NCBI GenBank assembly: GCA_009711825.1
Contig: VEMY01000007.1
Location: 1 to 64,000, forward strand
DNA from: Bacillota bacterium
GTDB taxonomy: Bacteria; Bacillota; Proteinivoracia; UBA4975; VEMY01
DNA length: 64,000 bases
Direction: 5' to 3'
Shown here: positions 1 through 64,000 of the stretch, piece after piece
Layout: the number at the start of each line of letters is the position of its first letter
Numbering within the stretch: position 1 is the first letter of the stretch
Position numbers and translations under genes: made by a program
Notes under the pieces: generated by a model
Database searches by the model: none
What the model saw: only the letters and a program-made list of their open reading frames with translations
Told to the model about the DNA's origin: nothing

Positions 1-42
1 ATTGTCTGGGAACATCCCGAAAAATCCAACCCCTTAATAAGA

Positions 43-69
43 TTTCCCCCTCGGAAAGCAAGGGGGAAA
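43..69 (+). other. Hairpin upstream of topA
   Basis: A 9-bp perfect inverted repeat (TTTCCCCCT at 43-51, AGGGGGAAA at 61-69) with a 9-base loop lies about 70 bases before the topA start. No T-run follows it, so it is not a standard intrinsic terminator. It may be a leader structure or a 3' end of an upstream transcript. No function can be assigned. Confidence 0.35.
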
Positions 70-138
70 GTGGAAGAAAATTACTGGGAATTTAGAGAAA
101 TATGCTTTCTAAACATATTATACGAGGGAGGTGTAGTG

Positions 139-2190
139 TTGAAGCTGGTAATAGTTGAATCACCGACCAAAGCAAAAACGATTAACAGGTTTCTGGGAAA
201 AGGTTATAAGGTTGCCTCTTCGATGGGGCATTTAATCGACTTACCAAAGAGTCAGCTGGGTGTTGAGCCTGAGACAGATTTTCAGGTTAAATACATAACT
301 ATCCGTGGCAAAGGCAAGATTTTAGCCGAGCTCAGAAAGCTGGCCAAAAAAGCAGACCACGTATATCTTGCAACTGACCCCGATCGGGAAGGGGAAGCGA
401 TTTCCTGGCATTTACTACGAGATTTTAATATGGATGAGGATATGCCCTGTCGGGTGGTGTTTAATGAAATTACCCGGACTGCGGTTAAGAAAGCCTTTGA
501 AAGCCCGCGTAAGCTAAATTATCAGTTGGTCGATGCCCAACAGGCACGGCGAGTTCTGGATCGACTTGTGGGGTATAAAATTAGTCCAATCCTCTGGCAC
601 AAGGTAAAAAAGGGATTGAGTGCCGGGCGGGTCCAATCAGTTGCCCTGAGTATGATTTGTGAGCGGGAACAGGAGATAGACAAGTTTGTTCCCCGGGAAT
701 ATTGGTCGATTGAGGTTGAATTTGTTCTCGGGTCCACATCAGTCACAGCGAAACTGAGCAAGGTTCGGAGGCAAAAACCGGAGCTGGGCTCAGAGGCTGA
801 TGTCCAGAAAGTGAACGCATTGTTGAACGCTGGCGAGTTCAGCGTTCAGGCGGTAGATTCCCGTATTCGCCAAAAACATCCTGCGCCTCCGTTTACAACA
901 TCCACATTGCAACAAGAGGCCGGGAAAAAACTTGGGTTCAGCGCCCGCAAAACCATGACGGTGGCCCAGCAGCTCTATGAAGGTATTTCAATGGGTAAAC
1001 GCGGCGCCACAGGTTTAATAACATATATGCGTACAGACTCTGTACGGGTATCTGAGGAGTTTCAGAGCCAAACACTTAACTGGATACAGCAACAATTTGG
1101 CAGCGAATATGCACCCGACAAGCCCAGACAACACGCTACCAAGAAAGGGGCCCAGGAAGCCCATGAGGCAGTGCGGCCAACAGATATCGAAATAACACCG
1201 GAAATAGCCGAGGATTACTTGAATCGCGAACAATTGGTGTTATACCGTCTGATTTGGCAGCGTTATATGGCCAGTCAGATGACATCGGCACGCTTCCGCC
1301 AGCATACGGTCACTATTTCCGGCAATGAATGCGAATTGAAGGCCTCGGCCCAGGAATTGGTTTTCCCGGGATTTCTCGCGGTAATGGAGCACGCTGGGAA
1401 TGACAGTTCCAATAATCTGGCTGAAATTGCCCAGGGCCAGAAGGCGAAGGTTAAGGAGATTCTCCCTCAACAACATTTCACCCAGCCGCCCCCACGTTAT
1501 AACGAATCGTTACTGGTCAGGAGTCTTGAAAATAACGGCATCGGGCGTCCTTCTACCTATGCGCCAATCATCGAAACCCTGCTTCAGCGGGGATATGCCG
1601 AGCGTAAGGATGGAAGGCTGTTTGCCACTGAATTGGGCCATATGGTCAATGAACAGCTAACACAATTTTTTCCTGATATCCTGAGCGTTGAGTTCACAGC
1701 ACGTTTGGAGGCGCAACTGGACGAAATTGCAGAAGGCAATTTGGCTTGGCGGGATGTGGTCAGCGATTTTTATCAGGGATTCAAAGACTCAGTGGCCAAG
1801 GCAGAAGAAGAGATGGAGCACCTGGAGGTTAAGGACGAGGTCAGCACCGAAGTATGTGAACACTGTGGCCGTAACATGGTTGTCAAGGCGGGACGGTTTG
1901 GGAAATTCCTTGCTTGCCCCGGTTATCCTGAATGCAAGAACACCAAGCCCTTCTTTCGCCCCATAGATGTGCCATGTCCTCAGTGCGGGGCTGATATCGT
2001 TCAATTGAGAACCAGGAGAGGCAGAACTTTTTACGGCTGTAAAAATTACCCTGATTGCGACTATCGTTCCTGGAAGCAACCGGTGGCTGAGAAATGTCCT
2101 CAGTGTGGCTCTTTATTGCAGGTAGAGAAAAAAGACCTCCTGGGCTGCAGCAGCCAGGAATGTGATTATACACAAAAAAGGACGGAATGA
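139..2190 (+). CDS. topA: DNA topoisomerase I (type IA)
   Basis: Relaxes negatively supercoiled DNA by transient single-strand cleavage. The 683-residue protein opens with a TOPRIM domain (KLVIVESPTKAKTI, Glu7, and the acidic DPDREGEA motif). The catalytic tyrosine is Tyr296 in GLITYMRTDS. The C-terminus carries three four-cysteine zinc ribbons (CEHCGR...CPGYPEC, CPQCGADI..., CPQCGSLL...CSSQEC), usual for bacterial TopA. The reading frame is open further upstream, but the TTG at 139 is chosen because GGGAGG at 126-131 sits 7 bases before it and the protein then begins at the conserved MKLVIVES. The next gene overlaps the stop codon by four bases (ATGA), so topA and trmFO are probably translationally coupled. 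Confidence 0.96.
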   Translation: MKLVIVESPTKAKTINRFLGKGYKVASSMGHLIDLPKSQLGVEPETDFQVKYITIRGKGKILAELRKLAKKADHVYLATDPDREGEAISWHLLRDFNMDEDMPCRVVFNEITRTAVKKAFESPRKLNYQLVDAQQARRVLDRLVGYKISPILWHKVKKGLSAGRVQSVALSMICEREQEIDKFVPREYWSIEVEFVLGSTSVTAKLSKVRRQKPELGSEADVQKVNALLNAGEFSVQAVDSRIRQKHPAPPFTTSTLQQEAGKKLGFSARKTMTVAQQLYEGISMGKRGATGLITYMRTDSVRVSEEFQSQTLNWIQQQFGSEYAPDKPRQHATKKGAQEAHEAVRPTDIEITPEIAEDYLNREQLVLYRLIWQRYMASQMTSARFRQHTVTISGNECELKASAQELVFPGFLAVMEHAGNDSSNNLAEIAQGQKAKVKEILPQQHFTQPPPRYNESLLVRSLENNGIGRPSTYAPIIETLLQRGYAERKDGRLFATELGHMVNEQLTQFFPDILSVEFTARLEAQLDEIAEGNLAWRDVVSDFYQGFKDSVAKAEEEMEHLEVKDEVSTEVCEHCGRNMVVKAGRFGKFLACPGYPECKNTKPFFRPIDVPCPQCGADIVQLRTRRGRTFYGCKNYPDCDYRSWKQPVAEKCPQCGSLLQVEKKDLLGCSSQECDYTQKRTE

Positions 2191-3491
2191 ATTTGGAAAC
2201 AATTAAAGTGATTGGTGCAGGTCTGGCTGGTTGTGAAGCTGCTTGGCAACTGGCAGAGCGGGGCTGCAAAGTCGAGCTTTATGAGATGCGGCCGGGGACA
2301 ATGACCCCTGCCCACAAAACAGCTGCAATGGCTGAGCTGGTTTGCAGCAATTCACTGGGAGCCAGCAATATCGACACAGCTTCCGGTTTGCTAAAATTTG
2401 AGTTGCAGCAACTGGGATCGCTGATTTTGCAATGCGCTGAAGCAGCAATGGTTCCTGCCGGCGGCGCTCTGGCGGTGGACAGAAGTCAATTCAGTCGGCT
2501 TGTCTCAGAGCGCATAGAGAATCATCCCAATATTACCGTCGTCTCTGAGGTTGTCACGGAAGTTCCCAAACCGCCTGCGATAATAGCCACCGGACCGTTA
2601 ACAGACGATAGATTTGCCCAACAACTCACCCAATTGCTGGGCACTGAGATGCTTGCCTTTTATGACGCTGCAGCGCCGATAGTTTATGCGGAAAGTGTTG
2701 ATTTTTCTAAAGCTTTCTGGGGCGCCCGTTACGGTAAGGGCGGTGACGACTATCTGAACTGTCCGCTTACAGAGGACCAGTATCAAGCTTTTTATGAACA
2801 ACTTGTGAACGCACGCCAAGTGGAGTTGCATGATTTTGAGCGACGCTTTTTCGAACATTGTCTGCCGGTGGAAGAAATGGCACGGAGGGGTTATCAGACC
2901 CTGACCTTTGGTCCATTAAAGCCGGTTGGGTTAACGGATCCTGCCTCCGGCGAAAAGCCCTATGCAGTAGTTCAATTACGTAAAGAAGACGTACATGGTC
3001 AGCTCCTGAACATGGTCGGCTTTCAGACTAATCTGCTCTGGCCTGAGCAAAAACGGGTGTTCCGCATGATTCCTGCCCTCAGAGAAGCCGAATTTGCCCG
3101 TTTGGGGGTAATGCATCGAAATAGCTATGTCAACGCCCCAAAGGTGTTAGCAAAAAATTATGAATTGAGAAGGCATCCCGGTCTATACATAGCGGGGCAG
3201 CTCTCCGGAGTTGAAGGATATGTGGAATCAGTTAGTTCCGGCCTGGTGGCAGCTTTAGACTTGGCCGCTAAAATTAATGGCCGCAGTGAAATCAACTTGC
3301 CGCCGGAAACTCTGGTTGGCAGTTTGACGCAGTTCATCACCACTGTCAATAAAAATTTTCAGCCCATGAACGCAAATTTTGGTCTCCTGCCGCCCGTCGA
3401 TAAACGGGGTGGAAAACGCGAACGCAGAAAAGCTGCTGCCCACCGGGCGCGGGAAAATATATTTCTGTTTGCTAAAAATTTGAACAACTAA
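2187..3491 (+). CDS. trmFO: tRNA (uracil-54,C5) methyltransferase, folate/FAD-dependent
   Basis: Forms ribothymidine at position 54 of the tRNA T-loop using methylenetetrahydrofolate and FADH2. The 434-residue protein begins with a Rossmann FAD-binding motif (VIGAGLAGCEAAWQL) and the family motif EMRP. The conserved AELVCSNSLG contains the cysteine implicated in catalysis in B. subtilis TrmFO, and the C-terminal GQLSGVEGYVES motif closes the FAD site. The ATG overlaps the topA stop in an ATGA. The topA-trmFO-xerC-codY order is the standard Firmicute arrangement. Length is normal for the family. Confidence 0.95.
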   Translation: MNLETIKVIGAGLAGCEAAWQLAERGCKVELYEMRPGTMTPAHKTAAMAELVCSNSLGASNIDTASGLLKFELQQLGSLILQCAEAAMVPAGGALAVDRSQFSRLVSERIENHPNITVVSEVVTEVPKPPAIIATGPLTDDRFAQQLTQLLGTEMLAFYDAAAPIVYAESVDFSKAFWGARYGKGGDDYLNCPLTEDQYQAFYEQLVNARQVELHDFERRFFEHCLPVEEMARRGYQTLTFGPLKPVGLTDPASGEKPYAVVQLRKEDVHGQLLNMVGFQTNLLWPEQKRVFRMIPALREAEFARLGVMHRNSYVNAPKVLAKNYELRRHPGLYIAGQLSGVEGYVESVSSGLVAALDLAAKINGRSEINLPPETLVGSLTQFITTVNKNFQPMNANFGLLPPVDKRGGKRERRKAAAHRARENIFLFAKNLNN

Positions 3492-3493
3492 TC

Positions 3494-3522
3494 TTGTCTT
3501 TATTGTTATGCTCTGTTATTAT
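3494..3522 (+). promoter_or_regulatory. Probable sigma-A promoter for xerC-codY
   Basis: TTGTCT at 3494-3499 and TATTAT at 3517-3522 are separated by exactly 17 bases, and TG at 3514-3515 makes an extended -10. The predicted start of transcription (about 3529) would leave only about ten bases before the xerC start codon at 3539. Confidence 0.55.
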
Positions 3523-3538
3523 AGGGGAAGGGTGATTT

Positions 3539-4408
3539 GTGGTGGACGGATTAACTGGGTTTATCGACTGGTTACAAACCAACAGTTTTTCACCCGAAAC
3601 GATAAAGGCGTACCGGCAGGATCTCCAAGAATTTATCGACCACACAGATAAGAGCTTTGTCACGATTGACAAAAATGACATCCGCGCCTATATGGCTTTT
3701 GTTCAAAAACGCGGATGCGCTCAACGGACAGTGGCCCGTAAATTAGCTGCATTGCGCACTTTTTTCAGGTACCTGCAGCTGATGGAAGTCTTGTCCCATA
3801 ACCCTGTGGAGGCGGTGCGAACTCCGAAATTTCCGCGCTCGTTGCCAAAATTTCTCTACCCAGATGCAATTAATGAGCTCCTGGCGTTACCGGCTAATGA
3901 TACGCCTTTGGGAGTCAGGGATAGGGCCCTGCTGGAGGTGCTTTACGCCACCGGCATCAGGGTTGGCGAGCTGGTAGCACTGTGTGTTTCCGATTATCGC
4001 CCGGGGTCTCAGCAGTTAAAAATCACAGGCAAGGGAAATAAGCAAAGGCTGCTGCCACTTTATCAGCATGCTGTAGTCGCCTTGGAAACGTACTTAGAGG
4101 ATGGTCGTCCACTGCTTTTGGCATCAGACAGCCAGCAAATTTGGCTGAATAAAGACGGATATCCCCTCACTCAACGTGGTGTCCGCTGGATTTTGGATAA
4201 ATATTGTAAACTGCTTGCTGAAGCCAAGAAGCTTTCTCCCCATACCATCCGGCATTCTTTTGCCACCCATTTGCTGGAGAACGGCGCTGACTTGCGGACA
4301 GTGCAGGAGTTACTGGGGCATGCCAATCTTTCTTCCACGCAAATCTATACCCACGTCACCCGGGAACGCCTAAAGGCGGTTTATTTAAACCATCACCCCA
4401 GGGCATAA
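3539..4408 (+). CDS. xerC: Tyrosine recombinase XerC
   Basis: Site-specific recombinase that resolves chromosome dimers at dif together with a XerD partner. The 289-residue protein has an N-terminal SAM-like core-binding domain (residues about 1-90, including AQRTVARKLAALRTFFRYL). The catalytic domain shows Arg141 in TGIRVGEL, the HTIRHSFATHLL box, the LLGHANLSSTQIYTH box, and the nucleophile Tyr270. Start is GTG at 3539 after an AAGGGTGAT Shine-Dalgarno; a second GTG follows at 3542. In B. subtilis hslV and hslU (clpQY) lie between xerC and codY; here codY follows directly. Confidence 0.94.
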   Translation: MVDGLTGFIDWLQTNSFSPETIKAYRQDLQEFIDHTDKSFVTIDKNDIRAYMAFVQKRGCAQRTVARKLAALRTFFRYLQLMEVLSHNPVEAVRTPKFPRSLPKFLYPDAINELLALPANDTPLGVRDRALLEVLYATGIRVGELVALCVSDYRPGSQQLKITGKGNKQRLLPLYQHAVVALETYLEDGRPLLLASDSQQIWLNKDGYPLTQRGVRWILDKYCKLLAEAKKLSPHTIRHSFATHLLENGADLRTVQELLGHANLSSTQIYTHVTRERLKAVYLNHHPRA

Positions 4409-4442
4409 CACAAAAAATTTAATCATCAGGAGGTAATTATCG

Positions 4443-5228
4443 GTGCTGGATTTATTACAAAAAACCCGCAGGCTGAATAAAATTTTACAGACTGCAGCGG
4501 GAAAACCTGTGAACTTTACAGAACTGGCGGAAGTATTGGATGAGGTAATTGATGCAAATGTGTTTGTGCTTAGCAGAAAAGGTAAATTGCTGGGTCATTC
4601 CACTGTAAACGGAATCAACTGTTCTCAATTCACGGAAACTATAATCCCCAACAGGGAGTTCCCTGGCGAATTAAATGACGAGTTGTTAAAGGTCACTGAA
4701 ACCTTGGTAAATGTTGAGTCCGGGGCCTTAAAGGGTGCGAGCGCAGAGATCGATGACTGTCTGTTTAAACAAAATACGACCACGATTGTACCGATTGTGG
4801 GTGGCGGCGAGCGGCAGGGAACACTGATAGTGACCCGTGTCGGCGATGGGTTCAACGATAATGACATTATACTAGCTGAGTATGGCGCCACTGTTGTTGG
4901 TATGGAAATCCTGCGGGCCAGGTCTTCAGAAGCGGAAGAAGAAAACCGCAATCGCGCTGTGGTGCAAATGGCGCTGGATACTTTGTCTTACTCTGAGCTG
5001 GAAGCCGTAGAACATATTTTCGCCGAACTCAATGGCAGCGAAGGTCTGCTGGTTGCAAGCAAAATAGCAGACCGGGTCGGTATCACCCGCTCAGTTATTG
5101 TCAATGCGTTGCGCAAGTTTGAAAGCGCCGGAGTGATTGAGTCCCGCTCCCTGGGTATGAAGGGAACCTTTATTAAGATTCTTAACGACCAGTTGTTGCC
5201 CGAACTAGAAAAGCTAAGAAAAAAGTAA
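4443..5228 (+). CDS. codY: GTP- and branched-chain amino acid-sensing repressor CodY
   Basis: Global regulator that represses nutrient-limitation genes when GTP and branched-chain amino acids are plentiful. The 261-residue protein has the typical start [13 protein letters not shown], an N-terminal GAF-type ligand domain (about 1-155), and a C-terminal winged helix-turn-helix (about 180-245) with [28 protein letters not shown] split across recognition and turn helices. GTG start at 4443 with GGAGGT seven to eight bases upstream. Followed by a strong terminator, so it closes the topA-side transcription unit. Confidence 0.96.
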
Positions 5229-5254
5229 GCACTCGCAAGAGTGCTTGTTTTTTT
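5227..5254 (+). terminator. Intrinsic terminator after codY
   Basis: Stem AAGCACTC / GAGTGCTT with a GCAA loop, then G and seven T residues (5248-5254). It begins inside the codY stop codon. Confidence 0.9.
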
Positions 5255-5319
5255 GGCAGGAATTGCTTGTAAAATGTCGAAAAGAAAGTTAAATAAGCAA
5301 TCGAGGGGGCAATGGTACA

Positions 5320-5688
5320 TTGAACAGAAAAAAAAGGATCTTAATTGTCGATGACGCTGCATTTATGCGCATGATGATTCGCGATATACTGACCAAAAAT
5401 GATTTTGAAGTGGTTGGCGAGGCAGCTAATGGCGATGAGGCGTTGAGCAAGTATACTGAGCTGCAGCCGGATTTAGTTACCCTGGATATAACTATGCCCG
5501 GAATGGATGGAGTTTCGGTGCTCAAAAAAATCCGGGAACATGACCCCAACGCCAGGGTGGTAATGTGCTCCGCCATGGGACAGCAGGCAATGGTGGTCGA
5601 AGCAATTCAAAATGGCGCCCGGGATTTTATCAACAAGCCCTTTCACCCCCAAAAAGTAGTCGATACTCTGCGCAAAGCCCTGAATTAG
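5320..5688 (+). CDS. cheY: Chemotaxis response regulator CheY
   Basis: Single-domain receiver phosphorylated by CheA. All key residues are visible in the 122-residue product: Asp11/Asp12 for metal, phospho-acceptor Asp56 in TLDITMPGMDG, Ser84, and Lys106 in INKPF. Start is TTG at 5320; the nearby ATG at 5312 is out of frame and stops at once. GAGGGGG lies just upstream. It heads a tight cheY-cheA-cheW-cheC-cheD run. With no output domain it acts through a partner: flagellar motor switch, pilus, or CheC. No flagellar gene is in this window. Confidence 0.93.
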   Translation: MNRKKRILIVDDAAFMRMMIRDILTKNDFEVVGEAANGDEALSKYTELQPDLVTLDITMPGMDGVSVLKKIREHDPNARVVMCSAMGQQAMVVEAIQNGARDFINKPFHPQKVVDTLRKALN

Positions 5689-5701
5689 GGTGGTGATTTC
5701 A

Positions 5702-7603
5702 ATGGACAACAAGGCTTATTTGCCAATTTTTTTAGATGAAACAAGGGAAAACATTCAGTTGATTTCGGAAAATCTTTTGACTTTGGAAGAAAACCCTGCC
5801 AATCGTGACGCCCTGGATGAACTATTTCGGGCAACACACACAATTAAAGGCATGTCTGCCACCATGGGTTACGAAGGGATCAGCCTTCTGGCCCATGAGA
5901 TGGAAAATTATCTTGACATGGTCCGCAACGATGAGGTTACTTTATCATCGTCTGTAATCAATGCTTTCTTTGAAATCGTAGATGAGATTGAGGCTAATAT
6001 TCGCAGTCTAGAGGAAAACGGCACCTGCAAGGGGACCAATCATACGTTAATCAATTCTATTGCCACATTGCTCAAGGAGCATTGCCAACCCGAACCGGAT
6101 GATACCGGTGCAAATAATAAAATCGAAATCCGTCTGGAGCTTAGCGATGACTGTGCCTTAAAAGCAGCCCGCCTACTTACAGTCTACAACCGGCTGGATG
6201 GAATTGGGAATATAGTCACTTCCGAACCCGGGTATGAAGACCTAGTTGCTTCCCGGGCAGACAAGTATTTTACATGTATTCTAGACACAAATGCCAGTCA
6301 GGAGCAGCTAGAAGCAGTTCTGGATAACTGTATGGATTTACAGGATTACTCGATTGTGCCATTAAAGCCCGTTGAACAGGAGAACCCTGAGCCGGCTCCC
6401 GACACGCTTACACGGGCTAAGTCCCATCATACAATTCGCATTGATACCGATAAGATGGATCACTTGTTAAATCTTGTCAGCGAATTGGTCATTAACAAGA
6501 CTTCTATACAGCAAGCTGCCGCCCAGGCGCCGGAGATGACCGATAATGTAGAACATTTACATCGCCTGACCAGTGATCTGCAGGCAATTGTAATGAAGAT
6601 GCGGATGATCCCGATTGAAACAGTTTTTAATCGTTTTCCCCGGATGGTCAGGGACTGCTCCCGTTCGCTGGCTAAGTCGGTGCAGTTGCAAATCTTCGGG
6701 GGAGAAACTGAACTTGACCGGACCATTATCGAAGACATCGCTGACCCACTGGTGCATCTGATTCGTAATGCGATAGATCACGGCATTGAATCCGAAGAAG
6801 AGCGGAAGGCTGCGGGTAAAACTCCCCAGGGGACAATCGTCCTTCGGGCCTTTCAAACTGGTAACCAGGTAATTATTGAAGTATCCGATGATGGCCGCGG
6901 ACTCGATTTGGAACGAATACGCCAAAAGCTCAGAGAGCAAAACCTCGCTCTCCCCGCAGATATTGGCGAATGGGAGTTAATGAATTCCATCTTTATGCCA
7001 GGCTTCAGCACTTCCTCCGCAGTCACTGATATCTCTGGCCGGGGAGTGGGGCTGGATGTGGCCAAGAAATCAATCGAGGCCATGGGAGGCACTATTCAAG
7101 TGGCCAGCGAACACGGTCTTGGTACAAATTTCACCATCCGGCTGCCGCTAACTCTGGCAATTATCCAGGGGTTGTTGGTTCAGAGCGGGCCGGAAATATA
7201 CGTCGTGCCCCTGAGCTTCGTGCGTGAGACAGAAATAATATACCGGGAAGATATCCAAAAAGTGGGGAGCCAGGATATTGTCATGCTTCGTGGTAAAGTT
7301 TTACCGGTTGTTAATTTATGTGATTTAATGCAGGTCCCAGACGCGGTTCCCGGGGAAGAGCTGAACCTGGTAATTGTTCGCCAGGGCAATCGTGAACTGG
7401 GTTTGATAGTCGACGACTTGCTGGGACAGCAGGAAATCGTTATTAAGACAATTAACTGGGGCGATGTATATTTTAAAACATTCCTGGGCGCTACAATTCT
7501 GGGGGATGGCAGTGTAGTGCTTATCATTGATGTTAATACGCTGCTGGTTCCGTTTAAAGACAAGGAGGATGGTAAGGTTGGCGAATCAATACGTAATATT
7601 TGA
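5702..7603 (+). CDS. cheA: Chemotaxis histidine kinase CheA
   Basis: Autophosphorylating kinase of the chemosensory array. The 633-residue protein has the full P1-P5 layout: HPt domain with phospho-His46 in RATHTIKGMS, a CheY-docking P2 region (about 145-225), dimerisation P3 (about 245-310), HATPase P4 with HLIRNAIDHGIE, DDGRGLD, GVGLDVAKK and GLGTNF, and a CheW-like P5 at the end. The ATG at 5702 is preferred over a GTG at 5690 because GGGTGGTGAT lies between them. It overlaps cheW by 26 bases. Confidence 0.95.
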   Translation: MDNKAYLPIFLDETRENIQLISENLLTLEENPANRDALDELFRATHTIKGMSATMGYEGISLLAHEMENYLDMVRNDEVTLSSSVINAFFEIVDEIEANIRSLEENGTCKGTNHTLINSIATLLKEHCQPEPDDTGANNKIEIRLELSDDCALKAARLLTVYNRLDGIGNIVTSEPGYEDLVASRADKYFTCILDTNASQEQLEAVLDNCMDLQDYSIVPLKPVEQENPEPAPDTLTRAKSHHTIRIDTDKMDHLLNLVSELVINKTSIQQAAAQAPEMTDNVEHLHRLTSDLQAIVMKMRMIPIETVFNRFPRMVRDCSRSLAKSVQLQIFGGETELDRTIIEDIADPLVHLIRNAIDHGIESEEERKAAGKTPQGTIVLRAFQTGNQVIIEVSDDGRGLDLERIRQKLREQNLALPADIGEWELMNSIFMPGFSTSSAVTDISGRGVGLDVAKKSIEAMGGTIQVASEHGLGTNFTIRLPLTLAIIQGLLVQSGPEIYVVPLSFVRETEIIYREDIQKVGSQDIVMLRGKVLPVVNLCDLMQVPDAVPGEELNLVIVRQGNRELGLIVDDLLGQQEIVIKTINWGDVYFKTFLGATILGDGSVVLIIDVNTLLVPFKDKEDGKVGESIRNI

Positions 7604-8027
7604 ATTAGCAGATGAGTTTTACGGAGTGGACATACACCAGGTTCGGGGCATTGAGAAACCGATGTCTCTAACCCGGGTCCCCAATGCCCCGGAGTTTGTC
7701 CAAGGAGTATGTAATTTGCGTGGCAGTGTTATTCCCGTCATCGACCTGCGTCGTCGTCTTGGACTGTCTGCGGGGACAGAAACTAAAAACACCCGCGTTT
7801 TAATAGTTAATGTCGATAAATATACTGTCGGTATGGTTATCGACAACGCTAATGATGTAGTTAATATCAATCCCGATATGATAGAGCCTTCTCCGGCATT
7901 GGTTTCCGGAATCGATTCGGAATTCATCCGTGGAGTTGCAAAAATAAACAACCGACTTTTGGTTTTGCTCGACTTGAACAAAATCTTGTCAGTCCAGGAA
8001 ATCAGTGATTTGGAGCAAATTAACTGA
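7578..8027 (+). CDS. cheW: Chemotaxis coupling protein CheW
   Basis: Adaptor linking receptors to CheA. The 149-residue protein is a single CheW domain (QYVIFELADEFYGVD, RGSVIPVIDLRRRLG, FIRGVAKINNRLLVLLDL). The Shine-Dalgarno decides the start: AAGGAGG at 7562-7568 touches the ATG at 7569 but lies nine bases before the TTG at 7578, so TTG is chosen and the protein begins ANQYVIF, as in the family. Starts inside the end of cheA and ends one base into cheC, so translation is probably coupled. Confidence 0.92.
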   Translation: MANQYVIFELADEFYGVDIHQVRGIEKPMSLTRVPNAPEFVQGVCNLRGSVIPVIDLRRRLGLSAGTETKNTRVLIVNVDKYTVGMVIDNANDVVNINPDMIEPSPALVSGIDSEFIRGVAKINNRLLVLLDLNKILSVQEISDLEQIN

Positions 8028-8647
8028 TGGACGGAATCAAGCGTTTATCTTTTATCCAGCAAGATTTGTTGAAGGAGTTAGGTACCATTGGCACTGGCAA
8101 TGCAGCAACGGCTATGGCTGAATTGATTGGGACTAAAATCACCATTACAGTGCCGACTGTGGAAATTCTGCCTTTTGCCCGAGTGACCGATTTTGTTGGC
8201 GGACCTGATAAGATACTGGGTTGCGTCTATTTGGATGTTCACGGTAGTCTTCCAGGGACAGTGCTGATACTTTTTGAAAAAGCGGCAGCTGAGGGTTTAC
8301 TCAAACAGATAATGTTTGGCGCCGAAGTGAACCTTCTCGAGATGAACGAAATGGAACAGTCAGCTCTTAAAGAAATCGGCAACATTCTTTCTGGTTCGTA
8401 CTTATCTGCCCTGGCCGATTTTACTGGTCATAAAATGATTTCCTCCGTCCCCAACCTGGCAGTTGATATGGCTGCCGCTGTCCTTAGTGTGCCCATGAGC
8501 AAACTTGGCCGGAGTGCCGATTATGCCCTGCTTATCCAGGCTGCCTTCTTTGAAAACCAAACCAGCAACGGTTGTGTGGTTTTTATTCCACAACCTGACT
8601 CTACCGAAAAATTGTTGAGGATTTTTGGAGTCCGGGAATATGACTGA
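8027..8647 (+). CDS. cheC: CheY-P phosphatase CheC
   Basis: Dephosphorylates CheY-P and binds CheD in the adaptation system of Firmicutes and other non-enteric bacteria. Both phosphatase half-sites of the family are present in the 206-residue protein: KELGTIGTGNAATAM near the N-terminus and KEIGNILSGSYLSALAD in the middle, each with the Glu...Asn pair. The presence of two sites is the CheC (rather than CheX) pattern. ATG overlaps the cheW stop (TGATG). Confidence 0.93.
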   Translation: MDGIKRLSFIQQDLLKELGTIGTGNAATAMAELIGTKITITVPTVEILPFARVTDFVGGPDKILGCVYLDVHGSLPGTVLILFEKAAAEGLLKQIMFGAEVNLLEMNEMEQSALKEIGNILSGSYLSALADFTGHKMISSVPNLAVDMAAAVLSVPMSKLGRSADYALLIQAAFFENQTSNGCVVFIPQPDSTEKLLRIFGVREYD

Positions 8648-9119
8648 TAGCGTTCAGCAAATCGGTATGGCGCAGCTGACAGTTGAGCGGGCTCCTATGC
8701 TGATCCGCAGTTCCGGGTTGGGGTCCTGCCTTGGTGTAATAATCTATGACCCTTTCACTGCCACCGGTGCAATGGCTCACGCAATGCTGCCTTATTACCG
8801 TCAGGGTCGACAGGGCAATAAGGCCAAATATGTTGACACGGCAATCGAGGTAATTCTGGCCGAAATGAAAGACAGGGGCTGCAAAAAGGAGAATCTGATT
8901 GCTAAGTTGGCCGGCGGCGCTCAAATGTTTCCTGACGCAGACAGAGATGTGCTGGTAATTGGCAAAAAAAATATTCAGGCAGGCAGGGAATGCCTGGCTG
9001 AACTTGGGATTCCCATTGTGGCGGAGGACGTGGGCGGGAATAGTGGCCGTTCCTTGGAATTCGACTGCGCCACCGGTGACCTAACAATAAAAACTATCAC
9101 GAATAAAACCATAATTTAG
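8640..9119 (+). CDS. cheD: Chemoreceptor glutamine deamidase CheD
   Basis: Deamidates receptor glutamines and exchanges partners with CheC. The 159-residue protein has the catalytic cysteine in GLGSCLGVIIYD and the histidine in GAMAHAMLPY. The position six residues before the cysteine, Thr21 in Thermotoga CheD, is Ser here (RSSGLGSC), a conservative change that may still work. ATG at 8640 is chosen with GGAG at 8627-8630; it overlaps the cheC stop by eight bases. This is the last gene of the che group. Confidence 0.92.
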   Translation: MTDSVQQIGMAQLTVERAPMLIRSSGLGSCLGVIIYDPFTATGAMAHAMLPYYRQGRQGNKAKYVDTAIEVILAEMKDRGCKKENLIAKLAGGAQMFPDADRDVLVIGKKNIQAGRECLAELGIPIVAEDVGGNSGRSLEFDCATGDLTIKTITNKTII

Positions 9120-9177
9120 CAGTAAGTGCGTAATATCCGCAGCTAAAATAGATATACTACCTTAGGGGGTGTATCAA

Positions 9178-9753
9178 ATGGCAGCAAAAAAACGTCTTAC
9201 TGCTTTTTTCGGTGGTGTTCTAGCCGGAATATTGATTTCACTGGTAATAATGACAGGTTTGGTATACCTGGGCAGCAAACAAGCTGTCGTGGTGCGGATT
9301 AATACCAATCTTCTAGCCGACACTCTCGAGGGTTCTGCACAGTATTTGGTGGAAAGCTCGATTCCAATTTACTTGGATGATGTCAAAGGCAATGTTCCGG
9401 ACGTAATTGGTTCCCGTGTGGAACAACAGTTTGATGATGCGCAACTAACCATGGGAGGCGTTTCATTCTCTCTGCCTCAGGAATTTGTTTACCAATTGGA
9501 AACTAATTATCAGGAAAGTTTAGTTCAGTCACTCAATGAGCTTCTGGATACGATGCCTGTAGAGGCGCTCAGCGATGAACTGGGCGAGGAAATTTCTGGA
9601 GCAGTTATCAATTCCCTGTACAGCGAATTCAATCATAAAATATTTGAATTCGAGTTCCTCTGGGGATTAATCACGTTACCGGTGCAAATTGAGCTCATCG
9701 ATATTCCCGGCGAGGATGATGTGAAATTGATTTTTGCGCCCAATGGTATTTAA
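9178..9753 (+). CDS. Membrane-anchored protein of unknown function
   Basis: Not recognised. The 191-residue product has a positively charged start (AAKKRLTA), one hydrophobic segment (about 10-33, FFGGVLAGILISLVIMTGLV) and an acidic extracytoplasmic domain of about 155 residues with alternating helix-like stretches. ATG at 9178 follows AGGGGGTG at 9164-9171. A TATACT box at 9153-9158 could be a -10 but has no clear -35. It lies between cheD and rpsB, the place of the single-pass protein SwrB in B. subtilis, but I see no sequence resemblance to claim orthology. Confidence 0.8.
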   Translation: MAAKKRLTAFFGGVLAGILISLVIMTGLVYLGSKQAVVVRINTNLLADTLEGSAQYLVESSIPIYLDDVKGNVPDVIGSRVEQQFDDAQLTMGGVSFSLPQEFVYQLETNYQESLVQSLNELLDTMPVEALSDELGEEISGAVINSLYSEFNHKIFEFEFLWGLITLPVQIELIDIPGEDDVKLIFAPNGI

Positions 9754-9763
9754 GCGTATTCAA

Positions 9764-9809
9764 ACACCAAGTCCAAAGTAAGGGCTTTTTGACACTTAGA
9801 AGTTGGTGT
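9764..9809 (+). repeat. Short inverted repeat before the rpsB promoter
   Basis: ACACCAA at 9764-9770 and TTGGTGT at 9803-9809 form a 7-bp inverted repeat around a 32-base interval. There is no T-run, so a terminator is unlikely. The 9754-9873 stretch otherwise holds nothing I can identify. Confidence 0.3.
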
Positions 9810-9873
9810 CAACAACCGCGGTTTAAAGCCAGGTAAAAAGAAAGGTATTTGGCTGCAGCGTTAAAAAACGTGG

Positions 9874-9902
9874 TTGTCAAGCAAGTAACAATTTGGTATA
9901 CT
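9874..9902 (+). promoter_or_regulatory. Sigma-A promoter for rpsB
   Basis: TTGTCA (9874-9879) and TATACT (9897-9902) with a 17-base spacer, five of six matches in each box. This is among the best promoters in the window, as expected for a ribosomal protein gene. Transcription would start near 9909. Confidence 0.85.
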
Positions 9903-9908
9903 TCTTTG

Positions 9909-10005
9909 GTGAGCACACACACCTGTGGATGTTTGCCCTGGTGCCCGTCAGGGTTGGGTCAACAGTTGAAGCAGGTGGAGGAAAAACCAGAGAGGAGGTG
10001 TAGGT
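9909..10005 (+). promoter_or_regulatory. rpsB 5' leader with alternative pairings
   Basis: A leader of about 97 bases. CCCTG (9936-9940) pairs with CAGGG (9949-9953). CACCTG (9920-9925) can pair with CAGGTG (9972-9977), enclosing that hairpin. The same CACCT can instead pair with AGGTG at 9996-10000, which is the rpsB Shine-Dalgarno. Two exclusive pairings suggest an autoregulatory leader bound by protein S2, a known habit of ribosomal operons; this is inference. Confidence 0.4.
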
Positions 10006-10704
10006 ATGTCTGTTGTTACCATGAAGCAATTGTTGGAGGCCGGTGTTCATTTTGGTCATCAAACCAGACGCTGGAATCCTAAGATGGCGCCATACATTTT
10101 TACCGAGCGTAACGGTATCTATGTCATTGATTTGCAAAAAACTGTACAAAAGTTGGACGAGGCATTTGCTTATGTCAAAAACTTGATAACTGACGGTGGC
10201 TCCCTGATGTTTGTGGGTACCAAAAAACAAGCTCAGGAAGCGATTGAAAAGGAAGCTACCCGGTGTGGTATGTTCTATGTCAATCAGCGTTGGTTGGGCG
10301 GAATGTTGACCAATTTTGACACAATCAGCAAGCGGGTACAGCGGTTGAAGGATCTTGAACAGATGGAAGAGGATGGTACTTTTGACGTCCTGCCCAAAAA
10401 AGAAGTTATTAAGCTTAGACATGAACGGGATAAGCTGGATAAATTTCTTCGCGGCATCAAGGAAATGCATAAACTCCCCGATGCCCTGTTTGTGGTAGAT
10501 CCCCGTAAAGAGAAAATTGCTGTGGCCGAAGCCAGAAAGCTCAATATCCCGATTATTGCCATTGTTGATACCAACTGTGACCCAGACGAAGTTGATATCA
10601 TTATCCCTGGCAACGACGATGCTATCAGGGCTGTTAATTTGATTTCCGGATGCATGGCCGATGCAGTCTTGGCAGGTAAACAGGGTGAGCAGATAGCAGA
10701 ATAA
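10006..10704 (+). CDS. rpsB: 30S ribosomal protein S2
   Basis: Small-subunit protein needed for S1/mRNA placement. The 232-residue sequence has the family signatures [34 protein letters not shown] and [19 protein letters not shown] at 10006 follows GAGGAGGTG. Gene order rpsB-tsf-pyrH-frr is the standard bacterial one. An attenuator-like hairpin separates it from tsf. Confidence 0.98.
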
Positions 10705-10712
10705 AAGTGGAG

Positions 10713-10749
10713 GGTGAGAGTAAATTGCTTGTTTACTCTTACCTTTTTT
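10713..10749 (+). terminator. Attenuator-like terminator between rpsB and tsf
   Basis: A 12-bp stem with one G-U pair (10713-10724 with 10732-10743), a 7-base loop and six T residues (10744-10749). It lies between two genes that are normally cotranscribed, so partial termination is likely and would lower tsf relative to rpsB. Confidence 0.8.
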
Positions 10750-10779
10750 AAATCAGCAACAGAGCTAGGAGGAATGAAC

Positions 10780-11427
10780 ATGGTTAGCAGTGATAAGATC
10801 AAAGAACTCCGTAGTATTACCGGAGCGGGTTTCCTCGATTGCAAAAAAGTGCTAGTAGAAACTGACGGGGATATGGATAAAGCTGTCGACATACTTCGGG
10901 AAAAAGGGCTGGCTGCTGCCGCCAAAAAGGCAGACCGGGTTACCGCAGAAGGGATTGTTGATTCCTACATACATGGTAACGGGCGTATCGGCGTATTGGT
11001 TGAAGTCAACTGCGAGACAGATTTTGTGGCTAAAACAGATGATTTCAAGAGCTTTGTTCATGACATTGCCATGCATATTGCTGCTTCTGATCCCCAGTAC
11101 GTCAGCAGTGATTTGGTTCCTGCCGAAGTCACTGAGCGGGAGCGTTCTGTGCTGTTGAATCAGACAATTAACGAAGGCAAAAAACCGGAGATTGCAGAAA
11201 AAATCGTTGCCGGCCGCATGGCCAAATTTTACAAGGAAATATGTCTATTGGAGCAACCTTTTGTCAAGGATCCGGATATCAGCGTTCAAGATTTAATTAA
11301 GCAAAAGGTAGCTCAATTTGGCGAGAATATCACCATTCGCCGGTTTGCACGCTTCGCCATGGGTGAAGGACTAGAAAAGCGGGAAGACGATTTTGCTGCC
11401 GAAGTGGCGAAGATGCAAAAACAGTAA
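10780..11427 (+). CDS. tsf: Elongation factor Ts
   Basis: Nucleotide exchange factor for EF-Tu. The 215-residue protein starts with the UBA-like domain ([19 protein letters not shown]) and has the exchange motif [13 protein letters not shown]. It is the short form with a single-core subdomain, common in Clostridia and Thermotoga, against about 290 residues in Bacillus and E. coli. The ATG at 10780 is preferred over that at 10774 because AGGAGG (10767-10772) is then seven bases away. Closed by its own terminator. Confidence 0.96.
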
Positions 11428-11430
11428 TTA

Positions 11431-11453
11431 GGAGCACGTAAGTGCTCTTTTTT
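11431..11453 (+). terminator. Intrinsic terminator after tsf
   Basis: GAGCAC / GTGCTC stem with a GTAA loop followed by six T residues. Confidence 0.88.
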
Positions 11454-11508
11454 CTGAAAAGAAGGGATTGCAACAAAAACGTCGAAATTAAAATTGGAGG
11501 GAAAGTAA

Positions 11509-12225
<717 letters not shown>

Positions 12226-12229
12226 AAAG

Positions 12230-12787
12230 GTGTTAACTGAGATTTACAGCGAAACTGAATCTAGAATGGCCAAGGCAATTATCGCGCTAAAAAATGATTT
12301 TAACAGCGTCCGGGCCGGTAGGGCGAATCCAGCGTTGTTAGATCGGTTGGTGGTTGAATATTATGGAGTGCCGACGCCAATAAAACAAATGGCCAATGTT
12401 TCGGCTCCGGAACCCCGGCTCTTGGTGATACAGCCCTGGGACAAGACATCACTGCCTGATATCGAAAAGGCGATTCAAAAGTCTGACCTTGGTCTCACTC
12501 CCAACAATGACGGCAGCATCATTCGTCTAGCAATCCCCCAATTAACTGAAGAGCGACGGAGTGAATTGGTACGCGTTGTCCGTAAGAAAGCTGAAGATGG
12601 ACGTGTATCAGTGCGTAACATTCGCCGCGACGCCAATGATATGATTAAAGACCTTGGTAAAGAAGGGGAAATTACTGAAGACGAGGAGAGAAAGGGTCAG
12701 GAACAGATCCAAAAGATTACCGACGACTTTATCAATCAGGTCGATGACCTCCTGGCAAAAAAAGAAGCCGAAATCATGGAGGTATAA
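12230..12787 (+). CDS. frr: Ribosome recycling factor
   Basis: Splits post-termination ribosomes together with EF-G. The 185-residue protein has the family core (VRAGRANPALLDRLVVEYYG, PLTEERR-like region at PQLTEERRSELVRVVRKKAED, and VRNIRRDANDMIK). GTG start at 12230, just after pyrH, with AGAAAGG upstream. Confidence 0.97.
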   Translation: MLTEIYSETESRMAKAIIALKNDFNSVRAGRANPALLDRLVVEYYGVPTPIKQMANVSAPEPRLLVIQPWDKTSLPDIEKAIQKSDLGLTPNNDGSIIRLAIPQLTEERRSELVRVVRKKAEDGRVSVRNIRRDANDMIKDLGKEGEITEDEERKGQEQIQKITDDFINQVDDLLAKKEAEIMEV

Positions 12788-12810
12788 ACGCCCCCTTTGG
12801 GGCGTTCTTC
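12787..12810 (+). terminator. Weak terminator or attenuator after frr
   Basis: A GC-rich stem AACGCCCC / GGGGCGTT (12787-12794 with 12799-12806) starts in the frr stop codon. The following CTTC is poor in T, so release would be weak and uppS is probably still cotranscribed. Confidence 0.5.
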
Positions 12811-12827
12811 ACTGAGGGGGGAAGCTG

Positions 12828-13574
12828 ATGTTTGGCAAATGGTTTTTGGCAAAGCGCAGACACAAGCTGCGGAAGGATAAAATTCCACGCCATATCGCGA
12901 TAATAATGGATGGTAACGGCCGCTGGGCACGGCGCCGGGGGCTGCCCCGGGTAGCGGGCCATAAAGCGGGCATGGATGCAATTCAACGTTGTCTCGAGGG
13001 AATGCGCTCATTGGATGTAAGGTATTTAACCCTCTATGCCTTCTCCACTGAGAATTGGCGACGCCCCCGGACCGAAGTGGATTTCCTGATGGATTTACCC
13101 AAACAGTTTATTGGACAAGAGTTGGACACACTAACTAAAAACAACATTCGCCTTGGAGTTATTGGCGATTTAGATGGTCTACCACAACATACCCGGGAAG
13201 CTATTTGTCATGGAATAGAAAAGACCAGAGACAATGATGGACTTTTTTTAAACTTTGCGCTTAATTACGGGGGGAGGGATGACTTGGTCAGGGCGGCTCA
13301 GATAATCGCCCGCCAGGTCGCTGCCGGTGAACTGAGCCCCGACCTGATAGACAAAGAATCACTGTCTGCAGCCCTTTACACCAGAGGTATTCCCGATCCT
13401 GATTTGGTGATACGGACAAGCGGTGAAGTCCGAATCAGTAATTTTATGCTTTGGCAGATTGCTTACTCAGAATTATGTTTTGTTGACTGTTTTTGGCCAG
13501 ATTTTGACGAGGAGCATCTGCTGCGGGCCGTTGAAACGTTCCAGCGCCGCAATCGTCGCTTCGGCGGGGTCTAA
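12828..13574 (+). CDS. uppS: Undecaprenyl diphosphate synthase (cis-prenyltransferase)
   Basis: Makes the C55 lipid carrier for cell wall synthesis from farnesyl diphosphate and isopentenyl diphosphate. The 248-residue protein contains catalytic Asp28 in IIMDGNGRWA, the YAFSTENWRRP motif and a C-terminal RTSGEVRISNFMLWQ...E box. The usual Gln after SGE is Val here, a small deviation. The following genes cdsA, dxr, rseP and ispG extend the lipid/isoprenoid theme. ATG at 12828 after a run of six G. Confidence 0.96.
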   Translation: MFGKWFLAKRRHKLRKDKIPRHIAIIMDGNGRWARRRGLPRVAGHKAGMDAIQRCLEGMRSLDVRYLTLYAFSTENWRRPRTEVDFLMDLPKQFIGQELDTLTKNNIRLGVIGDLDGLPQHTREAICHGIEKTRDNDGLFLNFALNYGGRDDLVRAAQIIARQVAAGELSPDLIDKESLSAALYTRGIPDPDLVIRTSGEVRISNFMLWQIAYSELCFVDCFWPDFDEEHLLRAVETFQRRNRRFGGV

Positions 13575-13583
13575 GGAGGACAT

Positions 13584-14357
13584 ATGCGAGCAAGAATTAT
13601 AACAGCTGCACTTGGGTTGCCACTGGTATTGGCAGCGGTGTATCTGGGAACTTGGTATTTTTTTATTGCAATTGGTATAGTGACTGTGTTGGCTCTGTAT
13701 GAATTTTCTACGCTGTTTTATGTGAAAAAGGCATGGCTTTGGAGCCTTGCTCTGACGTTACCCTGGTATTTGAATCTTGCCGTCGATGGACTGATTTCTG
13801 CGGACGTCTATCTGCTGCTTTATCTGACAGTTGTTCCAATAGTGGTGCTGGTTCTACTCAACAAGACACTGAAAATTCCCCAGGGACTGGCGCTTATTTT
13901 CGGCGGCCTCTATATCCCGATGTTGCTATCGACTTTAGTGTTGATTCGTCAGTTGAACAACGGGCTTGCCTTGGTGTTTGCGGTGCTCTTTCTCACTTGG
14001 GGAACCGATACAGGGGCATACTTTATCGGTAAAGCCTTTGGCAAAGCAAAGCTTGCGCCAATGATTTCTCCCAATAAGTCCTGGGCAGGCGCAATTGGTG
14101 GTCTCGGCGCCGCTGTGATTATTGCCTTTGTATTTGGAATACTAACAGATGCCAATCTTTATGGTATAATTGCCTGGGGCTTTGTTGTGTCGACCGCTGG
14201 CCAACTGGGTGACCTTTGTGAATCGGCAATTAAGCGGTTCGCAGGCATTAAAGATTCAGGCAACTTGCTGCCTGGGCATGGTGGATTTTATGACCGGATC
14301 GACAGTTTGTTGTTTACATCGGCAATCAGTTATATCTTCTTTACGGTGGGTATATAG
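13584..14357 (+). CDS. cdsA: Phosphatidate cytidylyltransferase
   Basis: Makes CDP-diacylglycerol from phosphatidate and CTP, the branch point for phospholipids. The 257-residue integral membrane protein has about seven hydrophobic segments and the C-terminal signature with GDLCESAIKRFAGIKDSG...LPGHGGFYDRIDSL. It feeds pgsA, found at 50148. ATG at 13584 follows AGGAGG closely. Confidence 0.96.
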   Translation: MRARIITAALGLPLVLAAVYLGTWYFFIAIGIVTVLALYEFSTLFYVKKAWLWSLALTLPWYLNLAVDGLISADVYLLLYLTVVPIVVLVLLNKTLKIPQGLALIFGGLYIPMLLSTLVLIRQLNNGLALVFAVLFLTWGTDTGAYFIGKAFGKAKLAPMISPNKSWAGAIGGLGAAVIIAFVFGILTDANLYGIIAWGFVVSTAGQLGDLCESAIKRFAGIKDSGNLLPGHGGFYDRIDSLLFTSAISYIFFTVGI

Positions 14358-14361
14358 ATAT

Positions 14362-15525
14362 ATGAAGCGGATTGCAATTCTTGGTTCAACTGGATCGGTG
14401 GGCAAACAGACATGTGCTGTCCTATCGCGATATCCCGATAAATATCGAGTGGAGATTCTGGTTGCCCGGCAAAGCGTAGATGTTATCGAACAGCAAATCA
14501 AAGAATTTTCTCCCCGTTGGGTCGTGTTAACCGAACCTGCGGCGGCACATGCATTAAAGAACAGAATTTCCCACCTCGATAATGTTGAGATTCTATCGGG
14601 AGTTCAGGCGGTTATTCAAGTGCTAGAACACGTACGCCCTGATCTCTTGGTGGCAGCTATGGTTGGCAGCTCCGGGTTGTTGCCGGTTGTCAAGGCGATC
14701 GAGTATGGAATTGATATTGCCCTGGCTAACAAAGAAGTTTTGGTAATGGCGGGGGCATTAATTAATCGGTTACGTCGTAAACACAATGTCCGGATTCTGC
14801 CCTTGGACAGCGAACACTCTGCTATTTTTCAGTGTTTGTCCGGAACCCAGCATCAGGACCTTAAGCGGATTGTACTAACCGCATCCGGCGGCCCCTTCCG
14901 GGGGCGGACAGTCAGAGAACTGAAAGCAGTAACGCCCGCTGAAGCGGTGGCCCATCCCAACTGGTCGATGGGCGCAAAAATTTCCGTTGATTCGGCAACG
15001 CTAATGAATAAGGGTTTGGAAGTGATTGAAGCTCATTGGTTGTTTGGCGTGCATGTGGACCAAATTAAAGTATTGGTTCACCCGCAAAGCATAGTTCACT
15101 CGATGGTTGAGTTTAAAGACGGGTCGGTGCTGGCGCAATTGGGTGTTCCTTCTATGGAATTGCCAATTCAGTTGGCGTTGTCTTGGCCTGAGCGTTGGTC
15201 AAGTCCGGATGAGTATTTTGTTGACTGGCTAAATCTGCCATCCTTGACTTTTGAGGCGCCGGACAACGAAACATTTCCCTGTCTGAATCTAGCATATCAG
15301 GCCTTAAGAGCCGGTGGTAATGCGCCAACTGTGCTGAGCGTTGCCAATGACATCTGTGTGGAGGCATTCTTGGAAACCAGGTTGGAATTTTTAATGATTC
15401 CACAAGTTATCGAAATGGCACTGGCGTCGGTTCCCCATCGGGAAGCGTTGGAATTAGATGAAATACTGACTTCGGTTGCGGCGACAAAGGAGATTGTGCC
15501 CGGAGTTATTAATAATATGAGGTGA
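14362..15525 (+). CDS. dxr: 1-deoxy-D-xylulose 5-phosphate reductoisomerase
   Basis: Second step of the MEP isoprenoid pathway, reducing DXP to MEP with NADPH. The 387-residue protein has the NADPH motif ILGSTGSVGKQT, the substrate/metal motifs LPLDSEHSAIFQ and TASGGPFRG, and MNKGLEVIEAHWLF. Upstream in-frame codons exist back to 14170 but lie inside cdsA; the ATG at 14362 gives the conserved MKRIAILGSTG start. ispG, a later step of the pathway, is two genes downstream. Confidence 0.96.
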   Translation: MKRIAILGSTGSVGKQTCAVLSRYPDKYRVEILVARQSVDVIEQQIKEFSPRWVVLTEPAAAHALKNRISHLDNVEILSGVQAVIQVLEHVRPDLLVAAMVGSSGLLPVVKAIEYGIDIALANKEVLVMAGALINRLRRKHNVRILPLDSEHSAIFQCLSGTQHQDLKRIVLTASGGPFRGRTVRELKAVTPAEAVAHPNWSMGAKISVDSATLMNKGLEVIEAHWLFGVHVDQIKVLVHPQSIVHSMVEFKDGSVLAQLGVPSMELPIQLALSWPERWSSPDEYFVDWLNLPSLTFEAPDNETFPCLNLAYQALRAGGNAPTVLSVANDICVEAFLETRLEFLMIPQVIEMALASVPHREALELDEILTSVAATKEIVPGVINNMR

Positions 15526-15531
15526 TTTTTT

Positions 15532-16545
15532 ATGACTGTTTTGGTGGCAATGATTGTTTTCGGTGTCATCATTTTAGTACATGAGTTGGGGCATTTTTTG
15601 GCCGCCCGGCGAGTTGGCATTGATGTCGAGGAATTTGCAATCGGTTTTGGGCCGAAGTTGTTCGGCTTTAAGCCCGGGGCAACTCAATACTCTGTACGGT
15701 TGCTCCCCCTGGGGGGCTACGTGCGCATGCTGGGTGAAGAAGAAGATTTATATACCGAAAACCCTGGCAGCTATCAAAACAAAACTCCGCTCCAGAGGAT
15801 GTTTGTTATCGCCGCCGGTCCGGTAATGAATTTTGTCTTAGCGCTGGTGCTGTTTATGGTTATTTTCGGCGCCTTTGGCATTTACGTCAATGAACCGCTG
15901 ATAGGCAGCGTTACTCCGGGCCTGCCGGCCGCCGAAAGTGGCTTGCAACCGGGTGACAGAATACTGAGCATGAATGGCACAGAACCGGAAACCTGGACTG
16001 ATCTGCAGCAATATATTCATGGTAGTGATGGTCAACCAATAAACATGACTGTTCAAAGGGATGCACAGATGGTTGAGCTAACTGTCGTTCCCCGGGATGC
16101 CGGCGAATTTTACGAAATTGGCATTGGGATGTCAAGTCGTCGCTTACCGGTCTTGGAAAGTATAAAAAGAGGGTTTCAGGAGACTTACTACCTGACCCTG
16201 GCAATTTTTGAAAGTATAGTTATGATTTTTACCAGGCAAATTCCTGCAGAAGATATTGCCGGTCCGATTGGAATAGTCCACTTTATTGGTCAGGCAGCAC
16301 GCGCTGGTATCATTAACGTGCTCTCCCTGGCCGCTCTAATCAGCGTCAATCTTGGTATTTTCAATCTTCTGCCAATCCCCGCCTTGGATGGCAGCAAATT
16401 GGTCATCCTTGGGGTAGAGCTTGTGCGGCGCAAGCCGCTGGACCCCCATAAGGAAAACCTGGTCCATTTGGTCGGATTTGCCCTATTAATCTCACTGATG
16501 ATTTTTGTTATGTATCAAGATATTCTCCGGATATTAAATATGTAG
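15532..16545 (+). CDS. rseP: Site-2 intramembrane zinc protease RseP/RasP
   Basis: Cleaves transmembrane substrates such as anti-sigma factors and signal peptides. The 337-residue protein has the zinc site HELGH at 17-21 in the first membrane segment, a PDZ domain in the middle (about 115-185, VTPGLPAAESGLQPGDRI), and the second active-site motif NLLPIPALDGSKL near the C-terminus. ATG at 15532 after GAGGTGAT. Neighbours dxr and ispG are its usual company. Confidence 0.95.
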   Translation: MTVLVAMIVFGVIILVHELGHFLAARRVGIDVEEFAIGFGPKLFGFKPGATQYSVRLLPLGGYVRMLGEEEDLYTENPGSYQNKTPLQRMFVIAAGPVMNFVLALVLFMVIFGAFGIYVNEPLIGSVTPGLPAAESGLQPGDRILSMNGTEPETWTDLQQYIHGSDGQPINMTVQRDAQMVELTVVPRDAGEFYEIGIGMSSRRLPVLESIKRGFQETYYLTLAIFESIVMIFTRQIPAEDIAGPIGIVHFIGQAARAGIINVLSLAALISVNLGIFNLLPIPALDGSKLVILGVELVRRKPLDPHKENLVHLVGFALLISLMIFVMYQDILRILNM

Positions 16546-16554
16546 GTGAGGGAC

Positions 16555-17622
16555 TTGCTTAAGCGTAGAAAAACACGCCGTGTCCGGATTGGTAGTTTGT
16601 ATATTGGCTCCACAGAGCCGGTCTTGATCCAATCAATGACCAATACGGATACAGGTGATATTAATGCAACTATAGATCAAATTCGGGCACTGACAGAGGC
16701 CGGCTGCGAAGCGGTGCGCATTGCTGTGCCAGATAAACGTGTCGTTGGTGGCCTTACCCGAATAAAAGCTGCCGCCACAGTACCTTTAATTGCAGACATT
16801 CATTTTGACCTTTCATTGGCTCTCGACGCGTTGGCGGCCGGTTTCGATAAGCTGCGTATTAATCCCGGCACATTGGGAAATTCTCGCCTTTTGCGGGAAG
16901 TTGCTAGAGCTGCAGTTGACCAAGATGTCTCGATTCGAGTAGGTGTAAACTCCGGCTCCATACATCGTGGCTATGCAAATTTGCCCATGCATGAGGCACT
17001 GGCCAAAAGTGCTGAATATTACTGCCAACAGTTGGAGTCCTTTGGCTGTCATAACTTAGTCGTATCGCTTAAGTCGTCCTCGGTGGAACAGACAGTGCTG
17101 GCCACGCGACTATTTGCCGCCAGCTCAGACTATCCATTGCACCTGGGGGTAACGGAGGCCGGAACATTATCCGGCAGCGTAATTAAATCGTCCATTGGCA
17201 TCGGTACGCTCCTGGTGGACGGCATCGGCGATACAATTCGGGTTTCTGTCACCGGTTCTCCGCTGGAAGAAATTCCGATTGCCCGTGGCATTCTACGGTC
17301 GCTTAATTTACGTCCGGGATCGGAGCTGGTAAGTTGCCCCACCTGCGGGCGCTGCAGTTTTCCTTTGGCGGAGGCGGCCCAGCAAGTGGAGGAGCGCCTG
17401 AATAAGAACAACTGCCAGTTGAAGGTCGCAGTCATGGGATGCGCGGTAAATGGCCCCGGTGAGGCCAAAGAAGCCGATTTGGGGATTGCTTTCGGCCCGC
17501 ACAAGGGAGTGCTGTTTGCAAAAGGAGAGGTTGTAAAGACAATGCCCAACTCCAAACTGGTCAAAGAATTGCTGACCAGAATCGAGCATGTTTGTAAGGG
17601 CGATCAGGAGAGGAGGGACTGA
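16555..17622 (+). CDS. ispG: 4-hydroxy-3-methylbut-2-enyl diphosphate synthase (flavodoxin/ferredoxin)
   Basis: Iron-sulfur enzyme of the MEP pathway converting MEcPP to HMBPP. The protein (355 residues from this start) has the TIM-barrel signature VLIQSMTNTDT, and the cluster cysteines in SCPTCGRCSF and VMGCAVNGPGEAKEADLGIA. The start is uncertain: a GTG at 16546 abuts the rseP stop but has no Shine-Dalgarno, while the TTG at 16555 has AGGTGA five bases away and gives the family-like MLKRRKTRRVRIG. In B. subtilis proS and polC occupy the place that ispG and the next two genes hold here. Confidence 0.94.
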   Translation: MLKRRKTRRVRIGSLYIGSTEPVLIQSMTNTDTGDINATIDQIRALTEAGCEAVRIAVPDKRVVGGLTRIKAAATVPLIADIHFDLSLALDALAAGFDKLRINPGTLGNSRLLREVARAAVDQDVSIRVGVNSGSIHRGYANLPMHEALAKSAEYYCQQLESFGCHNLVVSLKSSSVEQTVLATRLFAASSDYPLHLGVTEAGTLSGSVIKSSIGIGTLLVDGIGDTIRVSVTGSPLEEIPIARGILRSLNLRPGSELVSCPTCGRCSFPLAEAAQQVEERLNKNNCQLKVAVMGCAVNGPGEAKEADLGIAFGPHKGVLFAKGEVVKTMPNSKLVKELLTRIEHVCKGDQERRD

Positions 17623-17623
17623 A

Positions 17624-18253
17624 ATGAAAGTTGCTGCCATCGTTCCTGCATATAATGAAGAAAATACGATTGCTGCAGTTGTCAAAGTTTTGTTGGCTTC
17701 AACCCTGATTGACCAGACTATTGTTGTCAGTGACGGCTCAACTGACAATACCGCAACCATTGCCTCCCGGTTGGGGGCGTTGGTGGTTAATCTGCCGGAA
17801 AACGTCGGCAAAGGCGGGGCAATGATGGCCGGCATCAAACAGACTGACGCGGATTACATAATGTTTTTAGATGCTGATTTAATCGGGTTGCAGAAGCGCC
17901 ATATCGAGGAATTACTTGCGCCTGTTATCGAAGGTAATAACGATATGTCTCTGGGGGTTTTTAAGAAAGGCCGACGGACAACCGATCTCGCTCAAAAAGT
18001 TGCCCCTTACTTAAGCGGTCAGCGAGTGATTTGTTCACGTTTATTAAAGTCAATGCCAGATATTGATATTGCCCGTTTCGGTGTGGAGTTGGCGTTGACC
18101 CGCTATGTTGAAGAGCATGAAATTCGCTATGAGGTTGTTGAGCTTGATGACTTGAGTCATGTAATGAAAGAAGAAAAGCTGGGTTTTTGGAAAGGGTTTC
18201 GCGCCCGTTTAAAAATGTACTGGGAGATTTTAGCTTACCTCTTGAAAAACTAA
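17624..18253 (+). CDS. Family 2 glycosyltransferase
   Basis: Probable sugar transferase of the DPM1/GT2 type using a nucleotide sugar. The 209-residue soluble protein shows the GT-A start AIVPAYNEENTIAAVV, VVSDGSTDNT, and the metal-binding FLDADL. There is no C-terminal membrane domain, so it may work on a soluble or peripheral acceptor. ATG at 17624 is selected by GAGAGGAGGG upstream. It begins one base after the ispG stop. Acceptor and product are unknown; the isoprenoid context could suggest a polyprenyl phosphate sugar, but that is inference. Confidence 0.85.
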   Translation: MKVAAIVPAYNEENTIAAVVKVLLASTLIDQTIVVSDGSTDNTATIASRLGALVVNLPENVGKGGAMMAGIKQTDADYIMFLDADLIGLQKRHIEELLAPVIEGNNDMSLGVFKKGRRTTDLAQKVAPYLSGQRVICSRLLKSMPDIDIARFGVELALTRYVEEHEIRYEVVELDDLSHVMKEEKLGFWKGFRARLKMYWEILAYLLKN

Positions 18254-18269
18254 GCCAGAGGTGATGTAA

Positions 18270-18911
18270 GTGCTGGCAACGATTGTTATTCGACTGCTCT
18301 TTTCCGTTATGTTGGGCAGTGTAATTGGTCTGGAACGGGAGATTAATAATCATCCCGCTGGTTTCCGCACCCACGTTCTTGTCTGTGTAGGGGCATCCTT
18401 GTTTACGCTGCTCTCCATTACTGCCTTCGATAATTCAGACTCTGCCCGGGTCGCGGCGCAGATTGTCAGCGGCATCGGCTTCCTGGGTGCTGGAACAATT
18501 ATGCGTGAAGGAACATCTATTCGCGGACTGACCACCGCGGCCAGTCTCTGGGCTGTGGCCGGTGTGGGCATGGCCGTGGGCAGTGGTCAATATATCGCTG
18601 CTCTGCTGACCGCAGCCCTGATTGTGGTAGTACTGTGGTTGTTCAATAATCTCGAGCTGCGCTTGTTGCAGCGTCAGTATTTTTATCTTTCGCTTGTTAT
18701 ATCCGATGAGCCGGGGCAGCTGGCGAGGGTGAGTGCCGCCCTGGGGGAGATGGGTGTTTCGATAAAGTCAATTCAGATTGCGCAGAAAGCTGAGGAAAGG
18801 GCTCAGCTTGACATTGGCATCAAAATTCCCGCCCCCCTGAATATTCAAGATATGATTAATCGTTTGACTGAGATTGAAGGCGTATTCACCATCAAGTTCG
18901 AGGAGAACTGA
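18270..18911 (+). CDS. MgtC/SapB family membrane protein with ACT-like tail
   Basis: The 213-residue protein has the MgtC/SapB signature in its N-terminal membrane half (about four to five segments, including GLEREINNHPAGFRTHVLVCVGASL and GFLGAGTIM). A C-terminal soluble domain of about 75 residues begins near YLSLVISDEPGQLARVSAAL and looks like an ACT domain. Family members are linked to magnesium limitation and ATP synthase control in pathogens; the role here is unknown. GTG start with AGAGGTGAT upstream. Confidence 0.86.
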   Translation: MLATIVIRLLFSVMLGSVIGLEREINNHPAGFRTHVLVCVGASLFTLLSITAFDNSDSARVAAQIVSGIGFLGAGTIMREGTSIRGLTTAASLWAVAGVGMAVGSGQYIAALLTAALIVVVLWLFNNLELRLLQRQYFYLSLVISDEPGQLARVSAALGEMGVSIKSIQIAQKAEERAQLDIGIKIPAPLNIQDMINRLTEIEGVFTIKFEEN

Positions 18912-18922
18912 TTTTTAATTCC

Positions 18923-18951
18923 TTGCTCCCAGAAAAAGGCTATGGTATAAT
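18923..18951 (+). promoter_or_regulatory. Extended -10 promoter for the rimP-nusA-infB operon
   Basis: TATAAT at 18946-18951 preceded by TG at 18943-18944, with a weak -35 TTGCTC 17 bases upstream (18923-18928). Directly downstream a 7-bp hairpin (GAGTGGG 18961-18967, CCCACTC 18972-18978) lies in the leader before rimP; it is followed by TTTATACTT and might be a weak attenuator. Confidence 0.65.
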
Positions 18952-19008
18952 ATCTTGAAGGAGTGGGGCAGCCCACTCTTTATACTTAACATAAAGAGAG
19001 GTTTTATC

Positions 19009-19440
19009 ATGGATAAGAAAATCACGGAGTTAATCTGTGATCTCCTACCCGAGGACATGGAGCTGGTTGAACTGAAATTCAATCGAGGCCCTAAACTCCA
19101 TATAGAAGTCTTGCTGGATAACGAAGGGGGTATTTCTTTCGACGATTTAACTAAGGTCAATCAACGCCTTGGCGCCCGTTTGGAAGAATTGGACCTTATT
19201 CCCGACCCCTACATTCTGGAAGTAGCTTCAGCCGGACTGGAACGGCCGCTGACTCGTCCGGAACATTTTGTCCGTTTTCAAGGCAAGAAAGTTAAAGTCA
19301 AGCTCATCAAGCCCGCGAAACATGTTGAAGGTATCATTCGCGCCGCCGACGATAACCAGGTTGAACTTGAGTGTAAGGGAGAGATTATCAAATTTGACTA
19401 CAATAATATCAAAAACGCCCGTCTGGTTTTTGAGTTCTAA
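19009..19440 (+). CDS. rimP: Ribosome maturation factor RimP
   Basis: Assists 30S subunit assembly. The 143-residue protein has the family pattern: VELKFNRGPKLHIEVLLDNEGGI, DDLTKVNQRLGARLEE, and YILEVASAGLERPLTRPEHFVRFQG (given in parts), with a C-terminal Sm-like beta domain. ATG at 19009 is chosen; upstream in-frame codons overlap the promoter. Heads the conserved rimP-nusA-ylxR-ylxQ-infB-rbfA unit. Confidence 0.95.
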   Translation: MDKKITELICDLLPEDMELVELKFNRGPKLHIEVLLDNEGGISFDDLTKVNQRLGARLEELDLIPDPYILEVASAGLERPLTRPEHFVRFQGKKVKVKLIKPAKHVEGIIRAADDNQVELECKGEIIKFDYNNIKNARLVFEF

Positions 19441-19454
19441 AGGAGGTAGCTTTG

Positions 19455-20525
19455 ATGGATGTTTCTGAGTTTGTTGAAGCTCTAGAGCAGTTACATTCAG
19501 ACCGCAAGATACCCAAGGAAGTTCTGTTTGACGCTGTGGAAGCGGCACTGGTCTCGGCATACAAAAAAAATTTTGGGCAGTCACAGAATGTCCGTGTTGA
19601 ACTAAATCGCGAGAGCGGGAAGATCCTTGTTTTTGCGCAGAAAGAAGTTGTTGAGAACCTAGAGAACCCTCAGGAAGAAATCTCTGTTGCGGATGCAAGA
19701 AAAATTAACCCGCTATACAATGCTGGTGATATCGCAGAAGTCGAGGTTACCCCGAAAAATTTTGGTCGCATTGCTGCACAAGCCGCCAAGCAGGTTGTAA
19801 TTCAAAAAATTCGCGAGGCAGAGCGGGACACTATCTATGAAGAATTTGCCAATCGAGAGTCGGAAGTAGTATACGGAACAGTTCAGAGTATTGAATTAGG
19901 TAACGTATATATTAACCTGGGGCGGACCGAGGCAATCCTGCCACCCACCGAACACCTGCCTGGAGAGACGTACAAGCCCGGCGAAACCCGGGTTAAGGTC
20001 TACGTGCTGGAAGTAAAGAATACTTCCAAAGGTCCCCAGGTTTTTGTTTCCCGGACTCATCCCGGTTTGATTAAGCGTCTTTTTGAGCTGGAAGTTGCTG
20101 AAATACAAGATGGCACCGTTGAAATCAAATCTGTTTCTCGAGAGGCCGGGCATCGTTCCAAAATTGCTGTTTGGTCTGCTGACCCCAATGTTGACCCCGT
20201 TGGAGCCTGTGTCGGCCAAAGGGGGCAAAGGGTGCAGGCGGTGGTAGGTGATCTCCAGGGGGAAAAGATTGACATCGTTCGTTGGAGCGAAGATCCTCGG
20301 GTATATGTGTCCAACGCCCTTAGTCCGGCCAAGGTTTCAGACGTGAATATTGATGAGGAGCAGAAGGTGGCGCAAATTATAGTCCCCGACAATCAATTGT
20401 CGCTGGCGATAGGCAAAGAAGGTCAGAACGCCCGCCTAGCGGCCAAATTAACAGGCTGGAAAATTGATATAAAAAGCGAGTCACAAATGGAAGCCATGGG
20501 AGTTGAGGCAATTGCCGAGGAATAA
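19455..20525 (+). CDS. nusA: Transcription termination/antitermination factor NusA
   Basis: Binds RNA polymerase and RNA to modulate pausing and termination. The 356-residue protein comprises the N-terminal polymerase-binding domain (about 1-125), S1 domain (about 135-200, GTVQSIELGNVYINLG), and two KH domains (about 205-345, with DPVGACVGQRGQRVQAV and LSLAIGKEGQNARLAAKLTGW). There is no extra acidic C-terminal repeat, the Firmicute form. ATG at 19455 lies eight bases after AGGAGG; a TTG at 19452 is the alternative. Confidence 0.96.
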   Translation: MDVSEFVEALEQLHSDRKIPKEVLFDAVEAALVSAYKKNFGQSQNVRVELNRESGKILVFAQKEVVENLENPQEEISVADARKINPLYNAGDIAEVEVTPKNFGRIAAQAAKQVVIQKIREAERDTIYEEFANRESEVVYGTVQSIELGNVYINLGRTEAILPPTEHLPGETYKPGETRVKVYVLEVKNTSKGPQVFVSRTHPGLIKRLFELEVAEIQDGTVEIKSVSREAGHRSKIAVWSADPNVDPVGACVGQRGQRVQAVVGDLQGEKIDIVRWSEDPRVYVSNALSPAKVSDVNIDEEQKVAQIIVPDNQLSLAIGKEGQNARLAAKLTGWKIDIKSESQMEAMGVEAIAEE

Positions 20526-20790
20526 GCGGATTCCCATGCGGCAGTGTATTAGCTGCCGCACTCAAAGACCCAAGCAAGAACTAATTAGGATAGTCCGGAC
20601 ACCTGCAAATACTCTAGCTCTAGATACAAAGGGAAAAATGGCAGGCAGAGGCGCCTATCTGTGCCCGGGCAGCACCTGTCTGGAGAAGGCCCTTAAACGT
20701 AATCTAATAAAGAAGCATCTAGAGATAGCCCCTGATGCCGAAACCACAGCCAGTTTATTGACCGTTGCCAATGAGTGTCCAGAAGATTAA
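20512..20790 (+). CDS. rnpM: RNA-binding protein YlxR (RnpM family)
   Basis: Small RNA-binding protein of the nusA operon; the Bacillus homologue has been reported to interact with RNase P. The roughly 92-residue protein shows RIPMRQCISCRTQRPKQELIRIV split by a loop, and the GRGAYLCPGSTCLEKALKR signature. Start is uncertain: TTG at 20512 with GGAG nine bases upstream is preferred; TTG at 20503 also lies in frame. It overlaps the end of nusA by 14 bases. Confidence 0.88.
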   Translation: MPRNKRIPMRQCISCRTQRPKQELIRIVRTPANTLALDTKGKMAGRGAYLCPGSTCLEKALKRNLIKKHLEIAPDAETTASLLTVANECPED

Positions 20791-21103
20791 AGCCATGCTG
20801 GGATTCGCCCAGCGTGCCGGGAAAATAGTTGCCGGTAACAATTTGGTTTTGCAGGCAATCAGTCGTCCCAAACCAAAGGGGTTGGTTTTGGTCGCTGACA
20901 ATGCTTTGACGCCAACAGGCCAGGCCTTGATTGACAAATGTCGGGCTCGCGGTGTTCCGGTTTTCCGTGTTCCGTTGGAAATGGATGCCCTTGGTCAAGC
21001 GATAGGTAAAAACAGGCGTGGCTATGTCTATGTGGATGACCCCGGATTTGCTGCACGAATCACAGAGTTATTAAAGGAAGTTGAGGTGTTGCCTTTTGAG
21101 TAA
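20771..21103 (+). CDS. ylxQ: L7Ae-family K-turn binding protein YlxQ
   Basis: The 110-residue protein belongs to the L7Ae/L30e/YbxF group, which binds kink-turn RNA. Visible features are [26 protein letters not shown] (in two parts, AGKIVAGNN being diagnostic) and [16 protein letters not shown] at 20771 overlaps the end of ylxR by 20 bases and has no clear Shine-Dalgarno, so coupled translation is likely. Confidence 0.88.
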
Positions 21104-23084
21104 GATAAGAATTTATGAATTGGCCCGGGACCTGAATCTCGACAGCAAAAAAATAGTCGGTCTGGCAACTGAGCTAGGCATGGACGTCAAAAACCATATG
21201 AGCAATCTTGAACCCCAACAGGTGGAAGTAATCAAGCAAAAACTTAACGCCAAAGGGGACTCCAATGAGCAAGCTCCAAAAGCGTCAAAGAGTAAGCCGA
21301 CTCAAAAGCCGCCTGCCCAAAGCGGCAAAAAGGAGGTCGCCCAGGCTAAACCGATCCAACTTTATGCCAGGCCTTATACGGTGGCAGAACTCGAGAAACT
21401 GGTAAACATTCCTAGCACCAGGATGATAAAGGCCCTGATTGGTTTAGGTGTGATGGCCAATGTCAACCAATCGCTGGATTCTGAAACTGTCGAGATTCTT
21501 TTGGCGCAGTTGAGTGTCGAATATGAAATAATCCCAGAGCCAAAGACTGAAAGCGACGATTCTATTGAAGAAATAACCGGCGACCTGGAAACGCGCCCAC
21601 CGGTGGTTACAGTGCTTGGCCATGTCGACCATGGAAAAACAAGCTTGCTGGATGCGATGCGACACGCCAATGTCACAGCCAGTGAGGCGGGTGGAATCAC
21701 TCAGCATATTGGCGCCTATCAAGTCGAGCATGAGGACAAAAAAATTGTCTTCCTTGATACGCCCGGGCATGAGGCATTTACTTCAATGCGGGCCCGTGGT
21801 GCTAAGGTCACCGACATTGCGATATTGGTTGTCGCGGCAGATGAAGGGGTTAAGCCCCAAACAATCGAAGCTCTGAATCATGCAAAAGCCGCAGGCGTTC
21901 CTGTAATCGTCGCTCTGAATAAAATGGATAAACCAGGGGCAAACCCTGACCGGGTCAAGCAGCAGCTGTCACAATATGACTTGGCGCCTGAGGACTGGGG
22001 TGGCGACACAATTTATGTTGAGGTTTCGGCCCAGACCGGCGACGGAATTGATCAGCTCCTGGAAATGATCCTGCTGGTGGCCGAAATGTCTGAACTCCAG
22101 GCGGTCAGCGAATGTAGAGCTAGGGGCACTATCATCGAAGCTAAGTTGGATAAAGGTCGGGGTCCGGTTGCAACAGTGCTTTTGCAACACGGCACGCTGC
22201 GGGTAGGCGACCCGGTTTTCAGCGGCTCGGCATATGGTAAGATTCGGGCGATGTTTGACGACAAAGGTCAACGAGTCATCAGTGCCGGCCCTGCAATGCC
22301 GGTTGAAATCTGGGGCCTTTCCGACGTGCCCGAAGCAGGCGCTTTGCTGGAGTGTGCTCCCGATGAAAAAACCGCGCGTCAATGCGCTGAAAAACAAAGT
22401 TCCCAGGCCCGGGACGCAGAATTAGCTCCCAAATCTGCGATGTCCCTCGACGATGTATTTAAACAAATGGAGCAGGGAGAAGTTCGAGAACTGAACCTTT
22501 TGATAAAAAGTGATGTTCAGGGTACAACCGAAGCCCTGAAACAGGCGCTGTCCAAAATTCAGGAAGAAGATATTAAAGTAAACATTATTCATGACGGCGT
22601 CGGCGCCATAAACTCATCTGATATTATGTTGGCATCGGCATCCAACGCCATTATCATCGGGTTTAATGTTCGTCCGGACGCGGCCGCCTCCCGTCTGGCT
22701 GAAGAAGAAAAGATTGAAATTCGACTATATCGAATTATCTATGAGGTTATCGAAGATGTCAAAGCTGCGCTCAAAGGATTACTTGACCCCGAATTTGAGG
22801 AATCTGTAATCGGCAGGGCTGAGGTCAGGAACCTGTTTAAGTTTTCCAAACTGGGTACCATTGCCGGCAGCTACGTTACCGATGGCAAATTAGTTAGTTC
22901 GGCGTTGGTGCGTCTGATTCGGGACGGAGTTGTAATCTATGAAGGCAAATTGTCTTCACTGAAACGATTCAAAGATGATGTCAAAGAGGTAAACTCTGGT
23001 TATGAGTGCGGGATAACCCTGGAAAATTTCCAGGATATTAAAGAAGGCGACATCATTGAAGGTTATGTAATGAAACAAAAATAA
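21096..23084 (+). CDS. infB: Translation initiation factor IF-2
   Basis: GTPase that places initiator tRNA on the 30S subunit. The 662-residue protein has a short N-terminal part ([19 protein letters not shown], an IF2_N domain, then a Lys-rich linker), a second IF2_N domain (about 90-145), and the G domain starting near residue 175 ([26 protein letters not shown]), followed by domains II-IV. TTG at 21096 is selected by GAGGTG seven bases upstream and overlaps the ylxQ stop by eight bases. Confidence 0.96.
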
Positions 23085-23098
23085 CCGGAGGGCTCAAG

Positions 23099-23464
23099 AT
23101 GAATAGAACCAGGGCCAAAAAAATGGCTGAAATCGTCAAAGAAGAAGTTAGTGAAATTATCGCTGGAAAGCTGAAAGATCCGCATTTGGGGTTTGTAACC
23201 ATCACCAGTGTTGATGTAACCAATGACCTGCGGTATTGTAAGCTCTATGTCAGCGTCCTGGGTTCAGAAACTGAAAGGACCAATTCTTTCAAGGCTCTGG
23301 AAAAGGCCACTGGTTTTATACGCAGTGAACTTGGCGCCAGAATTCGGGTGCGCCATGTTCCGGAAATTAAGTTTGTTCTGGACCAGTCGGCTTCTCACCA
23401 GGAAAAAATCAATGAACTTCTGCAAAAGTTGCACAGTGGAGCAGAAAATGACCGTTCGGATTGA
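23099..23464 (+). CDS. rbfA: Ribosome-binding factor A
   Basis: Cold-related 30S maturation factor of the KH-like fold. The 121-residue protein shows the family motifs KMAEIVKEEVSEII, DPHLGFVTITSVDVTNDLRY and RHVPEIKFVLDQSA. ATG at 23099 after GGAGGG. Its end overlaps the start of nrnA by 17 bases. Confidence 0.95.
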   Translation: MNRTRAKKMAEIVKEEVSEIIAGKLKDPHLGFVTITSVDVTNDLRYCKLYVSVLGSETERTNSFKALEKATGFIRSELGARIRVRHVPEIKFVLDQSASHQEKINELLQKLHSGAENDRSD

Positions 23465-24419
23465 GGAGATGCAGGCAATCAGGGAACGCCTGCTGCGGTG
23501 TCGTCAGGTATACGTCTTAAGTCACCCTAACCCTGATGGCGACAGCATCGGTTCCACTGTCGGCCTGTGCCGTTTGTTATTGGCTGCCGGAGTGGAGGCA
23601 ATACCGGTTATTCCCCAGCCGGTCCCTGAAAAATTTCTATTTCTTTTGTCAGGACTGCATTGGCTGCCAGGTCCCCTTGACGTGACTGGCAAAGAAGTCG
23701 TGGTTCTTGACAGCAGTGACTGCGCACGACTGGCTGAACACGGCTAGTCGCTATCCGGTACTGACTTTGTGATTAATATCGATCACCATCAAAACAATCA
23801 GCAATTCGGCAATCTTAACTTGATTGACACAACAGCAGCTGCCACCGGTCTGTTGGTTTTTGAACTCTTCGCTGATTTCAATATGTTTGACGTGCCGATT
23901 GCAACGGCGTTGTTCACTGCTCTCTACACCGATACCGGGCGTTTTAGTTATGCCAATACCGACAGCCGCGCGCTGTCGGCCGCTGCCCGCCTGGTTGCTT
24001 TAGGGGCCAATCCTAGTTCTGTTTACCGGGCTGTTTATGAAACAAGAAGTATCGGTTATTATAAGTTTTTGGCTGTGGTTTTGGACAAGATTAGTCTGCA
24101 GTCTGACGGAAGACTGGCAATTTTGGTACTGCCTCAGACCTTAATCCACCAATTTCAACTGCAGCCTTGGGAGTATGATGATTTGATTGACTATCCCCGC
24201 AGCCTTCAAGGTGTGGAGATAGCGGTCGTTGCCAGGGAAGAGGACGATCGGATTCGGGTGTCCTTGCGATCCAAAGGTGATTTTGACGTGTCCAAAATCG
24301 CAGGTGTTTTTGGTGGCGGCGGTCATGTCAATGCTGCCGGAGCCAGCTTGAAACCGCCAATGGACAGTGCCCTAAAACAGTTGGAGAGTTGTTTGCTGAA
24401 GGAGCTCAACGGGCGATGA
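23448..24419 (+). pseudogene. nrnA: DHH-family oligoribonuclease/pAp phosphatase NrnA, interrupted by an amber codon
   Basis: NrnA degrades 2-5 nt RNA and dephosphorylates pAp. The reading frame from ATG 23448 (GGAG six bases upstream) to TGA 24417-24419 would encode about 323 residues, the normal length, but an in-frame TAG at 23745-23747 splits it after about 99 residues (ending CARLAEHG). Sense coding resumes at once in the same frame, with SLSGTDFVINIDHHQNN. Both halves look intact: HPNPDGDSIGS before the stop, the DHH motif just after it, and GGGGHVNAAG in the DHHA1 domain. GTG 23769 could restart but has no Shine-Dalgarno. A recent nonsense mutation, a sequencing error, or readthrough are all possible; one base change from CAG would explain it. 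Confidence 0.85.
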
Positions 24420-25288
24420 ATGGGTTTTTGGCGCTAAACAAACCGGAAGGAATTAGTTCCCACCAGGCAGTGGGCAGAATACGTCGGCTTTGCGGAGTCA
24501 AAAAAGTCGGGCATACTGGTACTTTAGACCCCGCCGCCGGTGGCCTTCTACTTGTTGCCATTGGCAAGGCTACACGGCTCAGTGAGTATTTCCTTGATAG
24601 CACAAAGGCCTACCGGGCGGTTGTTCATTTTGGCTCGGCGACAGATACTTATGACCGGGAGGGCAATGTTCAACGCAGTGTCAGCGATTTTCTGCTCTCG
24701 CGGGCTCAAATAAACGCCGCACTCTCAATGTTTCAAGGGGAAATAATGCAGAAACCACCTGCCGCTTCTGCTCTAAAAGTGCAGGGCAAGCGGGCATACG
24801 AACTATTTCGCTCCGGCCAGACTCCTGATTTACCCCCTCGGAAGGTGACAATCTATGATTTGCAAGTTGTCAGCGCTCCCAAATTGATTAAACCTGAGTC
24901 GCCTCAGCTTGTTCTAGATATTGAGTGTTCCAAAGGCACATATATTCGCTCGCTGGCTAATGATTTGGGGGACGCCGTCAAATGTCCCGCTCATCTCGCC
25001 GGTCTTTTGCGTACCAAAATTGGTAGCATTTCATTGGCACAGGCGGTAGAACTTGACGATTTGGACCGGGAGACGATTCAGGCTAACATGCTGGATATGG
25101 CTGTGGCGGTTACAAACCTTCCTCGATTGAAAGTAGGTGAAACTACCGGGCAACGTATCGCCCATGGTCTGAAGTTTAAAAACGAATCTATCAAGGCCGG
25201 ACCGGTTGCTTTGTTCTGTAATCAGCAGCTGATTGGAATCGGTGATATAGAAAATTATTTGGTAAGGCCGGTTAAAGTTTTGGTTTAG
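24416..25288 (+). CDS. truB: tRNA pseudouridine-55 synthase
   Basis: Makes pseudouridine 55 in the tRNA T-loop. The 290-residue protein begins MNGFLALNKPEGISSHQAV and has catalytic Asp38 in KVGHTGTLDPAAGGLL. The C-terminal part has the KGTYIRSLANDLG motif. ATG at 24416 overlaps the nrnA stop (ATGA) with GGAG at 24401-24404, so it depends on translation of the nrnA distal part or its own Shine-Dalgarno. Confidence 0.96.
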   Translation: MNGFLALNKPEGISSHQAVGRIRRLCGVKKVGHTGTLDPAAGGLLLVAIGKATRLSEYFLDSTKAYRAVVHFGSATDTYDREGNVQRSVSDFLLSRAQINAALSMFQGEIMQKPPAASALKVQGKRAYELFRSGQTPDLPPRKVTIYDLQVVSAPKLIKPESPQLVLDIECSKGTYIRSLANDLGDAVKCPAHLAGLLRTKIGSISLAQAVELDDLDRETIQANMLDMAVAVTNLPRLKVGETTGQRIAHGLKFKNESIKAGPVALFCNQQLIGIGDIENYLVRPVKVLV

Positions 25289-25299
25289 GAGTGGTAGCG

Positions 25300-26232
25300 G
25301 TGGAGATATATTTTGATTACAGACAGGTTCCTGCAACTGACAGCACTGTTACCCTGGGAAACTTCGATGGCTTTCACAAAGGGCATCAGGAAATCGTAGA
25401 GCGCACTGTGGAAACAGCGCTTAAAAATGAAACACGTTCTTTGGCGATGACTTTTCATCCCCACCCCAGGCAATTATTCTCCGGAGATCTTTCGCTACTT
25501 ACGCCTCTGGAGTCCAAGATTCGTCTGTTTAAGCAGACAGGGATAGATGTTATGTTGGTGCAGCCCTTCACAAAACAATTTTCTGCTTTATCGCCGGAAG
25601 ATTTTATCAAAACCGTGCTTGTTGACCACCTCCAGACTCGCCATGTTATTGTGGGGTATGACTATTGTTTTGGTAAGTCGGGTAGCGGCAATCACCGGTT
25701 GTTTTCGGCACAGGGCAGCAAGTATGGTTATGCTACAGATGTTGTCAGCGCGATAAAATACGATGATGAAATCATCAGTAGCACTGCAATCCGCAAATAT
25801 TTGGCCGCCGGGGAGTTGGAGATTGTGGCCAGGTATATGGGGAGACCGTACTTTTTAGAGGGTAAAGTAGAGTTTGGCGCCGGCCGGGGAACACGGCTGG
25901 GCTTCCCCACAGCCAATATATATCCAAAAAAGTTTTCAGCTTTGCCGGCCTTTGGTGTCTATTTGGTCCGGATAAGCGGGGCAACCACTGCCCCCCACTG
26001 GGGAGTGGCAAATATCGGGCATCGTCCTACTTTTTCCGGTGATAATACATCCTTGGAAGCGTATCTGTTTAACTTTGACGGTAATCTTTATGGCAAGAAG
26101 CTAACCGTGGAATTTTATAAGCAAATTCGTGAAGAACGTTCTTTCTCTGATTCCCGAGAATTGATTCAGCAGATTGCTGCCGACATAGAAACTGCGAAAG
26201 CTTTACTTAAAAATGACAATATGCTAAAATGA
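25300..26232 (+). CDS. ribF: Bifunctional riboflavin kinase/FMN adenylyltransferase
   Basis: Converts riboflavin to FMN and FAD. The 310-residue protein has the nucleotidyltransferase domain first (VTLGNFDGFHKGHQEI, the ISSTAIRKYL motif near residue 160) and the kinase domain last (GRGTRLGFPTANIYP, FGVYLVR, GVANIGHRPTF). A GTG at 25291 is also in frame, but AGGAG at 25287-25291 favours the GTG at 25300, which gives MEIYFDYRQVP as in homologues. Confidence 0.95.
   Translation: MEIYFDYRQVPATDSTVTLGNFDGFHKGHQEIVERTVETALKNETRSLAMTFHPHPRQLFSGDLSLLTPLESKIRLFKQTGIDVMLVQPFTKQFSALSPEDFIKTVLVDHLQTRHVIVGYDYCFGKSGSGNHRLFSAQGSKYGYATDVVSAIKYDDEIISSTAIRKYLAAGELEIVARYMGRPYFLEGKVEFGAGRGTRLGFPTANIYPKKFSALPAFGVYLVRISGATTAPHWGVANIGHRPTFSGDNTSLEAYLFNFDGNLYGKKLTVEFYKQIREERSFSDSRELIQQIAADIETAKALLKNDNMLK
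26202..26230 (+). promoter_or_regulatory. Probable promoter for rpsO
   Basis: TTTACT (26202-26207) and TAAAAT (26225-26230) with a 17-base spacer, and TG at 26222-26223 giving an extended -10. It sits in the last codons of ribF. The leader to 26320 (about 85 bases) may hold an S15 autoregulatory structure, but I could not define one. Confidence 0.55.
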
Positions 26233-26320
26233 CAACGGATTAACCTTTGGCTCTGAAATTCGCTGACCTCGACGGTTTCTGGGCCTTTGGCGTTTCCAAA
26301 ACAATGGAGGTGAATTTATT

Positions 26321-26590
26321 TTGTCGCTGAATACCGAACGCAAGCAGGAAATCATCGGTTCTTTCAAAGCTCATGACGGTGATACCGGTTCTCCAGAAGT
26401 GCAAATTGCCCTTCTTACCGAACGGATTAATCATTTAACCGGTCACCTTAAAGAGCACAAGAAAGACCACCACTCCCGGCGCGGACTGTTGAAAATGGTC
26501 GGGCGCAGGCGCTCTTTGCTCAACTATCTGAAAAAAGTTGATGTAAATCGTTATCGGGAAATTCTTGACAAACTTAATCTGCGTAAATAA
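26321..26590 (+). CDS. rpsO: 30S ribosomal protein S15
   Basis: Primary 16S rRNA-binding protein of the central domain. The 89-residue protein shows the family sequence [32 protein letters not shown] and [12 protein letters not shown] start at 26321 with TGGAGGTG nine bases upstream. The rpsO-pnp pair is conserved widely; here a terminator lies between them. Confidence 0.97.
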
Positions 26591-26613
26591 AAGCGGGGAG
26601 ACCCGCTTTTATT
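26589..26613 (+). terminator. Terminator/attenuator between rpsO and pnp
   Basis: A 9-bp stem AAAAGCGGG / CCCGCTTTT with a four-base loop (GAGA), followed by ATTT. The T-run is part of the stem, so partial readthrough into pnp is likely. Confidence 0.75.
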
Positions 26614-26640
26614 TGAATTAACCTGAAAGGAGGAAATTGC

Positions 26641-28749
26641 TTGAGAAGAGAATTTGATTTTTCCGGTCGGACTTTAGTTGTCGAGCTCGATAAGTATGCC
26701 AAACAGGCCAATGGCGCTGTCATGGTCCGATATGGAGAGACGACCACCGTGGTCACCGCCACAGCTTCAAAACAGCCCCGGGAAGGTATTGACTTTTTTC
26801 CTTTAACGGTGGATTACGAAGAAAGGATGTACTCGGTGGGTAAGATTCCCGGCGGGTTTATCAAAAGGGAGGGCCGGCCTACCGAGAAGGCGATTCTAGC
26901 AGCCCGCTTGACTGACAGGCCATTGCGTCCGCTATTTCCTGACGGCTTTAGGAATGCCGTTCATATCGTAGCCACAGTGATGAGTGTGGACCAGGATAAT
27001 CCACCAGAAATTGCTGCGATTAATGGAGCTTCAATTGCCCTTTCCATTTCGGATATCCCCTTTGCCGGACCGGTTGGCGCAGTGATGATTGGCTATGTTG
27101 ATGACAAATTGGTGGTCAATCCTACTCAAGAGCAGCGGGAAGCCAGCAAGTTGAACCTGATTGTGGCCGGTACAGCCGATGCGATTATGATGGTGGAAGC
27201 AGGTGCCCACGAGGTCAGTCAGGAAATTGTCGTTGACGCGCTTCTGCTGGCTCATCAAGAAATTCAGAAACTGGTTGAGTTTCAAAACAAACTGGTTGCG
27301 GAATTCGGCAAGCCAAAAATGGAAGTGACATTGAAAGCGATTCCCGAAGAAATTAGCAAGGCTGTTGAGGAGTTCGCTCATGATGAGTTGCATCAGGCGC
27401 TGACCATCAACGATAAGTTAGCGCGGGAGAATAGGATCGACGAAATCCAGGCTGATTTTCTGGCTCAGTATGAAGAAGATCCTGAGGTTGCCCCATTAGC
27501 CAAATCTGCGTTTTACAATTTCCTGAAGTCTGTAATGCGCAAACGAATCCTCACCCAGCAACTGCGACCCGATGGTCGTGGACCTGAGGAAATTCGTCCC
27601 ATATCCAGCGAGGTGGCTGTTCTGCCCCGCACCCATGGCTCGGGACTATTCACCCGCGGCCAGACACAGGTACTGAATGCATGCACTTTAGGTGTGATGG
27701 GCGATGTGCAGATTCTAGACGGCTTGGGATTGGAAGAATCCAAACGGTTTATCCATCACTATAATTTCCCGCCGTTTAGCGTCGGTGAAGCCGGCTTTAT
27801 GCGTGGTCCCGGCCGCCGGGAAATCGGACACGGCGCATTGGCGGAACGAGCTTTGGAGCCGATGATTCCCAGTGAAGAAGATTTCCCTTACACAATTCGA
27901 CTGGTATCCGAGGTTTTGGAATCCAACGGCTCGACATCAATGGCCAGCGTATGTGCCGGGACATTGGCAATGATGGACGCCGGCGTTCCACTGAAAGCAC
28001 CTGTGGCAGGTATCGCCATGGGGTTGATTAAAGAGAATGACGACTATGAAATCCTCACCGATATTCAGGGGATGGAAGACTTTATGGGTGATATGGACTT
28101 CAAAGTCGCTGGGACCCGTAAAGGCATCACCGCCCTGCAAATGGATATCAAAGTTCACGGTCTGAACAGGGAGATCCTATCCCGGGCACTTGGCCAGGCA
28201 GTCGCAGCTTATAATTCAATACTGGACAAAATAACCGCAGTGATTTCCGAACCCCGGGCAGAACTTTCGCCGTATGCTCCCAGAATTATTATCTTGAAGA
28301 TTTCTGCCGACAAGATACGCGAGGTAATCGGACCTGGTGGCAAAACAGTAAATAAGATCATTGAAGAGACCGGCGTCAAGATTGATATTGAAAACGACGG
28401 CACCATTTACATTGCCTCTGTCGATCAAGCTGCTGGCGCCCGCGCTAAGGAGATCATCGAAGAACTGGTGAAGGAAGTTGAACCAGGCGAGGTTTACATG
28501 GGCAAGGTAACGCGAGTGGAGCGGTACGGTGCCTTTGTCGAAGTTCTTCCTGGCAAAGAGGGATTGGTTCACATTTCACAACTGGCACGCAAACGGGTTG
28601 CAAAAACCGAAGACGTTGTCAAGGTTGGTGATTTTATCGAGGTCAAGGTCACCGATATTGACGACAAAGGCAGAATCAATCTTTCCCATAAAGTTTTGCT
28701 GCCTCCAGAAGAAAACGAGGACGGCCAAAACAAGAAAGACCATAAATAA
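26641..28749 (+). CDS. pnp: Polyribonucleotide nucleotidyltransferase (PNPase)
   Basis: Phosphorolytic 3'-5' exoribonuclease. The 702-residue protein has two RNase PH-like domains (first about 10-140, second about 310-540 with [14 protein letters not shown] and [14 protein letters not shown]-like region), an all-alpha linker, then KH (about 552-615, [20 protein letters not shown]) and S1 (about 618-690, [21 protein letters not shown]). TTG start at 26641 after AAGGAGG. Ends in a strong terminator. Confidence 0.97.
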
Positions 28750-28773
28750 AAGCAGCACTCAGGCTGCTTTTTT
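28748..28773 (+). terminator. Intrinsic terminator after pnp
   Basis: Stem AAAAGCAGC / GCTGCTTTT (28748-28756 with 28763-28771), a six-base loop and a T-rich tail to 28773 and beyond. Confidence 0.88.
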
Positions 28774-28814
28774 ATTTTGAGAAAAAAAGACATAAGTTTA
28801 ATTAGCTAACTGTA

Positions 28815-28822
28815 CATATAAT
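28815..28822 (+). promoter_or_regulatory. Possible -10 box before the YlxY-like gene
   Basis: CATATAAT at 28815-28822 contains a perfect sigma-A TATAAT (28817-28822) and also differs by one base from the sigma-E -10 CATACAAT. No convincing -35 for either factor is seen at the proper distance, so the class of promoter is open. Confidence 0.4.
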
Positions 28823-28839
28823 ATGGGGAGGTGTGAAGT

Positions 28840-29859
28840 ATGCGGGTGTTTTGGGTGCTCAGGGCTAAAACCCTGTTATTTGGCTTGATGGCGGCCTTTA
28901 TGTTGCTCTTGATTTTATACTCGTGGAACACAGCCGCCCAGACAGTTTTTCCCTGGGGAAGAAATAATGTCTATTTCATGGGACATAGCATTGACCCAAA
29001 AGAACCTGGCTTGGAGGAACTGGTGCGGGAGTTGACAGCCGGTCTCGACCAACCGCCGCTGTCTGCTGCCTATGATGAGGTCAATGAAGCGGTAATTCCG
29101 GAAATAAACGGGTTTGAGATAGTATTGGACGAAACGGTTGAGCGGATAAAGTCAGCGCGGAAAGGGAGTACTGTTACTCCGGTCTGGCGCGAAACGGCTC
29201 CCGAACAGCGAATCGGAGATTTTGCCGAGCTGCCGATTTATGCAGGTAATCCGATTCGGAACCAGGTCGCGCTGGTTGTAAATGTGTCCTGGGGGAACGA
29301 ATACTTGCTGGAAATGTTAGATATTTTTGCAGAAGAAGCGGTTAACGCCAGTTTTTTCCTGGTCGGTCGCTGGGCTGAGGAAAATCCCGACCTGGTGACA
29401 ATGCTCGTTGAGGCGGGACATGAACTGGGTAACCATGGCTATTCTGACCCACATATGAAAGATCTGTCTACTGAGGCAATTCAGGAAGAAATCCGCCGGA
29501 CCAACGAAATAATTACTGAAATGACTGGTGGGATACCGCAGTGGTTCAGTCCGCCCTATGGCGAAAAAGAATCAAAAATTTTCGCAACTGCTGCCGACAT
29601 GGATATGCATACTGTCTTATGGTCGCTGGATACAATTGACTGGACACTGCCTGGAGAAGATCAAATTGTAAGCAGAATTCTTGACAATATGCATCATGGA
29701 GCGATTGTTCTGATGCATCCTACCGAACAAACTCCTGGCGCACTCCGGCGAATTATCGCCGGCATCAAGCAGAAGGATTTAGAACTGGTCACAGTTGGTC
29801 AAATATTGGATCCGACCTATTGGCCGGCCAAGTACAGCATACTCTGGACAGGGCATTGA
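28840..29859 (+). CDS. YlxY-like polysaccharide deacetylase homologue, probably catalytically altered
   Basis: The 339-residue protein has an N-terminal membrane segment (about 12-30) and a C-terminal NodB-type domain (about 140-330). Of the NodB motifs, the zinc histidines in HELGNHGYSDPHM remain and LWSLDTIDW and IVLMHPT are kept. Motif 1, normally TFDDG with the catalytic base and metal aspartate, reads VNVSWG, and the RxPYG of motif 3 reads SPPYG. This pattern resembles the sporulation-associated YlxY that follows pnp in B. subtilis. It may be a non-enzymatic or modified-activity cell wall protein. Confidence 0.82.
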   Translation: MRVFWVLRAKTLLFGLMAAFMLLLILYSWNTAAQTVFPWGRNNVYFMGHSIDPKEPGLEELVRELTAGLDQPPLSAAYDEVNEAVIPEINGFEIVLDETVERIKSARKGSTVTPVWRETAPEQRIGDFAELPIYAGNPIRNQVALVVNVSWGNEYLLEMLDIFAEEAVNASFFLVGRWAEENPDLVTMLVEAGHELGNHGYSDPHMKDLSTEAIQEEIRRTNEIITEMTGGIPQWFSPPYGEKESKIFATAADMDMHTVLWSLDTIDWTLPGEDQIVSRILDNMHHGAIVLMHPTEQTPGALRRIIAGIKQKDLELVTVGQILDPTYWPAKYSILWTGH

Positions 29860-29861
29860 CT

Positions 29862-30119
29862 ATGGAGTTGATGCGATTTTCCGAACTGGCTAACAAGGAA
29901 GTAATTAATGTGGATAATGGAAAGTGCATGGGGATTTTTGCCGATTGTGATATAAGAATTGACCCGAAAACAGGTAAAATTTTGGAGATAATTTTAACAG
30001 GTCGCAGCGGTTGGGTGAGCTTGTTTCTGAGTAGCGGTCCCGCGCATGTGATTCCCTGGGAATCGGTGATTCGTATCGGAGTGGATACAATTATCGTTAC
30101 CCTCGGCAACTCTGGCTGA
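29862..30119 (+). CDS. YlmC/YmxH family PRC-barrel protein
   Basis: Small sporulation-associated protein of unknown biochemical function. The product (85 residues) has a PRC-barrel-like sequence, MRFSELANKEVINVDNGKCMG, in two parts, followed by ADCDIRIDPKTGKI and a beta-rich end. The start is uncertain: ATG 29862 with AGGG nine bases upstream, or ATG 29871, which gives the family-like MRFSEL and has GGAG only three bases away. It starts two bases after the deacetylase-like gene. The peptidase gene mlpA, which sits between these two in B. subtilis, is absent. Confidence 0.8.
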   Translation: MELMRFSELANKEVINVDNGKCMGIFADCDIRIDPKTGKILEIILTGRSGWVSLFLSSGPAHVIPWESVIRIGVDTIIVTLGNSG

Positions 30120-30146
30120 TTGGCTGATAATATTCAATAAACCACT

Positions 30147-30155
30147 GGGTATACT
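30147..30155 (+). promoter_or_regulatory. Possible -10 region before the stress-type protein
   Basis: GGGTATACT combines a sigma-A-like TATACT (30150-30155) with GGGTAT (30147-30152), the sigma-B -10 consensus. No GTTT-type or TTGACA-type -35 is found at a suitable distance, so neither assignment is firm. Confidence 0.3.
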
Positions 30156-30184
30156 AGTTATAGCTTAGATAAGGAGGTTGCCCA

Positions 30185-30670
30185 GTGGAAAGAACAGTTG
30201 TGGCATATTACGAAAACAGAGATGAGGCTGAACGCAGCGTACGGTCCCTCCGTGAGCGCGGTTTCGGCGACAATGAGATTTCGATTCTGGCCAAGGACGA
30301 GGAGCAAAGCCAGGAAAGAGAACGTACAGAGATGGGTTATGAAGACCAAAACCTGGCAGACGGAACCATAACCGGTGGTGCATTGGGTGGTTTAGCGGGG
30401 CTGGCCATGGGCGCAGGTGCGCTTTTAATTCCCGGCTTTGGCCCGATTATTGCTGCGGGACCGTTGGCCGGGGTTTTGACCGGTGCTCTGACCGGTGGAG
30501 TGGCCGGTGGTTTGATTGATTACGGCATTCCGGAAGAAAAGAGTCGCCAATATGAAGAAAAACTGCACCAGGGTAAGGTGCTGGCGATTATAAAAACTGA
30601 TGAAGATAAGGCCCGGGAAGCCAGGGAGATCATGGATCAGACCGGCGGAAGGGAAACTGAAATTCACTAA
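30185..30670 (+). CDS. General stress protein 17M/YflT-like protein with glycine-zipper core
   Basis: The 161-residue protein begins with a YflT-like ferredoxin-fold segment (VAYYENRDEAERSVRSLRERGF), continues with a charged linker, and has a Gly/Ala-rich hydrophobic core (about 60-118: GGALGGLAGLAMGAGALL, then GVLTGALTGGVAGGLID) typical of glycine-zipper membrane-associating proteins. A final alpha/beta piece (KVLAIIKTDEDKAREAREIM) repeats the fold. Function is unknown; related proteins are induced by general stress in Bacillus. GTG start at 30185 after AAGGAGG. It has its own terminator and is an insert relative to the B. subtilis order. Confidence 0.75.
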   Translation: MERTVVAYYENRDEAERSVRSLRERGFGDNEISILAKDEEQSQERERTEMGYEDQNLADGTITGGALGGLAGLAMGAGALLIPGFGPIIAAGPLAGVLTGALTGGVAGGLIDYGIPEEKSRQYEEKLHQGKVLAIIKTDEDKAREAREIMDQTGGRETEIH

Positions 30671-30677
30671 ATTACAC

Positions 30678-30714
30678 CAGGCAGCGGAAAACAGGACCGC
30701 TGCCTGATTCTTTT
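30678..30714 (+). terminator. Intrinsic terminator after the stress-type gene
   Basis: A perfect 10-bp GC-rich stem, CAGGCAGCGG / CCGCTGCCTG (30678-30687 with 30697-30706), nine-base loop, then ATTCTTTT. Confidence 0.82.
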
Positions 30715-30723
30715 GCATAGAGT
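30695..30723 (+). promoter_or_regulatory. Candidate sigma-K promoter for dpaA
   Basis: CATAGAGT (30716-30723) fits the sigma-K -10 pattern CATAnnnT, and GACC (30695-30698) gives the AC core of the -35 about 17 bases away, inside the preceding terminator. The spoVF operon is known to be sigma-K dependent in B. subtilis, which supports the reading. The motifs are short, so chance remains likely. Confidence 0.4.
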
Positions 30724-30751
30724 GATAGAGAAAGGATAGAGGAGGATACCT

Positions 30752-31633
30752 GTGTCACGTTATAAACTTGCAATTGTCGGCGGTGATTTGCGGGAACTTT
30801 ATTTGGCTGGTCATTTTTTATCCCAGGGACATCTTATAAACCTCTGCGGCTTTGACCAGTTTCCAGAACCACCTGTAAGCAATATCGAAGACTATAGACT
30901 GGCATTGACGGATGTGGATGCGGTAATCCTGCCATTGGCGGGAACTACAGAAGCTTTAGAACCCAAAGCCAAGTTCAGCGCTTGTCCGCCTAAGCTTAAC
31001 CATGAGTTCTTTGCCAGTGTTCCGGCGCAGGCGCCGGTATTTGTCGGCTGGGCCAGGGATGAGATGCGTGAAGATGCCGCCCGCGCCAACTGTAAACTGA
31101 TTGAAATCGCCGAAGATGATGAGTTGGCAATTCTCAATTCGATTCCCACGGCTGAAGGGGCGATTGCCATTGCGATGGAAAATACTGCGATTACGGTTCA
31201 TGGCAGCCAGGCGCTGGTTTTTGGTATGGGCCGCTGTGGTTTTTCATTGGCTCGTATGTTGAAAGGGATTGGCGCTGAAACGACTGTGGTTGCCCGCAAG
31301 GCAGCCGACCTGGCGCGAGCCTATGAAGCTGGCTTAAACTACTGTCATTACAGTGATCTGTCTCAGATTATCAGCAATCAAGAGTTAATATTCAACACTG
31401 TGCCAAAACTGGTGCTGGATGCAGAATTGCTGCAAGCGGCGACGAACTGCCAGGTTATTGTTGACATTGCTTCCGGTCGCGGCGGCACTGATTTTGAAGC
31501 GGCCAGGGAACTCGGTCTGCAAGCGATTCTGGCCCCGGGACTGCCGGGCAAAGTTGCTCCGGTTACTGCCGGAAAGATACTGACACAGGTTTACCCCCGT
31601 CTGTTGAAAGAACATGGAGTTTCGGGGAGGTAG
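30752..31633 (+). CDS. dpaA: Dipicolinate synthase subunit A
   Basis: With DpaB it oxidises dihydrodipicolinate to dipicolinic acid in the mother cell; DPA is then loaded into the spore core. The 293-residue protein has an N-terminal domain starting YKLAIVGGDLRELYLAGHF and a C-terminal NAD(P)-binding domain with VFGMGRCGFSLARMLKGIGA and ILAPGLPGKVAPVTAG. GTG start at 30752 after GAGGAGG. First of the dpaA-dpaB-asd-dapG-dapA cluster, which supplies its substrate. Many Clostridia lack dpaAB, so its presence is informative. Confidence 0.95.
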   Translation: MSRYKLAIVGGDLRELYLAGHFLSQGHLINLCGFDQFPEPPVSNIEDYRLALTDVDAVILPLAGTTEALEPKAKFSACPPKLNHEFFASVPAQAPVFVGWARDEMREDAARANCKLIEIAEDDELAILNSIPTAEGAIAIAMENTAITVHGSQALVFGMGRCGFSLARMLKGIGAETTVVARKAADLARAYEAGLNYCHYSDLSQIISNQELIFNTVPKLVLDAELLQAATNCQVIVDIASGRGGTDFEAARELGLQAILAPGLPGKVAPVTAGKILTQVYPRLLKEHGVSGR

Positions 31634-31638
31634 ACACA

Positions 31639-32211
31639 ATGAAAGACAAACGAATCGGTTTTGGTATCACCGGTTCCCATTGCACATTAGAAAAGATTAT
31701 TGGACCGATGCAGAAACTAATCGATGACGGCAATGAGGTTTGGCCGATTGTTTCGCCCAGTGTTCGTGATTGCGATACCCGTTTCGGCACTGCGCGCCAT
31801 TGGTTGGAGCAGATTGAGTCCATCTGTCAACGTCCGGTAATCGAAAACATTGTAACTGCGGAACCCGTGGGGCCAAAATTGAATCTGGATATTATGGTAT
31901 TGGCCCCTTGCACAGGGAATACAATTGCCAAGCTGGCTTTAGGGATAACTGATACAGCTGTTACAATGGCGGCAAAAGCTCAACTGCGTAATCGTCGTCC
32001 GGTTCTACTGGCAATTGCAACAAATGATGGTCTGGCGGCAAATGCTAAGAATATTGGTCTGTTGATGGATAAAAAGCATGTTTACTTCGTTCCCTTTGGC
32101 CAGGATGATCCTGTTGGAAAGCCAACTTCAGTAGTTGCCCATTTTGATTTGTTGTTGAAAGCCATGGAAGCCGCTCTGGCGGAACAGCAAATCCAACCTC
32201 TGCTAAGGTAA
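31639..32211 (+). CDS. dpaB: Dipicolinate synthase subunit B
   Basis: Flavoprotein-type partner of DpaA. The 190-residue protein has KRIGFGITGSHCTLEKII at the start and the flavoprotein-family motif VLAPCTGNTIAKLALGITDTAVTMAAKA (in two parts), plus PVLLAIATNDGL. ATG at 31639 with GGGGAGGT upstream and five bases after dpaA. Confidence 0.95.
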   Translation: MKDKRIGFGITGSHCTLEKIIGPMQKLIDDGNEVWPIVSPSVRDCDTRFGTARHWLEQIESICQRPVIENIVTAEPVGPKLNLDIMVLAPCTGNTIAKLALGITDTAVTMAAKAQLRNRRPVLLAIATNDGLAANAKNIGLLMDKKHVYFVPFGQDDPVGKPTSVVAHFDLLLKAMEAALAEQQIQPLLR

Positions 32212-32219
32212 AATTTGTG

Positions 32220-33203
32220 ATGCCGCGTTTAGGAATAGTCGGGGCAACTGGAATCGTCGGACAGGAATTGTTGGCGCTTATTTCCGACAGTAAATTTGCG
32301 GATAAACCACCAAAATTGGCCGCATCCAGCAAGTCGGCAGGCGCAAAACTTGACAGCGCTTGGGGTCGGCTGGAGGTAGAATCGGTATCTGAAAGGTTTT
32401 TCTCCCAACTGGATTTTTGTTTCTTTTGTGTTGAGCCCCAGGTCAGCCAAAATTGGATTCCCAGGGCTTTGGCCAAAAACGTGGTATGTGTTGATAATAG
32501 CAGCGCTTATAGAATGAATGCAGCTGTACCGATTGTGATTCCGGAAGTGAATGGCCGGATTCTTGAAACACGGCCGCAGCTGATTGCCAATCCCAATTGC
32601 TCTACCGCCCAGCTCACTGTAGCATTAAATCCTATTCATCAGGCCTTTGGGTTAAAAAATGTCTTTGTTAGTACGTATCAATCTGTTTCCGGAGCAGGAT
32701 TTGAAGCTCTGAAGCAATTGTATGCTGAAGCGCAATCTTTTTCTGATGCGGAGGCTGATGTTGAATATGAATACTTTTTCAACGTGCGCCCGCTGATTGG
32801 TGGCTGTGACCAAGAGGGAATCTGCCAAGAAGAGCTAAAAATAATTCAAGAAACTCGCAAAATTTTAGAGCAGCCTGAGTTGCCAATTGCAGTGACCACA
32901 GCCAGGGTAGGAGTCCCCCGCAGTCATTGTCAGGCAGTGACTTTTGTAACCGAGAAGGATTGTACAGTCGAGCGATTGTCTACTGTGCTTGCAGAGGCCG
33001 AAAATATAGTTGTGACCGATGACCCTGTCCAATTATATCCTGGCATGTGCAGCGGACGGAACACAGTTTCCGTTGGCCGAATCAGGGCAAATAAATACCA
33101 TCAAGACAAATCGTTTTCTATTTGGGTATCTGCGGATAATCTGCGAAAAGGCGCCGCTCATAATGCGCTCAGTATTGTAGAGACTTGGTGTGGTGTAAAA
33201 TGA
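32220..33203 (+). CDS. asd: Aspartate-semialdehyde dehydrogenase
   Basis: Reduces aspartyl phosphate to the semialdehyde for lysine, DAP and DPA synthesis. The 327-residue protein has the NADP motif GIVGATGIVGQELL, the catalytic Cys127 in NPNCSTAQL, and a conserved histidine region near VPRSHCQAVTF. The ATG at 32220 follows a GTG at 32217; AAGGT upstream fits the ATG better. Overlaps dapG by four bases. Confidence 0.95.
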   Translation: MPRLGIVGATGIVGQELLALISDSKFADKPPKLAASSKSAGAKLDSAWGRLEVESVSERFFSQLDFCFFCVEPQVSQNWIPRALAKNVVCVDNSSAYRMNAAVPIVIPEVNGRILETRPQLIANPNCSTAQLTVALNPIHQAFGLKNVFVSTYQSVSGAGFEALKQLYAEAQSFSDAEADVEYEYFFNVRPLIGGCDQEGICQEELKIIQETRKILEQPELPIAVTTARVGVPRSHCQAVTFVTEKDCTVERLSTVLAEAENIVVTDDPVQLYPGMCSGRNTVSVGRIRANKYHQDKSFSIWVSADNLRKGAAHNALSIVETWCGVK

Positions 33204-34414
33204 CAAAAGGAATGGCAGTGCAAAAGTATGGAGGAACTTCACTGGCGGATCGGGTGGCAATGCTAACCTGCGCCCAAAACATTGTGAAAACTCGCCAGCA
33301 GGGCTGGGATCCCGTGGTAATTGTGTCGGCCATGGGCAGGCGTGGCAATCCCTATGCCACTGATACCTTGCTGGATCAGGCTTTTTCGGTGAACGACAAA
33401 CCGGCGCAACGGGAATTAGATATGCTTGCGGCCTGTGGCGAAGTAATTGCATCTGTTTTGCTTGCCCTGACTTTGCAAAAATTGGACTGTCCCGCCGTTG
33501 CCCTCAATGGTTTCCAAGCCGGTATACGCACCAACAGCCAGTTTGGCACAGCTGAAATAATAAAAATAGATGTTTCGCGGATAACCGAATTAACAAAGCA
33601 ACGAATAGTGCCTGTCATCTGCGGTTATCAGGGTGTAAATGCGAACGGCGAGATCACTACACTGGGGCGGGGCGGCAGCGATATTTCAGCTGTTGCGGTT
33701 GCATCCGCGCTGGAGACAGATACAGTTACAATTTATACCGATGTCTCCGCTGTGCGTACTGCCGACCCCAAACTTGTAGCGAAAGCATTGCCTATCTACA
33801 GCCTAAATTATCAGGAAGTCTTGGAGATGGCAGTTGAGGGAGCACGGGTAATTCACCCGCGAGCCGTGGAAATGGCCATGGCGAAGGAATTAAAAATTAT
33901 TATAACATCCTTGATTGAAACCAGCAATCACAAGACAGAGATTGGTCCAAGGGCCAGTGTACTCAATGGCGAACCGAGGATTAGGGCGATAACTCATATC
34001 AGCGATTTGACCCGATTTATAATCGAACTGACTCCGGAACGGGTTGCCGAGTTGTTGGATCAAGCAGCGACGCAGGGAATAACTATGGACTTAATTAGTT
34101 TGTCGGAAAATCAACAAAGTTTTACTGTCAAACAAACTGCTGGGGAAAAAATCAGCCGGATGTTGAACACCCAAAAACTAGCATACACACGTGTAGACAG
34201 ATGTTCAAAAATTTCGTTGATCGGCACCGGGGTCAGAGGGCTGGCAGGGATAATGACCAAAGTATTCAGGACTTTGTCCGACAAGCAAATACCTGTGCTG
34301 CAGTCCTCCGATTCATATACCCAGATTGCGTTATTAATCCCTCAAGACCATGAACGCGAAGCTGTCAACAGCTTGCATAAAGTTTTATTTGAGGAAGGGG
34401 AGCGGAATGACTGA
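33200..34414 (+). CDS. dapG: Aspartate kinase (monofunctional, ACT-regulated)
   Basis: First step of the aspartate pathway. The 404-residue protein has the kinase signature AVQKYGGTSLAD, TLGRGGSDISAVAVA and the YTDVSAVRTADPKLV nucleotide region, then two C-terminal ACT domains (about 265-400) for feedback control. Located in the DPA/DAP cluster, it corresponds to the DapG isozyme used for cell wall and spore DPA in B. subtilis. ATG at 33200 overlaps the asd stop; ATG 33212 is an alternative with AGGA directly adjacent. Confidence 0.94.
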   Translation: MTKGMAVQKYGGTSLADRVAMLTCAQNIVKTRQQGWDPVVIVSAMGRRGNPYATDTLLDQAFSVNDKPAQRELDMLAACGEVIASVLLALTLQKLDCPAVALNGFQAGIRTNSQFGTAEIIKIDVSRITELTKQRIVPVICGYQGVNANGEITTLGRGGSDISAVAVASALETDTVTIYTDVSAVRTADPKLVAKALPIYSLNYQEVLEMAVEGARVIHPRAVEMAMAKELKIIITSLIETSNHKTEIGPRASVLNGEPRIRAITHISDLTRFIIELTPERVAELLDQAATQGITMDLISLSENQQSFTVKQTAGEKISRMLNTQKLAYTRVDRCSKISLIGTGVRGLAGIMTKVFRTLSDKQIPVLQSSDSYTQIALLIPQDHEREAVNSLHKVLFEEGERND

Positions 34415-35291
34415 GTTTTCCTGGGGTAAAACATTGGTTGCTGTTGTCACGCCCTTTAACGCGGAAGGAGAAGTCAACTATTTGATGGCAGCCCGGTTTT
34501 GCTCGCATTTAATTGCCCAAGGGTGTGACGGAGTTGTGGTGGCAGGAACAACCGGTGAGTCCCCAACTTTAACCAGCAAGGAGAAAGTGAAGTTATTTGC
34601 CTTCGTCAAAGATGCCATCGGTGATTCCGGCCAGGTAATAGCCGGGATTGGCGGCAATGACACCAAATCAACACTGGAGTTGCTGGAGGCAGCAGCTGCC
34701 ACCGGAGTTGATGGCTATATGGCAGTGAGCCCTTATTATAATAAACCTAATCCCAGTGGTTTGCTTGCTCATTATCGCGCTATCGACGCTGTTGCCGACA
34801 GGCCGGTAATGGTTTATAATGTCCCATCGAGAACTGGGCAGGATATCCCCGTTACGTTGTATGAGCAAATGTTCGCCAACTGTCCACAGATAACTGCCAT
34901 AAAAGAGGCTAGCCCGGACCTTGACAAGGCTTCAACACTGGTAGAAAAATTCGGTGAGCAGATTACGCTGTTGAGTGGCAATGATAACTTAGTTTTGCCG
35001 CAAATGGCGGTAGGGTTTCAGGGTGTGGTAAGTGTGGCCGGTAATATAGTCCCAGGCCTGATGAGCAAACTGGTCGGCAAAGTCACTAAGGATTTCAGTC
35101 AGGCACGGCTCGTACACCAGCAATTGTTGCCGCTGTTTCGCGCGTTGTTTGCGGAAACGAATCCAGTACCGGTAAAAGCAGCTCTTGAATTGAGCGGCTG
35201 GGCTGTGGGAGCTCCGCGCCTGCCATTGGCGGAGGCTAACGAGGGGACAAAACAGAAACTGGTTCAGGTTCTAGGCAATTTACCCAAATAA
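34407..35291 (+). CDS. dapA: 4-hydroxy-tetrahydrodipicolinate synthase
   Basis: Condenses aspartate semialdehyde with pyruvate. The 294-residue TIM barrel has VAVVTPFNAEGEV, GTTGESPTL, the catalytic tyrosine in YNVPSRTGQD and the Schiff-base Lys166 in ITAIKEASPD. ATG at 34407 overlaps the dapG stop by eight bases with GGAAGGGGAG upstream. Product feeds both DAP and, via DpaAB, dipicolinate. Ends the cluster at a strong hairpin. Confidence 0.96.
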   Translation: MTEFSWGKTLVAVVTPFNAEGEVNYLMAARFCSHLIAQGCDGVVVAGTTGESPTLTSKEKVKLFAFVKDAIGDSGQVIAGIGGNDTKSTLELLEAAAATGVDGYMAVSPYYNKPNPSGLLAHYRAIDAVADRPVMVYNVPSRTGQDIPVTLYEQMFANCPQITAIKEASPDLDKASTLVEKFGEQITLLSGNDNLVLPQMAVGFQGVVSVAGNIVPGLMSKLVGKVTKDFSQARLVHQQLLPLFRALFAETNPVPVKAALELSGWAVGAPRLPLAEANEGTKQKLVQVLGNLPK

Positions 35292-35331
35292 ACAAGTAAA
35301 GGGAAGGAGAAATCCTTCCCTTTACTTGTTT
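35290..35331 (+). terminator. 19-bp perfect hairpin terminator after dapA
   Basis: Nineteen perfectly paired bases (35290-35308 with 35313-35331) closed by a GAAA tetraloop, the 3' arm ending in TTGTTT and then ATTTG. The A-rich 5' foot and T-rich 3' foot make it usable on both strands. Its 3' arm doubles as the -35 of the next promoter. Confidence 0.85.
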
Positions 35332-35354
35332 ATTTGTCTCTACTAGGTTATAAT
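35326..35354 (+). promoter_or_regulatory. Promoter for the RNase J gene, overlapping the dapA terminator
   Basis: TTGTTT (35326-35331) and a perfect TATAAT (35349-35354) separated by 17 bases. The -35 lies entirely in the 3' arm of the terminator hairpin. Confidence 0.65.
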
Positions 35355-35404
35355 TTTTTTAACTGTGTCTGTGGTCGGCATTCATAACTTAGGAGGTGCA
35401 TTAT

Positions 35405-37099
35405 TTGTCAAACAACAGAAAAAGAAACCGTAAATCCGCCCCTGCCAATGCTGAAAAGGTGCGTGTGATTTCCCTGGGCGGCGTAGGGGAAATCGGAAAG
35501 AACATGTTCATCTTTGAGTATGAGCAGGAAATGGTGGTTATTGATGGTGGCCTTAAATTCCCTGAGGAGGATATGTTAGGGATTGATATCGTCATTCCCG
35601 ACATCAGTTACCTGGTGGAAAATCAGGACAAAATTTCCGCAATTCTCCTGACCCATGGCCATGAAGACCATATAGGCGGACTCCCTTACATCTTGAAACA
35701 AATTAATAAACCTGTGTACGGAACCAAACTCACCCTTGGTCTGCTGGAAGGAAAGCTTAAAGAAAAGGGTATGCTGGCCGATTGTGAGCTAAAAGAGATT
35801 CGTCCCGGCATGCGTTTGCGATTAAGTCCCAACATGGAGGCCGAGTTTTTTAAAGTCAATCACAGCATACCGGACTCGGTTGGAATCGCTCTCAGGACCC
35901 CGGCCGGCCTGATTGTTCATTCCGGTGACTTCAAACTGGATCAAACCCCTGTTGATGGAAAACCGACTGATTTCCATCGCCTGGCCCAGTTCGGCCAGGA
36001 AGGTGTTCTCCTGACTTTGGTCGATTCAACCAATGCCGAACGACCAGGATACACTTATTCTGAGTCCCAGGTCGGCGAAACGATTATGGAAGTGTTTCGC
36101 CAGGCTAAAGACAGAATAATCCTTGCCACTTTTGCCTCGAATGTACACCGAATTCAGCAGGTTTTAAATGCCGCTGCCCACTATAAACGCAAAGTTGCGG
36201 TTAACGGACGCAGCATGGTAAATGTGGTTAATGTGGCGATGGAATTGGGCTATCTCAAGGTGCCGGCCAAAACCATGATAGATTTGGAAGAGGCCAATCG
36301 GTTGAAACCGAATCAGGTTGTTCTTTTGACCACGGGAAGCCAGGGTGAGCCGATGAGCGCCTTGACACGAATGGCCAACAACGAACATAGGCGGGTGGAA
36401 ATTATCCCCGGGGACACAGTTATTTTTTCTGCAACGCCGATTCCCGGCAACGAAAAACTCGTATCCCGAACAATTGACAATTTGTTCCGCCGCGGGGCAG
36501 ACGTGATTTACGAGTCGGTGTCCGGTACTCATGTCTCCGGACACGCCAGTCAGGAAGAACTAAAATTATTTCTCAACTTGCTAAAGCCCCGGTATGCAAT
36601 ACCTATTCACGGTGAATACAGGATGTGTGTCCGCTTCCAGAAGCTTTGTGCTAGTCTTGGTATTGCCACCGGAAATGTCCCAATCATCAAAATCGGGGAG
36701 ATTTGGGAGTTATCCAAGAATAGTGTGGACAATGTTGGTTCGGTGTCTGCCGGCCAAGTATTGGTGGACGGTCTCGGCATAGGTGATGTCGGAAATATTG
36801 TTCTGCGCGACCGCAAACAGTTGTCCCTGGATGGAATTCTGGTAGTGGTGCTCACCCTTGATAAAGGCAAGGGTGCCGTACTTGCCGGCCCTGATATTAT
36901 CTCCAGAGGATTTGTCTACGTTCGTGAGTCAGAACAACTGATGGATGATGCCAAGGTGGTTGTTCGCAAATACCTTGACAAAACCGGATCTCAGGATTGG
37001 TCTGTCCTGAAGTCAGGGATTCGAGACTCTTTGGGAAAATTCTTGTTTGAAAAGACCCGTCGCAGCCCGATGATTATTCCGATTATAATGGAAGTATAA
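35405..37099 (+). CDS. rnj: Ribonuclease J
   Basis: Metallo-beta-lactamase/beta-CASP ribonuclease with 5'-exo and endo activity in mRNA decay and rRNA processing. The 564-residue protein has the zinc motif THGHEDHIGG, the beta-CASP region with DSTNAERPGYTYSE and TGSQGEPMSAL, and SGHASQEELK. A basic N-terminal tail (SNNRKRNRKSAP) precedes the fold. The TTG at 35405 is six bases after AGGAGGTG; the in-frame GTG at 35396 is inside that Shine-Dalgarno. In B. subtilis the gene at this place is rnjB (ymfA); whether this is J1 or J2 type cannot be settled from one copy. Confidence 0.94.
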   Translation: MSNNRKRNRKSAPANAEKVRVISLGGVGEIGKNMFIFEYEQEMVVIDGGLKFPEEDMLGIDIVIPDISYLVENQDKISAILLTHGHEDHIGGLPYILKQINKPVYGTKLTLGLLEGKLKEKGMLADCELKEIRPGMRLRLSPNMEAEFFKVNHSIPDSVGIALRTPAGLIVHSGDFKLDQTPVDGKPTDFHRLAQFGQEGVLLTLVDSTNAERPGYTYSESQVGETIMEVFRQAKDRIILATFASNVHRIQQVLNAAAHYKRKVAVNGRSMVNVVNVAMELGYLKVPAKTMIDLEEANRLKPNQVVLLTTGSQGEPMSALTRMANNEHRRVEIIPGDTVIFSATPIPGNEKLVSRTIDNLFRRGADVIYESVSGTHVSGHASQEELKLFLNLLKPRYAIPIHGEYRMCVRFQKLCASLGIATGNVPIIKIGEIWELSKNSVDNVGSVSAGQVLVDGLGIGDVGNIVLRDRKQLSLDGILVVVLTLDKGKGAVLAGPDIISRGFVYVRESEQLMDDAKVVVRKYLDKTGSQDWSVLKSGIRDSLGKFLFEKTRRSPMIIPIIMEV

Positions 37100-37128
37100 C
37101 AGCGCCCCCGGCGCTGTTTTACATTTTG
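37098..37128 (+). terminator. Intrinsic terminator after rnj
   Basis: Stem AACAGCGCC / GGCGCTGTT (37098-37106 with 37110-37118), three-base loop, then TTACATTTT. Confidence 0.8.
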
Positions 37129-37177
37129 TAGATATATTAGGGCAAGCTAGAACGAGAACAGGACAAAGGAGCAGATT

Positions 37178-37855
37178 ATGAGCGGCAAAGCGCAACTGGA
37201 CACCGTACAGCAAATGGGGCAAAATAATTTACCGGCGCCCGGTCCCAGCAATATCCATGTGTTGAGTATTATCGGCCAAGTGGAAGGACATATGGTGCTG
37301 CCGCCCCAAAACAAAACGACCAAATATGAACATGTGATTCCCCAATTGGCGGCAGTGGAACAAAATGATGCGATTAAAGGATTGTTGGTTATTCTCAACA
37401 CTGTTGGCGGCGATGTGGAAGCGGGGCTGGCCATCGCGGAAATGATTAAAACCCTGAGCAAACCCAGCGTTTCTTTGGTCTTGGGGGGCGGACACAGCAT
37501 TGGAGTGCCGATTGCTGTTTCCACCGATTATTCGGTTATTGCGGAAACAGCAACAATGACAATCCATCCAATCAGACTCACCGGTCTCGTTATTGGGGTG
37601 CCTCAAACTTACGAGTATTTGGATAAGATGCAAGACAGGGTGGTAGAATTTGTTTGTCGCAATGCTGATATCAGCAGGGAGTACTTTCGGGAACTTATGT
37701 TCAGAACCGGTGAGTTGGCCCGGGACATTGGCACTGTGCTTGTGGGCGCGGACGCTGTCAAAGCCCGCCTAATTGATGAGGTAGGCGGATTAGGGGCAGC
37801 CATTAGCAAATTGAAAGAAAGTATCGGAACTGACGGTTCGGTGCAGGAGGGGTAA
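37178..37855 (+). CDS. tepA: ClpP-like protease TepA
   Basis: Member of the ClpP/crotonase-fold protease group; TepA was described in Bacillus as a translocation-enhancing protein and is linked to sporulation. The 225-residue protein shows the ClpP-like sequence [21 protein letters not shown], the Ser-containing [12 protein letters not shown] and the His-containing TMTIHPIRL. There is no ATPase partner gene. Neighbours ylzJ and ftsK match the Bacillus order. ATG at 37178 after AAAGGAG. Confidence 0.9.
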
Positions 37856-37856
37856 A

Positions 37857-38069
37857 ATGTTGCTCTATACACCGGTTGACGCCGAAAGGGTTTTGGAGAA
37901 TCTCGACAAAGAGCGCCAGCCGTTTAAAGAACTGACATTGGCCAATGGTGTTTCCTTATTGGTAGAACCGGTGGAGGGCGGCTTGCGCATAGAGCGGGTG
38001 CTCAGCGGTAATTGTAACGCCTATCTACTCAACGAATACCAGCCGGGCCAGGTGCTAAAAATGCCCTGA
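37857..38069 (+). CDS. ylzJ: YlzJ-like protein
   Basis: A 70-residue protein of unknown function that follows tepA in spore formers. Visible features are MLLYTPVDAERVLE and a short C-terminal ..NEYQPGQVLKM.. region. It starts one base after the tepA stop, with GGAGGGG upstream. A terminator hairpin overlaps its last codons. Confidence 0.8.
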   Translation: MLLYTPVDAERVLENLDKERQPFKELTLANGVSLLVEPVEGGLRIERVLSGNCNAYLLNEYQPGQVLKMP

Positions 38070-38080
38070 CCGGCTTTTAT
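38041..38080 (+). terminator. Probable terminator overlapping the end of ylzJ
   Basis: Outer stem AGCCGG / CCGGCT (38041-38046 with 38070-38075) with an inner CAGG / CCTG pairing (38049-38052 with 38065-38068), followed by TTTATT. The 5' half is within the last ylzJ codons. Confidence 0.5.
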
Positions 38081-38081
38081 T

Positions 38082-38111
38082 CTGTCATTTTTTTCTGGGC
38101 TATGCTATCAT
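38082..38111 (+). promoter_or_regulatory. Possible promoter for uppP
   Basis: Extended -10 TGCTATCAT (TATCAT at 38106-38111) with CTGTCA (38082-38087) as a -35 at an 18-base spacer. Confidence 0.4.
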
Positions 38112-38131
38112 CAGTAGCAGGAGGGATGGAA

Positions 38132-38944
38132 ATGGACTTGTTAAACGCAATAATAATTGGCATAATTCAAGGGCTCACCGAGTTTCTGCCCGTCAGCAGT
38201 TCCGGGCATTTGGTAATCGCTCAGCGTTTACTGGGTGTAGAAATGCCTGGTCTTACGTTTGAGATCTTTTTACATTTTGGCACGCTTATTTCTGTGTTTT
38301 GGGTGTTTCGAGAGCGAATTGCTGCCATTTTTATGAGTGTAGTCTCTCTGCTTTCACCGCGACAATGGGACCGCTTCCAAACCAGCGAAAACCGTCGGTT
38401 TTTATTTCTGCTGATTGTCGGCAGTATACCAACGGCTCTTATTGCGCTTTTTGCTCGGGATATGGTGGAGGAGGCATTTGCCAGCACCCGCATGGTGGGG
38501 TATTCTTTGATTGTCACTGGCGCATTGCTATGGGTGGCTGATGTGCTCCCTGGGGGCAATAAGGACATAAACAAAACCAGAGTTAGTGATGTATTGCTCA
38601 TTGGTGTGTTTCAAGGGCTGGCAGTGCTGCCTGGGATTTCCCGCTCAGGTTCTACTATCAGTGGCGCCCTGTTTCGCCGGCTAGACAAACGCACCGCTGC
38701 AGAATATTCTTTTTTGCTGTCGGTGCCGGCGATTGGCGGTGCAACAGTATTAGAGCTAATCACAGTACTAAGAGACGGAACATTTGCCGGCAATTGGTTG
38801 TTTTTTGCAACGGGCGTTCTCGTGGCGGCATTGTCCGGAATTTTTGCAATCCGGGTGTTCCTCAGTGTCTTGGTGAAAAACCGGCTGCGCTGGTTCGGGC
38901 TCTATTGTTGGGCCATGGCTTTGGTGGCAATCTTCATATTATAG
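38132..38944 (+). CDS. uppP: Undecaprenyl-diphosphatase (BacA type)
   Basis: Recycles undecaprenyl diphosphate to the monophosphate carrier. The 270-residue polytopic membrane protein contains both active-site motifs, GLTEFLPVSSSGHLVIAQ and LPGISRSGSTISG. The ATG at 38132 is preferred since GGAGG (38120-38124) is seven bases before it; the ATG at 38126 is too close. Relative to B. subtilis it is an insert between ylzJ and spoIIIE/ftsK. Confidence 0.95.
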   Translation: MDLLNAIIIGIIQGLTEFLPVSSSGHLVIAQRLLGVEMPGLTFEIFLHFGTLISVFWVFRERIAAIFMSVVSLLSPRQWDRFQTSENRRFLFLLIVGSIPTALIALFARDMVEEAFASTRMVGYSLIVTGALLWVADVLPGGNKDINKTRVSDVLLIGVFQGLAVLPGISRSGSTISGALFRRLDKRTAAEYSFLLSVPAIGGATVLELITVLRDGTFAGNWLFFATGVLVAALSGIFAIRVFLSVLVKNRLRWFGLYCWAMALVAIFIL

Positions 38945-38962
38945 AAGATCGGAGGTGAAAGT

Positions 38963-41227
38963 ATGGCCAGACGCAAACGTCGTAAACGTAAACAACAAAA
39001 TCCTCAGCACAGCGAGCTATTCGGACTGATTATAATCGCTTTGGCGCTCTTGGCCGCGGCAAGCCTGCTGTTTACGGAACATACCGGTGTTACAGGTCGT
39101 TTCCTCAACGAGTTACAGATAAATATCGCCGGCCGATATGCCCTGTTTTTCCCATTTGCCTTGTTGATTTGGGGCATACGGGCGCTATTTTTCCCCAACT
39201 CAGTTAATTTTGGCCGCAAGGCATTCGCTACATTGGTCATCATTCTATGCTTGTTGGCCAGCGTCCATATCTATGCTGCGCCAACATTGGACGAGCCTAG
39301 ATTATTATTGGATATGGTTGGACAAGAGCAAGGTGGCGGAATTCTTGGCGCATTGGCGGCGATTGGTTTACTACGGGCTTTTGGCCTGGTGGGCTCCGTG
39401 GTAGTTTTGGTCTCAACATTTACAATTGCCTTCCTGACCATGGTGGATATATCGCTGAAACAGGCTGTGGCGATGGCTGGCAATGCGTTTGCAGGGATTT
39501 TGAAGGGAATTGTCAGCAATCTGACCAATATCGGCCGTCGCTTGAAAACCTTGATTGCTCAAAACAAGCGCACACGCCAGCGGGAGGCGACCGTAATTAT
39601 TCACGACTACCAGGCGCCCGGTGAAGAGGCCGCTCCTACCGGCCAACCCCCGTTCGACTCGGAACCGGAATCGGAAGCGGAACCTCCGGAGCCGGTAAGG
39701 CCGTTGCCGGTTCCAACGGCAAAGCCAACCGCACCATCACCGACGGTGCCTGACTTAGCCCAGGAACAAGACGATTATGAGCAAAAATATACCGCAGATT
39801 ACCAGTTGCCACCTCTGAATCTGCTTCAAAAAACAATTCGACTCAAAGATCCCCAGGGTCGAAGAGAGCTTGTATCTCAGGCCGATGTTTTGGAGCAAAC
39901 CCTGGCCAGCTTTGGGATTGAGGCTAAAGTTATCAATGTTCATCGCGGTCCCACAATAACAAGGTTTGAAATTCAGCCGGCAGCCGGCGTCAAGGTCAGT
40001 AAAATTGTCAATTTGGCCGATGACCTTGCATTAAGTCTTGCGGCAACCAGTGTCCGAATTGAAGCGCCAATACCCGGCAAATCTGCCGTTGGACTTGAGG
40101 TTGCCAATAAAGCCAAGGCAACTGTCTATTTTCGCGAAGTCTTGGAATCAGACGCCTTTGCTGGCAGTGATTCCAAATTGACCGTGGTTCTTGGGAAAGG
40201 CATTGCCGGCGAGCCGGTTGTTGCCGATCTTATGGACATACCCCATTTGCTGATTGCCGGCGCCACCGGCGCCGGAAAAAGCGTTTATCTCAACACCTTT
40301 ATTGCCAGTCTGTTGTTCAAGGTGAAGCCGGATGAGTTGAAATTGCTGCTTATTGACCCTAAAGTTGTCGAGCTAAACATCTACAACGGTCTGCCCCATC
40401 TCTTATGCCCGGTGGTTACCGATCCGCGACAAGCCGCCCAGGCCCTGAAAAATGTTATCAAGGAAATGGAGCGCCGTTACCAGCTCTTTGCAGCAAACGC
40501 CGCCCGAGACATAAATCGGTTCAATGAAATGGCAGATTCCCGCGGGGAACAACGTTTGCCCTATATCATTGTTATAATCGATGAGCTGGCTGATTTGATG
40601 ATGACAGCTCCTACCGAGATTGAAGACGTGATTTGCCGGATTGCGCAAAAATCCAGGGCTGCCGGCATTCACTTGGTGGTGGCTACCCAACGACCTTCGG
40701 TTGATGTTATCACCGGTGTTATCAAAGCCAATATCACAACCAGAATCGCCTTTGCTGTTTCCAGTCAGGCAGATTCTCGGACAATCCTTGACATGAGTGG
40801 AGCAGAGAAGCTTCTGGGTAAGGGCGATATGTTATTTCTGCCTGTGGGCGCCGCTAAGCCCCACCGGATTCAAAGCGCTTATATCTCGGAAGAAGAAGTG
40901 GAGAAGATAATTACCCATATCCTGGCTCAGGCTGCCCCTGTACCCCAGGAGGATTTCCTGGACACCACCGGCGTTGAACAGGACACAAGTCTAGAAACTG
41001 ATGAACTGCTGCCCGAGGCTGCCAGATTGATTGTGGAAAGTGGACAAGCGTCTATTTCGATGCTACAACGACGGCTGCGCATCGGTTATACCCGGGCAGC
41101 GCGGCTGATTGACGATATGGAGCAAATGGGAATTGTTGGTGGATTTGAAGGGAGCAAGGCACGAAAGATTCTAGTAACTCCCGGCCAACTGGCGGGTATG
41201 TTCGACGGCTTGGGTGATTCTGAATAA
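38963..41227 (+). CDS. ftsK: DNA translocase FtsK/SpoIIIE
   Basis: Membrane-anchored hexameric motor that pumps chromosomal DNA through the septum, including into the forespore. The 754-residue protein has a basic N-terminus, four membrane segments (about 15-175), a Pro/Glu-rich linker (about 215-265), an alpha domain (about 290-380), the RecA-like motor (Walker [13 protein letters not shown], Walker [13 protein letters not shown]), and the C-terminal winged-helix gamma domain ([20 protein letters not shown]) that reads polar DNA sequences. ATG at 38963 after GGAGGTG. The position next to tepA/ylzJ is that of B. subtilis spoIIIE. Confidence 0.95.
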
Positions 41228-41251
41228 GTTCACGTAAAGTGCGGACAAATG

Positions 41252-41280
41252 TTGACTGCCTGCCTGCGTGATGATATTAT
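41252..41280 (+). promoter_or_regulatory. Sigma-A promoter for the nucleoside transporter
   Basis: TTGACT (41252-41257) and TATTAT (41275-41280) with a 17-base spacer, five of six matches each. The leader to the start codon is only about 30 bases, leaving no room for a purine riboswitch. Confidence 0.82.
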
Positions 41281-41316
41281 TCATTTGAAATACAAAACTT
41301 GGGGGAGGTTTTTGTT

Positions 41317-42366
41317 TTGAAAAAGTTTTTTGCTTTACTTATGGCTGTAGTCATGGTTTTCGCCTTGGCTGCTTGTGGCGGCGGTGAAGAACCTGCCGAC
41401 GACAATGGAGACAACGGCAATGATGTTCAGCCGCCGGAAGATGACAAACTAGTTTACATGGTTACCGACATGGGCGGTGTGGACGATGAGTCCTTTAACC
41501 AGTCGGCCTGGGAAGGTCTTACCCGTTTCAAAAATGAAATTGACGGGTGGACAGCGGATGTTATCGAATCCCATCAGGAGGACGACTACACTCCCAACCT
41601 GCGGGCTGCAGTCAGTGCCGACGCCGAGTTGGTCTGGGCCATCGGCTACATGATGGCAGAGCAGCTTGATGCGGTCGCCGCCGATAATCCCGATGGCAAT
41701 TTTGCGATTATCGATTCCGCATCTGAAGAATTGTTGGACAATGTCGCTTATGTTGTGTTTAAAGAGCATGAAGGCTCGTTCCTGGTGGGCATGATTGCCG
41801 GTTTGATGACCGAATCGGACACCATCGGCTTCATTGGCGGTATGGAAGGCGATTTGATTATCAAGTTTGAATCCGGTTTTCGTGCCGGTGTTCACGCTGT
41901 TAATCCCGACGCCGAAGTGTTGGTTCAATACGCTGATTCCTGGGGCGACACCGCCCGGGGCAACCAGATTGCCACCAATATGATTGGCCAGGGCGCCGAT
42001 GTTATCTACCACGCTGCTGGCGGCGTTGGCATCGGTGTAGCCGAAGCCTGCGACGATAACGAAGTATGGTTTATCGGCGTTGACATGGATCAGAGCCACC
42101 TTACTGAGTACACCTTGACCAGTATGATTAAGCGGGTAGACACCGCCACTTATGAAATCAGCAAACAACTTGCCGAGGGCAACTTCCCTGGTGGCACCGT
42201 TCGCGACCTGGGTCTTGCTGAAGAAGGCGTTGGCTATGTCCAGTCTGAACACATCCCCAGCGAGGTCATTGATCAGGTTGAGGATTTAAAGCAAAAAATT
42301 ATTAATGGTGAGTTGGAAGTTCCTTTCACTCGCGACGCTGTAGACGAATTTAAAGCTAATAACTAA
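41317..42366 (+). CDS. BMP-family substrate-binding lipoprotein
   Basis: Extracellular binding component of a nucleoside-type ABC importer (PnrA/TmpC/BmpA family). The 349-residue precursor has a lipoprotein signal ending in LAAC with lipidated Cys20, a Gly/Asp-rich tether (about 21-40), and a periplasmic-binding fold with VTDMGGVDDESFNQSAW, the family N-terminal motif, and VDMDQSHL. TTG at 41317 is chosen because GGGGGAGG lies eight bases upstream; earlier in-frame codons lack this. The three genes that follow complete the transporter. Confidence 0.93.
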   Translation: MKKFFALLMAVVMVFALAACGGGEEPADDNGDNGNDVQPPEDDKLVYMVTDMGGVDDESFNQSAWEGLTRFKNEIDGWTADVIESHQEDDYTPNLRAAVSADAELVWAIGYMMAEQLDAVAADNPDGNFAIIDSASEELLDNVAYVVFKEHEGSFLVGMIAGLMTESDTIGFIGGMEGDLIIKFESGFRAGVHAVNPDAEVLVQYADSWGDTARGNQIATNMIGQGADVIYHAAGGVGIGVAEACDDNEVWFIGVDMDQSHLTEYTLTSMIKRVDTATYEISKQLAEGNFPGGTVRDLGLAEEGVGYVQSEHIPSEVIDQVEDLKQKIINGELEVPFTRDAVDEFKANN

Positions 42367-42373
42367 CCAGCGA

Positions 42374-42399
42374 GGGCCAGGTATCTGCCTGGCCCTTTT
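42374..42399 (+). terminator. Terminator/attenuator between the binding protein and ATPase genes
   Basis: An 8-bp GC-rich stem GGGCCAGG / CCTGGCCC with six-base loop and four T residues. Placement after a binding-protein gene is typical and would keep the binding protein in excess over the membrane parts. Confidence 0.8.
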
Positions 42400-42419
42400 C
42401 TATAGTGGGAGGTGATGTT

Positions 42420-43973
42420 ATGACTGGTCAACCGCCAATAATAGAAATGTGTAACGTTACCAAAATTTTTCCTGGGGTAATTGCCAATGATAAGGTTAAT
42501 TTAAGCGTCCGCCAGGGTGAGATTCATGCCCTTTTGGGTGAAAACGGCGCCGGCAAGTCCACGTTGATGAATATATTATATGGCTTGTATCAACCCGATG
42601 GCGGAGAAATTAACGTTCGCGGTAGACAGGTTACGATTAACGAACCCCGGAAGGCAATTAAGCTGGGAATCGGCATGGTGCACCAGCACTTTATGCTGGT
42701 GGAGCCGTTTACCGTGGCGGAAAATTTGATTTTAGGGAGCGAACCGCAGAGGTTTGGGTTCACCGATCAAGGGCACGCAGAGAAGATTGTCCGTGACTTG
42801 TCAAAGCAATACGGCTTGGCCGTTGACCCACAGGCAAAGGTGCGGGATATATCTGTTGGTATGCAGCAACGGGTGGAAATCCTGAAAGCGCTATATCGTG
42901 GCGCGGAAATACTGATTATGGACGAGCCAACTGCTGTCCTCACTCCCCAAGAAACCACCGAGCTGATCCAGATAATGGAGGCATTGGTCCGGGAAGGGAA
43001 GACGATAATTTTTATCACCCATAAGCTAAAAGAAGTTATGGCCGCCAGCCACCGGGTTACTGTCATTCGCAGGGGCCGGACCATCGAAACCCTGGACACA
43101 ACAGACACAAATATTGATCAATTGGCAAAACTGATGGTCGGCCGGGATGTAAAATTGACGGTGGACAAGCCCCCGGCAAAACCGGAACGTGTAATCCTGG
43201 ATATCCGCAATCTGCATGTACGGGATTATCGGAACACCGAAGTTGTCCGGGGCATTGATATGCAGGTCCGGGCCGGCGAGATTGTCGGTTTGGCCGGGGT
43301 CGACGGCAACGGGCAGACTGAATTGGTGGAAGCAATCACCGGGCTCAGGAAGTCCCAGTCAGGCTCAATCCAATTAAATGGCAGCGATATTACCAACAAA
43401 TCTCCGCGCAAGGTCACCGAAACGGGAGTCGGTCATATCCCGGAAGACCGTCATAAACGAGGGTTGGTACTGGACTTTGATTTGCGGGAAAACGCAGCTC
43501 TTCAGCTGTATTACAAGCCACCTCTGGCAAAATCAAAAATCCTTCAGCGCCAGGAAATGGACACCTATGCCCGCAGACTGATAAAAAATTTCGATGTCAG
43601 GACTCCAGGCCCCCATGTAAAGGGCGACAATTTATCTGGGGGCAACCAACAAAAACTTATTATCGCCCGGGAAGTGGAGCGGGATCCCGATTTATTGATT
43701 GCCGCTCAACCTACCCGAGGATTAGATGTCGGCGCGATTGAATTTGTGCATAAGCGATTGATTCAGCAACGGGACCAGGGTAAAGCTGTGCTCTTGGTTT
43801 CGTTGGAGTTGGATGAAATCCTCGCGCTGGCTGATCGGATTCTGGTTATTTATGAAGGTGAAATTGTTGGAGAGCTGACCGGCGCTCAGGCAAGTGAACA
43901 AGAGCTTGGCCTGTTGATGGCCGGCGCCAAGAAGCAGGAGAGGGGGGAAGAGGATGGCCGGGAAGTTAGCTAA
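42420..43973 (+). CDS. ABC transporter ATPase (double-domain, nucleoside type)
   Basis: The 517-residue protein has two ABC modules. The first has Walker A GENGAGKSTLMN, a signature ISVGMQQRVEILKAL and Walker B ILIMDEPTAVLTP. The second has the altered Walker A GVDGNGQTELVEA usual for this family, signature LSGGNQQKLIIAREV and AQPTRGLDVGAIEF. Same architecture as B. subtilis NupO and sugar-type RbsA. ATG at 42420 with GGGAGGTGAT upstream. It overlaps the first permease gene by 20 bases. Confidence 0.94.
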   Translation: MTGQPPIIEMCNVTKIFPGVIANDKVNLSVRQGEIHALLGENGAGKSTLMNILYGLYQPDGGEINVRGRQVTINEPRKAIKLGIGMVHQHFMLVEPFTVAENLILGSEPQRFGFTDQGHAEKIVRDLSKQYGLAVDPQAKVRDISVGMQQRVEILKALYRGAEILIMDEPTAVLTPQETTELIQIMEALVREGKTIIFITHKLKEVMAASHRVTVIRRGRTIETLDTTDTNIDQLAKLMVGRDVKLTVDKPPAKPERVILDIRNLHVRDYRNTEVVRGIDMQVRAGEIVGLAGVDGNGQTELVEAITGLRKSQSGSIQLNGSDITNKSPRKVTETGVGHIPEDRHKRGLVLDFDLRENAALQLYYKPPLAKSKILQRQEMDTYARRLIKNFDVRTPGPHVKGDNLSGGNQQKLIIAREVERDPDLLIAAQPTRGLDVGAIEFVHKRLIQQRDQGKAVLLVSLELDEILALADRILVIYEGEIVGELTGAQASEQELGLLMAGAKKQERGEEDGREVS

Positions 43974-45123
43974 CTTGAAAAATAAGATTCACAGCTTTAT
44001 TCAAAACATGGCCACTAAACTGCCTACCCCCGTGGCCAAAGCACTGCGTGTCATATTTTCTGGCCTGTCCCGGCTATGGAATGAGACCAAGATCTCCATC
44101 TTCGCGGTACTGTTTGGGCTGCTCGTAGGCGCTATCATCGTACTCACTATTGGCAGGAGCCCAGTAGATGTGTTTCGGGCAGTATATTCCAGTTCTTTTG
44201 GCAGCCTCCAGGGGTTCTTTGAGACCATGGCCTATGTGGCGCCCTTGATACTGACAGGACTGGCAATCGCTTTTGCTTTCCGCTGTGGGTTGTTCAATAT
44301 CGGGGCCGAAGGACAGGTGATTGTCGGGATGTTTGTTTCCGGGTTCATTGGCTTTACCTGGCCGGACTTGCCGACGATAATCTTGCTTCCCAGTGCTATC
44401 TTGGGCGGCGCCGTTGCCGGAGCTATTTGGGCAGGAATCCCGGGTCTTTTAAAGGCAAAACTTGGCGTACACGAAGTCGTAAATACAATCATGATGAACC
44501 ATATTGCCTTTTATCTGGTGAACTGGTTGGTTTCCGGGCCTTACAAGGCGAGCGGCGTGCAGGGGACAGATGCGGTTCCGGCTAACATTCGCTTGACTCG
44601 GCTCAGCGATATTTTTGGCACTTCGGCTGCCGATGGGCACACAGGTATTTTTATCGCCCTGGCGGCTGCATTCATTTGTTGGTTTTTACTGTGGCGAACA
44701 ACCACCGGTTTTGAAGTCAGGGCGACCGGCCTCAACCCGCATGCGGCTGAATACGCCGGTATCAGTGTCGCAAAAAATATCCTGCTGGCGATGTTAATCA
44801 GTGGACTGTTTGCAGGTTTGGCCGGTGGCATCCAGACTTTGGGCGTGCGGGGCAGAGTGCTGCAGATGTCTGCTTTTCCGAACCTGGGATTCAATGGAAT
44901 TGCTGTCGCCTTGATTGGCAAAAATCATCCCCTAGGTGTTATCTTTGGAGCGTTGTTATTTGGAGTTTTGTTACGCGCCGATGCTGCAATACAAATTCAG
45001 GCAGATGTTCCCAGGCAGGTGGTAGCAATCATTCAGGCTTCAGTAATCTTCTTTGTCGCTGCCGAACAAATTTTCCACTGGTTGTTTATACGGCGCAAAA
45101 AGGAGGTTGTGGTAAATGATTGA
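43954..45123 (+). CDS. ABC transporter permease, nucleoside type (NupP-like)
   Basis: The 389-residue protein has a basic amphipathic N-terminus and about eight to nine membrane segments, with GLFNIGAEGQVIVGMF and GVHEVVNTIMMNHIAFYL, typical of the BMP-linked permease pair, and LGFNGIAVALIGKNHPLGV near the end. ATG at 43954 lies within the ATPase 3' end, with GAGGGGGGAAG upstream. Confidence 0.92.
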   Translation: MAGKLANLKNKIHSFIQNMATKLPTPVAKALRVIFSGLSRLWNETKISIFAVLFGLLVGAIIVLTIGRSPVDVFRAVYSSSFGSLQGFFETMAYVAPLILTGLAIAFAFRCGLFNIGAEGQVIVGMFVSGFIGFTWPDLPTIILLPSAILGGAVAGAIWAGIPGLLKAKLGVHEVVNTIMMNHIAFYLVNWLVSGPYKASGVQGTDAVPANIRLTRLSDIFGTSAADGHTGIFIALAAAFICWFLLWRTTTGFEVRATGLNPHAAEYAGISVAKNILLAMLISGLFAGLAGGIQTLGVRGRVLQMSAFPNLGFNGIAVALIGKNHPLGVIFGALLFGVLLRADAAIQIQADVPRQVVAIIQASVIFFVAAEQIFHWLFIRRKKEVVVND

Positions 45124-46102
45124 GTCGATGGCAATTGCAACGATAATTTACTACACACTCTTTAACGCTGCGCCTTTGATTTTCGCGGCAATTGGCGGCA
45201 CCTTCACCGAGCGCAGCGGCGTAATCAATATTGCCCTGGAAGGAATAATGGTCATCGGCGCGTTTTTTGGCGCTGCTTTCGCCATGACCAGTGGCAATCC
45301 CTGGATCGGGGTGCTGGCGGCAGTAATTGCCGGAGCAATCCTATCCTGGCTGCATGCTGTTGTCAGTATCAAATTTAAGGCCAATCAGGTCGTAAGCGGA
45401 ACTGCCATCAATCTATTGGCTGTCGGGGTCGCATCATTTATGATGCGTGCTGTTTATGGCAGCGGCGGACAGTTGTTGTTGGGAACTTCACCAAGCTTGC
45501 CCCGCTGGTCGCTTTCAAACCTCCTGGCGCCGGTTCCTATTCTTGGCGACTTTATGAATACGCCTTTTATGACCAGGGCTTTTGGCGAACATGCTCCCGG
45601 TGTTTATCTTGCTTTTGTTGCGGTGATAGTCGGCCATATCGTTCTGTTTAAGACGCCTTTGGGATTACGTTTGCGGGCTGTCGGTGAACACCCCCGTGCT
45701 GCTGATACTTTGGGGGTAAATGTGCCCCGTATGCGCTATCTGGGTGTGCTGATAAGCGGTGTGCTTGCTGGGTTTGCCGGATCAATTCTCTCCATTAGCC
45801 CCGGGATGTCCGGGTTTGTGGTCGGCATGATTGCCGGGCGTGGTTTTATCGCTCTGGCGGCAATGATTTTCGGTAAGTGGACTCCCTTTGGCGCCATGGG
45901 GGCGTGTCTGTTATTTGGCCTGTCGACTTCCTTTGAAGTCAGCGCCAGCGTGCTTTTCCGAAACGTGCCTTTCCTTCAGTCAGTACCTTCTCAATTCTAT
46001 ACGATGCTGCCATATATCATTACCATGTTAGCTCTAGCGGGCTTTATCGGCCGCAGCACGCCACCTGCTGCATCTGGAATACCTTATGAGACCAATCAAT
46101 AA
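45116..46102 (+). CDS. ABC transporter permease, nucleoside type (NupQ-like)
   Basis: Second permease of the importer, 328 residues, with about eight membrane segments and the motifs GTFTERSGVINIALEGIMVIGAF (in parts) and GRGFIALAAMIFGKWTPFGA. The ATG at 45116 overlaps the previous stop by eight bases, after AAAAGGAGG. The operon ends at a bidirectional terminator. Confidence 0.92.
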   Translation: MIESMAIATIIYYTLFNAAPLIFAAIGGTFTERSGVINIALEGIMVIGAFFGAAFAMTSGNPWIGVLAAVIAGAILSWLHAVVSIKFKANQVVSGTAINLLAVGVASFMMRAVYGSGGQLLLGTSPSLPRWSLSNLLAPVPILGDFMNTPFMTRAFGEHAPGVYLAFVAVIVGHIVLFKTPLGLRLRAVGEHPRAADTLGVNVPRMRYLGVLISGVLAGFAGSILSISPGMSGFVVGMIAGRGFIALAAMIFGKWTPFGAMGACLLFGLSTSFEVSASVLFRNVPFLQSVPSQFYTMLPYIITMLALAGFIGRSTPPAASGIPYETNQ

Positions 46103-46142
46103 AAGAAAACCCATTTCAAAACCCATTTCGGGTTTTCTTTTT
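46101..46142. terminator. Bidirectional terminator with a tandem 12-bp repeat
   Basis: AAAACCCATTTC occurs twice in tandem (46106-46117 and 46118-46129) and is followed by GGGTTTTCTTTTT. Either copy can pair with the single GGGTTTT arm: the near copy gives a 7-bp stem with ATTTC loop, the far copy a longer stem reaching AAAAGAAAACCC / GGGTTTTCTTTT. T-rich sequence on both sides serves the two convergent genes. Confidence 0.78.
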
Positions 46143-46150
46143 GGGTCTTG

Positions 46151-47176
46151 TCAAATGTTGAGGGAATTTATAAACTCTAGAATTTCCGCCTGCTTCGCAT
46201 TTACCACAGTAAAATCAGTGTTAGGGACATAGATTTTCTCCATTTTGGCGTGGAGATCTTTTGCCCGCACCAGATAGTTGACCGCCTTTGCGATTGTATC
46301 CGAAACTGGTTTCGGCATTGAATCACTGATTGCGCCGGCACTAAATTCTCTGGCGCCCGGCAGGGCAAGTTGATGGGGCGGGTGACTGGAGAATATGCCA
46401 AGAACCCCGGGAATATAGATGTGTTCAATATTGCCGGGCTGCAGTCCGCAATACAGGTAGCGGACAGCTGCCCCCTGTGAAGATAGGTGAGCGGCGACTG
46501 TTTCTAAAACTTGTGTCTTAAAAAATCGGTCAGTGCCTGATAAAATATATAAATCATTAGTCTCTTTAGCAAGTTCGGCCAGGTAACTTACCGTCCCGGC
46601 ACTGGTAATCGCAGTTGCGAATGCCTTTTGGCTGCGCCCCTTTGGCAAGCTTGGCAGGGAAGCTATAATCTCCCGGGCAGTGCTGGCGGCGGCTTGCTCA
46701 GATGCCGGCGATGCCACAATGGGGCGCGCAGTGTTTAACCAGTGGGCAGCTAGGGACAGCCAACGGTATGCCTCGCTGTAGGAATTGCTAATTGAATCTG
46801 CCAGATTCAAGATTTCTGAACGTTTTGTAATTAAGTTTTCTCGATTCCAGGCAATCCCTAGATCTACAATTTCTTGCACGGCACCCGGCAAACGGGGGTC
46901 AATTGTATGGGGAGCAGTGCCGTCAAGCACGGAAACCTCAGCATCATGAATAAAAATCCCGTCTAGGGAACCAACATCTGCGGAACAGTGATACAAGTCC
47001 ACTGGGTGAAACCTGCCTAACTCTTTGGCAAGCGACTTCAGCATCGTCGATTTGCCGACACCGGGACCGCCCTTGAGGATAAACACCCGGTTGGTGGTGT
47101 CTGGCGACAGAAAGTTATAAAATGAATAGAAACCGCTGGCAGTATTTGCACCGGCAAAATATTGATATGTCTTCAT
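46151..47176 (-). CDS. P-loop ATPase with internally duplicated halves (PRK06851-like)
   Basis: The only minus-strand gene. The 341-residue protein is built of two related halves. Half one (about 6-90): YFAGANTASGFYSFY, then ILKGGPGVGKSTMLKSL with Lys42 in the P-loop, DLYHCSADVGSLDGIFI, and VLDGTAPH. Half two (about 185-268): AFATAITSAGTVSYL, then ILSGTDRFFKTQVLETV where the P-loop glycines and GKS are lost, YLYCGLQPGNIEHIYI, and IFSSHPPH. Probably only the first half binds ATP. I relate it to the uncharacterised PRK06851 group from memory; biochemical function is unknown. The ATG (complement of 47174-47176) is chosen for AAGGAGCG upstream. Confidence 0.85.
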   Translation of the reverse strand: MKTYQYFAGANTASGFYSFYNFLSPDTTNRVFILKGGPGVGKSTMLKSLAKELGRFHPVDLYHCSADVGSLDGIFIHDAEVSVLDGTAPHTIDPRLPGAVQEIVDLGIAWNRENLITKRSEILNLADSISNSYSEAYRWLSLAAHWLNTARPIVASPASEQAAASTAREIIASLPSLPKGRSQKAFATAITSAGTVSYLAELAKETNDLYILSGTDRFFKTQVLETVAAHLSSQGAAVRYLYCGLQPGNIEHIYIPGVLGIFSSHPPHQLALPGAREFSAGAISDSMPKPVSDTIAKAVNYLVRAKDLHAKMEKIYVPNTDFTVVNAKQAEILEFINSLNI

Positions 47177-47188
47177 TTTTTTCGCTCC

Positions 47189-47228
47189 TTTTGCCCAATC
47201 TAATTTATAATACTTGTAATGGGCAAAA
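47189..47228. repeat. 9-bp palindromic repeat in a divergent promoter region
   Basis: TTTTGCCCA (47189-47197) and TGGGCAAAA (47220-47228) are a perfect inverted repeat, centres 31 bases apart (three helical turns). The AT-rich 22 bases between them contain a TATTAT-like -10 for the minus-strand gene (complement strand). This could be a regulator binding site controlling one or both divergent genes, or a hairpin. Confidence 0.55.
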
Positions 47229-47251
47229 ACAGTGCAAAGAGTAAGTGACTT

Positions 47252-47260
47252 TGCTATAAT
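47252..47260 (+). promoter_or_regulatory. Extended -10 promoter for the ymfK-like gene
   Basis: TGCTATAAT at 47252-47260 is a perfect -10 with the TG extension. No good -35 is seen 17 bases upstream (GTGCAA). The start codon is only 19 bases downstream. Confidence 0.6.
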
Positions 47261-47278
47261 GAAATTTGGGGTGAAATA

Positions 47279-48040
47279 ATGGAATGGTATATGGAATACA
47301 TCATCCATAATGACCGTCCCGGGTTATTGGGCGATTTGGCTACATTTTTGGGGCTGATGGGTGTAAATATCACGATGATTAATGGCATTGCCAGCCATAA
47401 ACGCGGTTTGATGCTTCGCTGCAGCGATCCGGCGCGGATTGTCACGATGAAAAATACTTTAACCCAGGCCTCCAATATTGAACTCACCGCTTTTCGGCGT
47501 CCAACTTTTATCGACAGAGTTACGCTTCAACACGGCAAGATTCTTCGCCAGGATCCCGAGAAGCATAATACATTTATGTTCACCCGAGATGAATTGGGAA
47601 TGCTTGTGGATTTTCTGGGGGAGCTTTTGGGCAGGCAACGCCCAGTTGTCGGGATGCGTGGCATGCCCCGGGTGGGTAAATCCGAAGCAGCAATTGCAGC
47701 CTGTGTCCATGCCAACAAGAAATGGGTGCTGGTTTCATCCACTTTAATGCGTCAAATTATGCGCAGCACACTCTTGGATGATGAGAGAACCGACGATTGC
47801 ATCTATATAATCGATGGCATTGTCTCCAGCATCCGCGGTTCCGCCCGGCATAAAGCGTTGGTTCAGGAGGTTCTACAACTACCTGCTCCCAAGATAATCG
47901 AACACCCTGATATCTTTATGCGTGAGCTGGATCTTGAACCGGAATTTTTTGATTACACTGTCGAACTAAGGCGTCATGCCGATGAGGAAATAAACTACGA
48001 GCTGGTGAGTCAATCCTTTTCTTCATTTGATATTAGTTGA
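47279..48040 (+). CDS. ymfK: YmfK-like protein (DUF3388): ACT-like domain plus P-loop
   Basis: The 253-residue protein starts with EWYMEYIIHNDRPGLLGDLA, an ACT-like small-molecule domain (about 1-75). It continues with an ATPase-like region holding GMRGMPRVGKSEAAIAAC, a P-loop with GKS, and IYIIDGI as a possible Walker B-like strand. Biochemical function is unknown. ATG at 47279 gives the family-like start; GGGGTGA lies upstream. It precedes rodZ, as ymfK precedes ymfM in B. subtilis. Confidence 0.82.
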   Translation: MEWYMEYIIHNDRPGLLGDLATFLGLMGVNITMINGIASHKRGLMLRCSDPARIVTMKNTLTQASNIELTAFRRPTFIDRVTLQHGKILRQDPEKHNTFMFTRDELGMLVDFLGELLGRQRPVVGMRGMPRVGKSEAAIAACVHANKKWVLVSSTLMRQIMRSTLLDDERTDDCIYIIDGIVSSIRGSARHKALVQEVLQLPAPKIIEHPDIFMRELDLEPEFFDYTVELRRHADEEINYELVSQSFSSFDIS

Positions 48041-48052
48041 GGAGCGATTATA

Positions 48053-48844
48053 ATGGAGCAAATTATTCAACAACTGATTGAAGCTCGCAAACGGGCAAAT
48101 CTGAGCCTGGAAGATCTTCAGCAGCGGACAAAAATTTCCCTGCGTCAATTACAGGCCCTAGAAAATGGCGAATGGGAGCAAATCGGGCCCGCTGTATATA
48201 TTCGGGGGTTTATTCGCCGTTATGCACAGGAGGTTGGGCTGGACCCCGACACATTATTTCATGAGGAAGTGCAAGCGCCTCCGGTATCGCCTCGGCGACG
48301 TCCGGCGCGCAGGCGTCGGGAATTCAGCTTCGCTCCTCTGCTGAGGCTTTTATTTGTCATTGCTGTGGCAGCGTTGGTGGTATTTTTAGTCCGCGATGCG
48401 ATGCTGACCTGGATGCAGCCCGACCCACAAGTGCCGGACCTGCCGCCGATTGATACCGAGGAACCGGATGATGAGGAAGATGAAGATCCGATTGTAGAAG
48501 ATCCGGAGCCGGAAGATCCCGATTCGGAATTGGAGTTAATTGAAGACGATGACAACAGTGCCGTTTACTCGCTCTTCAACGCAGAAGCCTTAGTGGTAGA
48601 GATAGAATTCACTGGCGCCTGCTGGACCCGAAGAAATATCGATGGAGAAGGTAATGTTGAAGAGACCTTCGTCAGCGGCGACGAGGAAGAGTGGAGTGCT
48701 GAGGAAACATTCTTCATCCGCTTGGGAGCACCGCAAAACGTGCAAGTTATAGTGAACGGAATTGAAGTTGAAGTCCCAGAGTCGGATACTCCGTTTAATC
48801 TCCAAATTAATTTGCAGCCAGAGGAAGATCAGGGGGAGGAATAA
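48053..48844 (+). CDS. rodZ: Cell shape protein RodZ (YmfM family)
   Basis: Links the MreB cytoskeleton to the membrane. The 263-residue protein has a helix-turn-helix domain (about 1-75, including ALENGEWEQIGPAVYIRGFIRRYA in two parts), a basic stretch SPRRRPARRRR, one membrane segment (about 97-118), an extremely acidic linker (about 127-165), and a C-terminal extracytoplasmic beta domain. ATG at 48053 after GAGGAGCG. Overlaps rimO by one base. Confidence 0.9.
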   Translation: MEQIIQQLIEARKRANLSLEDLQQRTKISLRQLQALENGEWEQIGPAVYIRGFIRRYAQEVGLDPDTLFHEEVQAPPVSPRRRPARRRREFSFAPLLRLLFVIAVAALVVFLVRDAMLTWMQPDPQVPDLPPIDTEEPDDEEDEDPIVEDPEPEDPDSELELIEDDDNSAVYSLFNAEALVVEIEFTGACWTRRNIDGEGNVEETFVSGDEEEWSAEETFFIRLGAPQNVQVIVNGIEVEVPESDTPFNLQINLQPEEDQGEE

Positions 48845-50151
48845 TGAAAACAGTGGTAGTGGTCAATCTGGGTTGCCCTAAAAACCAGATTGATGCTGAG
48901 ACAATGCTTGGCCTGATGGCCAGGGCCGGATACGAAATTACAACCCGGTTAGAGGAGGCAGAGGTTATAATCGTCAACACCTGTGGATTCATTGAGCAGG
49001 CAAAAGAAGAATCGATTAATAAAATCTTAGAAGTCGCGGAACACAAGAAACATGGTTGCTGCCGACAGCTGATTGTATCAGGTTGTTTATCCCAACGCTA
49101 CCAGAAGCAATTGCCGGAGCTTTTGCCCGAGGTTGATGCCTATCTTGGCACCGGCAGTATCGAAGACATATTGGATGTTGTTGAGTCCAATGCCAGCCGC
49201 CTTGGGCGCCCTTCGCACTATGCTGGGGTTGCTGAGACCGACAGAATGTTTTCCACATGGCCCTACGGCTATCTAAAAATTGCCGAGGGCTGCAATAACA
49301 GGTGTTCGTACTGTGTAATCCCCCGCTTACGTGGACGTCTGCGCAGCAAAAATTTGGAGCAGATTGTCAATGAAGCCAAGCGGATGTTGGAGGCCGGGAT
49401 TAGAGAAATTGTCCTGATTGCCCAGGATTGTTCTGCCTATGGTTTAGACACTAGCGGGCGCAGCCAGCTGGTATCGGTTTTGCAAGCTCTGGAAACTTTG
49501 CCGGGGGAATTTCGTGTTCGCGTGTTATACTGTTATCCTGATCATATCAATGATGATTTGATAGACTTTCTATCCCAGTCTGAGAAAGTCGTGCGCTATC
49601 TTGACATTCCTTTGCAACACAGTCATCCGGAGATTTTGGCCAGCATGGGACGCAGTAACCGCAATACAGATGTTGAACAATTGGTAGGCAAGTTGCGGGA
49701 GCGGATTACCGGCATTGCCCTGCGAACAACATTCATCGTTGGTTATCCCGGAGAGACCGAAACGCATTATCAACATCTCTACGATTTTGCAAAACGCATG
49801 AAATTTGCGCAATTGGGTGCGTTTGTCTATTCCCGGGAGCGTGGTACCCGGGCAGCGCGTTTGCCAGACCAGGTGCCAAACGAAGAAAAGCAACGCCGCT
49901 ATAATTTCTTAATGCAGATGCAGCAGCGGTTAGTGCAGGCCAATAATCAGAGTATGGTTGATTCGGTACACAGAGTTTTAATTGACTATGTAGATTCCCG
50001 GCGTCAGATTGCCCAGGGACGCGGCTACTGGCAGGCTCCGGAAATTGACAACAATATTGTAATCGAAGCCAGTTCCCTGAAAGCCGGCACTTTCGTCGAT
50101 GTGCGAGTTAATGGGGTCAATGGCTATAATCTACGAGGGGTGATTGGATGA
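48844..50151 (+). CDS. rimO: Ribosomal protein S12 methylthiotransferase
   Basis: Radical-SAM enzyme adding a methylthio group to an Asp of S12. The 435-residue protein has the N-terminal UPF0004 domain (VVNLGCPKNQIDAE, CGFI, SGCLSQRY carrying the auxiliary-cluster cysteines), the radical-SAM motif EGCNNRCSYCVIP, and a C-terminal TRAM domain. The CPKN start distinguishes it from MiaB. ATG at 48844 shares a base with the rodZ stop. Confidence 0.95.
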   Translation: MKTVVVVNLGCPKNQIDAETMLGLMARAGYEITTRLEEAEVIIVNTCGFIEQAKEESINKILEVAEHKKHGCCRQLIVSGCLSQRYQKQLPELLPEVDAYLGTGSIEDILDVVESNASRLGRPSHYAGVAETDRMFSTWPYGYLKIAEGCNNRCSYCVIPRLRGRLRSKNLEQIVNEAKRMLEAGIREIVLIAQDCSAYGLDTSGRSQLVSVLQALETLPGEFRVRVLYCYPDHINDDLIDFLSQSEKVVRYLDIPLQHSHPEILASMGRSNRNTDVEQLVGKLRERITGIALRTTFIVGYPGETETHYQHLYDFAKRMKFAQLGAFVYSRERGTRAARLPDQVPNEEKQRRYNFLMQMQQRLVQANNQSMVDSVHRVLIDYVDSRRQIAQGRGYWQAPEIDNNIVIEASSLKAGTFVDVRVNGVNGYNLRGVIG

Positions 50152-50723
50152 ACAACCTGGCAAACAAAATAACTATTTTTCGTATTTTTTTGGCACCGCT
50201 ATTTATGATTCCGATTTTGGTGAAGGTGCCTTATGGAGAGTTTATTGCGGCGTTGGTTTTTGTGATTGCTGCCAGCACCGATGGCTTAGACGGCTATATC
50301 GCCCGCAAACACAAAATGGTAACGAACTTTGGCAAATTCCTCGATCCGCTGGCTGACAAACTTCTTGTCACATCCGCTTTGATTACCTTGGCTTGGATGC
50401 AGCAAATTCATCCCTTGCCGGTCTTTGTTATTCTCAGTCGGGAATTTGCAGTTACCGGGCTGCGTGTTATTGCCGCCTCAGAAGGCCATGTAATCAGTGC
50501 CAGCAAATTGGGCAAATTCAAGACCCTGACGCAAATCATCGCCATCACGGCGCTAACAATTAATGCAGGCATGGACAAGTCTTTGTCATGGTTGCACACA
50601 GCTTTAGGATTTCTTCCCGTCTTAGAAATTGCCATGATCAGTCTTTACTTGGCAATAATTATGACAATTGTATCGGGAGTCGATTATTTTGTAAAAAATA
50701 AGCATGTGATTCACTTGGGGTAG
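50148..50723 (+). CDS. pgsA: CDP-diacylglycerol-glycerol-3-phosphate 3-phosphatidyltransferase
   Basis: Makes phosphatidylglycerol phosphate. The 191-residue membrane protein has the CDP-alcohol phosphotransferase motif as DGLDGYIARKHKMVTNFGKF, followed by LDPLADK. ATG at 50148 overlaps the rimO stop (ATGA). Uses CDP-diacylglycerol from CdsA (13584). In B. subtilis cinA and recA follow; here two extra genes intervene. Confidence 0.95.
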   Translation: MNNLANKITIFRIFLAPLFMIPILVKVPYGEFIAALVFVIAASTDGLDGYIARKHKMVTNFGKFLDPLADKLLVTSALITLAWMQQIHPLPVFVILSREFAVTGLRVIAASEGHVISASKLGKFKTLTQIIAITALTINAGMDKSLSWLHTALGFLPVLEIAMISLYLAIIMTIVSGVDYFVKNKHVIHLG

Positions 50724-50744
50724 TTGTCAAACTATCCTTTTTTT
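50718..50744 (+). terminator. Probable terminator after pgsA
   Basis: Short stem TAGTT / AACTA extended by GG / CC around one bulged T, loop GTCA, then eight T residues with one intervening pair of C. Stem is weak but the T-run is strong. Confidence 0.55.
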
Positions 50745-50768
50745 GTTAGCGAAAACAAAGACAAGCCA

Positions 50769-50777
50769 TGTTATAAT
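50769..50777 (+). promoter_or_regulatory. Extended -10 promoter for the 50807-52766 gene pair
   Basis: TGTTATAAT at 50769-50777 has a perfect TATAAT with TG extension. No -35 is visible at 17 bases. Start codon lies 30 bases downstream. Confidence 0.6.
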
Positions 50778-50806
50778 TGATTATGTAAACTAAGGGAGGG
50801 GATAAA

Positions 50807-51307
50807 ATGCGTTGGAAAATTTTTATTCCCCTGGCCCTGGCGTTGACTGTTTTCGCCCTGGCAGGCAATCACTTCTGGATGAACTATACAGACCGCGCTT
50901 ACGCTACAGCGCTCACCGGTGAGTCAATTCAGCAGGTGACAATGGAGCATGATGTCATGTCCATAACTGTGGCGGAAGGATACCGTGTGTCTGATGTGAT
51001 TTCAGTGTTGGAGGCGAACGCTGACAGCGCTGTTTGGTCCCGGGTCAGGGATATAAGAATGGAACCCAAGTCTGAACATCTGCTGCCTGTGAAAATAACC
51101 CGTCAGGTGGATTTGATAGCTGCGCAGGCTCAGGCAACTAAAGAGTATTATACTGCCAGTCTGCTTCTCGAAGAGCTTGCTGTTGAATATGATTTGACAG
51201 CTGAGACCCTTCTATGGGGCAATTGGCTGTTTATGGAGTTAAATTCTGATTCCGGAGCATATTACGGCAGGGTGCAATTAAACAAGGGAGGTGCTGCAAT
51301 TGATTGA
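50807..51307 (+). CDS. Exported or membrane-anchored protein of unknown function, coupled to an FtsH-like protease
   Basis: Not recognised. The 166-residue product has an N-terminal hydrophobic segment (about 4-22, FIPLALALTVFALAG after MRWK), which may be a signal anchor, then a soluble domain (about 30-166). A central portion (QVDLIAAQAQATKEYYTASLLLEELAVEY in parts) is predicted helical. ATG at 50807 after GGGAGGGG. Its last eight bases overlap the FtsH-like gene, implying linked synthesis. It could provide the extracytoplasmic part that the partner protease lacks, but that is conjecture. Confidence 0.78.
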   Translation: MRWKIFIPLALALTVFALAGNHFWMNYTDRAYATALTGESIQQVTMEHDVMSITVAEGYRVSDVISVLEANADSAVWSRVRDIRMEPKSEHLLPVKITRQVDLIAAQAQATKEYYTASLLLEELAVEYDLTAETLLWGNWLFMELNSDSGAYYGRVQLNKGGAAID

Positions 51308-52766
51308 AGTTTTGGCCGCTATGGCTGTAGCAGCGCTGACTTTGCTTGCAGTTAATGGTGTCAACATCATGCCCTGGGTTTTGCTGTCGGTGGTTGGATT
51401 TATTTTTGTTAAACGCTTCGACTTAATGGACAGAATTCAGGGCGGGGTCAGTGTGACCAATAAACCGGTTAACACAAGTCAACCCTCTTTCGACAGCATT
51501 GGCGGACAAAACTCTGCCAAGCGGGAAGTTATCGAGGCCTTAGAGTTGCTTGTTGCCTCCCATGCCAATAAGCTGGGTGTGCGCCCTTTGGGCGGAATTC
51601 TGCTAGAAGGTCCGCCGGGAACGGGCAAAACCTTGATGGCTAGGGCAGCTGCAAGCTACACCGATTCGGTATTTGTTTCAGCTGCCGGCAGTGAATTTAT
51701 TGAAATGTACGCCGGTGTTGGAGCAAAACGGGTTCGGCAATTGTTTGCCGATGCCCGAAAACAGGCCAAACAGCAAAAAAAGCAATCGGCGGTTATTTTT
51801 ATTGATGAGCTTGATGTAGTCGGTGGCAAGCGGGGGAAGGTTGAAAGCCATCTGGAATATGATCAGACACTGAACCAATTGCTGGTTGAACTGGATGGGA
51901 TCGAAGACAATCAGGAGATTAAAATATTTGTGTTGGGTGCTACCAACAGAGCAGATCTCCTGGATGATGCCCTAATGCGTCCCGGTCGCTTTGACCGCAT
52001 TGTCGAAATCGGCATGCCTGACAGCGCCGGACGCCTGGAGATACTCAAAATTCATGCCCAGGACAAGCCTTTGGCCGTTGATGTTGATCTGCAAGAAATA
52101 GCTCAGCAGACCTACGGCTTTTCCGGCGCCCACTTGGCAAATCTGGTCAACGAAGCAGCGATTAAGGCAATGCGCAAAAAAGCCACCGAAATTACCGCGG
52201 CAGATTTTCTTGAATCCATTGACAAGGTTCAGCTGGGTGAAACCAAAGAGGGGCTTCTCGCTGCCGATGAAAAGAAACGGGTGGCGATTCATGAAACCGG
52301 TCACGCCTTGATTAGTGAATGGTTCTTCCCGGGCTCTGTCTCGGCGGTAACAATTGTTCCACGGGCAAAGACACTGGGGTTTATCCGACAAAAGGATGAT
52401 AAACAACCGACTCTGCAAACCCAGTCATGGCTGGAAAAACAAATTTCTGTATTGCTTGCCGGCGCCGTTGCCGAAGAAATTACCTTTGGCGAGCGAAGTA
52501 CTGGCGCAGCCAACGACTTCCAACGTGCCCTATCAATCAGCGAAAACATGATTGGTTGCGGCTTGTCGGAGCTTGGAGTTGTGGACGTAAAAAAACTGGA
52601 TCGGTCTAAATTGCAGGCGGCCTGCACAGAAATCATCGAAAGGTGTACTGCCAGGGTTCGCAAGCTGCTGTTGGATAACCGTGACCAATTGAATATAATT
52701 GCCGCTGACTTAACAGAACGCGAGCGATTAACTGGAGAAGAATTCAGGACTCTGATGCGCCACTGA
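51300..52766 (+). CDS. FtsH-like membrane AAA+ metalloprotease lacking the extracytoplasmic domain
   Basis: The 488-residue protein starts with two close hydrophobic segments (about 1-18 and 23-36) and no extracytoplasmic domain between them. The AAA module follows: GPPGTGKTLMARA, pore loop MYAGVGAKR (MFVGVG in FtsH), Walker B VIFIDELD, and ATNRADLLDDALMRPGRFDR. The peptidase has zinc motif HETGH and the distal Asp in GAANDFQRA, so both activities look intact. It is shorter than FtsH (about 610-650). TTG 51300, six bases after GGGAGGTG, is preferred over the GTG at 51291 within that site. A second, standard ftsH is expected elsewhere. Confidence 0.88.
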   Translation: MIEVLAAMAVAALTLLAVNGVNIMPWVLLSVVGFIFVKRFDLMDRIQGGVSVTNKPVNTSQPSFDSIGGQNSAKREVIEALELLVASHANKLGVRPLGGILLEGPPGTGKTLMARAAASYTDSVFVSAAGSEFIEMYAGVGAKRVRQLFADARKQAKQQKKQSAVIFIDELDVVGGKRGKVESHLEYDQTLNQLLVELDGIEDNQEIKIFVLGATNRADLLDDALMRPGRFDRIVEIGMPDSAGRLEILKIHAQDKPLAVDVDLQEIAQQTYGFSGAHLANLVNEAAIKAMRKKATEITAADFLESIDKVQLGETKEGLLAADEKKRVAIHETGHALISEWFFPGSVSAVTIVPRAKTLGFIRQKDDKQPTLQTQSWLEKQISVLLAGAVAEEITFGERSTGAANDFQRALSISENMIGCGLSELGVVDVKKLDRSKLQAACTEIIERCTARVRKLLLDNRDQLNIIAADLTERERLTGEEFRTLMRH

Positions 52767-52785
52767 TTTTTATCAGTGGTTTTTC
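52760..52785 (+). terminator. Intrinsic terminator after the FtsH-like gene
   Basis: Stem CCACTGAT / ATCAGTGG (52760-52767 with 52772-52779), TTTT loop, five T residues then C. The stem includes the stop codon. Confidence 0.88.
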
Positions 52786-52835
52786 TTTATTTCTGGAAAT
52801 GCGTACAGTACAATAGAAACAGGGAAGTGATAATA

Positions 52836-53480
52836 ATGCCCTTGCTCTATGGGATAACACCGCAAACAATTAGCAAGTTGCTACCGGAGGCGGAGGTTAT
52901 TGTTGATCCTGCGGGTGTCAGGTTAAAATTGCCTAACGATAAAAATCAGCTTCGTTCCTGGTGGCGGACGCTCTATCCCCACTGGCAGATGGGGGACGCG
53001 GACAATTTCACGCTTGTCCGCTATCTGCTGAAACATAAACTAAGTCTGGCTACAGTCGAGTCATGCACCGGCGGGCTGATAGCAAGTTTAATTACCGATG
53101 TGCCGGGCGCCAGCGCGATTTTTAGTGCCGGGTTATGCACCTACTCCGCCGCGGCCAAGGTGGAATATCTCCGGCTAAACCCTGCGGATATTCCAGCCGG
53201 AGCAGTATCACAAGACCTGACTATTAACATGGCGGTCCGAGTCCGTCAGCGGTCGCGGACCAGTTTGGGATTAGCAACAACTGGCGTTCTGGGTCCTCAG
53301 AGTCCGGCGCCCGGCTTGAACCCAGGTCTGGTTTATATTGCCCTCAGTAGTAATGAGCATCAAGTCTGCCGCAGGTTTAATTTCACCGGTAACAGGGAAA
53401 CCATAAAACAACTGGCAGCTCGGGCAGCGTTGAACTTTTTATTTACATTTTCTGTGAGGTGGACTCAATGGCAAAATTGA
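52836..53480 (+). CDS. CinA C-terminal domain protein (NMN deamidase type), stand-alone
   Basis: The 214-residue protein carries the PncC/CinA_C domain (about 55-210) with VESCTGGLIASLITDVPGAS, a YSAAAKVEYL active-site segment, and ATTGVLGPQSPAPG. The first 50 residues resemble the connecting KH-like domain of full CinA (DPAGVRLKLPND). The N-terminal COG1058 pyrophosphatase domain of about 165 residues is missing, and no trace of it lies upstream. A role in pyridine nucleotide salvage is inferred. The GVLGP motif (GIAGP in most) suggests drift. Full-length cinA normally precedes recA. ATG 52836 after GGGAAGTGAT. Confidence 0.85.
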   Translation: MPLLYGITPQTISKLLPEAEVIVDPAGVRLKLPNDKNQLRSWWRTLYPHWQMGDADNFTLVRYLLKHKLSLATVESCTGGLIASLITDVPGASAIFSAGLCTYSAAAKVEYLRLNPADIPAGAVSQDLTINMAVRVRQRSRTSLGLATTGVLGPQSPAPGLNPGLVYIALSSNEHQVCRRFNFTGNRETIKQLAARAALNFLFTFSVRWTQWQN

Positions 53481-54925
53481 CACCGATTATTAAAATTGCC
53501 CTGGTGGGAATTCTCGGTGCCTTACTGCTTGTATCGGTGCTTTCTCGGCAGGATGCAACTGTATATGCTTTTGATTTTGTGCTCAGCATCCAGATTTTCG
53601 ATAAGGGCTATACTGTTGTCGACTTGCCGCCTTTGGGGACTGTTCGCGCGCAGACGCATCAGCTTCCATTAATGTTCAGATTGAGTTTGAGTAATATTAA
53701 TATGCAGCGGCTTGAGGAGATGGTGGCCGGTCAACATCCGGAGATTTTGTTTGACCAGGTCCAAGAAACATTGCGCACTCAAGTTATGCAGTTTTTGCTG
53801 CGGGTGCTGGCAATCGCTTTTATTGGTGGCTTTGGCGCCGGGTATGTGTATTCTCGCAATCTAAAAAAATCTGCCCAGGCAGGATTAATTGGGCTGCTTT
53901 TGTTCACAGTTCTAATTGGCTCGGCCCTGTACACATATGATGAAAATGCCTTCATCGCACCGGAGTTCGAGGGGGTGATTGAGGCCGCTCCCTGGTTGCT
54001 GGGTGTTGCAGAAGAAGCGTTGGCAGCGGTGGAAGACATCGATGTTACTATGCAGGTAATCACCTCCAATCTTTACATGCTCTTTGAGTCCTTGAACTTT
54101 CTGCGGCCCCTGGGCACTATTGACGGAGACTTAAAAATTCTACATGTCTCAGATATCCATAACAATCTAATCAGTGTTGCCCTGATTGAACAAATGCTGG
54201 TTTCGTTTGATGTCGACTTGATTATTGATACCGGCGATATAACCGATTATGGCACTCCGTTGGAAGCAGAATTGTTAAGGGCGATTAACAATGTAGGGAT
54301 TCCCTATGTATTTGTGCCCGGCAACCACGATTCCCCGGCGGTGATATCCAGCTTTGGGCGTCTGGAAAATGTATATGTCCTCAATGAAGACTTGCTGTAT
54401 CTAGAGGAGCTTGATTTGTTGATTGCTGGGATTGCCGATCCGTCAGCAGCTGACACGGCAATGGCGGTGCGTCCTCATGAGGAGTACTTGCATGCGGCAG
54501 AACGGTTGCGGGAATTAGTTGAAGAGGCGGAGCGGCCGCCGGATATTATTGCCGCTCATCATGCTTGGATAGTAAATGAGTTTACCGACTTGCCCTCACT
54601 GCTGCTCCATGGTCACAGCCATCGCTCAGATATCGAGGTTGCGGGAGAGACATTCCTTATCGATGCTGGTTCCACAGGTGGTGCCGGAATCCGTGGTTTG
54701 ATGACCCGGGAGGAAATGCCATACAGCATGGTCCTGCTTCACATGAACAGGTATAATGAACGTTGGCGTCCGGTTGCTGGCGATATCGTCCGGGTTAACA
54801 ACCTAAATGCCGGCTTCACCCTTGAACGCCACCTGCTGCGGCCCATACTTCCGGAAATCCTTCAGGAAGAACAAGAGGAGACGCCGGAACAACCGGATGT
54901 AGAACTAGGCGATGAGGAGGAGTGA
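53468..54925 (+). CDS. Membrane-bound calcineurin-like metallophosphoesterase
   Basis: The 485-residue protein has three membrane segments: about 8-26, about 110-130 and about 138-156, the latter two joined by a basic loop (YSRNLKKS), placing the C-terminal domain outside the cell. The phosphoesterase domain (about 218-420) shows all metal motifs: ILHVSDIHNN, IIDTGDITDYG, VPGNHDS, AAHHAW and LHGHSHRSDI. The C-terminus is very acidic. Substrate unknown. ATG 53468 is chosen after GTGAGGTGG; it overlaps the previous gene by 13 bases. Confidence 0.86.
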   Translation: MAKLTPIIKIALVGILGALLLVSVLSRQDATVYAFDFVLSIQIFDKGYTVVDLPPLGTVRAQTHQLPLMFRLSLSNINMQRLEEMVAGQHPEILFDQVQETLRTQVMQFLLRVLAIAFIGGFGAGYVYSRNLKKSAQAGLIGLLLFTVLIGSALYTYDENAFIAPEFEGVIEAAPWLLGVAEEALAAVEDIDVTMQVITSNLYMLFESLNFLRPLGTIDGDLKILHVSDIHNNLISVALIEQMLVSFDVDLIIDTGDITDYGTPLEAELLRAINNVGIPYVFVPGNHDSPAVISSFGRLENVYVLNEDLLYLEELDLLIAGIADPSAADTAMAVRPHEEYLHAAERLRELVEEAERPPDIIAAHHAWIVNEFTDLPSLLLHGHSHRSDIEVAGETFLIDAGSTGGAGIRGLMTREEMPYSMVLLHMNRYNERWRPVAGDIVRVNNLNAGFTLERHLLRPILPEILQEEQEETPEQPDVELGDEEE

Positions 54926-54926
54926 G

Positions 54927-55466
54927 ATGCGCATATTTTTTGCGATTTCCATTCCTGAGACCTGCCAGCGGAGGATAGCTGCCGCCAGGAAAGATATCAA
55001 ACTAAATGCCATGCCCCGCTGGGTGCCAGCGGAAAATTATCATCTGACCTTGCATTTTATTGACGATACGACCCCGGCAGAAGCAGAGAAACTGAAAGCC
55101 CATGCGACAGCAGTGGCAACCAAAGTGCCCGCCTTTACCTGTGTTGTAGGGGGATGGGGTTGTTTCCCAAATTCAAGGCGGCCAAGAGTGCTATATGCGG
55201 ATATTCACAAGGGTCGTGAGGAAATTATCACCTTATCACGACTGCTTCAGGTAGGCGGTGGTAAGCAACAAGAACAGCTCACTCCCCACCTGACTGTTGC
55301 CAGGTCCGGGGAATCCGCCACCGTTGAACTGTCCCGGCAAGCGACGCTGCTAGCGGAATTTACTGTTGACCGGTTCGTCCTTTATGCCAGTGAACTGACC
55401 CCGACGGGAGCACGATACACTGTTCTGGAAGATTATGCGCTTGCAGGTATTGCCAAAAGCGAATAG
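54927..55466 (+). CDS. thpR: RNA 2',3'-cyclic phosphodiesterase (2H family)
   Basis: The 179-residue protein has the two HxTx signatures of the LigT/ThpR family, HLTLHF and HLTVAR, with RIFFAISIPE at the start. Family members open 2',3'-cyclic phosphates at RNA ends. ATG 54927 is six bases after GAGGAGG and one base after the preceding stop. It lies directly upstream of recA, and the recA promoter overlaps its end. Confidence 0.92.
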   Translation: MRIFFAISIPETCQRRIAAARKDIKLNAMPRWVPAENYHLTLHFIDDTTPAEAEKLKAHATAVATKVPAFTCVVGGWGCFPNSRRPRVLYADIHKGREEIITLSRLLQVGGGKQQEQLTPHLTVARSGESATVELSRQATLLAEFTVDRFVLYASELTPTGARYTVLEDYALAGIAKSE

Positions 55467-55478
55467 ATGTTCTATAAT
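55450..55478 (+). promoter_or_regulatory. Sigma-A promoter for recA
   Basis: TTGCCA (55450-55455) and a perfect TATAAT (55473-55478) with a 17-base spacer. It starts in the last codons of thpR. A LexA-type box fills most of the spacer. Confidence 0.85.
55460..55473 (+). promoter_or_regulatory. LexA-binding SOS box at recA
   Basis: CGAATAGATGTTCT matches the B. subtilis SOS consensus CGAACRNRYGTTYC at 12 of 14 positions. It lies between the -35 and -10 of the recA promoter and touches the -10, where bound LexA would block RNA polymerase. Confidence 0.78.
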
Positions 55479-55502
55479 GTACCAAAATTACAGGGGGTAA
55501 TT

Positions 55503-56513
55503 ATGGACAAGCAAAAGGCGTTGGATATGGCCGTTCAACAAATAGAGCGACAGTTTGGCAAAGGGTCAATTATGAAATTGGGCGAAAATGCCGCCCTCAA
55601 TGTTTCTGTGATTTCCAGTGGTTGTCTAGCTCTGGATATTGCCCTGGGAACAGGCGGTTTTCCCCGAGGCAGGGTAGTGGAAATTTTCGGACCCGAGTCA
55701 TCGGGCAAAACAACAGTTGCGCTGCATGTGGTTGCAGAAGCACAACGCATGGGGGGCACCGCGGCATTTGTCGATGCTGAACATGCATTAGATCCCGCCT
55801 ATGCCCGTAAGCTGGGAGTTAATTTGGACGACCTCTATGTTTCACAACCAGATACCGGCGAACAGGCTCTGGAAATAGCAGAAGCCCTGGTGCGCAGCGG
55901 CGCTGTGGACGTGGTGGTGGTGGACTCGGTTGCAGCACTTGTTCCCAAAGCGGAAATTGAAGGAGAAATGGGCGATTCCCACGTGGGACTGCAGGCACGT
56001 CTAATGTCTCAGGCACTGCGAAAACTGTCTGGCGCCATCAGCAAATCAAAAACCACGGCTATCTTTATCAACCAAATTCGGGAGAAAGTTGGCGTAATGT
56101 TTGGTAATCCGGAAGTGACCCCTGGGGGACGGGCCTTAAAGTTTTATGCTTCCGTGCGCCTGGATGTGCGACGTATCGAATCATTGAAGCGCGGTAATGA
56201 TGTTGTCGGCAACAGAACTCGAGTAAAGGTTGTCAAGAATAAAGTGGCGCCACCGTTTCGTTTGGCTGAGTTTGACATTATGTACGGCGAGGGCATTTCC
56301 CGTGAAGGTTCAATTTTAGATTTAGCGGCTGATTTGGACATTGTCAGCAAGAGCGGCGCTTGGTATTCGCTGGATGCAGAGAGACTGGGGCAGGGAAGGG
56401 AAAACGCCAAACAGTTTTTGGTGGAAAATCCGGAAATTACCCAGCAAATCGAAGAACGGGTCCGCAGTCATTACGGCCTTGTCAGTGAGCCGGCGCCAGA
56501 TACCGGAGAATAA
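55503..56513 (+). CDS. recA: Recombinase RecA
   Basis: Strand-exchange ATPase and coprotease for LexA. The 336-residue protein has Walker [25 protein letters not shown], the L2 region [21 protein letters not shown] (in parts) and a short acidic C-terminus. ATG at 55503 with AGGGGGT upstream gives the usual start [21 protein letters not shown]. Followed by recX two bases later. Regulation by LexA is predicted from the box at 55460-55473. Confidence 0.98.
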
Positions 56514-56515
56514 TT

Positions 56516-56947
56516 GTGAATGCTGTTTCCAGGGCATTAAATTATCTTGCCCGCCGTTCCCGAACTGAGCAAGAAATAAGAACCTACCTTAAGGATAAAG
56601 GCCATCATGAGGCTGAAATCAATCAATGTATCGAAAAGCTAAAGCACTATCAGTATCTTGATGATCACCGAACTGCCCGGGAGTTTGTCGCATACCGCGA
56701 GCGTTCCAAACCAATGGGGCGGTTCCGGCTTAAGCGGGAATTGCAGAGTCGGGGAGTGACTCAAGCAATCATTGAAGAAGTGTTGGCGGAGTTTGACGGT
56801 GAAAAAGAGCTTGCACTGGCCCGCCAAGCGATTGCAAACAAGAATTTCACTTCCCAGCAAAAATTAACCAGGTACTTGCTCTATCGGGGTTTTTCTTATG
56901 AACAAGCTGCCAAAATCTGGCGGGACGAATTTGCTAGAAATGATTAA
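56516..56947 (+). CDS. recX: RecA regulator RecX
   Basis: Modulates RecA filaments. The 143-residue protein consists of three helical RecX repeats, with ALNYLARRSRTEQEIRTYL first, QYLDDHRTAREFVAYR in the middle and RYLLYRGFSYEQAAKIW last. GTG start at 56516 with GGAG seven bases upstream, two bases after recA, so it is in the SOS-controlled unit. Confidence 0.92.
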   Translation: MNAVSRALNYLARRSRTEQEIRTYLKDKGHHEAEINQCIEKLKHYQYLDDHRTAREFVAYRERSKPMGRFRLKRELQSRGVTQAIIEEVLAEFDGEKELALARQAIANKNFTSQQKLTRYLLYRGFSYEQAAKIWRDEFARND

Positions 56948-56949
56948 AC

Positions 56950-56978
56950 TTGACATAAGGGGTAGAAAAGTTTAAAAT
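56950..56978 (+). promoter_or_regulatory. Strong sigma-A promoter for rny
   Basis: A perfect TTGACA (56950-56955) and TAAAAT (56973-56978) with a 17-base spacer, starting three bases after the recX stop. It produces a leader of about 150 bases before rny. Confidence 0.85.
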
Positions 56979-57023
56979 TATAGATGGCTAATTTTACAAA
57001 AACCATTTTTGTTTTTCTTTTCA

Positions 57024-57115
57024 GCCCCTAAGGCTTTTACTATATAAAATATATTGGATAAATTGGATATTCCTTTTATATTTTATAAGCCAGGGGCACT
57101 TGGCTTATTTTTATT
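57024..57115 (+). terminator. Attenuator in the rny leader with a possible antiterminator
   Basis: An 8-bp stem ATAAGCCA / TGGCTTAT (57085-57092 with 57101-57108), an 8-base loop GGGGCACT, and TTTTATT form an intrinsic terminator ending seven bases before the rny Shine-Dalgarno. Upstream, GCCCCT (57024-57029) is complementary to AGGGGC (57092-57097), the loop and last stem base, so an alternative or pseudoknot pairing exists. The region between is AT-rich with no ORF of note. Confidence 0.6.
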
Positions 57116-57135
57116 CCCGCTGGGAGGTGATGGAT

Positions 57136-58677
57136 TTGGATACACCAACATGGATTATGTTGGTTTTGGCAAGTTCGGCCCTGGCGATTTTCATTGGGTA
57201 TTTTATACGCAAATATATTGCAGAAGCGAAAATTGCCTCTGCGGAAGAAGCGGCAAAAAATATCATCAATGATTCAATCAAGGAAGCCGATGCCAAAAAA
57301 CGCGAAGTAATACTCGAAGCGAAAGAGGAAGTTCATAAGTTACGGACAGAATTTGACAATGAAATCAAAGAACGGCGTCAGGAACAGCAGAGAATTGACA
57401 AGCGCCTGACCCAAAAAGAAGAATCACTGGATCGTAAGATTGAGAACATCGAGCGCAAAGAAGAGTTTATTCAGAAAAAAGAGAACGAGATCAAGAGTCT
57501 AGAGCAAAAGGTACAGAATCTCCATCAGCAGCAAGTGCAGGAATTAGAACGTCTCTCCGGGTTGTCATCGGGAGAAGCTCGGGAACTGTTGCTGCAGAAC
57601 GTCGAAAAAGAAATTCGGCATGAAACTGCCCAATTGATTAAAGACATTGAGACTCAAGCCAAGACCGAGTCGGAAAAACGTGCCCGAGAAATTGTGTCCC
57701 AGGCTGTTCAGCGTTGCGCTGCTGACCACGTGGCAGAGACCACTGTGTCGGTGGTTAATCTCCCCAACGACGAAATGAAGGGCAGGATTATCGGTCGCGA
57801 GGGTCGGAATATCCGTGCACTTGAAACCCTGACCGGGATTGACCTGATCATCGATGACACACCCGAGGCGGTTATTGTATCTGGATTTGATCCTGTCCGG
57901 AGGGAAGTTGCGCGGATTGCCCTGGAAAAACTGATTTCCGATGGCAGGATTCATCCTGGTAGGATTGAAGAGATGGTCAACCGCGCACAGAAAGAAGTGG
58001 AAAATCAAATTCGTGAAGAAGGGGAACAGGCCACCTTCGACAGTGGTGTTCACGGCCTTCATCCCGAACTGGTTAAGTTGCTGGGACGGCTTAAGTTCCG
58101 TACAAGTTATGGACAAAATGTGCTCAAACATTCCTTGGAAGTTTGTCATTTAGCCGGTATCATGGCAGCAGAACTTGGTGCGGACATAAAGCTGGCTAAA
58201 CGTGCCGGATTGCTTCACGACATTGGTAAAGCAGTAGACCATGAAATGGAAGGCCCCCATGTTGCGATTGGCGCAGAACTGGCCCGCAAATACAGGGAAA
58301 CCCCGGAAGTTATTCATGGAATCGCTGCCCACCATGGCGATGAAGAAGCCCAAACTATTGAGGCAGTGCTAGTGCAAGCTGCCGACGCCATCTCCGCTGC
58401 CCGGCCTGGCGCCCGTAGAGAAACGCTTGAATCTTATATTAAGCGTCTTGAAAAGCTGGAAACTATTGCCGAGTCTTTCGATGGTGTCGATAAGTCTTAC
58501 GCAATTCAGGCAGGACGTGAAATCCGAATACTCGTCAAGCCCGATCGAATTGATGATGTGCTCGCCACCCAAATGGCCAGAGACATTGTCAAGCGCATAG
58601 AAGGCGAGTTAGACTATCCTGGTCAGATAAAAGTTACAGTAATTCGCGAGACAAGAGCAGTGGAATACGCCAGGTAA
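57136..58677 (+). CDS. rny: Ribonuclease Y
   Basis: Membrane-bound endoribonuclease that initiates mRNA decay. The 513-residue protein has an N-terminal membrane segment (about 5-23), a long Lys/Glu coiled coil (about 30-200), a KH domain (about 205-265, [19 protein letters not shown]), and an HD domain (about 325-425, [12 protein letters not shown] and [12 protein letters not shown]). The TTG at 57136 is chosen: GGGAGG at 57122-57127 is eight bases from it, but only two from the ATG at 57130. Resulting length is standard. Confidence 0.95.
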
Positions 58678-58704
58678 CCCTCCGGGGTTTACCTGGTTTT
58701 TATT
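58670..58704 (+). terminator. Intrinsic terminator after rny
   Basis: Stem CCAGGTAA / TTACCTGG extended by CCC / GGG with one bulged T, then TTTTTATT. It starts inside the rny stop region. Confidence 0.85.
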
Positions 58705-58718
58705 AGGAGGAACAAACC

Positions 58719-59474
58719 ATGAAGATATTGTTTATTGGTGATATCGTCGGAAAAAGCGGACGGGATGCACTTGCCAGCTACCTCCCTGAGCTGAGAAAAG
58801 ATCATCACTGGGACCTGTGTATCGCCAATGGCGAAAACGCTGCTGGCGGCAAAGGATTAACCGAGTCGGTTGCCCATGATCTCTTGGATCTGGGGATTGA
58901 TATAATGACGATGGGTAATCACACGTGGGATAATAAGGAGATTTTTAGTTTCATTGATTCCGCTCCCTGGTTGATTCGTCCCTGCAATTACCCTGTTGGC
59001 ACTCCCGGCCAAGGTTGGATCGTCAAAGAGGTTTCCGGTAAACGGGTAGGTGTAATCAATGTGGCCGGTCAGGTGTTCATGAATCCCCTGGACTGTCCAT
59101 TTACGGCGATGGACCGAGTGCTGGCGGAAATGGATGTATGCGACTATTATCTGGTGGATATGCATGCCGAAGCCACATCGGAAAAGCTGGCCCTGGCTTA
59201 TTACCTGGATGGTCGGGTGGGAGCTGTTCTAGGCACCCATACCCATATCCAAACCGCCGATGAACGTGTTTTGCCCAATGGCACAGTCTACATAACCGAT
59301 GTAGGCATGACGGGAGCGCTTATTTCTGTATTGGGCATGGAAGTAACACCGGTGGTGGAACGTTTTACAACAAAACTGCCCCGTCGTTTCAAGGCAGCTT
59401 CCGGTCCTGGAATGGTCAACGCTGTCTGGCTTGATTTGGATGCTCAGCGTATTATCAGGCTGCAGCGACCATAA
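58719..59474 (+). CDS. ymdB: YmdB-family metallophosphoesterase
   Basis: Cyclic nucleotide phosphodiesterase family tied in B. subtilis to biofilm versus motility choice and late-stage adaptation. The 251-residue protein shows the metal motifs GDIVGKSGRDAL, NGENAAGGKGL, MGNHTWDN, DMHAEATSEK and GTHTHIQTAD. ATG 58719 after AGGAGGA. The rny-ymdB-spoVS order is conserved in spore formers. Confidence 0.94.
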   Translation: MKILFIGDIVGKSGRDALASYLPELRKDHHWDLCIANGENAAGGKGLTESVAHDLLDLGIDIMTMGNHTWDNKEIFSFIDSAPWLIRPCNYPVGTPGQGWIVKEVSGKRVGVINVAGQVFMNPLDCPFTAMDRVLAEMDVCDYYLVDMHAEATSEKLALAYYLDGRVGAVLGTHTHIQTADERVLPNGTVYITDVGMTGALISVLGMEVTPVVERFTTKLPRRFKAASGPGMVNAVWLDLDAQRIIRLQRP

Positions 59475-59491
59475 GAAAAACTGCTGTAAAA

Positions 59492-59520
59492 AAAGGAATT
59501 TTTTTCTCTCTGACGAATAT
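59492..59520 (+). promoter_or_regulatory. Sigma-H promoter for spoVS
   Basis: AAAGGAATT (59492-59500) fits the sigma-H -35 RnAGGAWWW, and GACGAATAT (59512-59520) fits the -10 RnnGAATWW, with an 11-base spacer, the known optimum of 11-12. In B. subtilis spoVS is sigma-H dependent, so the site and the gene agree. Confidence 0.82.
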
Positions 59521-59565
59521 ATCATACTATAGGTACTCAATTCTGGTAGAGGGGGTCTTTTTTAC

Positions 59566-59826
59566 GTGGAAATATTGAAAGTATCAGCAAAGTCCAATCC
59601 AAATTCTGTTGCTGGCGCCCTGGCTGGTGTTCTCCGTGAGCGGGGCGGCGCTGAAATGCAAGCAATCGGAGCCGGTGCTCTGAACCAGGCCGTCAAGGCC
59701 GTGGCCATCGCACGTGGATTCGTAGCTCCCAGTGGTGTCGATCTCATTTGCATCCCCGCATTTACAGACATTCAAATCGATGGTGAAGAGCGGACAGCGA
59801 TTAAGTTGATTGTTGAGCCGCGTTAA
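59566..59826 (+). CDS. spoVS: Stage V sporulation protein S
   Basis: Small Alba-like nucleic-acid-binding protein needed for coat assembly and late sporulation. The 86-residue sequence is nearly that of known SpoVS: LKVSAKSNPNSVAGALAGVL, GAGALNQAVKAVAIARGFV and LICIPAFTDIQIDGEERTAI. GTG start at 59566, nine bases after GAGGGGGT. It has its own promoter and terminator. Confidence 0.97.
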   Translation: MEILKVSAKSNPNSVAGALAGVLRERGGAEMQAIGAGALNQAVKAVAIARGFVAPSGVDLICIPAFTDIQIDGEERTAIKLIVEPR

Positions 59827-59851
59827 ACCGCACTCATAATATTTATCCATT

Positions 59852-59885
59852 AACCTGTTTATGCAGATAAACAGGTTTTCTTTTG
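59852..59885 (+). terminator. Intrinsic terminator after spoVS
   Basis: A perfect 11-bp stem AACCTGTTTAT / ATAAACAGGTT with GCAG loop, followed by TTCTTTTGTTT. Confidence 0.87.
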
Positions 59886-59911
59886 TTTAAACTATTGGGG
59901 GAGGAAACATA

Positions 59912-60838
59912 ATGCGATTTGCCGATTTTCACTGTGATACTGTACTGAAGCTATATAATCACCAACTGCAGTTTGCAGATACCGACAAACAAACACATTT
60001 GGACTTAAAGCGACTTAAGCAAAATGACTTTATCCTGCAGAGCTTTGCAATTTTTTGTGATCCCCTCTGGGGGCAGGAATCGGTTTTGCGTAATACCCTG
60101 CGGATGCTAAATTTAGCCCGGGAACAGGTATTCCAGGAAGTGAATCTGGTCACCGCTGGCGAGCAACTAGAAGATAACGGTCTCAGTGGCATCCTTACCA
60201 TCGAAGGTGCAGATTTTATCGGGGATGATTTGTTTTTAATTGATTTGGTCCACAACCTCGGAGTCCGTCTGATAACCCTGACATGGAACCATCGCAACAC
60301 ATTGGCCGATGGAGTCGGAGTCCGCGCTACCGCAGGTGGATTAACCCAGTTGGGGAGGGCGGCAATTCAGCGCATGCAGAATCTGAACATAATTGTCGAT
60401 GTCTCCCACCTTGCTGAAAAGGGGTTCTGGGATGTCTGCAAATATAGCACCCGGCCGATTGTCGCTTCCCACTCCAACAGCCAGCGGCTTTGCGCACACC
60501 CCCGAAATTTATCCGATGCTCAGATCAGGGAGATCGGTCAAAACAAAGGTTTAATCGGTGTCAATATGTCAAGGCCGTTTATCGCAGACACTGAAAACAG
60601 GCAGGACTTGGAGCATCTGGTTCAACATATGGTTGTACTTTCAGAAATCGCTGGTGTTGAGACAGTCTGTTTGGGATTGGATCTCGATGGGATTCCAGCG
60701 CTTCCCAATGGCGCCGACGATGTGTCTAGCGTCCAATTGCTTCCTGACTTAATGGAGCAAGCTGGGTTTGACAAGCGGGAGATAGAGGCTATCTGTTACC
60801 GAAACCTTTGCCGCTTCATTAAGACATATTTGGGGTGA
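59912..60838 (+). CDS. Membrane dipeptidase family (M19) zinc peptidase
   Basis: Renal-dipeptidase-type enzyme that hydrolyses dipeptides, including D-amino acid-containing ones. The 308-residue TIM barrel has metal ligands in ADFHCDTVLKLY, the bridging Glu in LTIEGADFIG, WNHRNTLADG, DVSHLAEKGFWDV and IVASHSNSQRLCAHPRN. It lacks a signal peptide, so acts in the cytoplasm. ATG 59912 after GGGGGAGG. A PHP gene follows four bases later. Confidence 0.92.
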   Translation: MRFADFHCDTVLKLYNHQLQFADTDKQTHLDLKRLKQNDFILQSFAIFCDPLWGQESVLRNTLRMLNLAREQVFQEVNLVTAGEQLEDNGLSGILTIEGADFIGDDLFLIDLVHNLGVRLITLTWNHRNTLADGVGVRATAGGLTQLGRAAIQRMQNLNIIVDVSHLAEKGFWDVCKYSTRPIVASHSNSQRLCAHPRNLSDAQIREIGQNKGLIGVNMSRPFIADTENRQDLEHLVQHMVVLSEIAGVETVCLGLDLDGIPALPNGADDVSSVQLLPDLMEQAGFDKREIEAICYRNLCRFIKTYLG

Positions 60839-60842
60839 AATA

Positions 60843-61649
60843 ATGAGTTACGCCGATCTGCATCTTCATACCACCGCCTCAGATGGGCAAATGACTCCCT
60901 GGCAAATGGTCAGGAATGTCGCCAGACAAGGAATTTCCGTGTTTGCAATAACAGATCATGACACCTTCAGCGGCATTGATGCCGCCTGCGAAGCAGCGGT
61001 AAAATACAATCTGAAATTCATTCCGGGAATTGAACTGAGCACAATCTGGCAGGATGAGGAGGTGCATATTCTCGGATACAAGCTTGACCATCGAGATCGT
61101 AAGCTAAACCAGGAACTAATTCGTTTGCGCAATGCCCGTTCACAAAGGATTGAGTGCATCGTCGATAAATTAACCAATCTGGGCTATTCAATTACGGTTG
61201 AAGAGATAAAAGCCTTTGCTCGGGAGAGCAGCAGTGTAGGTCGTCCCCATGTGGCCAGAGCGCTTGTTGCAAAAGGCTACATGACTTCGGTGGCCGAATG
61301 TTTTGACGAGCTCCTAAATCAAGGGCGGCCTGGATTTGTCGAGAGGTATAAATTACCTGCTCCGACTGCAATTAGCTTAATCAGAGATGCCGGCGGGGTT
61401 CCTTTTCTGGCCCATCCCGGACTGTTGCAAAATGGCCTGAATACTGCGGCCCAATTGCAAGAACATGGTTTGCAGGGAATAGAGGCATTCCATTCGGAGC
61501 ATGGCGTCGAGCAGGAGACGGAGTTCGTCAGGTTTGCCCAGCAAACGAAGCTCTGGGTCTCAGGGGGTTCTGACTGCCACGGCAGCGGACTTTTGGGTTC
61601 TGTAAAAGTAGATCTGGACTGGATTAGGCCCTGGGCATTAAAGGACTAA
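60843..61649 (+). CDS. PHP-domain phosphoesterase (TrpH/3',5'-nucleoside bisphosphate phosphatase type)
   Basis: The 268-residue protein has the PHP metal motifs ADLHLHTTASDGQMTP, ITDHDTFSGID, PGIELST, HILGYKLD, FLAHPG and GGSDCHG. Related enzymes (YciV/RnaseAM) hydrolyse 3',5'-bisphosphates and short 5' RNA ends. If pAp is a substrate, it could back up the interrupted nrnA; this is inference. ATG 60843 with GGGGTGA upstream, coupled to the dipeptidase gene. Confidence 0.9.
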   Translation: MSYADLHLHTTASDGQMTPWQMVRNVARQGISVFAITDHDTFSGIDAACEAAVKYNLKFIPGIELSTIWQDEEVHILGYKLDHRDRKLNQELIRLRNARSQRIECIVDKLTNLGYSITVEEIKAFARESSSVGRPHVARALVAKGYMTSVAECFDELLNQGRPGFVERYKLPAPTAISLIRDAGGVPFLAHPGLLQNGLNTAAQLQEHGLQGIEAFHSEHGVEQETEFVRFAQQTKLWVSGGSDCHGSGLLGSVKVDLDWIRPWALKD

Positions 61650-61650
61650 T

Positions 61651-61751
61651 GGTCTAAGCCAATCACTAGTTTTCGACGAAATATTTCCTGTTTAGGGCAG
61701 GAAATATTTTTTTTTAACCGAATATAGATTAGTGATGGCTTAAATTGGACC
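61651..61751. repeat. Long imperfect inverted repeat flanking a terminator
   Basis: TAAGCCAATCACTA (61655-61668) pairs with TAGTGATGGCTTA (61730-61742) with one bulged base; GGTC (61651-61654) and GACC (61748-61751) extend it past a short bulge. The terminator hairpin at 61679-61715 is nested inside. It may be one cruciform-like RNA or DNA element or a worn small mobile repeat. No second copy was noticed in the window. Confidence 0.5.
61679..61715 (+). terminator. Strong terminator after the PHP gene
   Basis: A perfect 12-bp stem AAATATTTCCTG / CAGGAAATATTT (61679-61690 with 61698-61709), 7-base loop, and a run of about ten T residues to 61715. Confidence 0.9.
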
Positions 61752-61772
61752 TTTTTTGTTTAAAAGTGGACC
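61746..61772 (+). promoter_or_regulatory. Direct repeat TGGACC, possible operator
   Basis: TGGACC occurs at 61746-61751 and 61767-61772, 21 bases apart (two helical turns), just upstream of the GntR-type regulator start. Same-face spacing suits binding of a dimeric repressor, perhaps the regulator itself. No clean promoter boxes could be placed. Confidence 0.4.
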
Positions 61773-61789
61773 CATAAGGGGGTTGTTGA

Positions 61790-62782
61790 ATGAGGTTCGA
61801 GTTAAAACGGGAGACAGGTGTCCCCCTGTATATTCAGGTCAAAAACCAGATTAAAGAAAATATCGAACAGGGTATCTGGACTCCCGGCAGCAAAATTCCC
61901 ACAGAGCGCAGTCTTGCCCAGGAATTGAACATCAGTCGCAACACTGTAAGCATGGCGTTTCGGGAACTGGAAGCCGAGGGAATACTGGTATGCCAACAGG
62001 GACGGGGGACGTTTATCGCCGAATCCGACGAAGCTGTCCGCCGTGAGAGCCGTAAGGAACGGTTGCTGAAAATTATTGATATCGCAATGGAGGAAGCGAC
62101 AACACTTGGATTCAATCTCGATGAATTTCTGGCCATCACCCACGTCCGTGCCCGGGAAAAGCAGGAGATCCTCTCCAATGTGAATATTGTCCTGATTGAG
62201 TGTAACAGGGAACAGGTCGAATATTTTGCACGGGAACTGGCGCACAGTGTGGGCGTGATTGTTCAGCCAATCATTCTGAATGAATTGCAGCGACAACCGG
62301 ATAAGTTCCAGTCGATTTTACAAAAGGCTGATATTATAATTACTACACTGTTTCACCTTCAGCCAGTGCGTGAAATCGTCGGCAAAATCGATACCGAGAT
62401 TATCGCTCTGGCCCTCAGTCCATTGCTGGACTCTATAGTCCGCATTGCCCGTTTGCCCAACGGAAGCAATGTGGGGATTTTTTGCACATCATATCTGTTC
62501 GCAGACAAAATGATTGCCTCTTTACGCAATGCCGGCATCACGCACCTCCGGTTTGAACGGTTCCTGGGAGCAGAGAATCCCTCAGAACTCGAGGAGCAGG
62601 TTGCTTCTGTCGACTATGTAATCACTTCACCCAGCCGTAAGACAGAACTTGCCGGACCAGCCCGCGCATTGGGCAAGGGGGAGGTTATAGAATTTATCTA
62701 TTCTCCTGATCAAGCGTCAATTGACTTATTGAAGTCAACAGTGTTGGAGCTAAAACAGAAAAACCTGAAGAAGTGGGAGTGA
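61790..62782 (+). CDS. GntR-family transcriptional regulator with a large unassigned effector domain
   Basis: The 330-residue protein has an N-terminal YtrA-like winged helix-turn-helix (about 8-78: PLYIQVKNQIKENIEQGIW, PTERSLAQELNISRNTVS, GRGTFIAE). The C-terminal 240 residues are not the UTRA or aminotransferase domain usual for such proteins. They show two alpha/beta halves (NIVLIECNREQVEYFARELA; NVGIFCTSYLFADKMIASL; YVITSPSR), suggestive of a periplasmic-binding-like fold. It lies four bases before the ferredoxin/kor genes and probably controls them. ATG 61790; only a GGGGG stretch serves as Shine-Dalgarno. Confidence 0.85.
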   Translation: MRFELKRETGVPLYIQVKNQIKENIEQGIWTPGSKIPTERSLAQELNISRNTVSMAFRELEAEGILVCQQGRGTFIAESDEAVRRESRKERLLKIIDIAMEEATTLGFNLDEFLAITHVRAREKQEILSNVNIVLIECNREQVEYFARELAHSVGVIVQPIILNELQRQPDKFQSILQKADIIITTLFHLQPVREIVGKIDTEIIALALSPLLDSIVRIARLPNGSNVGIFCTSYLFADKMIASLRNAGITHLRFERFLGAENPSELEEQVASVDYVITSPSRKTELAGPARALGKGEVIEFIYSPDQASIDLLKSTVLELKQKNLKKWE

Positions 62783-62786
62783 GACG

Positions 62787-62993
62787 ATGGCCAAGTATGC
62801 AGTGGAGTTAGTCAGTCGGCTTTGTAAAGGTTGTGAAATTTGCGTTGAAGTCTGTCCCCGGGATGTATTGGTGATGACTGCTCAAGCAAAAGCAACCGTT
62901 GCCGTTCCTGAACAGTGTATCGGTTGCAATTTATGTGAATGGCATTGCCCTGATTTCGCCATTACAGTTAAGGAGGCAGCCACAAATGAGTAA
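62787..62993 (+). CDS. 4Fe-4S ferredoxin subunit of a 2-oxoacid oxidoreductase
   Basis: The 68-residue protein has two clusters ligated by Cys13, 16, 19, 23 (CKGCEICVEVCP) and Cys44, 47, 50, 54 (CIGCNLCEWHCP). It precedes the alpha subunit gene with an eight-base overlap, the KorD/delta position of 2-oxoglutarate or 2-oxoacid:ferredoxin oxidoreductases. It carries electrons from the thiamine enzyme to ferredoxin. Confidence 0.93.
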   Translation: MAKYAVELVSRLCKGCEICVEVCPRDVLVMTAQAKATVAVPEQCIGCNLCEWHCPDFAITVKEAATNE

Positions 62994-64000
62994 GATTCTG
63001 TTGCAAGGAAACGAAGCGTGTGTAGAAGGGGCTTTGCAGGCCGGAGTTAGTTTCTTTGCTGGCTACCCAATTACCCCTTCGACAGAAATTGCAGAAAAGA
63101 TGGCCGAGAAATTGCCCCAAACTAAGGGCGTATTCATTCAAATGGAAGATGAAATAGCCAGTATGGCGGCAATTATTGGCGCCTCCATCGGTGGCGCGAA
63201 ATCAATGACAGCGACCAGCGGGCCTGGGTTTTCATTAATGCAGGAGAATATTGGCTTTGCCGCCATGACGGAAATTCCGGTTGTGGTTGTGAACGTGATG
63301 AGGGGAGGCCCCAGTACGGGAACGCCCACAATGCCCAGTCAGGGAGATTTTATGCAGGCACGATGGGGCACCCATGGCGACCATCCGATTATAGCGCTGG
63401 CGCCCAGCAGCGTTCAGGAAGCTTATGATTTGACAATTACCGCCGTGAACATGGCAGAAAGATACATGACACCGGTGTTAATAATGATGGATGAAGTAGT
63501 TGCCCATATGCGAGAAGGGATTGAGCTTCGGACACCAAAAGAGGTTATAACCCGTCAGCGGCCTACGGCAACTCCGGAAACTTATCGTCCGTACCAAGTG
63601 GGTGCCGATAACATACCCCGTTTGGCGCCCTATGGCACCGGTTACCGATATCACATTACCGGCCTATATCACGATGAAACCGGTTTTCCCACAAATAATA
63701 ATGAACTTATAAAGTCATCCCTCGAACGTATGCATGCTAAGTTAACCGATAACCTCGATGATATCATTCATATTTCTTGTGAGGATACAAATGACGCCGA
63801 TGTGATTTTTCTCGCATACGGTTCCCCGGTTCGTTCCGCCCGGTTTGTCAAAAATAAGCTTCAGGCCCAGGGTAAAAAAGTTGGTCTGATTCAGTTGACA
63901 ACACTGTGGCCGTTTCCCCATGACAAACTCCGGGAAATTGCCGGCGAGACCAATGCCCGTTTTGTTGTCCCAGAGTTAAGTCTTGGTCAACTGGCCGGCG
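62986..64000 (+). CDS. korA: 2-oxoacid:ferredoxin oxidoreductase alpha subunit (KorA-type), partial
   Basis: The reading frame is open from ATG 62986 (after AAGGAGG) to the window end; about 338 residues are visible. The pyrimidine-binding domain begins GNEACVEGALQAGVSFFAGYP and continues with TPSTEIAEKM, TSGPGFSLMQENIGFA and GPSTGTPTMPSQGD. A transketolase C-terminal domain starts near residue 260 (VIFLAYGSPVRSAR). Most like subunits that use 2-oxoglutarate, but 2-oxoisovalerate or pyruvate types cannot be excluded. The beta and gamma genes should follow beyond the window. Confidence 0.93.
   Translation, partial: MSKILLQGNEACVEGALQAGVSFFAGYPITPSTEIAEKMAEKLPQTKGVFIQMEDEIASMAAIIGASIGGAKSMTATSGPGFSLMQENIGFAAMTEIPVVVVNVMRGGPSTGTPTMPSQGDFMQARWGTHGDHPIIALAPSSVQEAYDLTITAVNMAERYMTPVLIMMDEVVAHMREGIELRTPKEVITRQRPTATPETYRPYQVGADNIPRLAPYGTGYRYHITGLYHDETGFPTNNNELIKSSLERMHAKLTDNLDDIIHISCEDTNDADVIFLAYGSPVRSARFVKNKLQAQGKKVGLIQLTTLWPFPHDKLREIAGETNARFVVPELSLGQLAG

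Follow-up and report, generated by a model that had tools for sequence, protein, structure and literature searches.

An in-frame amber codon within the DHH domain of nrnA

In the window, the whole 64,000-nucleotide stretch that was analyzed, an nrnA frame (bifunctional oligoribonuclease/PAP phosphatase of the DHH-DHHA1 type, assigned by Pfam, relatives and fold) occupies positions 23448..24419 of the plus strand. It lies between rbfA (23099..23464, plus strand), which overlaps its start, and truB (24416..25288, plus strand), and it overlaps both. Read from the ATG at 23448 to the TGA at 24417-24419, the frame encodes 323 residues with a single internal stop, an amber codon (TAG, 23745..23747, plus strand) that takes the place of residue 100 and was placed by sequence, relatives and a structure model. 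Beyond this codon, the frame contains no other internal stop and no frameshift. The first-pass annotation of this DNA had reported the split, and sequence and Pfam searches together confirmed it.

The TAG separates a proximal fragment of 99 aa (23448..23744, plus strand), carrying DHH motifs I and II, from a distal part (23748..24419, plus strand) with DHH motifs III and IV and the DHHA1 domain. The Pfam DHH domain (PF01368) covers residues 20-158 and spans the TAG, scoring 53.7 bits on the read-through product versus 29 bits on the proximal part alone; DHHA1 (PF02272) covers residues 244-316. Only reading through the TAG brings both domains into a single chain of about 320 aa; uninterrupted translation fails at residue 100. 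The NCBIfam profile NF053633 matched residues 6-302 with 91.7 bits, under its own cut-off of 350, and for the interrupted frame we do not claim the NrnA name at the equivalog level.

The metal site of Bacillus subtilis NrnA consists of H20, D24, D26, D80, H103, H104 and D156 (PMC5593865). By alignment, the equivalents here are H26, D30, D32, D88, H113, H114 and D162, all seven present and all in conserved columns, in line with the intact DHH motifs noted at first. The TAG falls between the fourth and the fifth ligand: H26, D30, D32 and D88 precede it, and H113, H114 and D162 follow. It therefore splits the catalytic DHH domain itself, and neither fragment alone could build the active site.

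An AlphaFold2 model of the read-through protein reached a mean pLDDT of 94.4 and places residue 100 in a predicted loop (residues 97-106) between a helix (92-96) and a strand (107-112), within the ten-residue block of lowest model confidence (pLDDT 80). Sequence and fold matched the NrnA type (the Deinococcus radiodurans RecJ-like protein 8ioo, T. maritima TM1595, Rv2837c, Staphylococcus aureus Pde2 and B. subtilis NrnA), and the TM-scores against solved structures were 0.88 for TM1595 (5o4z), 0.84 for Rv2837c (5jju) and 0.82 for B. subtilis NrnA (5ipp). In domains, length, place in the rbfA-truB operon and the seven ligand positions, the gene resembles the NrnA/Pde2/DhhP family of DHH-DHHA1 nanoRNases and pApA hydrolases; it differs in the TAG inside the DHH domain, which is absent in relatives.

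Conservation of both halves and rarity of such stops

All 60 relatives searched align across the TAG site without a stop there. The closest are seven members of the same order, with 47-51% identity. The sole stop flagged among the 60, a TAA in one relative (G010), appears from the 322-codon open frame of that gene to be the gene end. Relatives with the same two separate nrnA frames, the case singled out beforehand as speaking against an interrupted gene, were looked for and seen in none of the 60. In three relatives, NrnA aligned through the TAG in one HSP each, in the same frame and with more than 90 residues on either side, in agreement with the earlier claim that homology resumes at once. 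The alignment column of residue 100 is variable and lies in a poorly conserved loop; relatives have sense residues there, with codons one substitution from a stop, so a single change would be sufficient to produce the break.

Conserved columns, defined as those conserved in at least 90% of 29 aligned relatives, are all kept by nrnA (44/44), both before the TAG (11/11) and after it (33/33). This suggests that the break is very recent, that it is an error in the sequence, or that it is still bypassed. Since about 88 first and second codon positions in these columns are unchanged, the rule of three limits the neutral divergence since the break to less than about 0.034 substitutions per site.

We screened 1.12 Mb of the genome by tblastn with 707 non-overlapping ORFs of relatives, covering about 103,000 codons. 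Only at position 23745 did same-strand relatives, the three mentioned above, align through a stop with over 90 residues on both flanks, and no second clear mid-domain in-frame stop was found in these 1.12 Mb. The other sites listed by the screen were gene starts, junctions between tandem genes and antisense shadow frames, as judged by position and not individually. As the only clear mid-domain stop in about 103,000 codons, the nrnA TAG is more than a chance occurrence, and the lack of a second one indicates that the assembly is not generally error-ridden; with a suppressor or a poor assembly, more interrupted genes would be expected.

We consider a recent single-codon nonsense mutation in nrnA the probable explanation, by a modest measure. 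It accords with the intact site in all 60 relatives, the full set of conserved columns and the otherwise clean frame, as well as with the near absence of comparable stops and the single substitution needed. On the other hand, loss of NrnA should be costly, given that it was found in every relative searched and that Orn was not detected in the genome, and a draft of 77 contigs may contain base errors. A sequencing or assembly error, in which case 23745 would be a sense codon in the organism and NrnA would be normal, is a serious possibility, albeit one to which we give clearly less than an even chance. The conserved residues kept on both sides of the TAG, the presence of the gene in all relatives, its being the only NrnA of a genome in which Orn was not detected, and the draft state of the assembly are all consistent with such an error, but it must be a substitution, since the frame is kept; there is no homopolymer at the site, and the assembly is otherwise nearly free of such stops.

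Decoding of TAG and translation beyond the stop

Pyrrolysine decoding requires PylS, the biosynthesis genes and a CUA tRNA. In a genome search, the best match to the PylS profile scored 22.6 bits against a cut-off of 178, the best match to PylC 24.4 bits against 248, and MttB had no match, while a positive control, Methanosarcina acetivorans, passed each cut-off. A CUA anticodon was absent among the 55 tRNA matches, whose anticodons were read with ARAGORN; the tRNA search had no dedicated model for tRNA-Pyl, so the absence of CUA rests on the anticodons of these 55 matches. The genome is 99.76% complete (77 contigs; sampled G+C 51.1%). Decoding of TAG 23745 as pyrrolysine, for which nothing speaks other than the codon being TAG, has therefore a negligible probability and is rejected as far as the assembly reaches. 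The likeness to the pyrrolysine proteins MtmB, MtbB and MttB is confined to the in-frame TAG: nrnA is not a methylamine methyltransferase, and neither pyl genes nor an amber-decoding tRNA were found in this genome.

TAG behaves as an ordinary terminator. RF1 and RF2 are both present in the genome, and of the 272 confident ORFs in 764 kb about a quarter (72) have TAG as their stop codon, as does truB; this count had been proposed in the first-pass annotation, as had the searches for pylS and for a suppressor tRNA, both of which came out negative. The absence of a second interruption in 1.12 Mb further argues against general amber recoding. We conclude that there is no evidence for an altered genetic code at the nrnA TAG.

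UGA, by contrast with TAG, is recoded in this genome, as seen from a tRNA-Sec (UCA) among the 55 tRNA matches and from glycine reductase genes with in-frame TGA, which shows that our screens do detect recoding where it is present. A cluster with thioredoxin reductase, thioredoxin and glycine reductase lies at L083:15000-17690 (G000:C1, about 195000-197690) and contains an in-frame TGA in the GrdA-like (CFV*TAAG) and the GrdB-like (TST*GTCTRC) frames. The tRNA-Sec gene is found elsewhere in the genome (L073:1559-1653).

A composition screen of 764 kb had raised the candidate of genome-wide amber recoding, with TAG between 22 of 50 same-frame neighbours versus 26% of ORF ends, and this candidate was rejected. 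The TAG sites of this screen turned out to lie between tandem genes, with the stop overlapping the Shine-Dalgarno of the next gene (TAGGAGGT, seen as '*EV..M'), and no Pfam domain crossed the stops that were tested. The composition screen is blind to nrnA itself, and the relative-based screen was used instead. The over-representation of TAG between same-frame pairs (22/50 vs 72/272 ORF ends; L079, L086, L100, L106, L108 and others) apparently results from TAGGAGGT doubling as stop and Shine-Dalgarno.

The full conservation of both halves and the position of the stop, in a loop tolerating varied residues, would also suit a real TAG that is partly bypassed, by near-cognate readthrough or an unusual suppressor tRNA, with enough full-length NrnA being made. 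We regard this as improbable: none of the 55 tRNA matches has a CUA anticodon, the RNA downstream of the stop folds no more strongly than shuffled sequences (z = -0.18), a second interrupted gene, as predicted by a suppressor, was not seen, and none of the 60 relatives has the same stop. Among the four options originally put forward, a recent nonsense mutation and a sequence or assembly error hence stand, pyrrolysine is rejected, a suppressor tRNA was not found and programmed readthrough is unsupported.

The first in-frame start after the TAG is a GTG at 23769, 22 bases downstream, whose product retains the DHH motif. Reinitiation at this codon could yield a distal part that joins the proximal fragment, an arrangement that would be compatible with a break in a loop. 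However, the GTG has no Shine-Dalgarno (-3.1 kcal/mol against a background median of -3.4, compared with -10.0 for rbfA, -8.4 for truB and -6.5 for nrnA), and the gene is split in none of the 60 relatives; a two-piece NrnA is thus very unlikely, and there are likewise no signs of two independent genes. Taken together, we see little prospect that the TAG is real and fixed with NrnA still being made, by inefficient readthrough or by two assembling chains, as a low-dose or split nanoRNase in a genome where Orn was not detected.

As had been noted, the start codon of truB (ATG 24416) and the nrnA TGA share an ATGA, and translation of the distal nrnA had been suggested to matter for truB. This suggestion is weakened, as truB has its own Shine-Dalgarno (AAGGAG) in the 3' end of nrnA and is probably translated from this ribosome-binding site; its output could be lowered by lost coupling or by Rho-dependent polarity.

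Possible consequences for nanoRNA and c-di-AMP turnover

nrnA is normally a universal gene, whose enzyme clears RNA scraps. According to the preferred reading, the amber codon arose very recently, by a point change in this strain or population. Ribosomes that initiate at 23448 would terminate at 23745 through RF1 and release the 99-residue product, which holds half of the DHH active site. The 223 codons beyond the stop would remain mostly untranslated, and active NrnA would be lost or strongly reduced. A single nonsense change is an ordinary case: as in other recent nonsense pseudogenes, there is one stop, the frame is otherwise intact and intact orthologues exist elsewhere. It differs from these in that nrnA is usually a conserved gene and is here the only NrnA copy.

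S. aureus tolerates losing its NrnA orthologue Pde2, although early growth is impaired and pApA accumulates (PMC5207132), making a real loss of NrnA conceivable here. Diadenylate cyclase is encoded by two genes in this genome, one of 299 aa and one of 369 aa, which by their lengths are CdaA- and DisA-like, and a PgpH-type HD c-di-AMP hydrolase by one. A search for DHH proteins gave four: nrnA itself, a frame of 760 aa whose length is that of a RecJ-like protein, another of 878 aa and a divergent protein of 326 aa. None of the four has the length of GdpP. The divergent protein (C1:208053; L111:1450-2430, G000:C1, about 208000) adjoins murB and has DNDALG and DHH motifs, and no DHHA1 domain was detected in it; we consider it a candidate back-up phosphoesterase.

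Were the stop a sequence error, the finding would amount to no more than a helpful correction of the annotation. A real stop would make this a natural loss of the only NrnA in an organism with two c-di-AMP cyclase genes and PgpH, and with no Orn or GdpP detected. In that case, the clearance of nanoRNA and of pApA, the breakdown product of c-di-AMP, would be left to other enzymes, and the first candidate for this outlet would be the divergent DHH protein.
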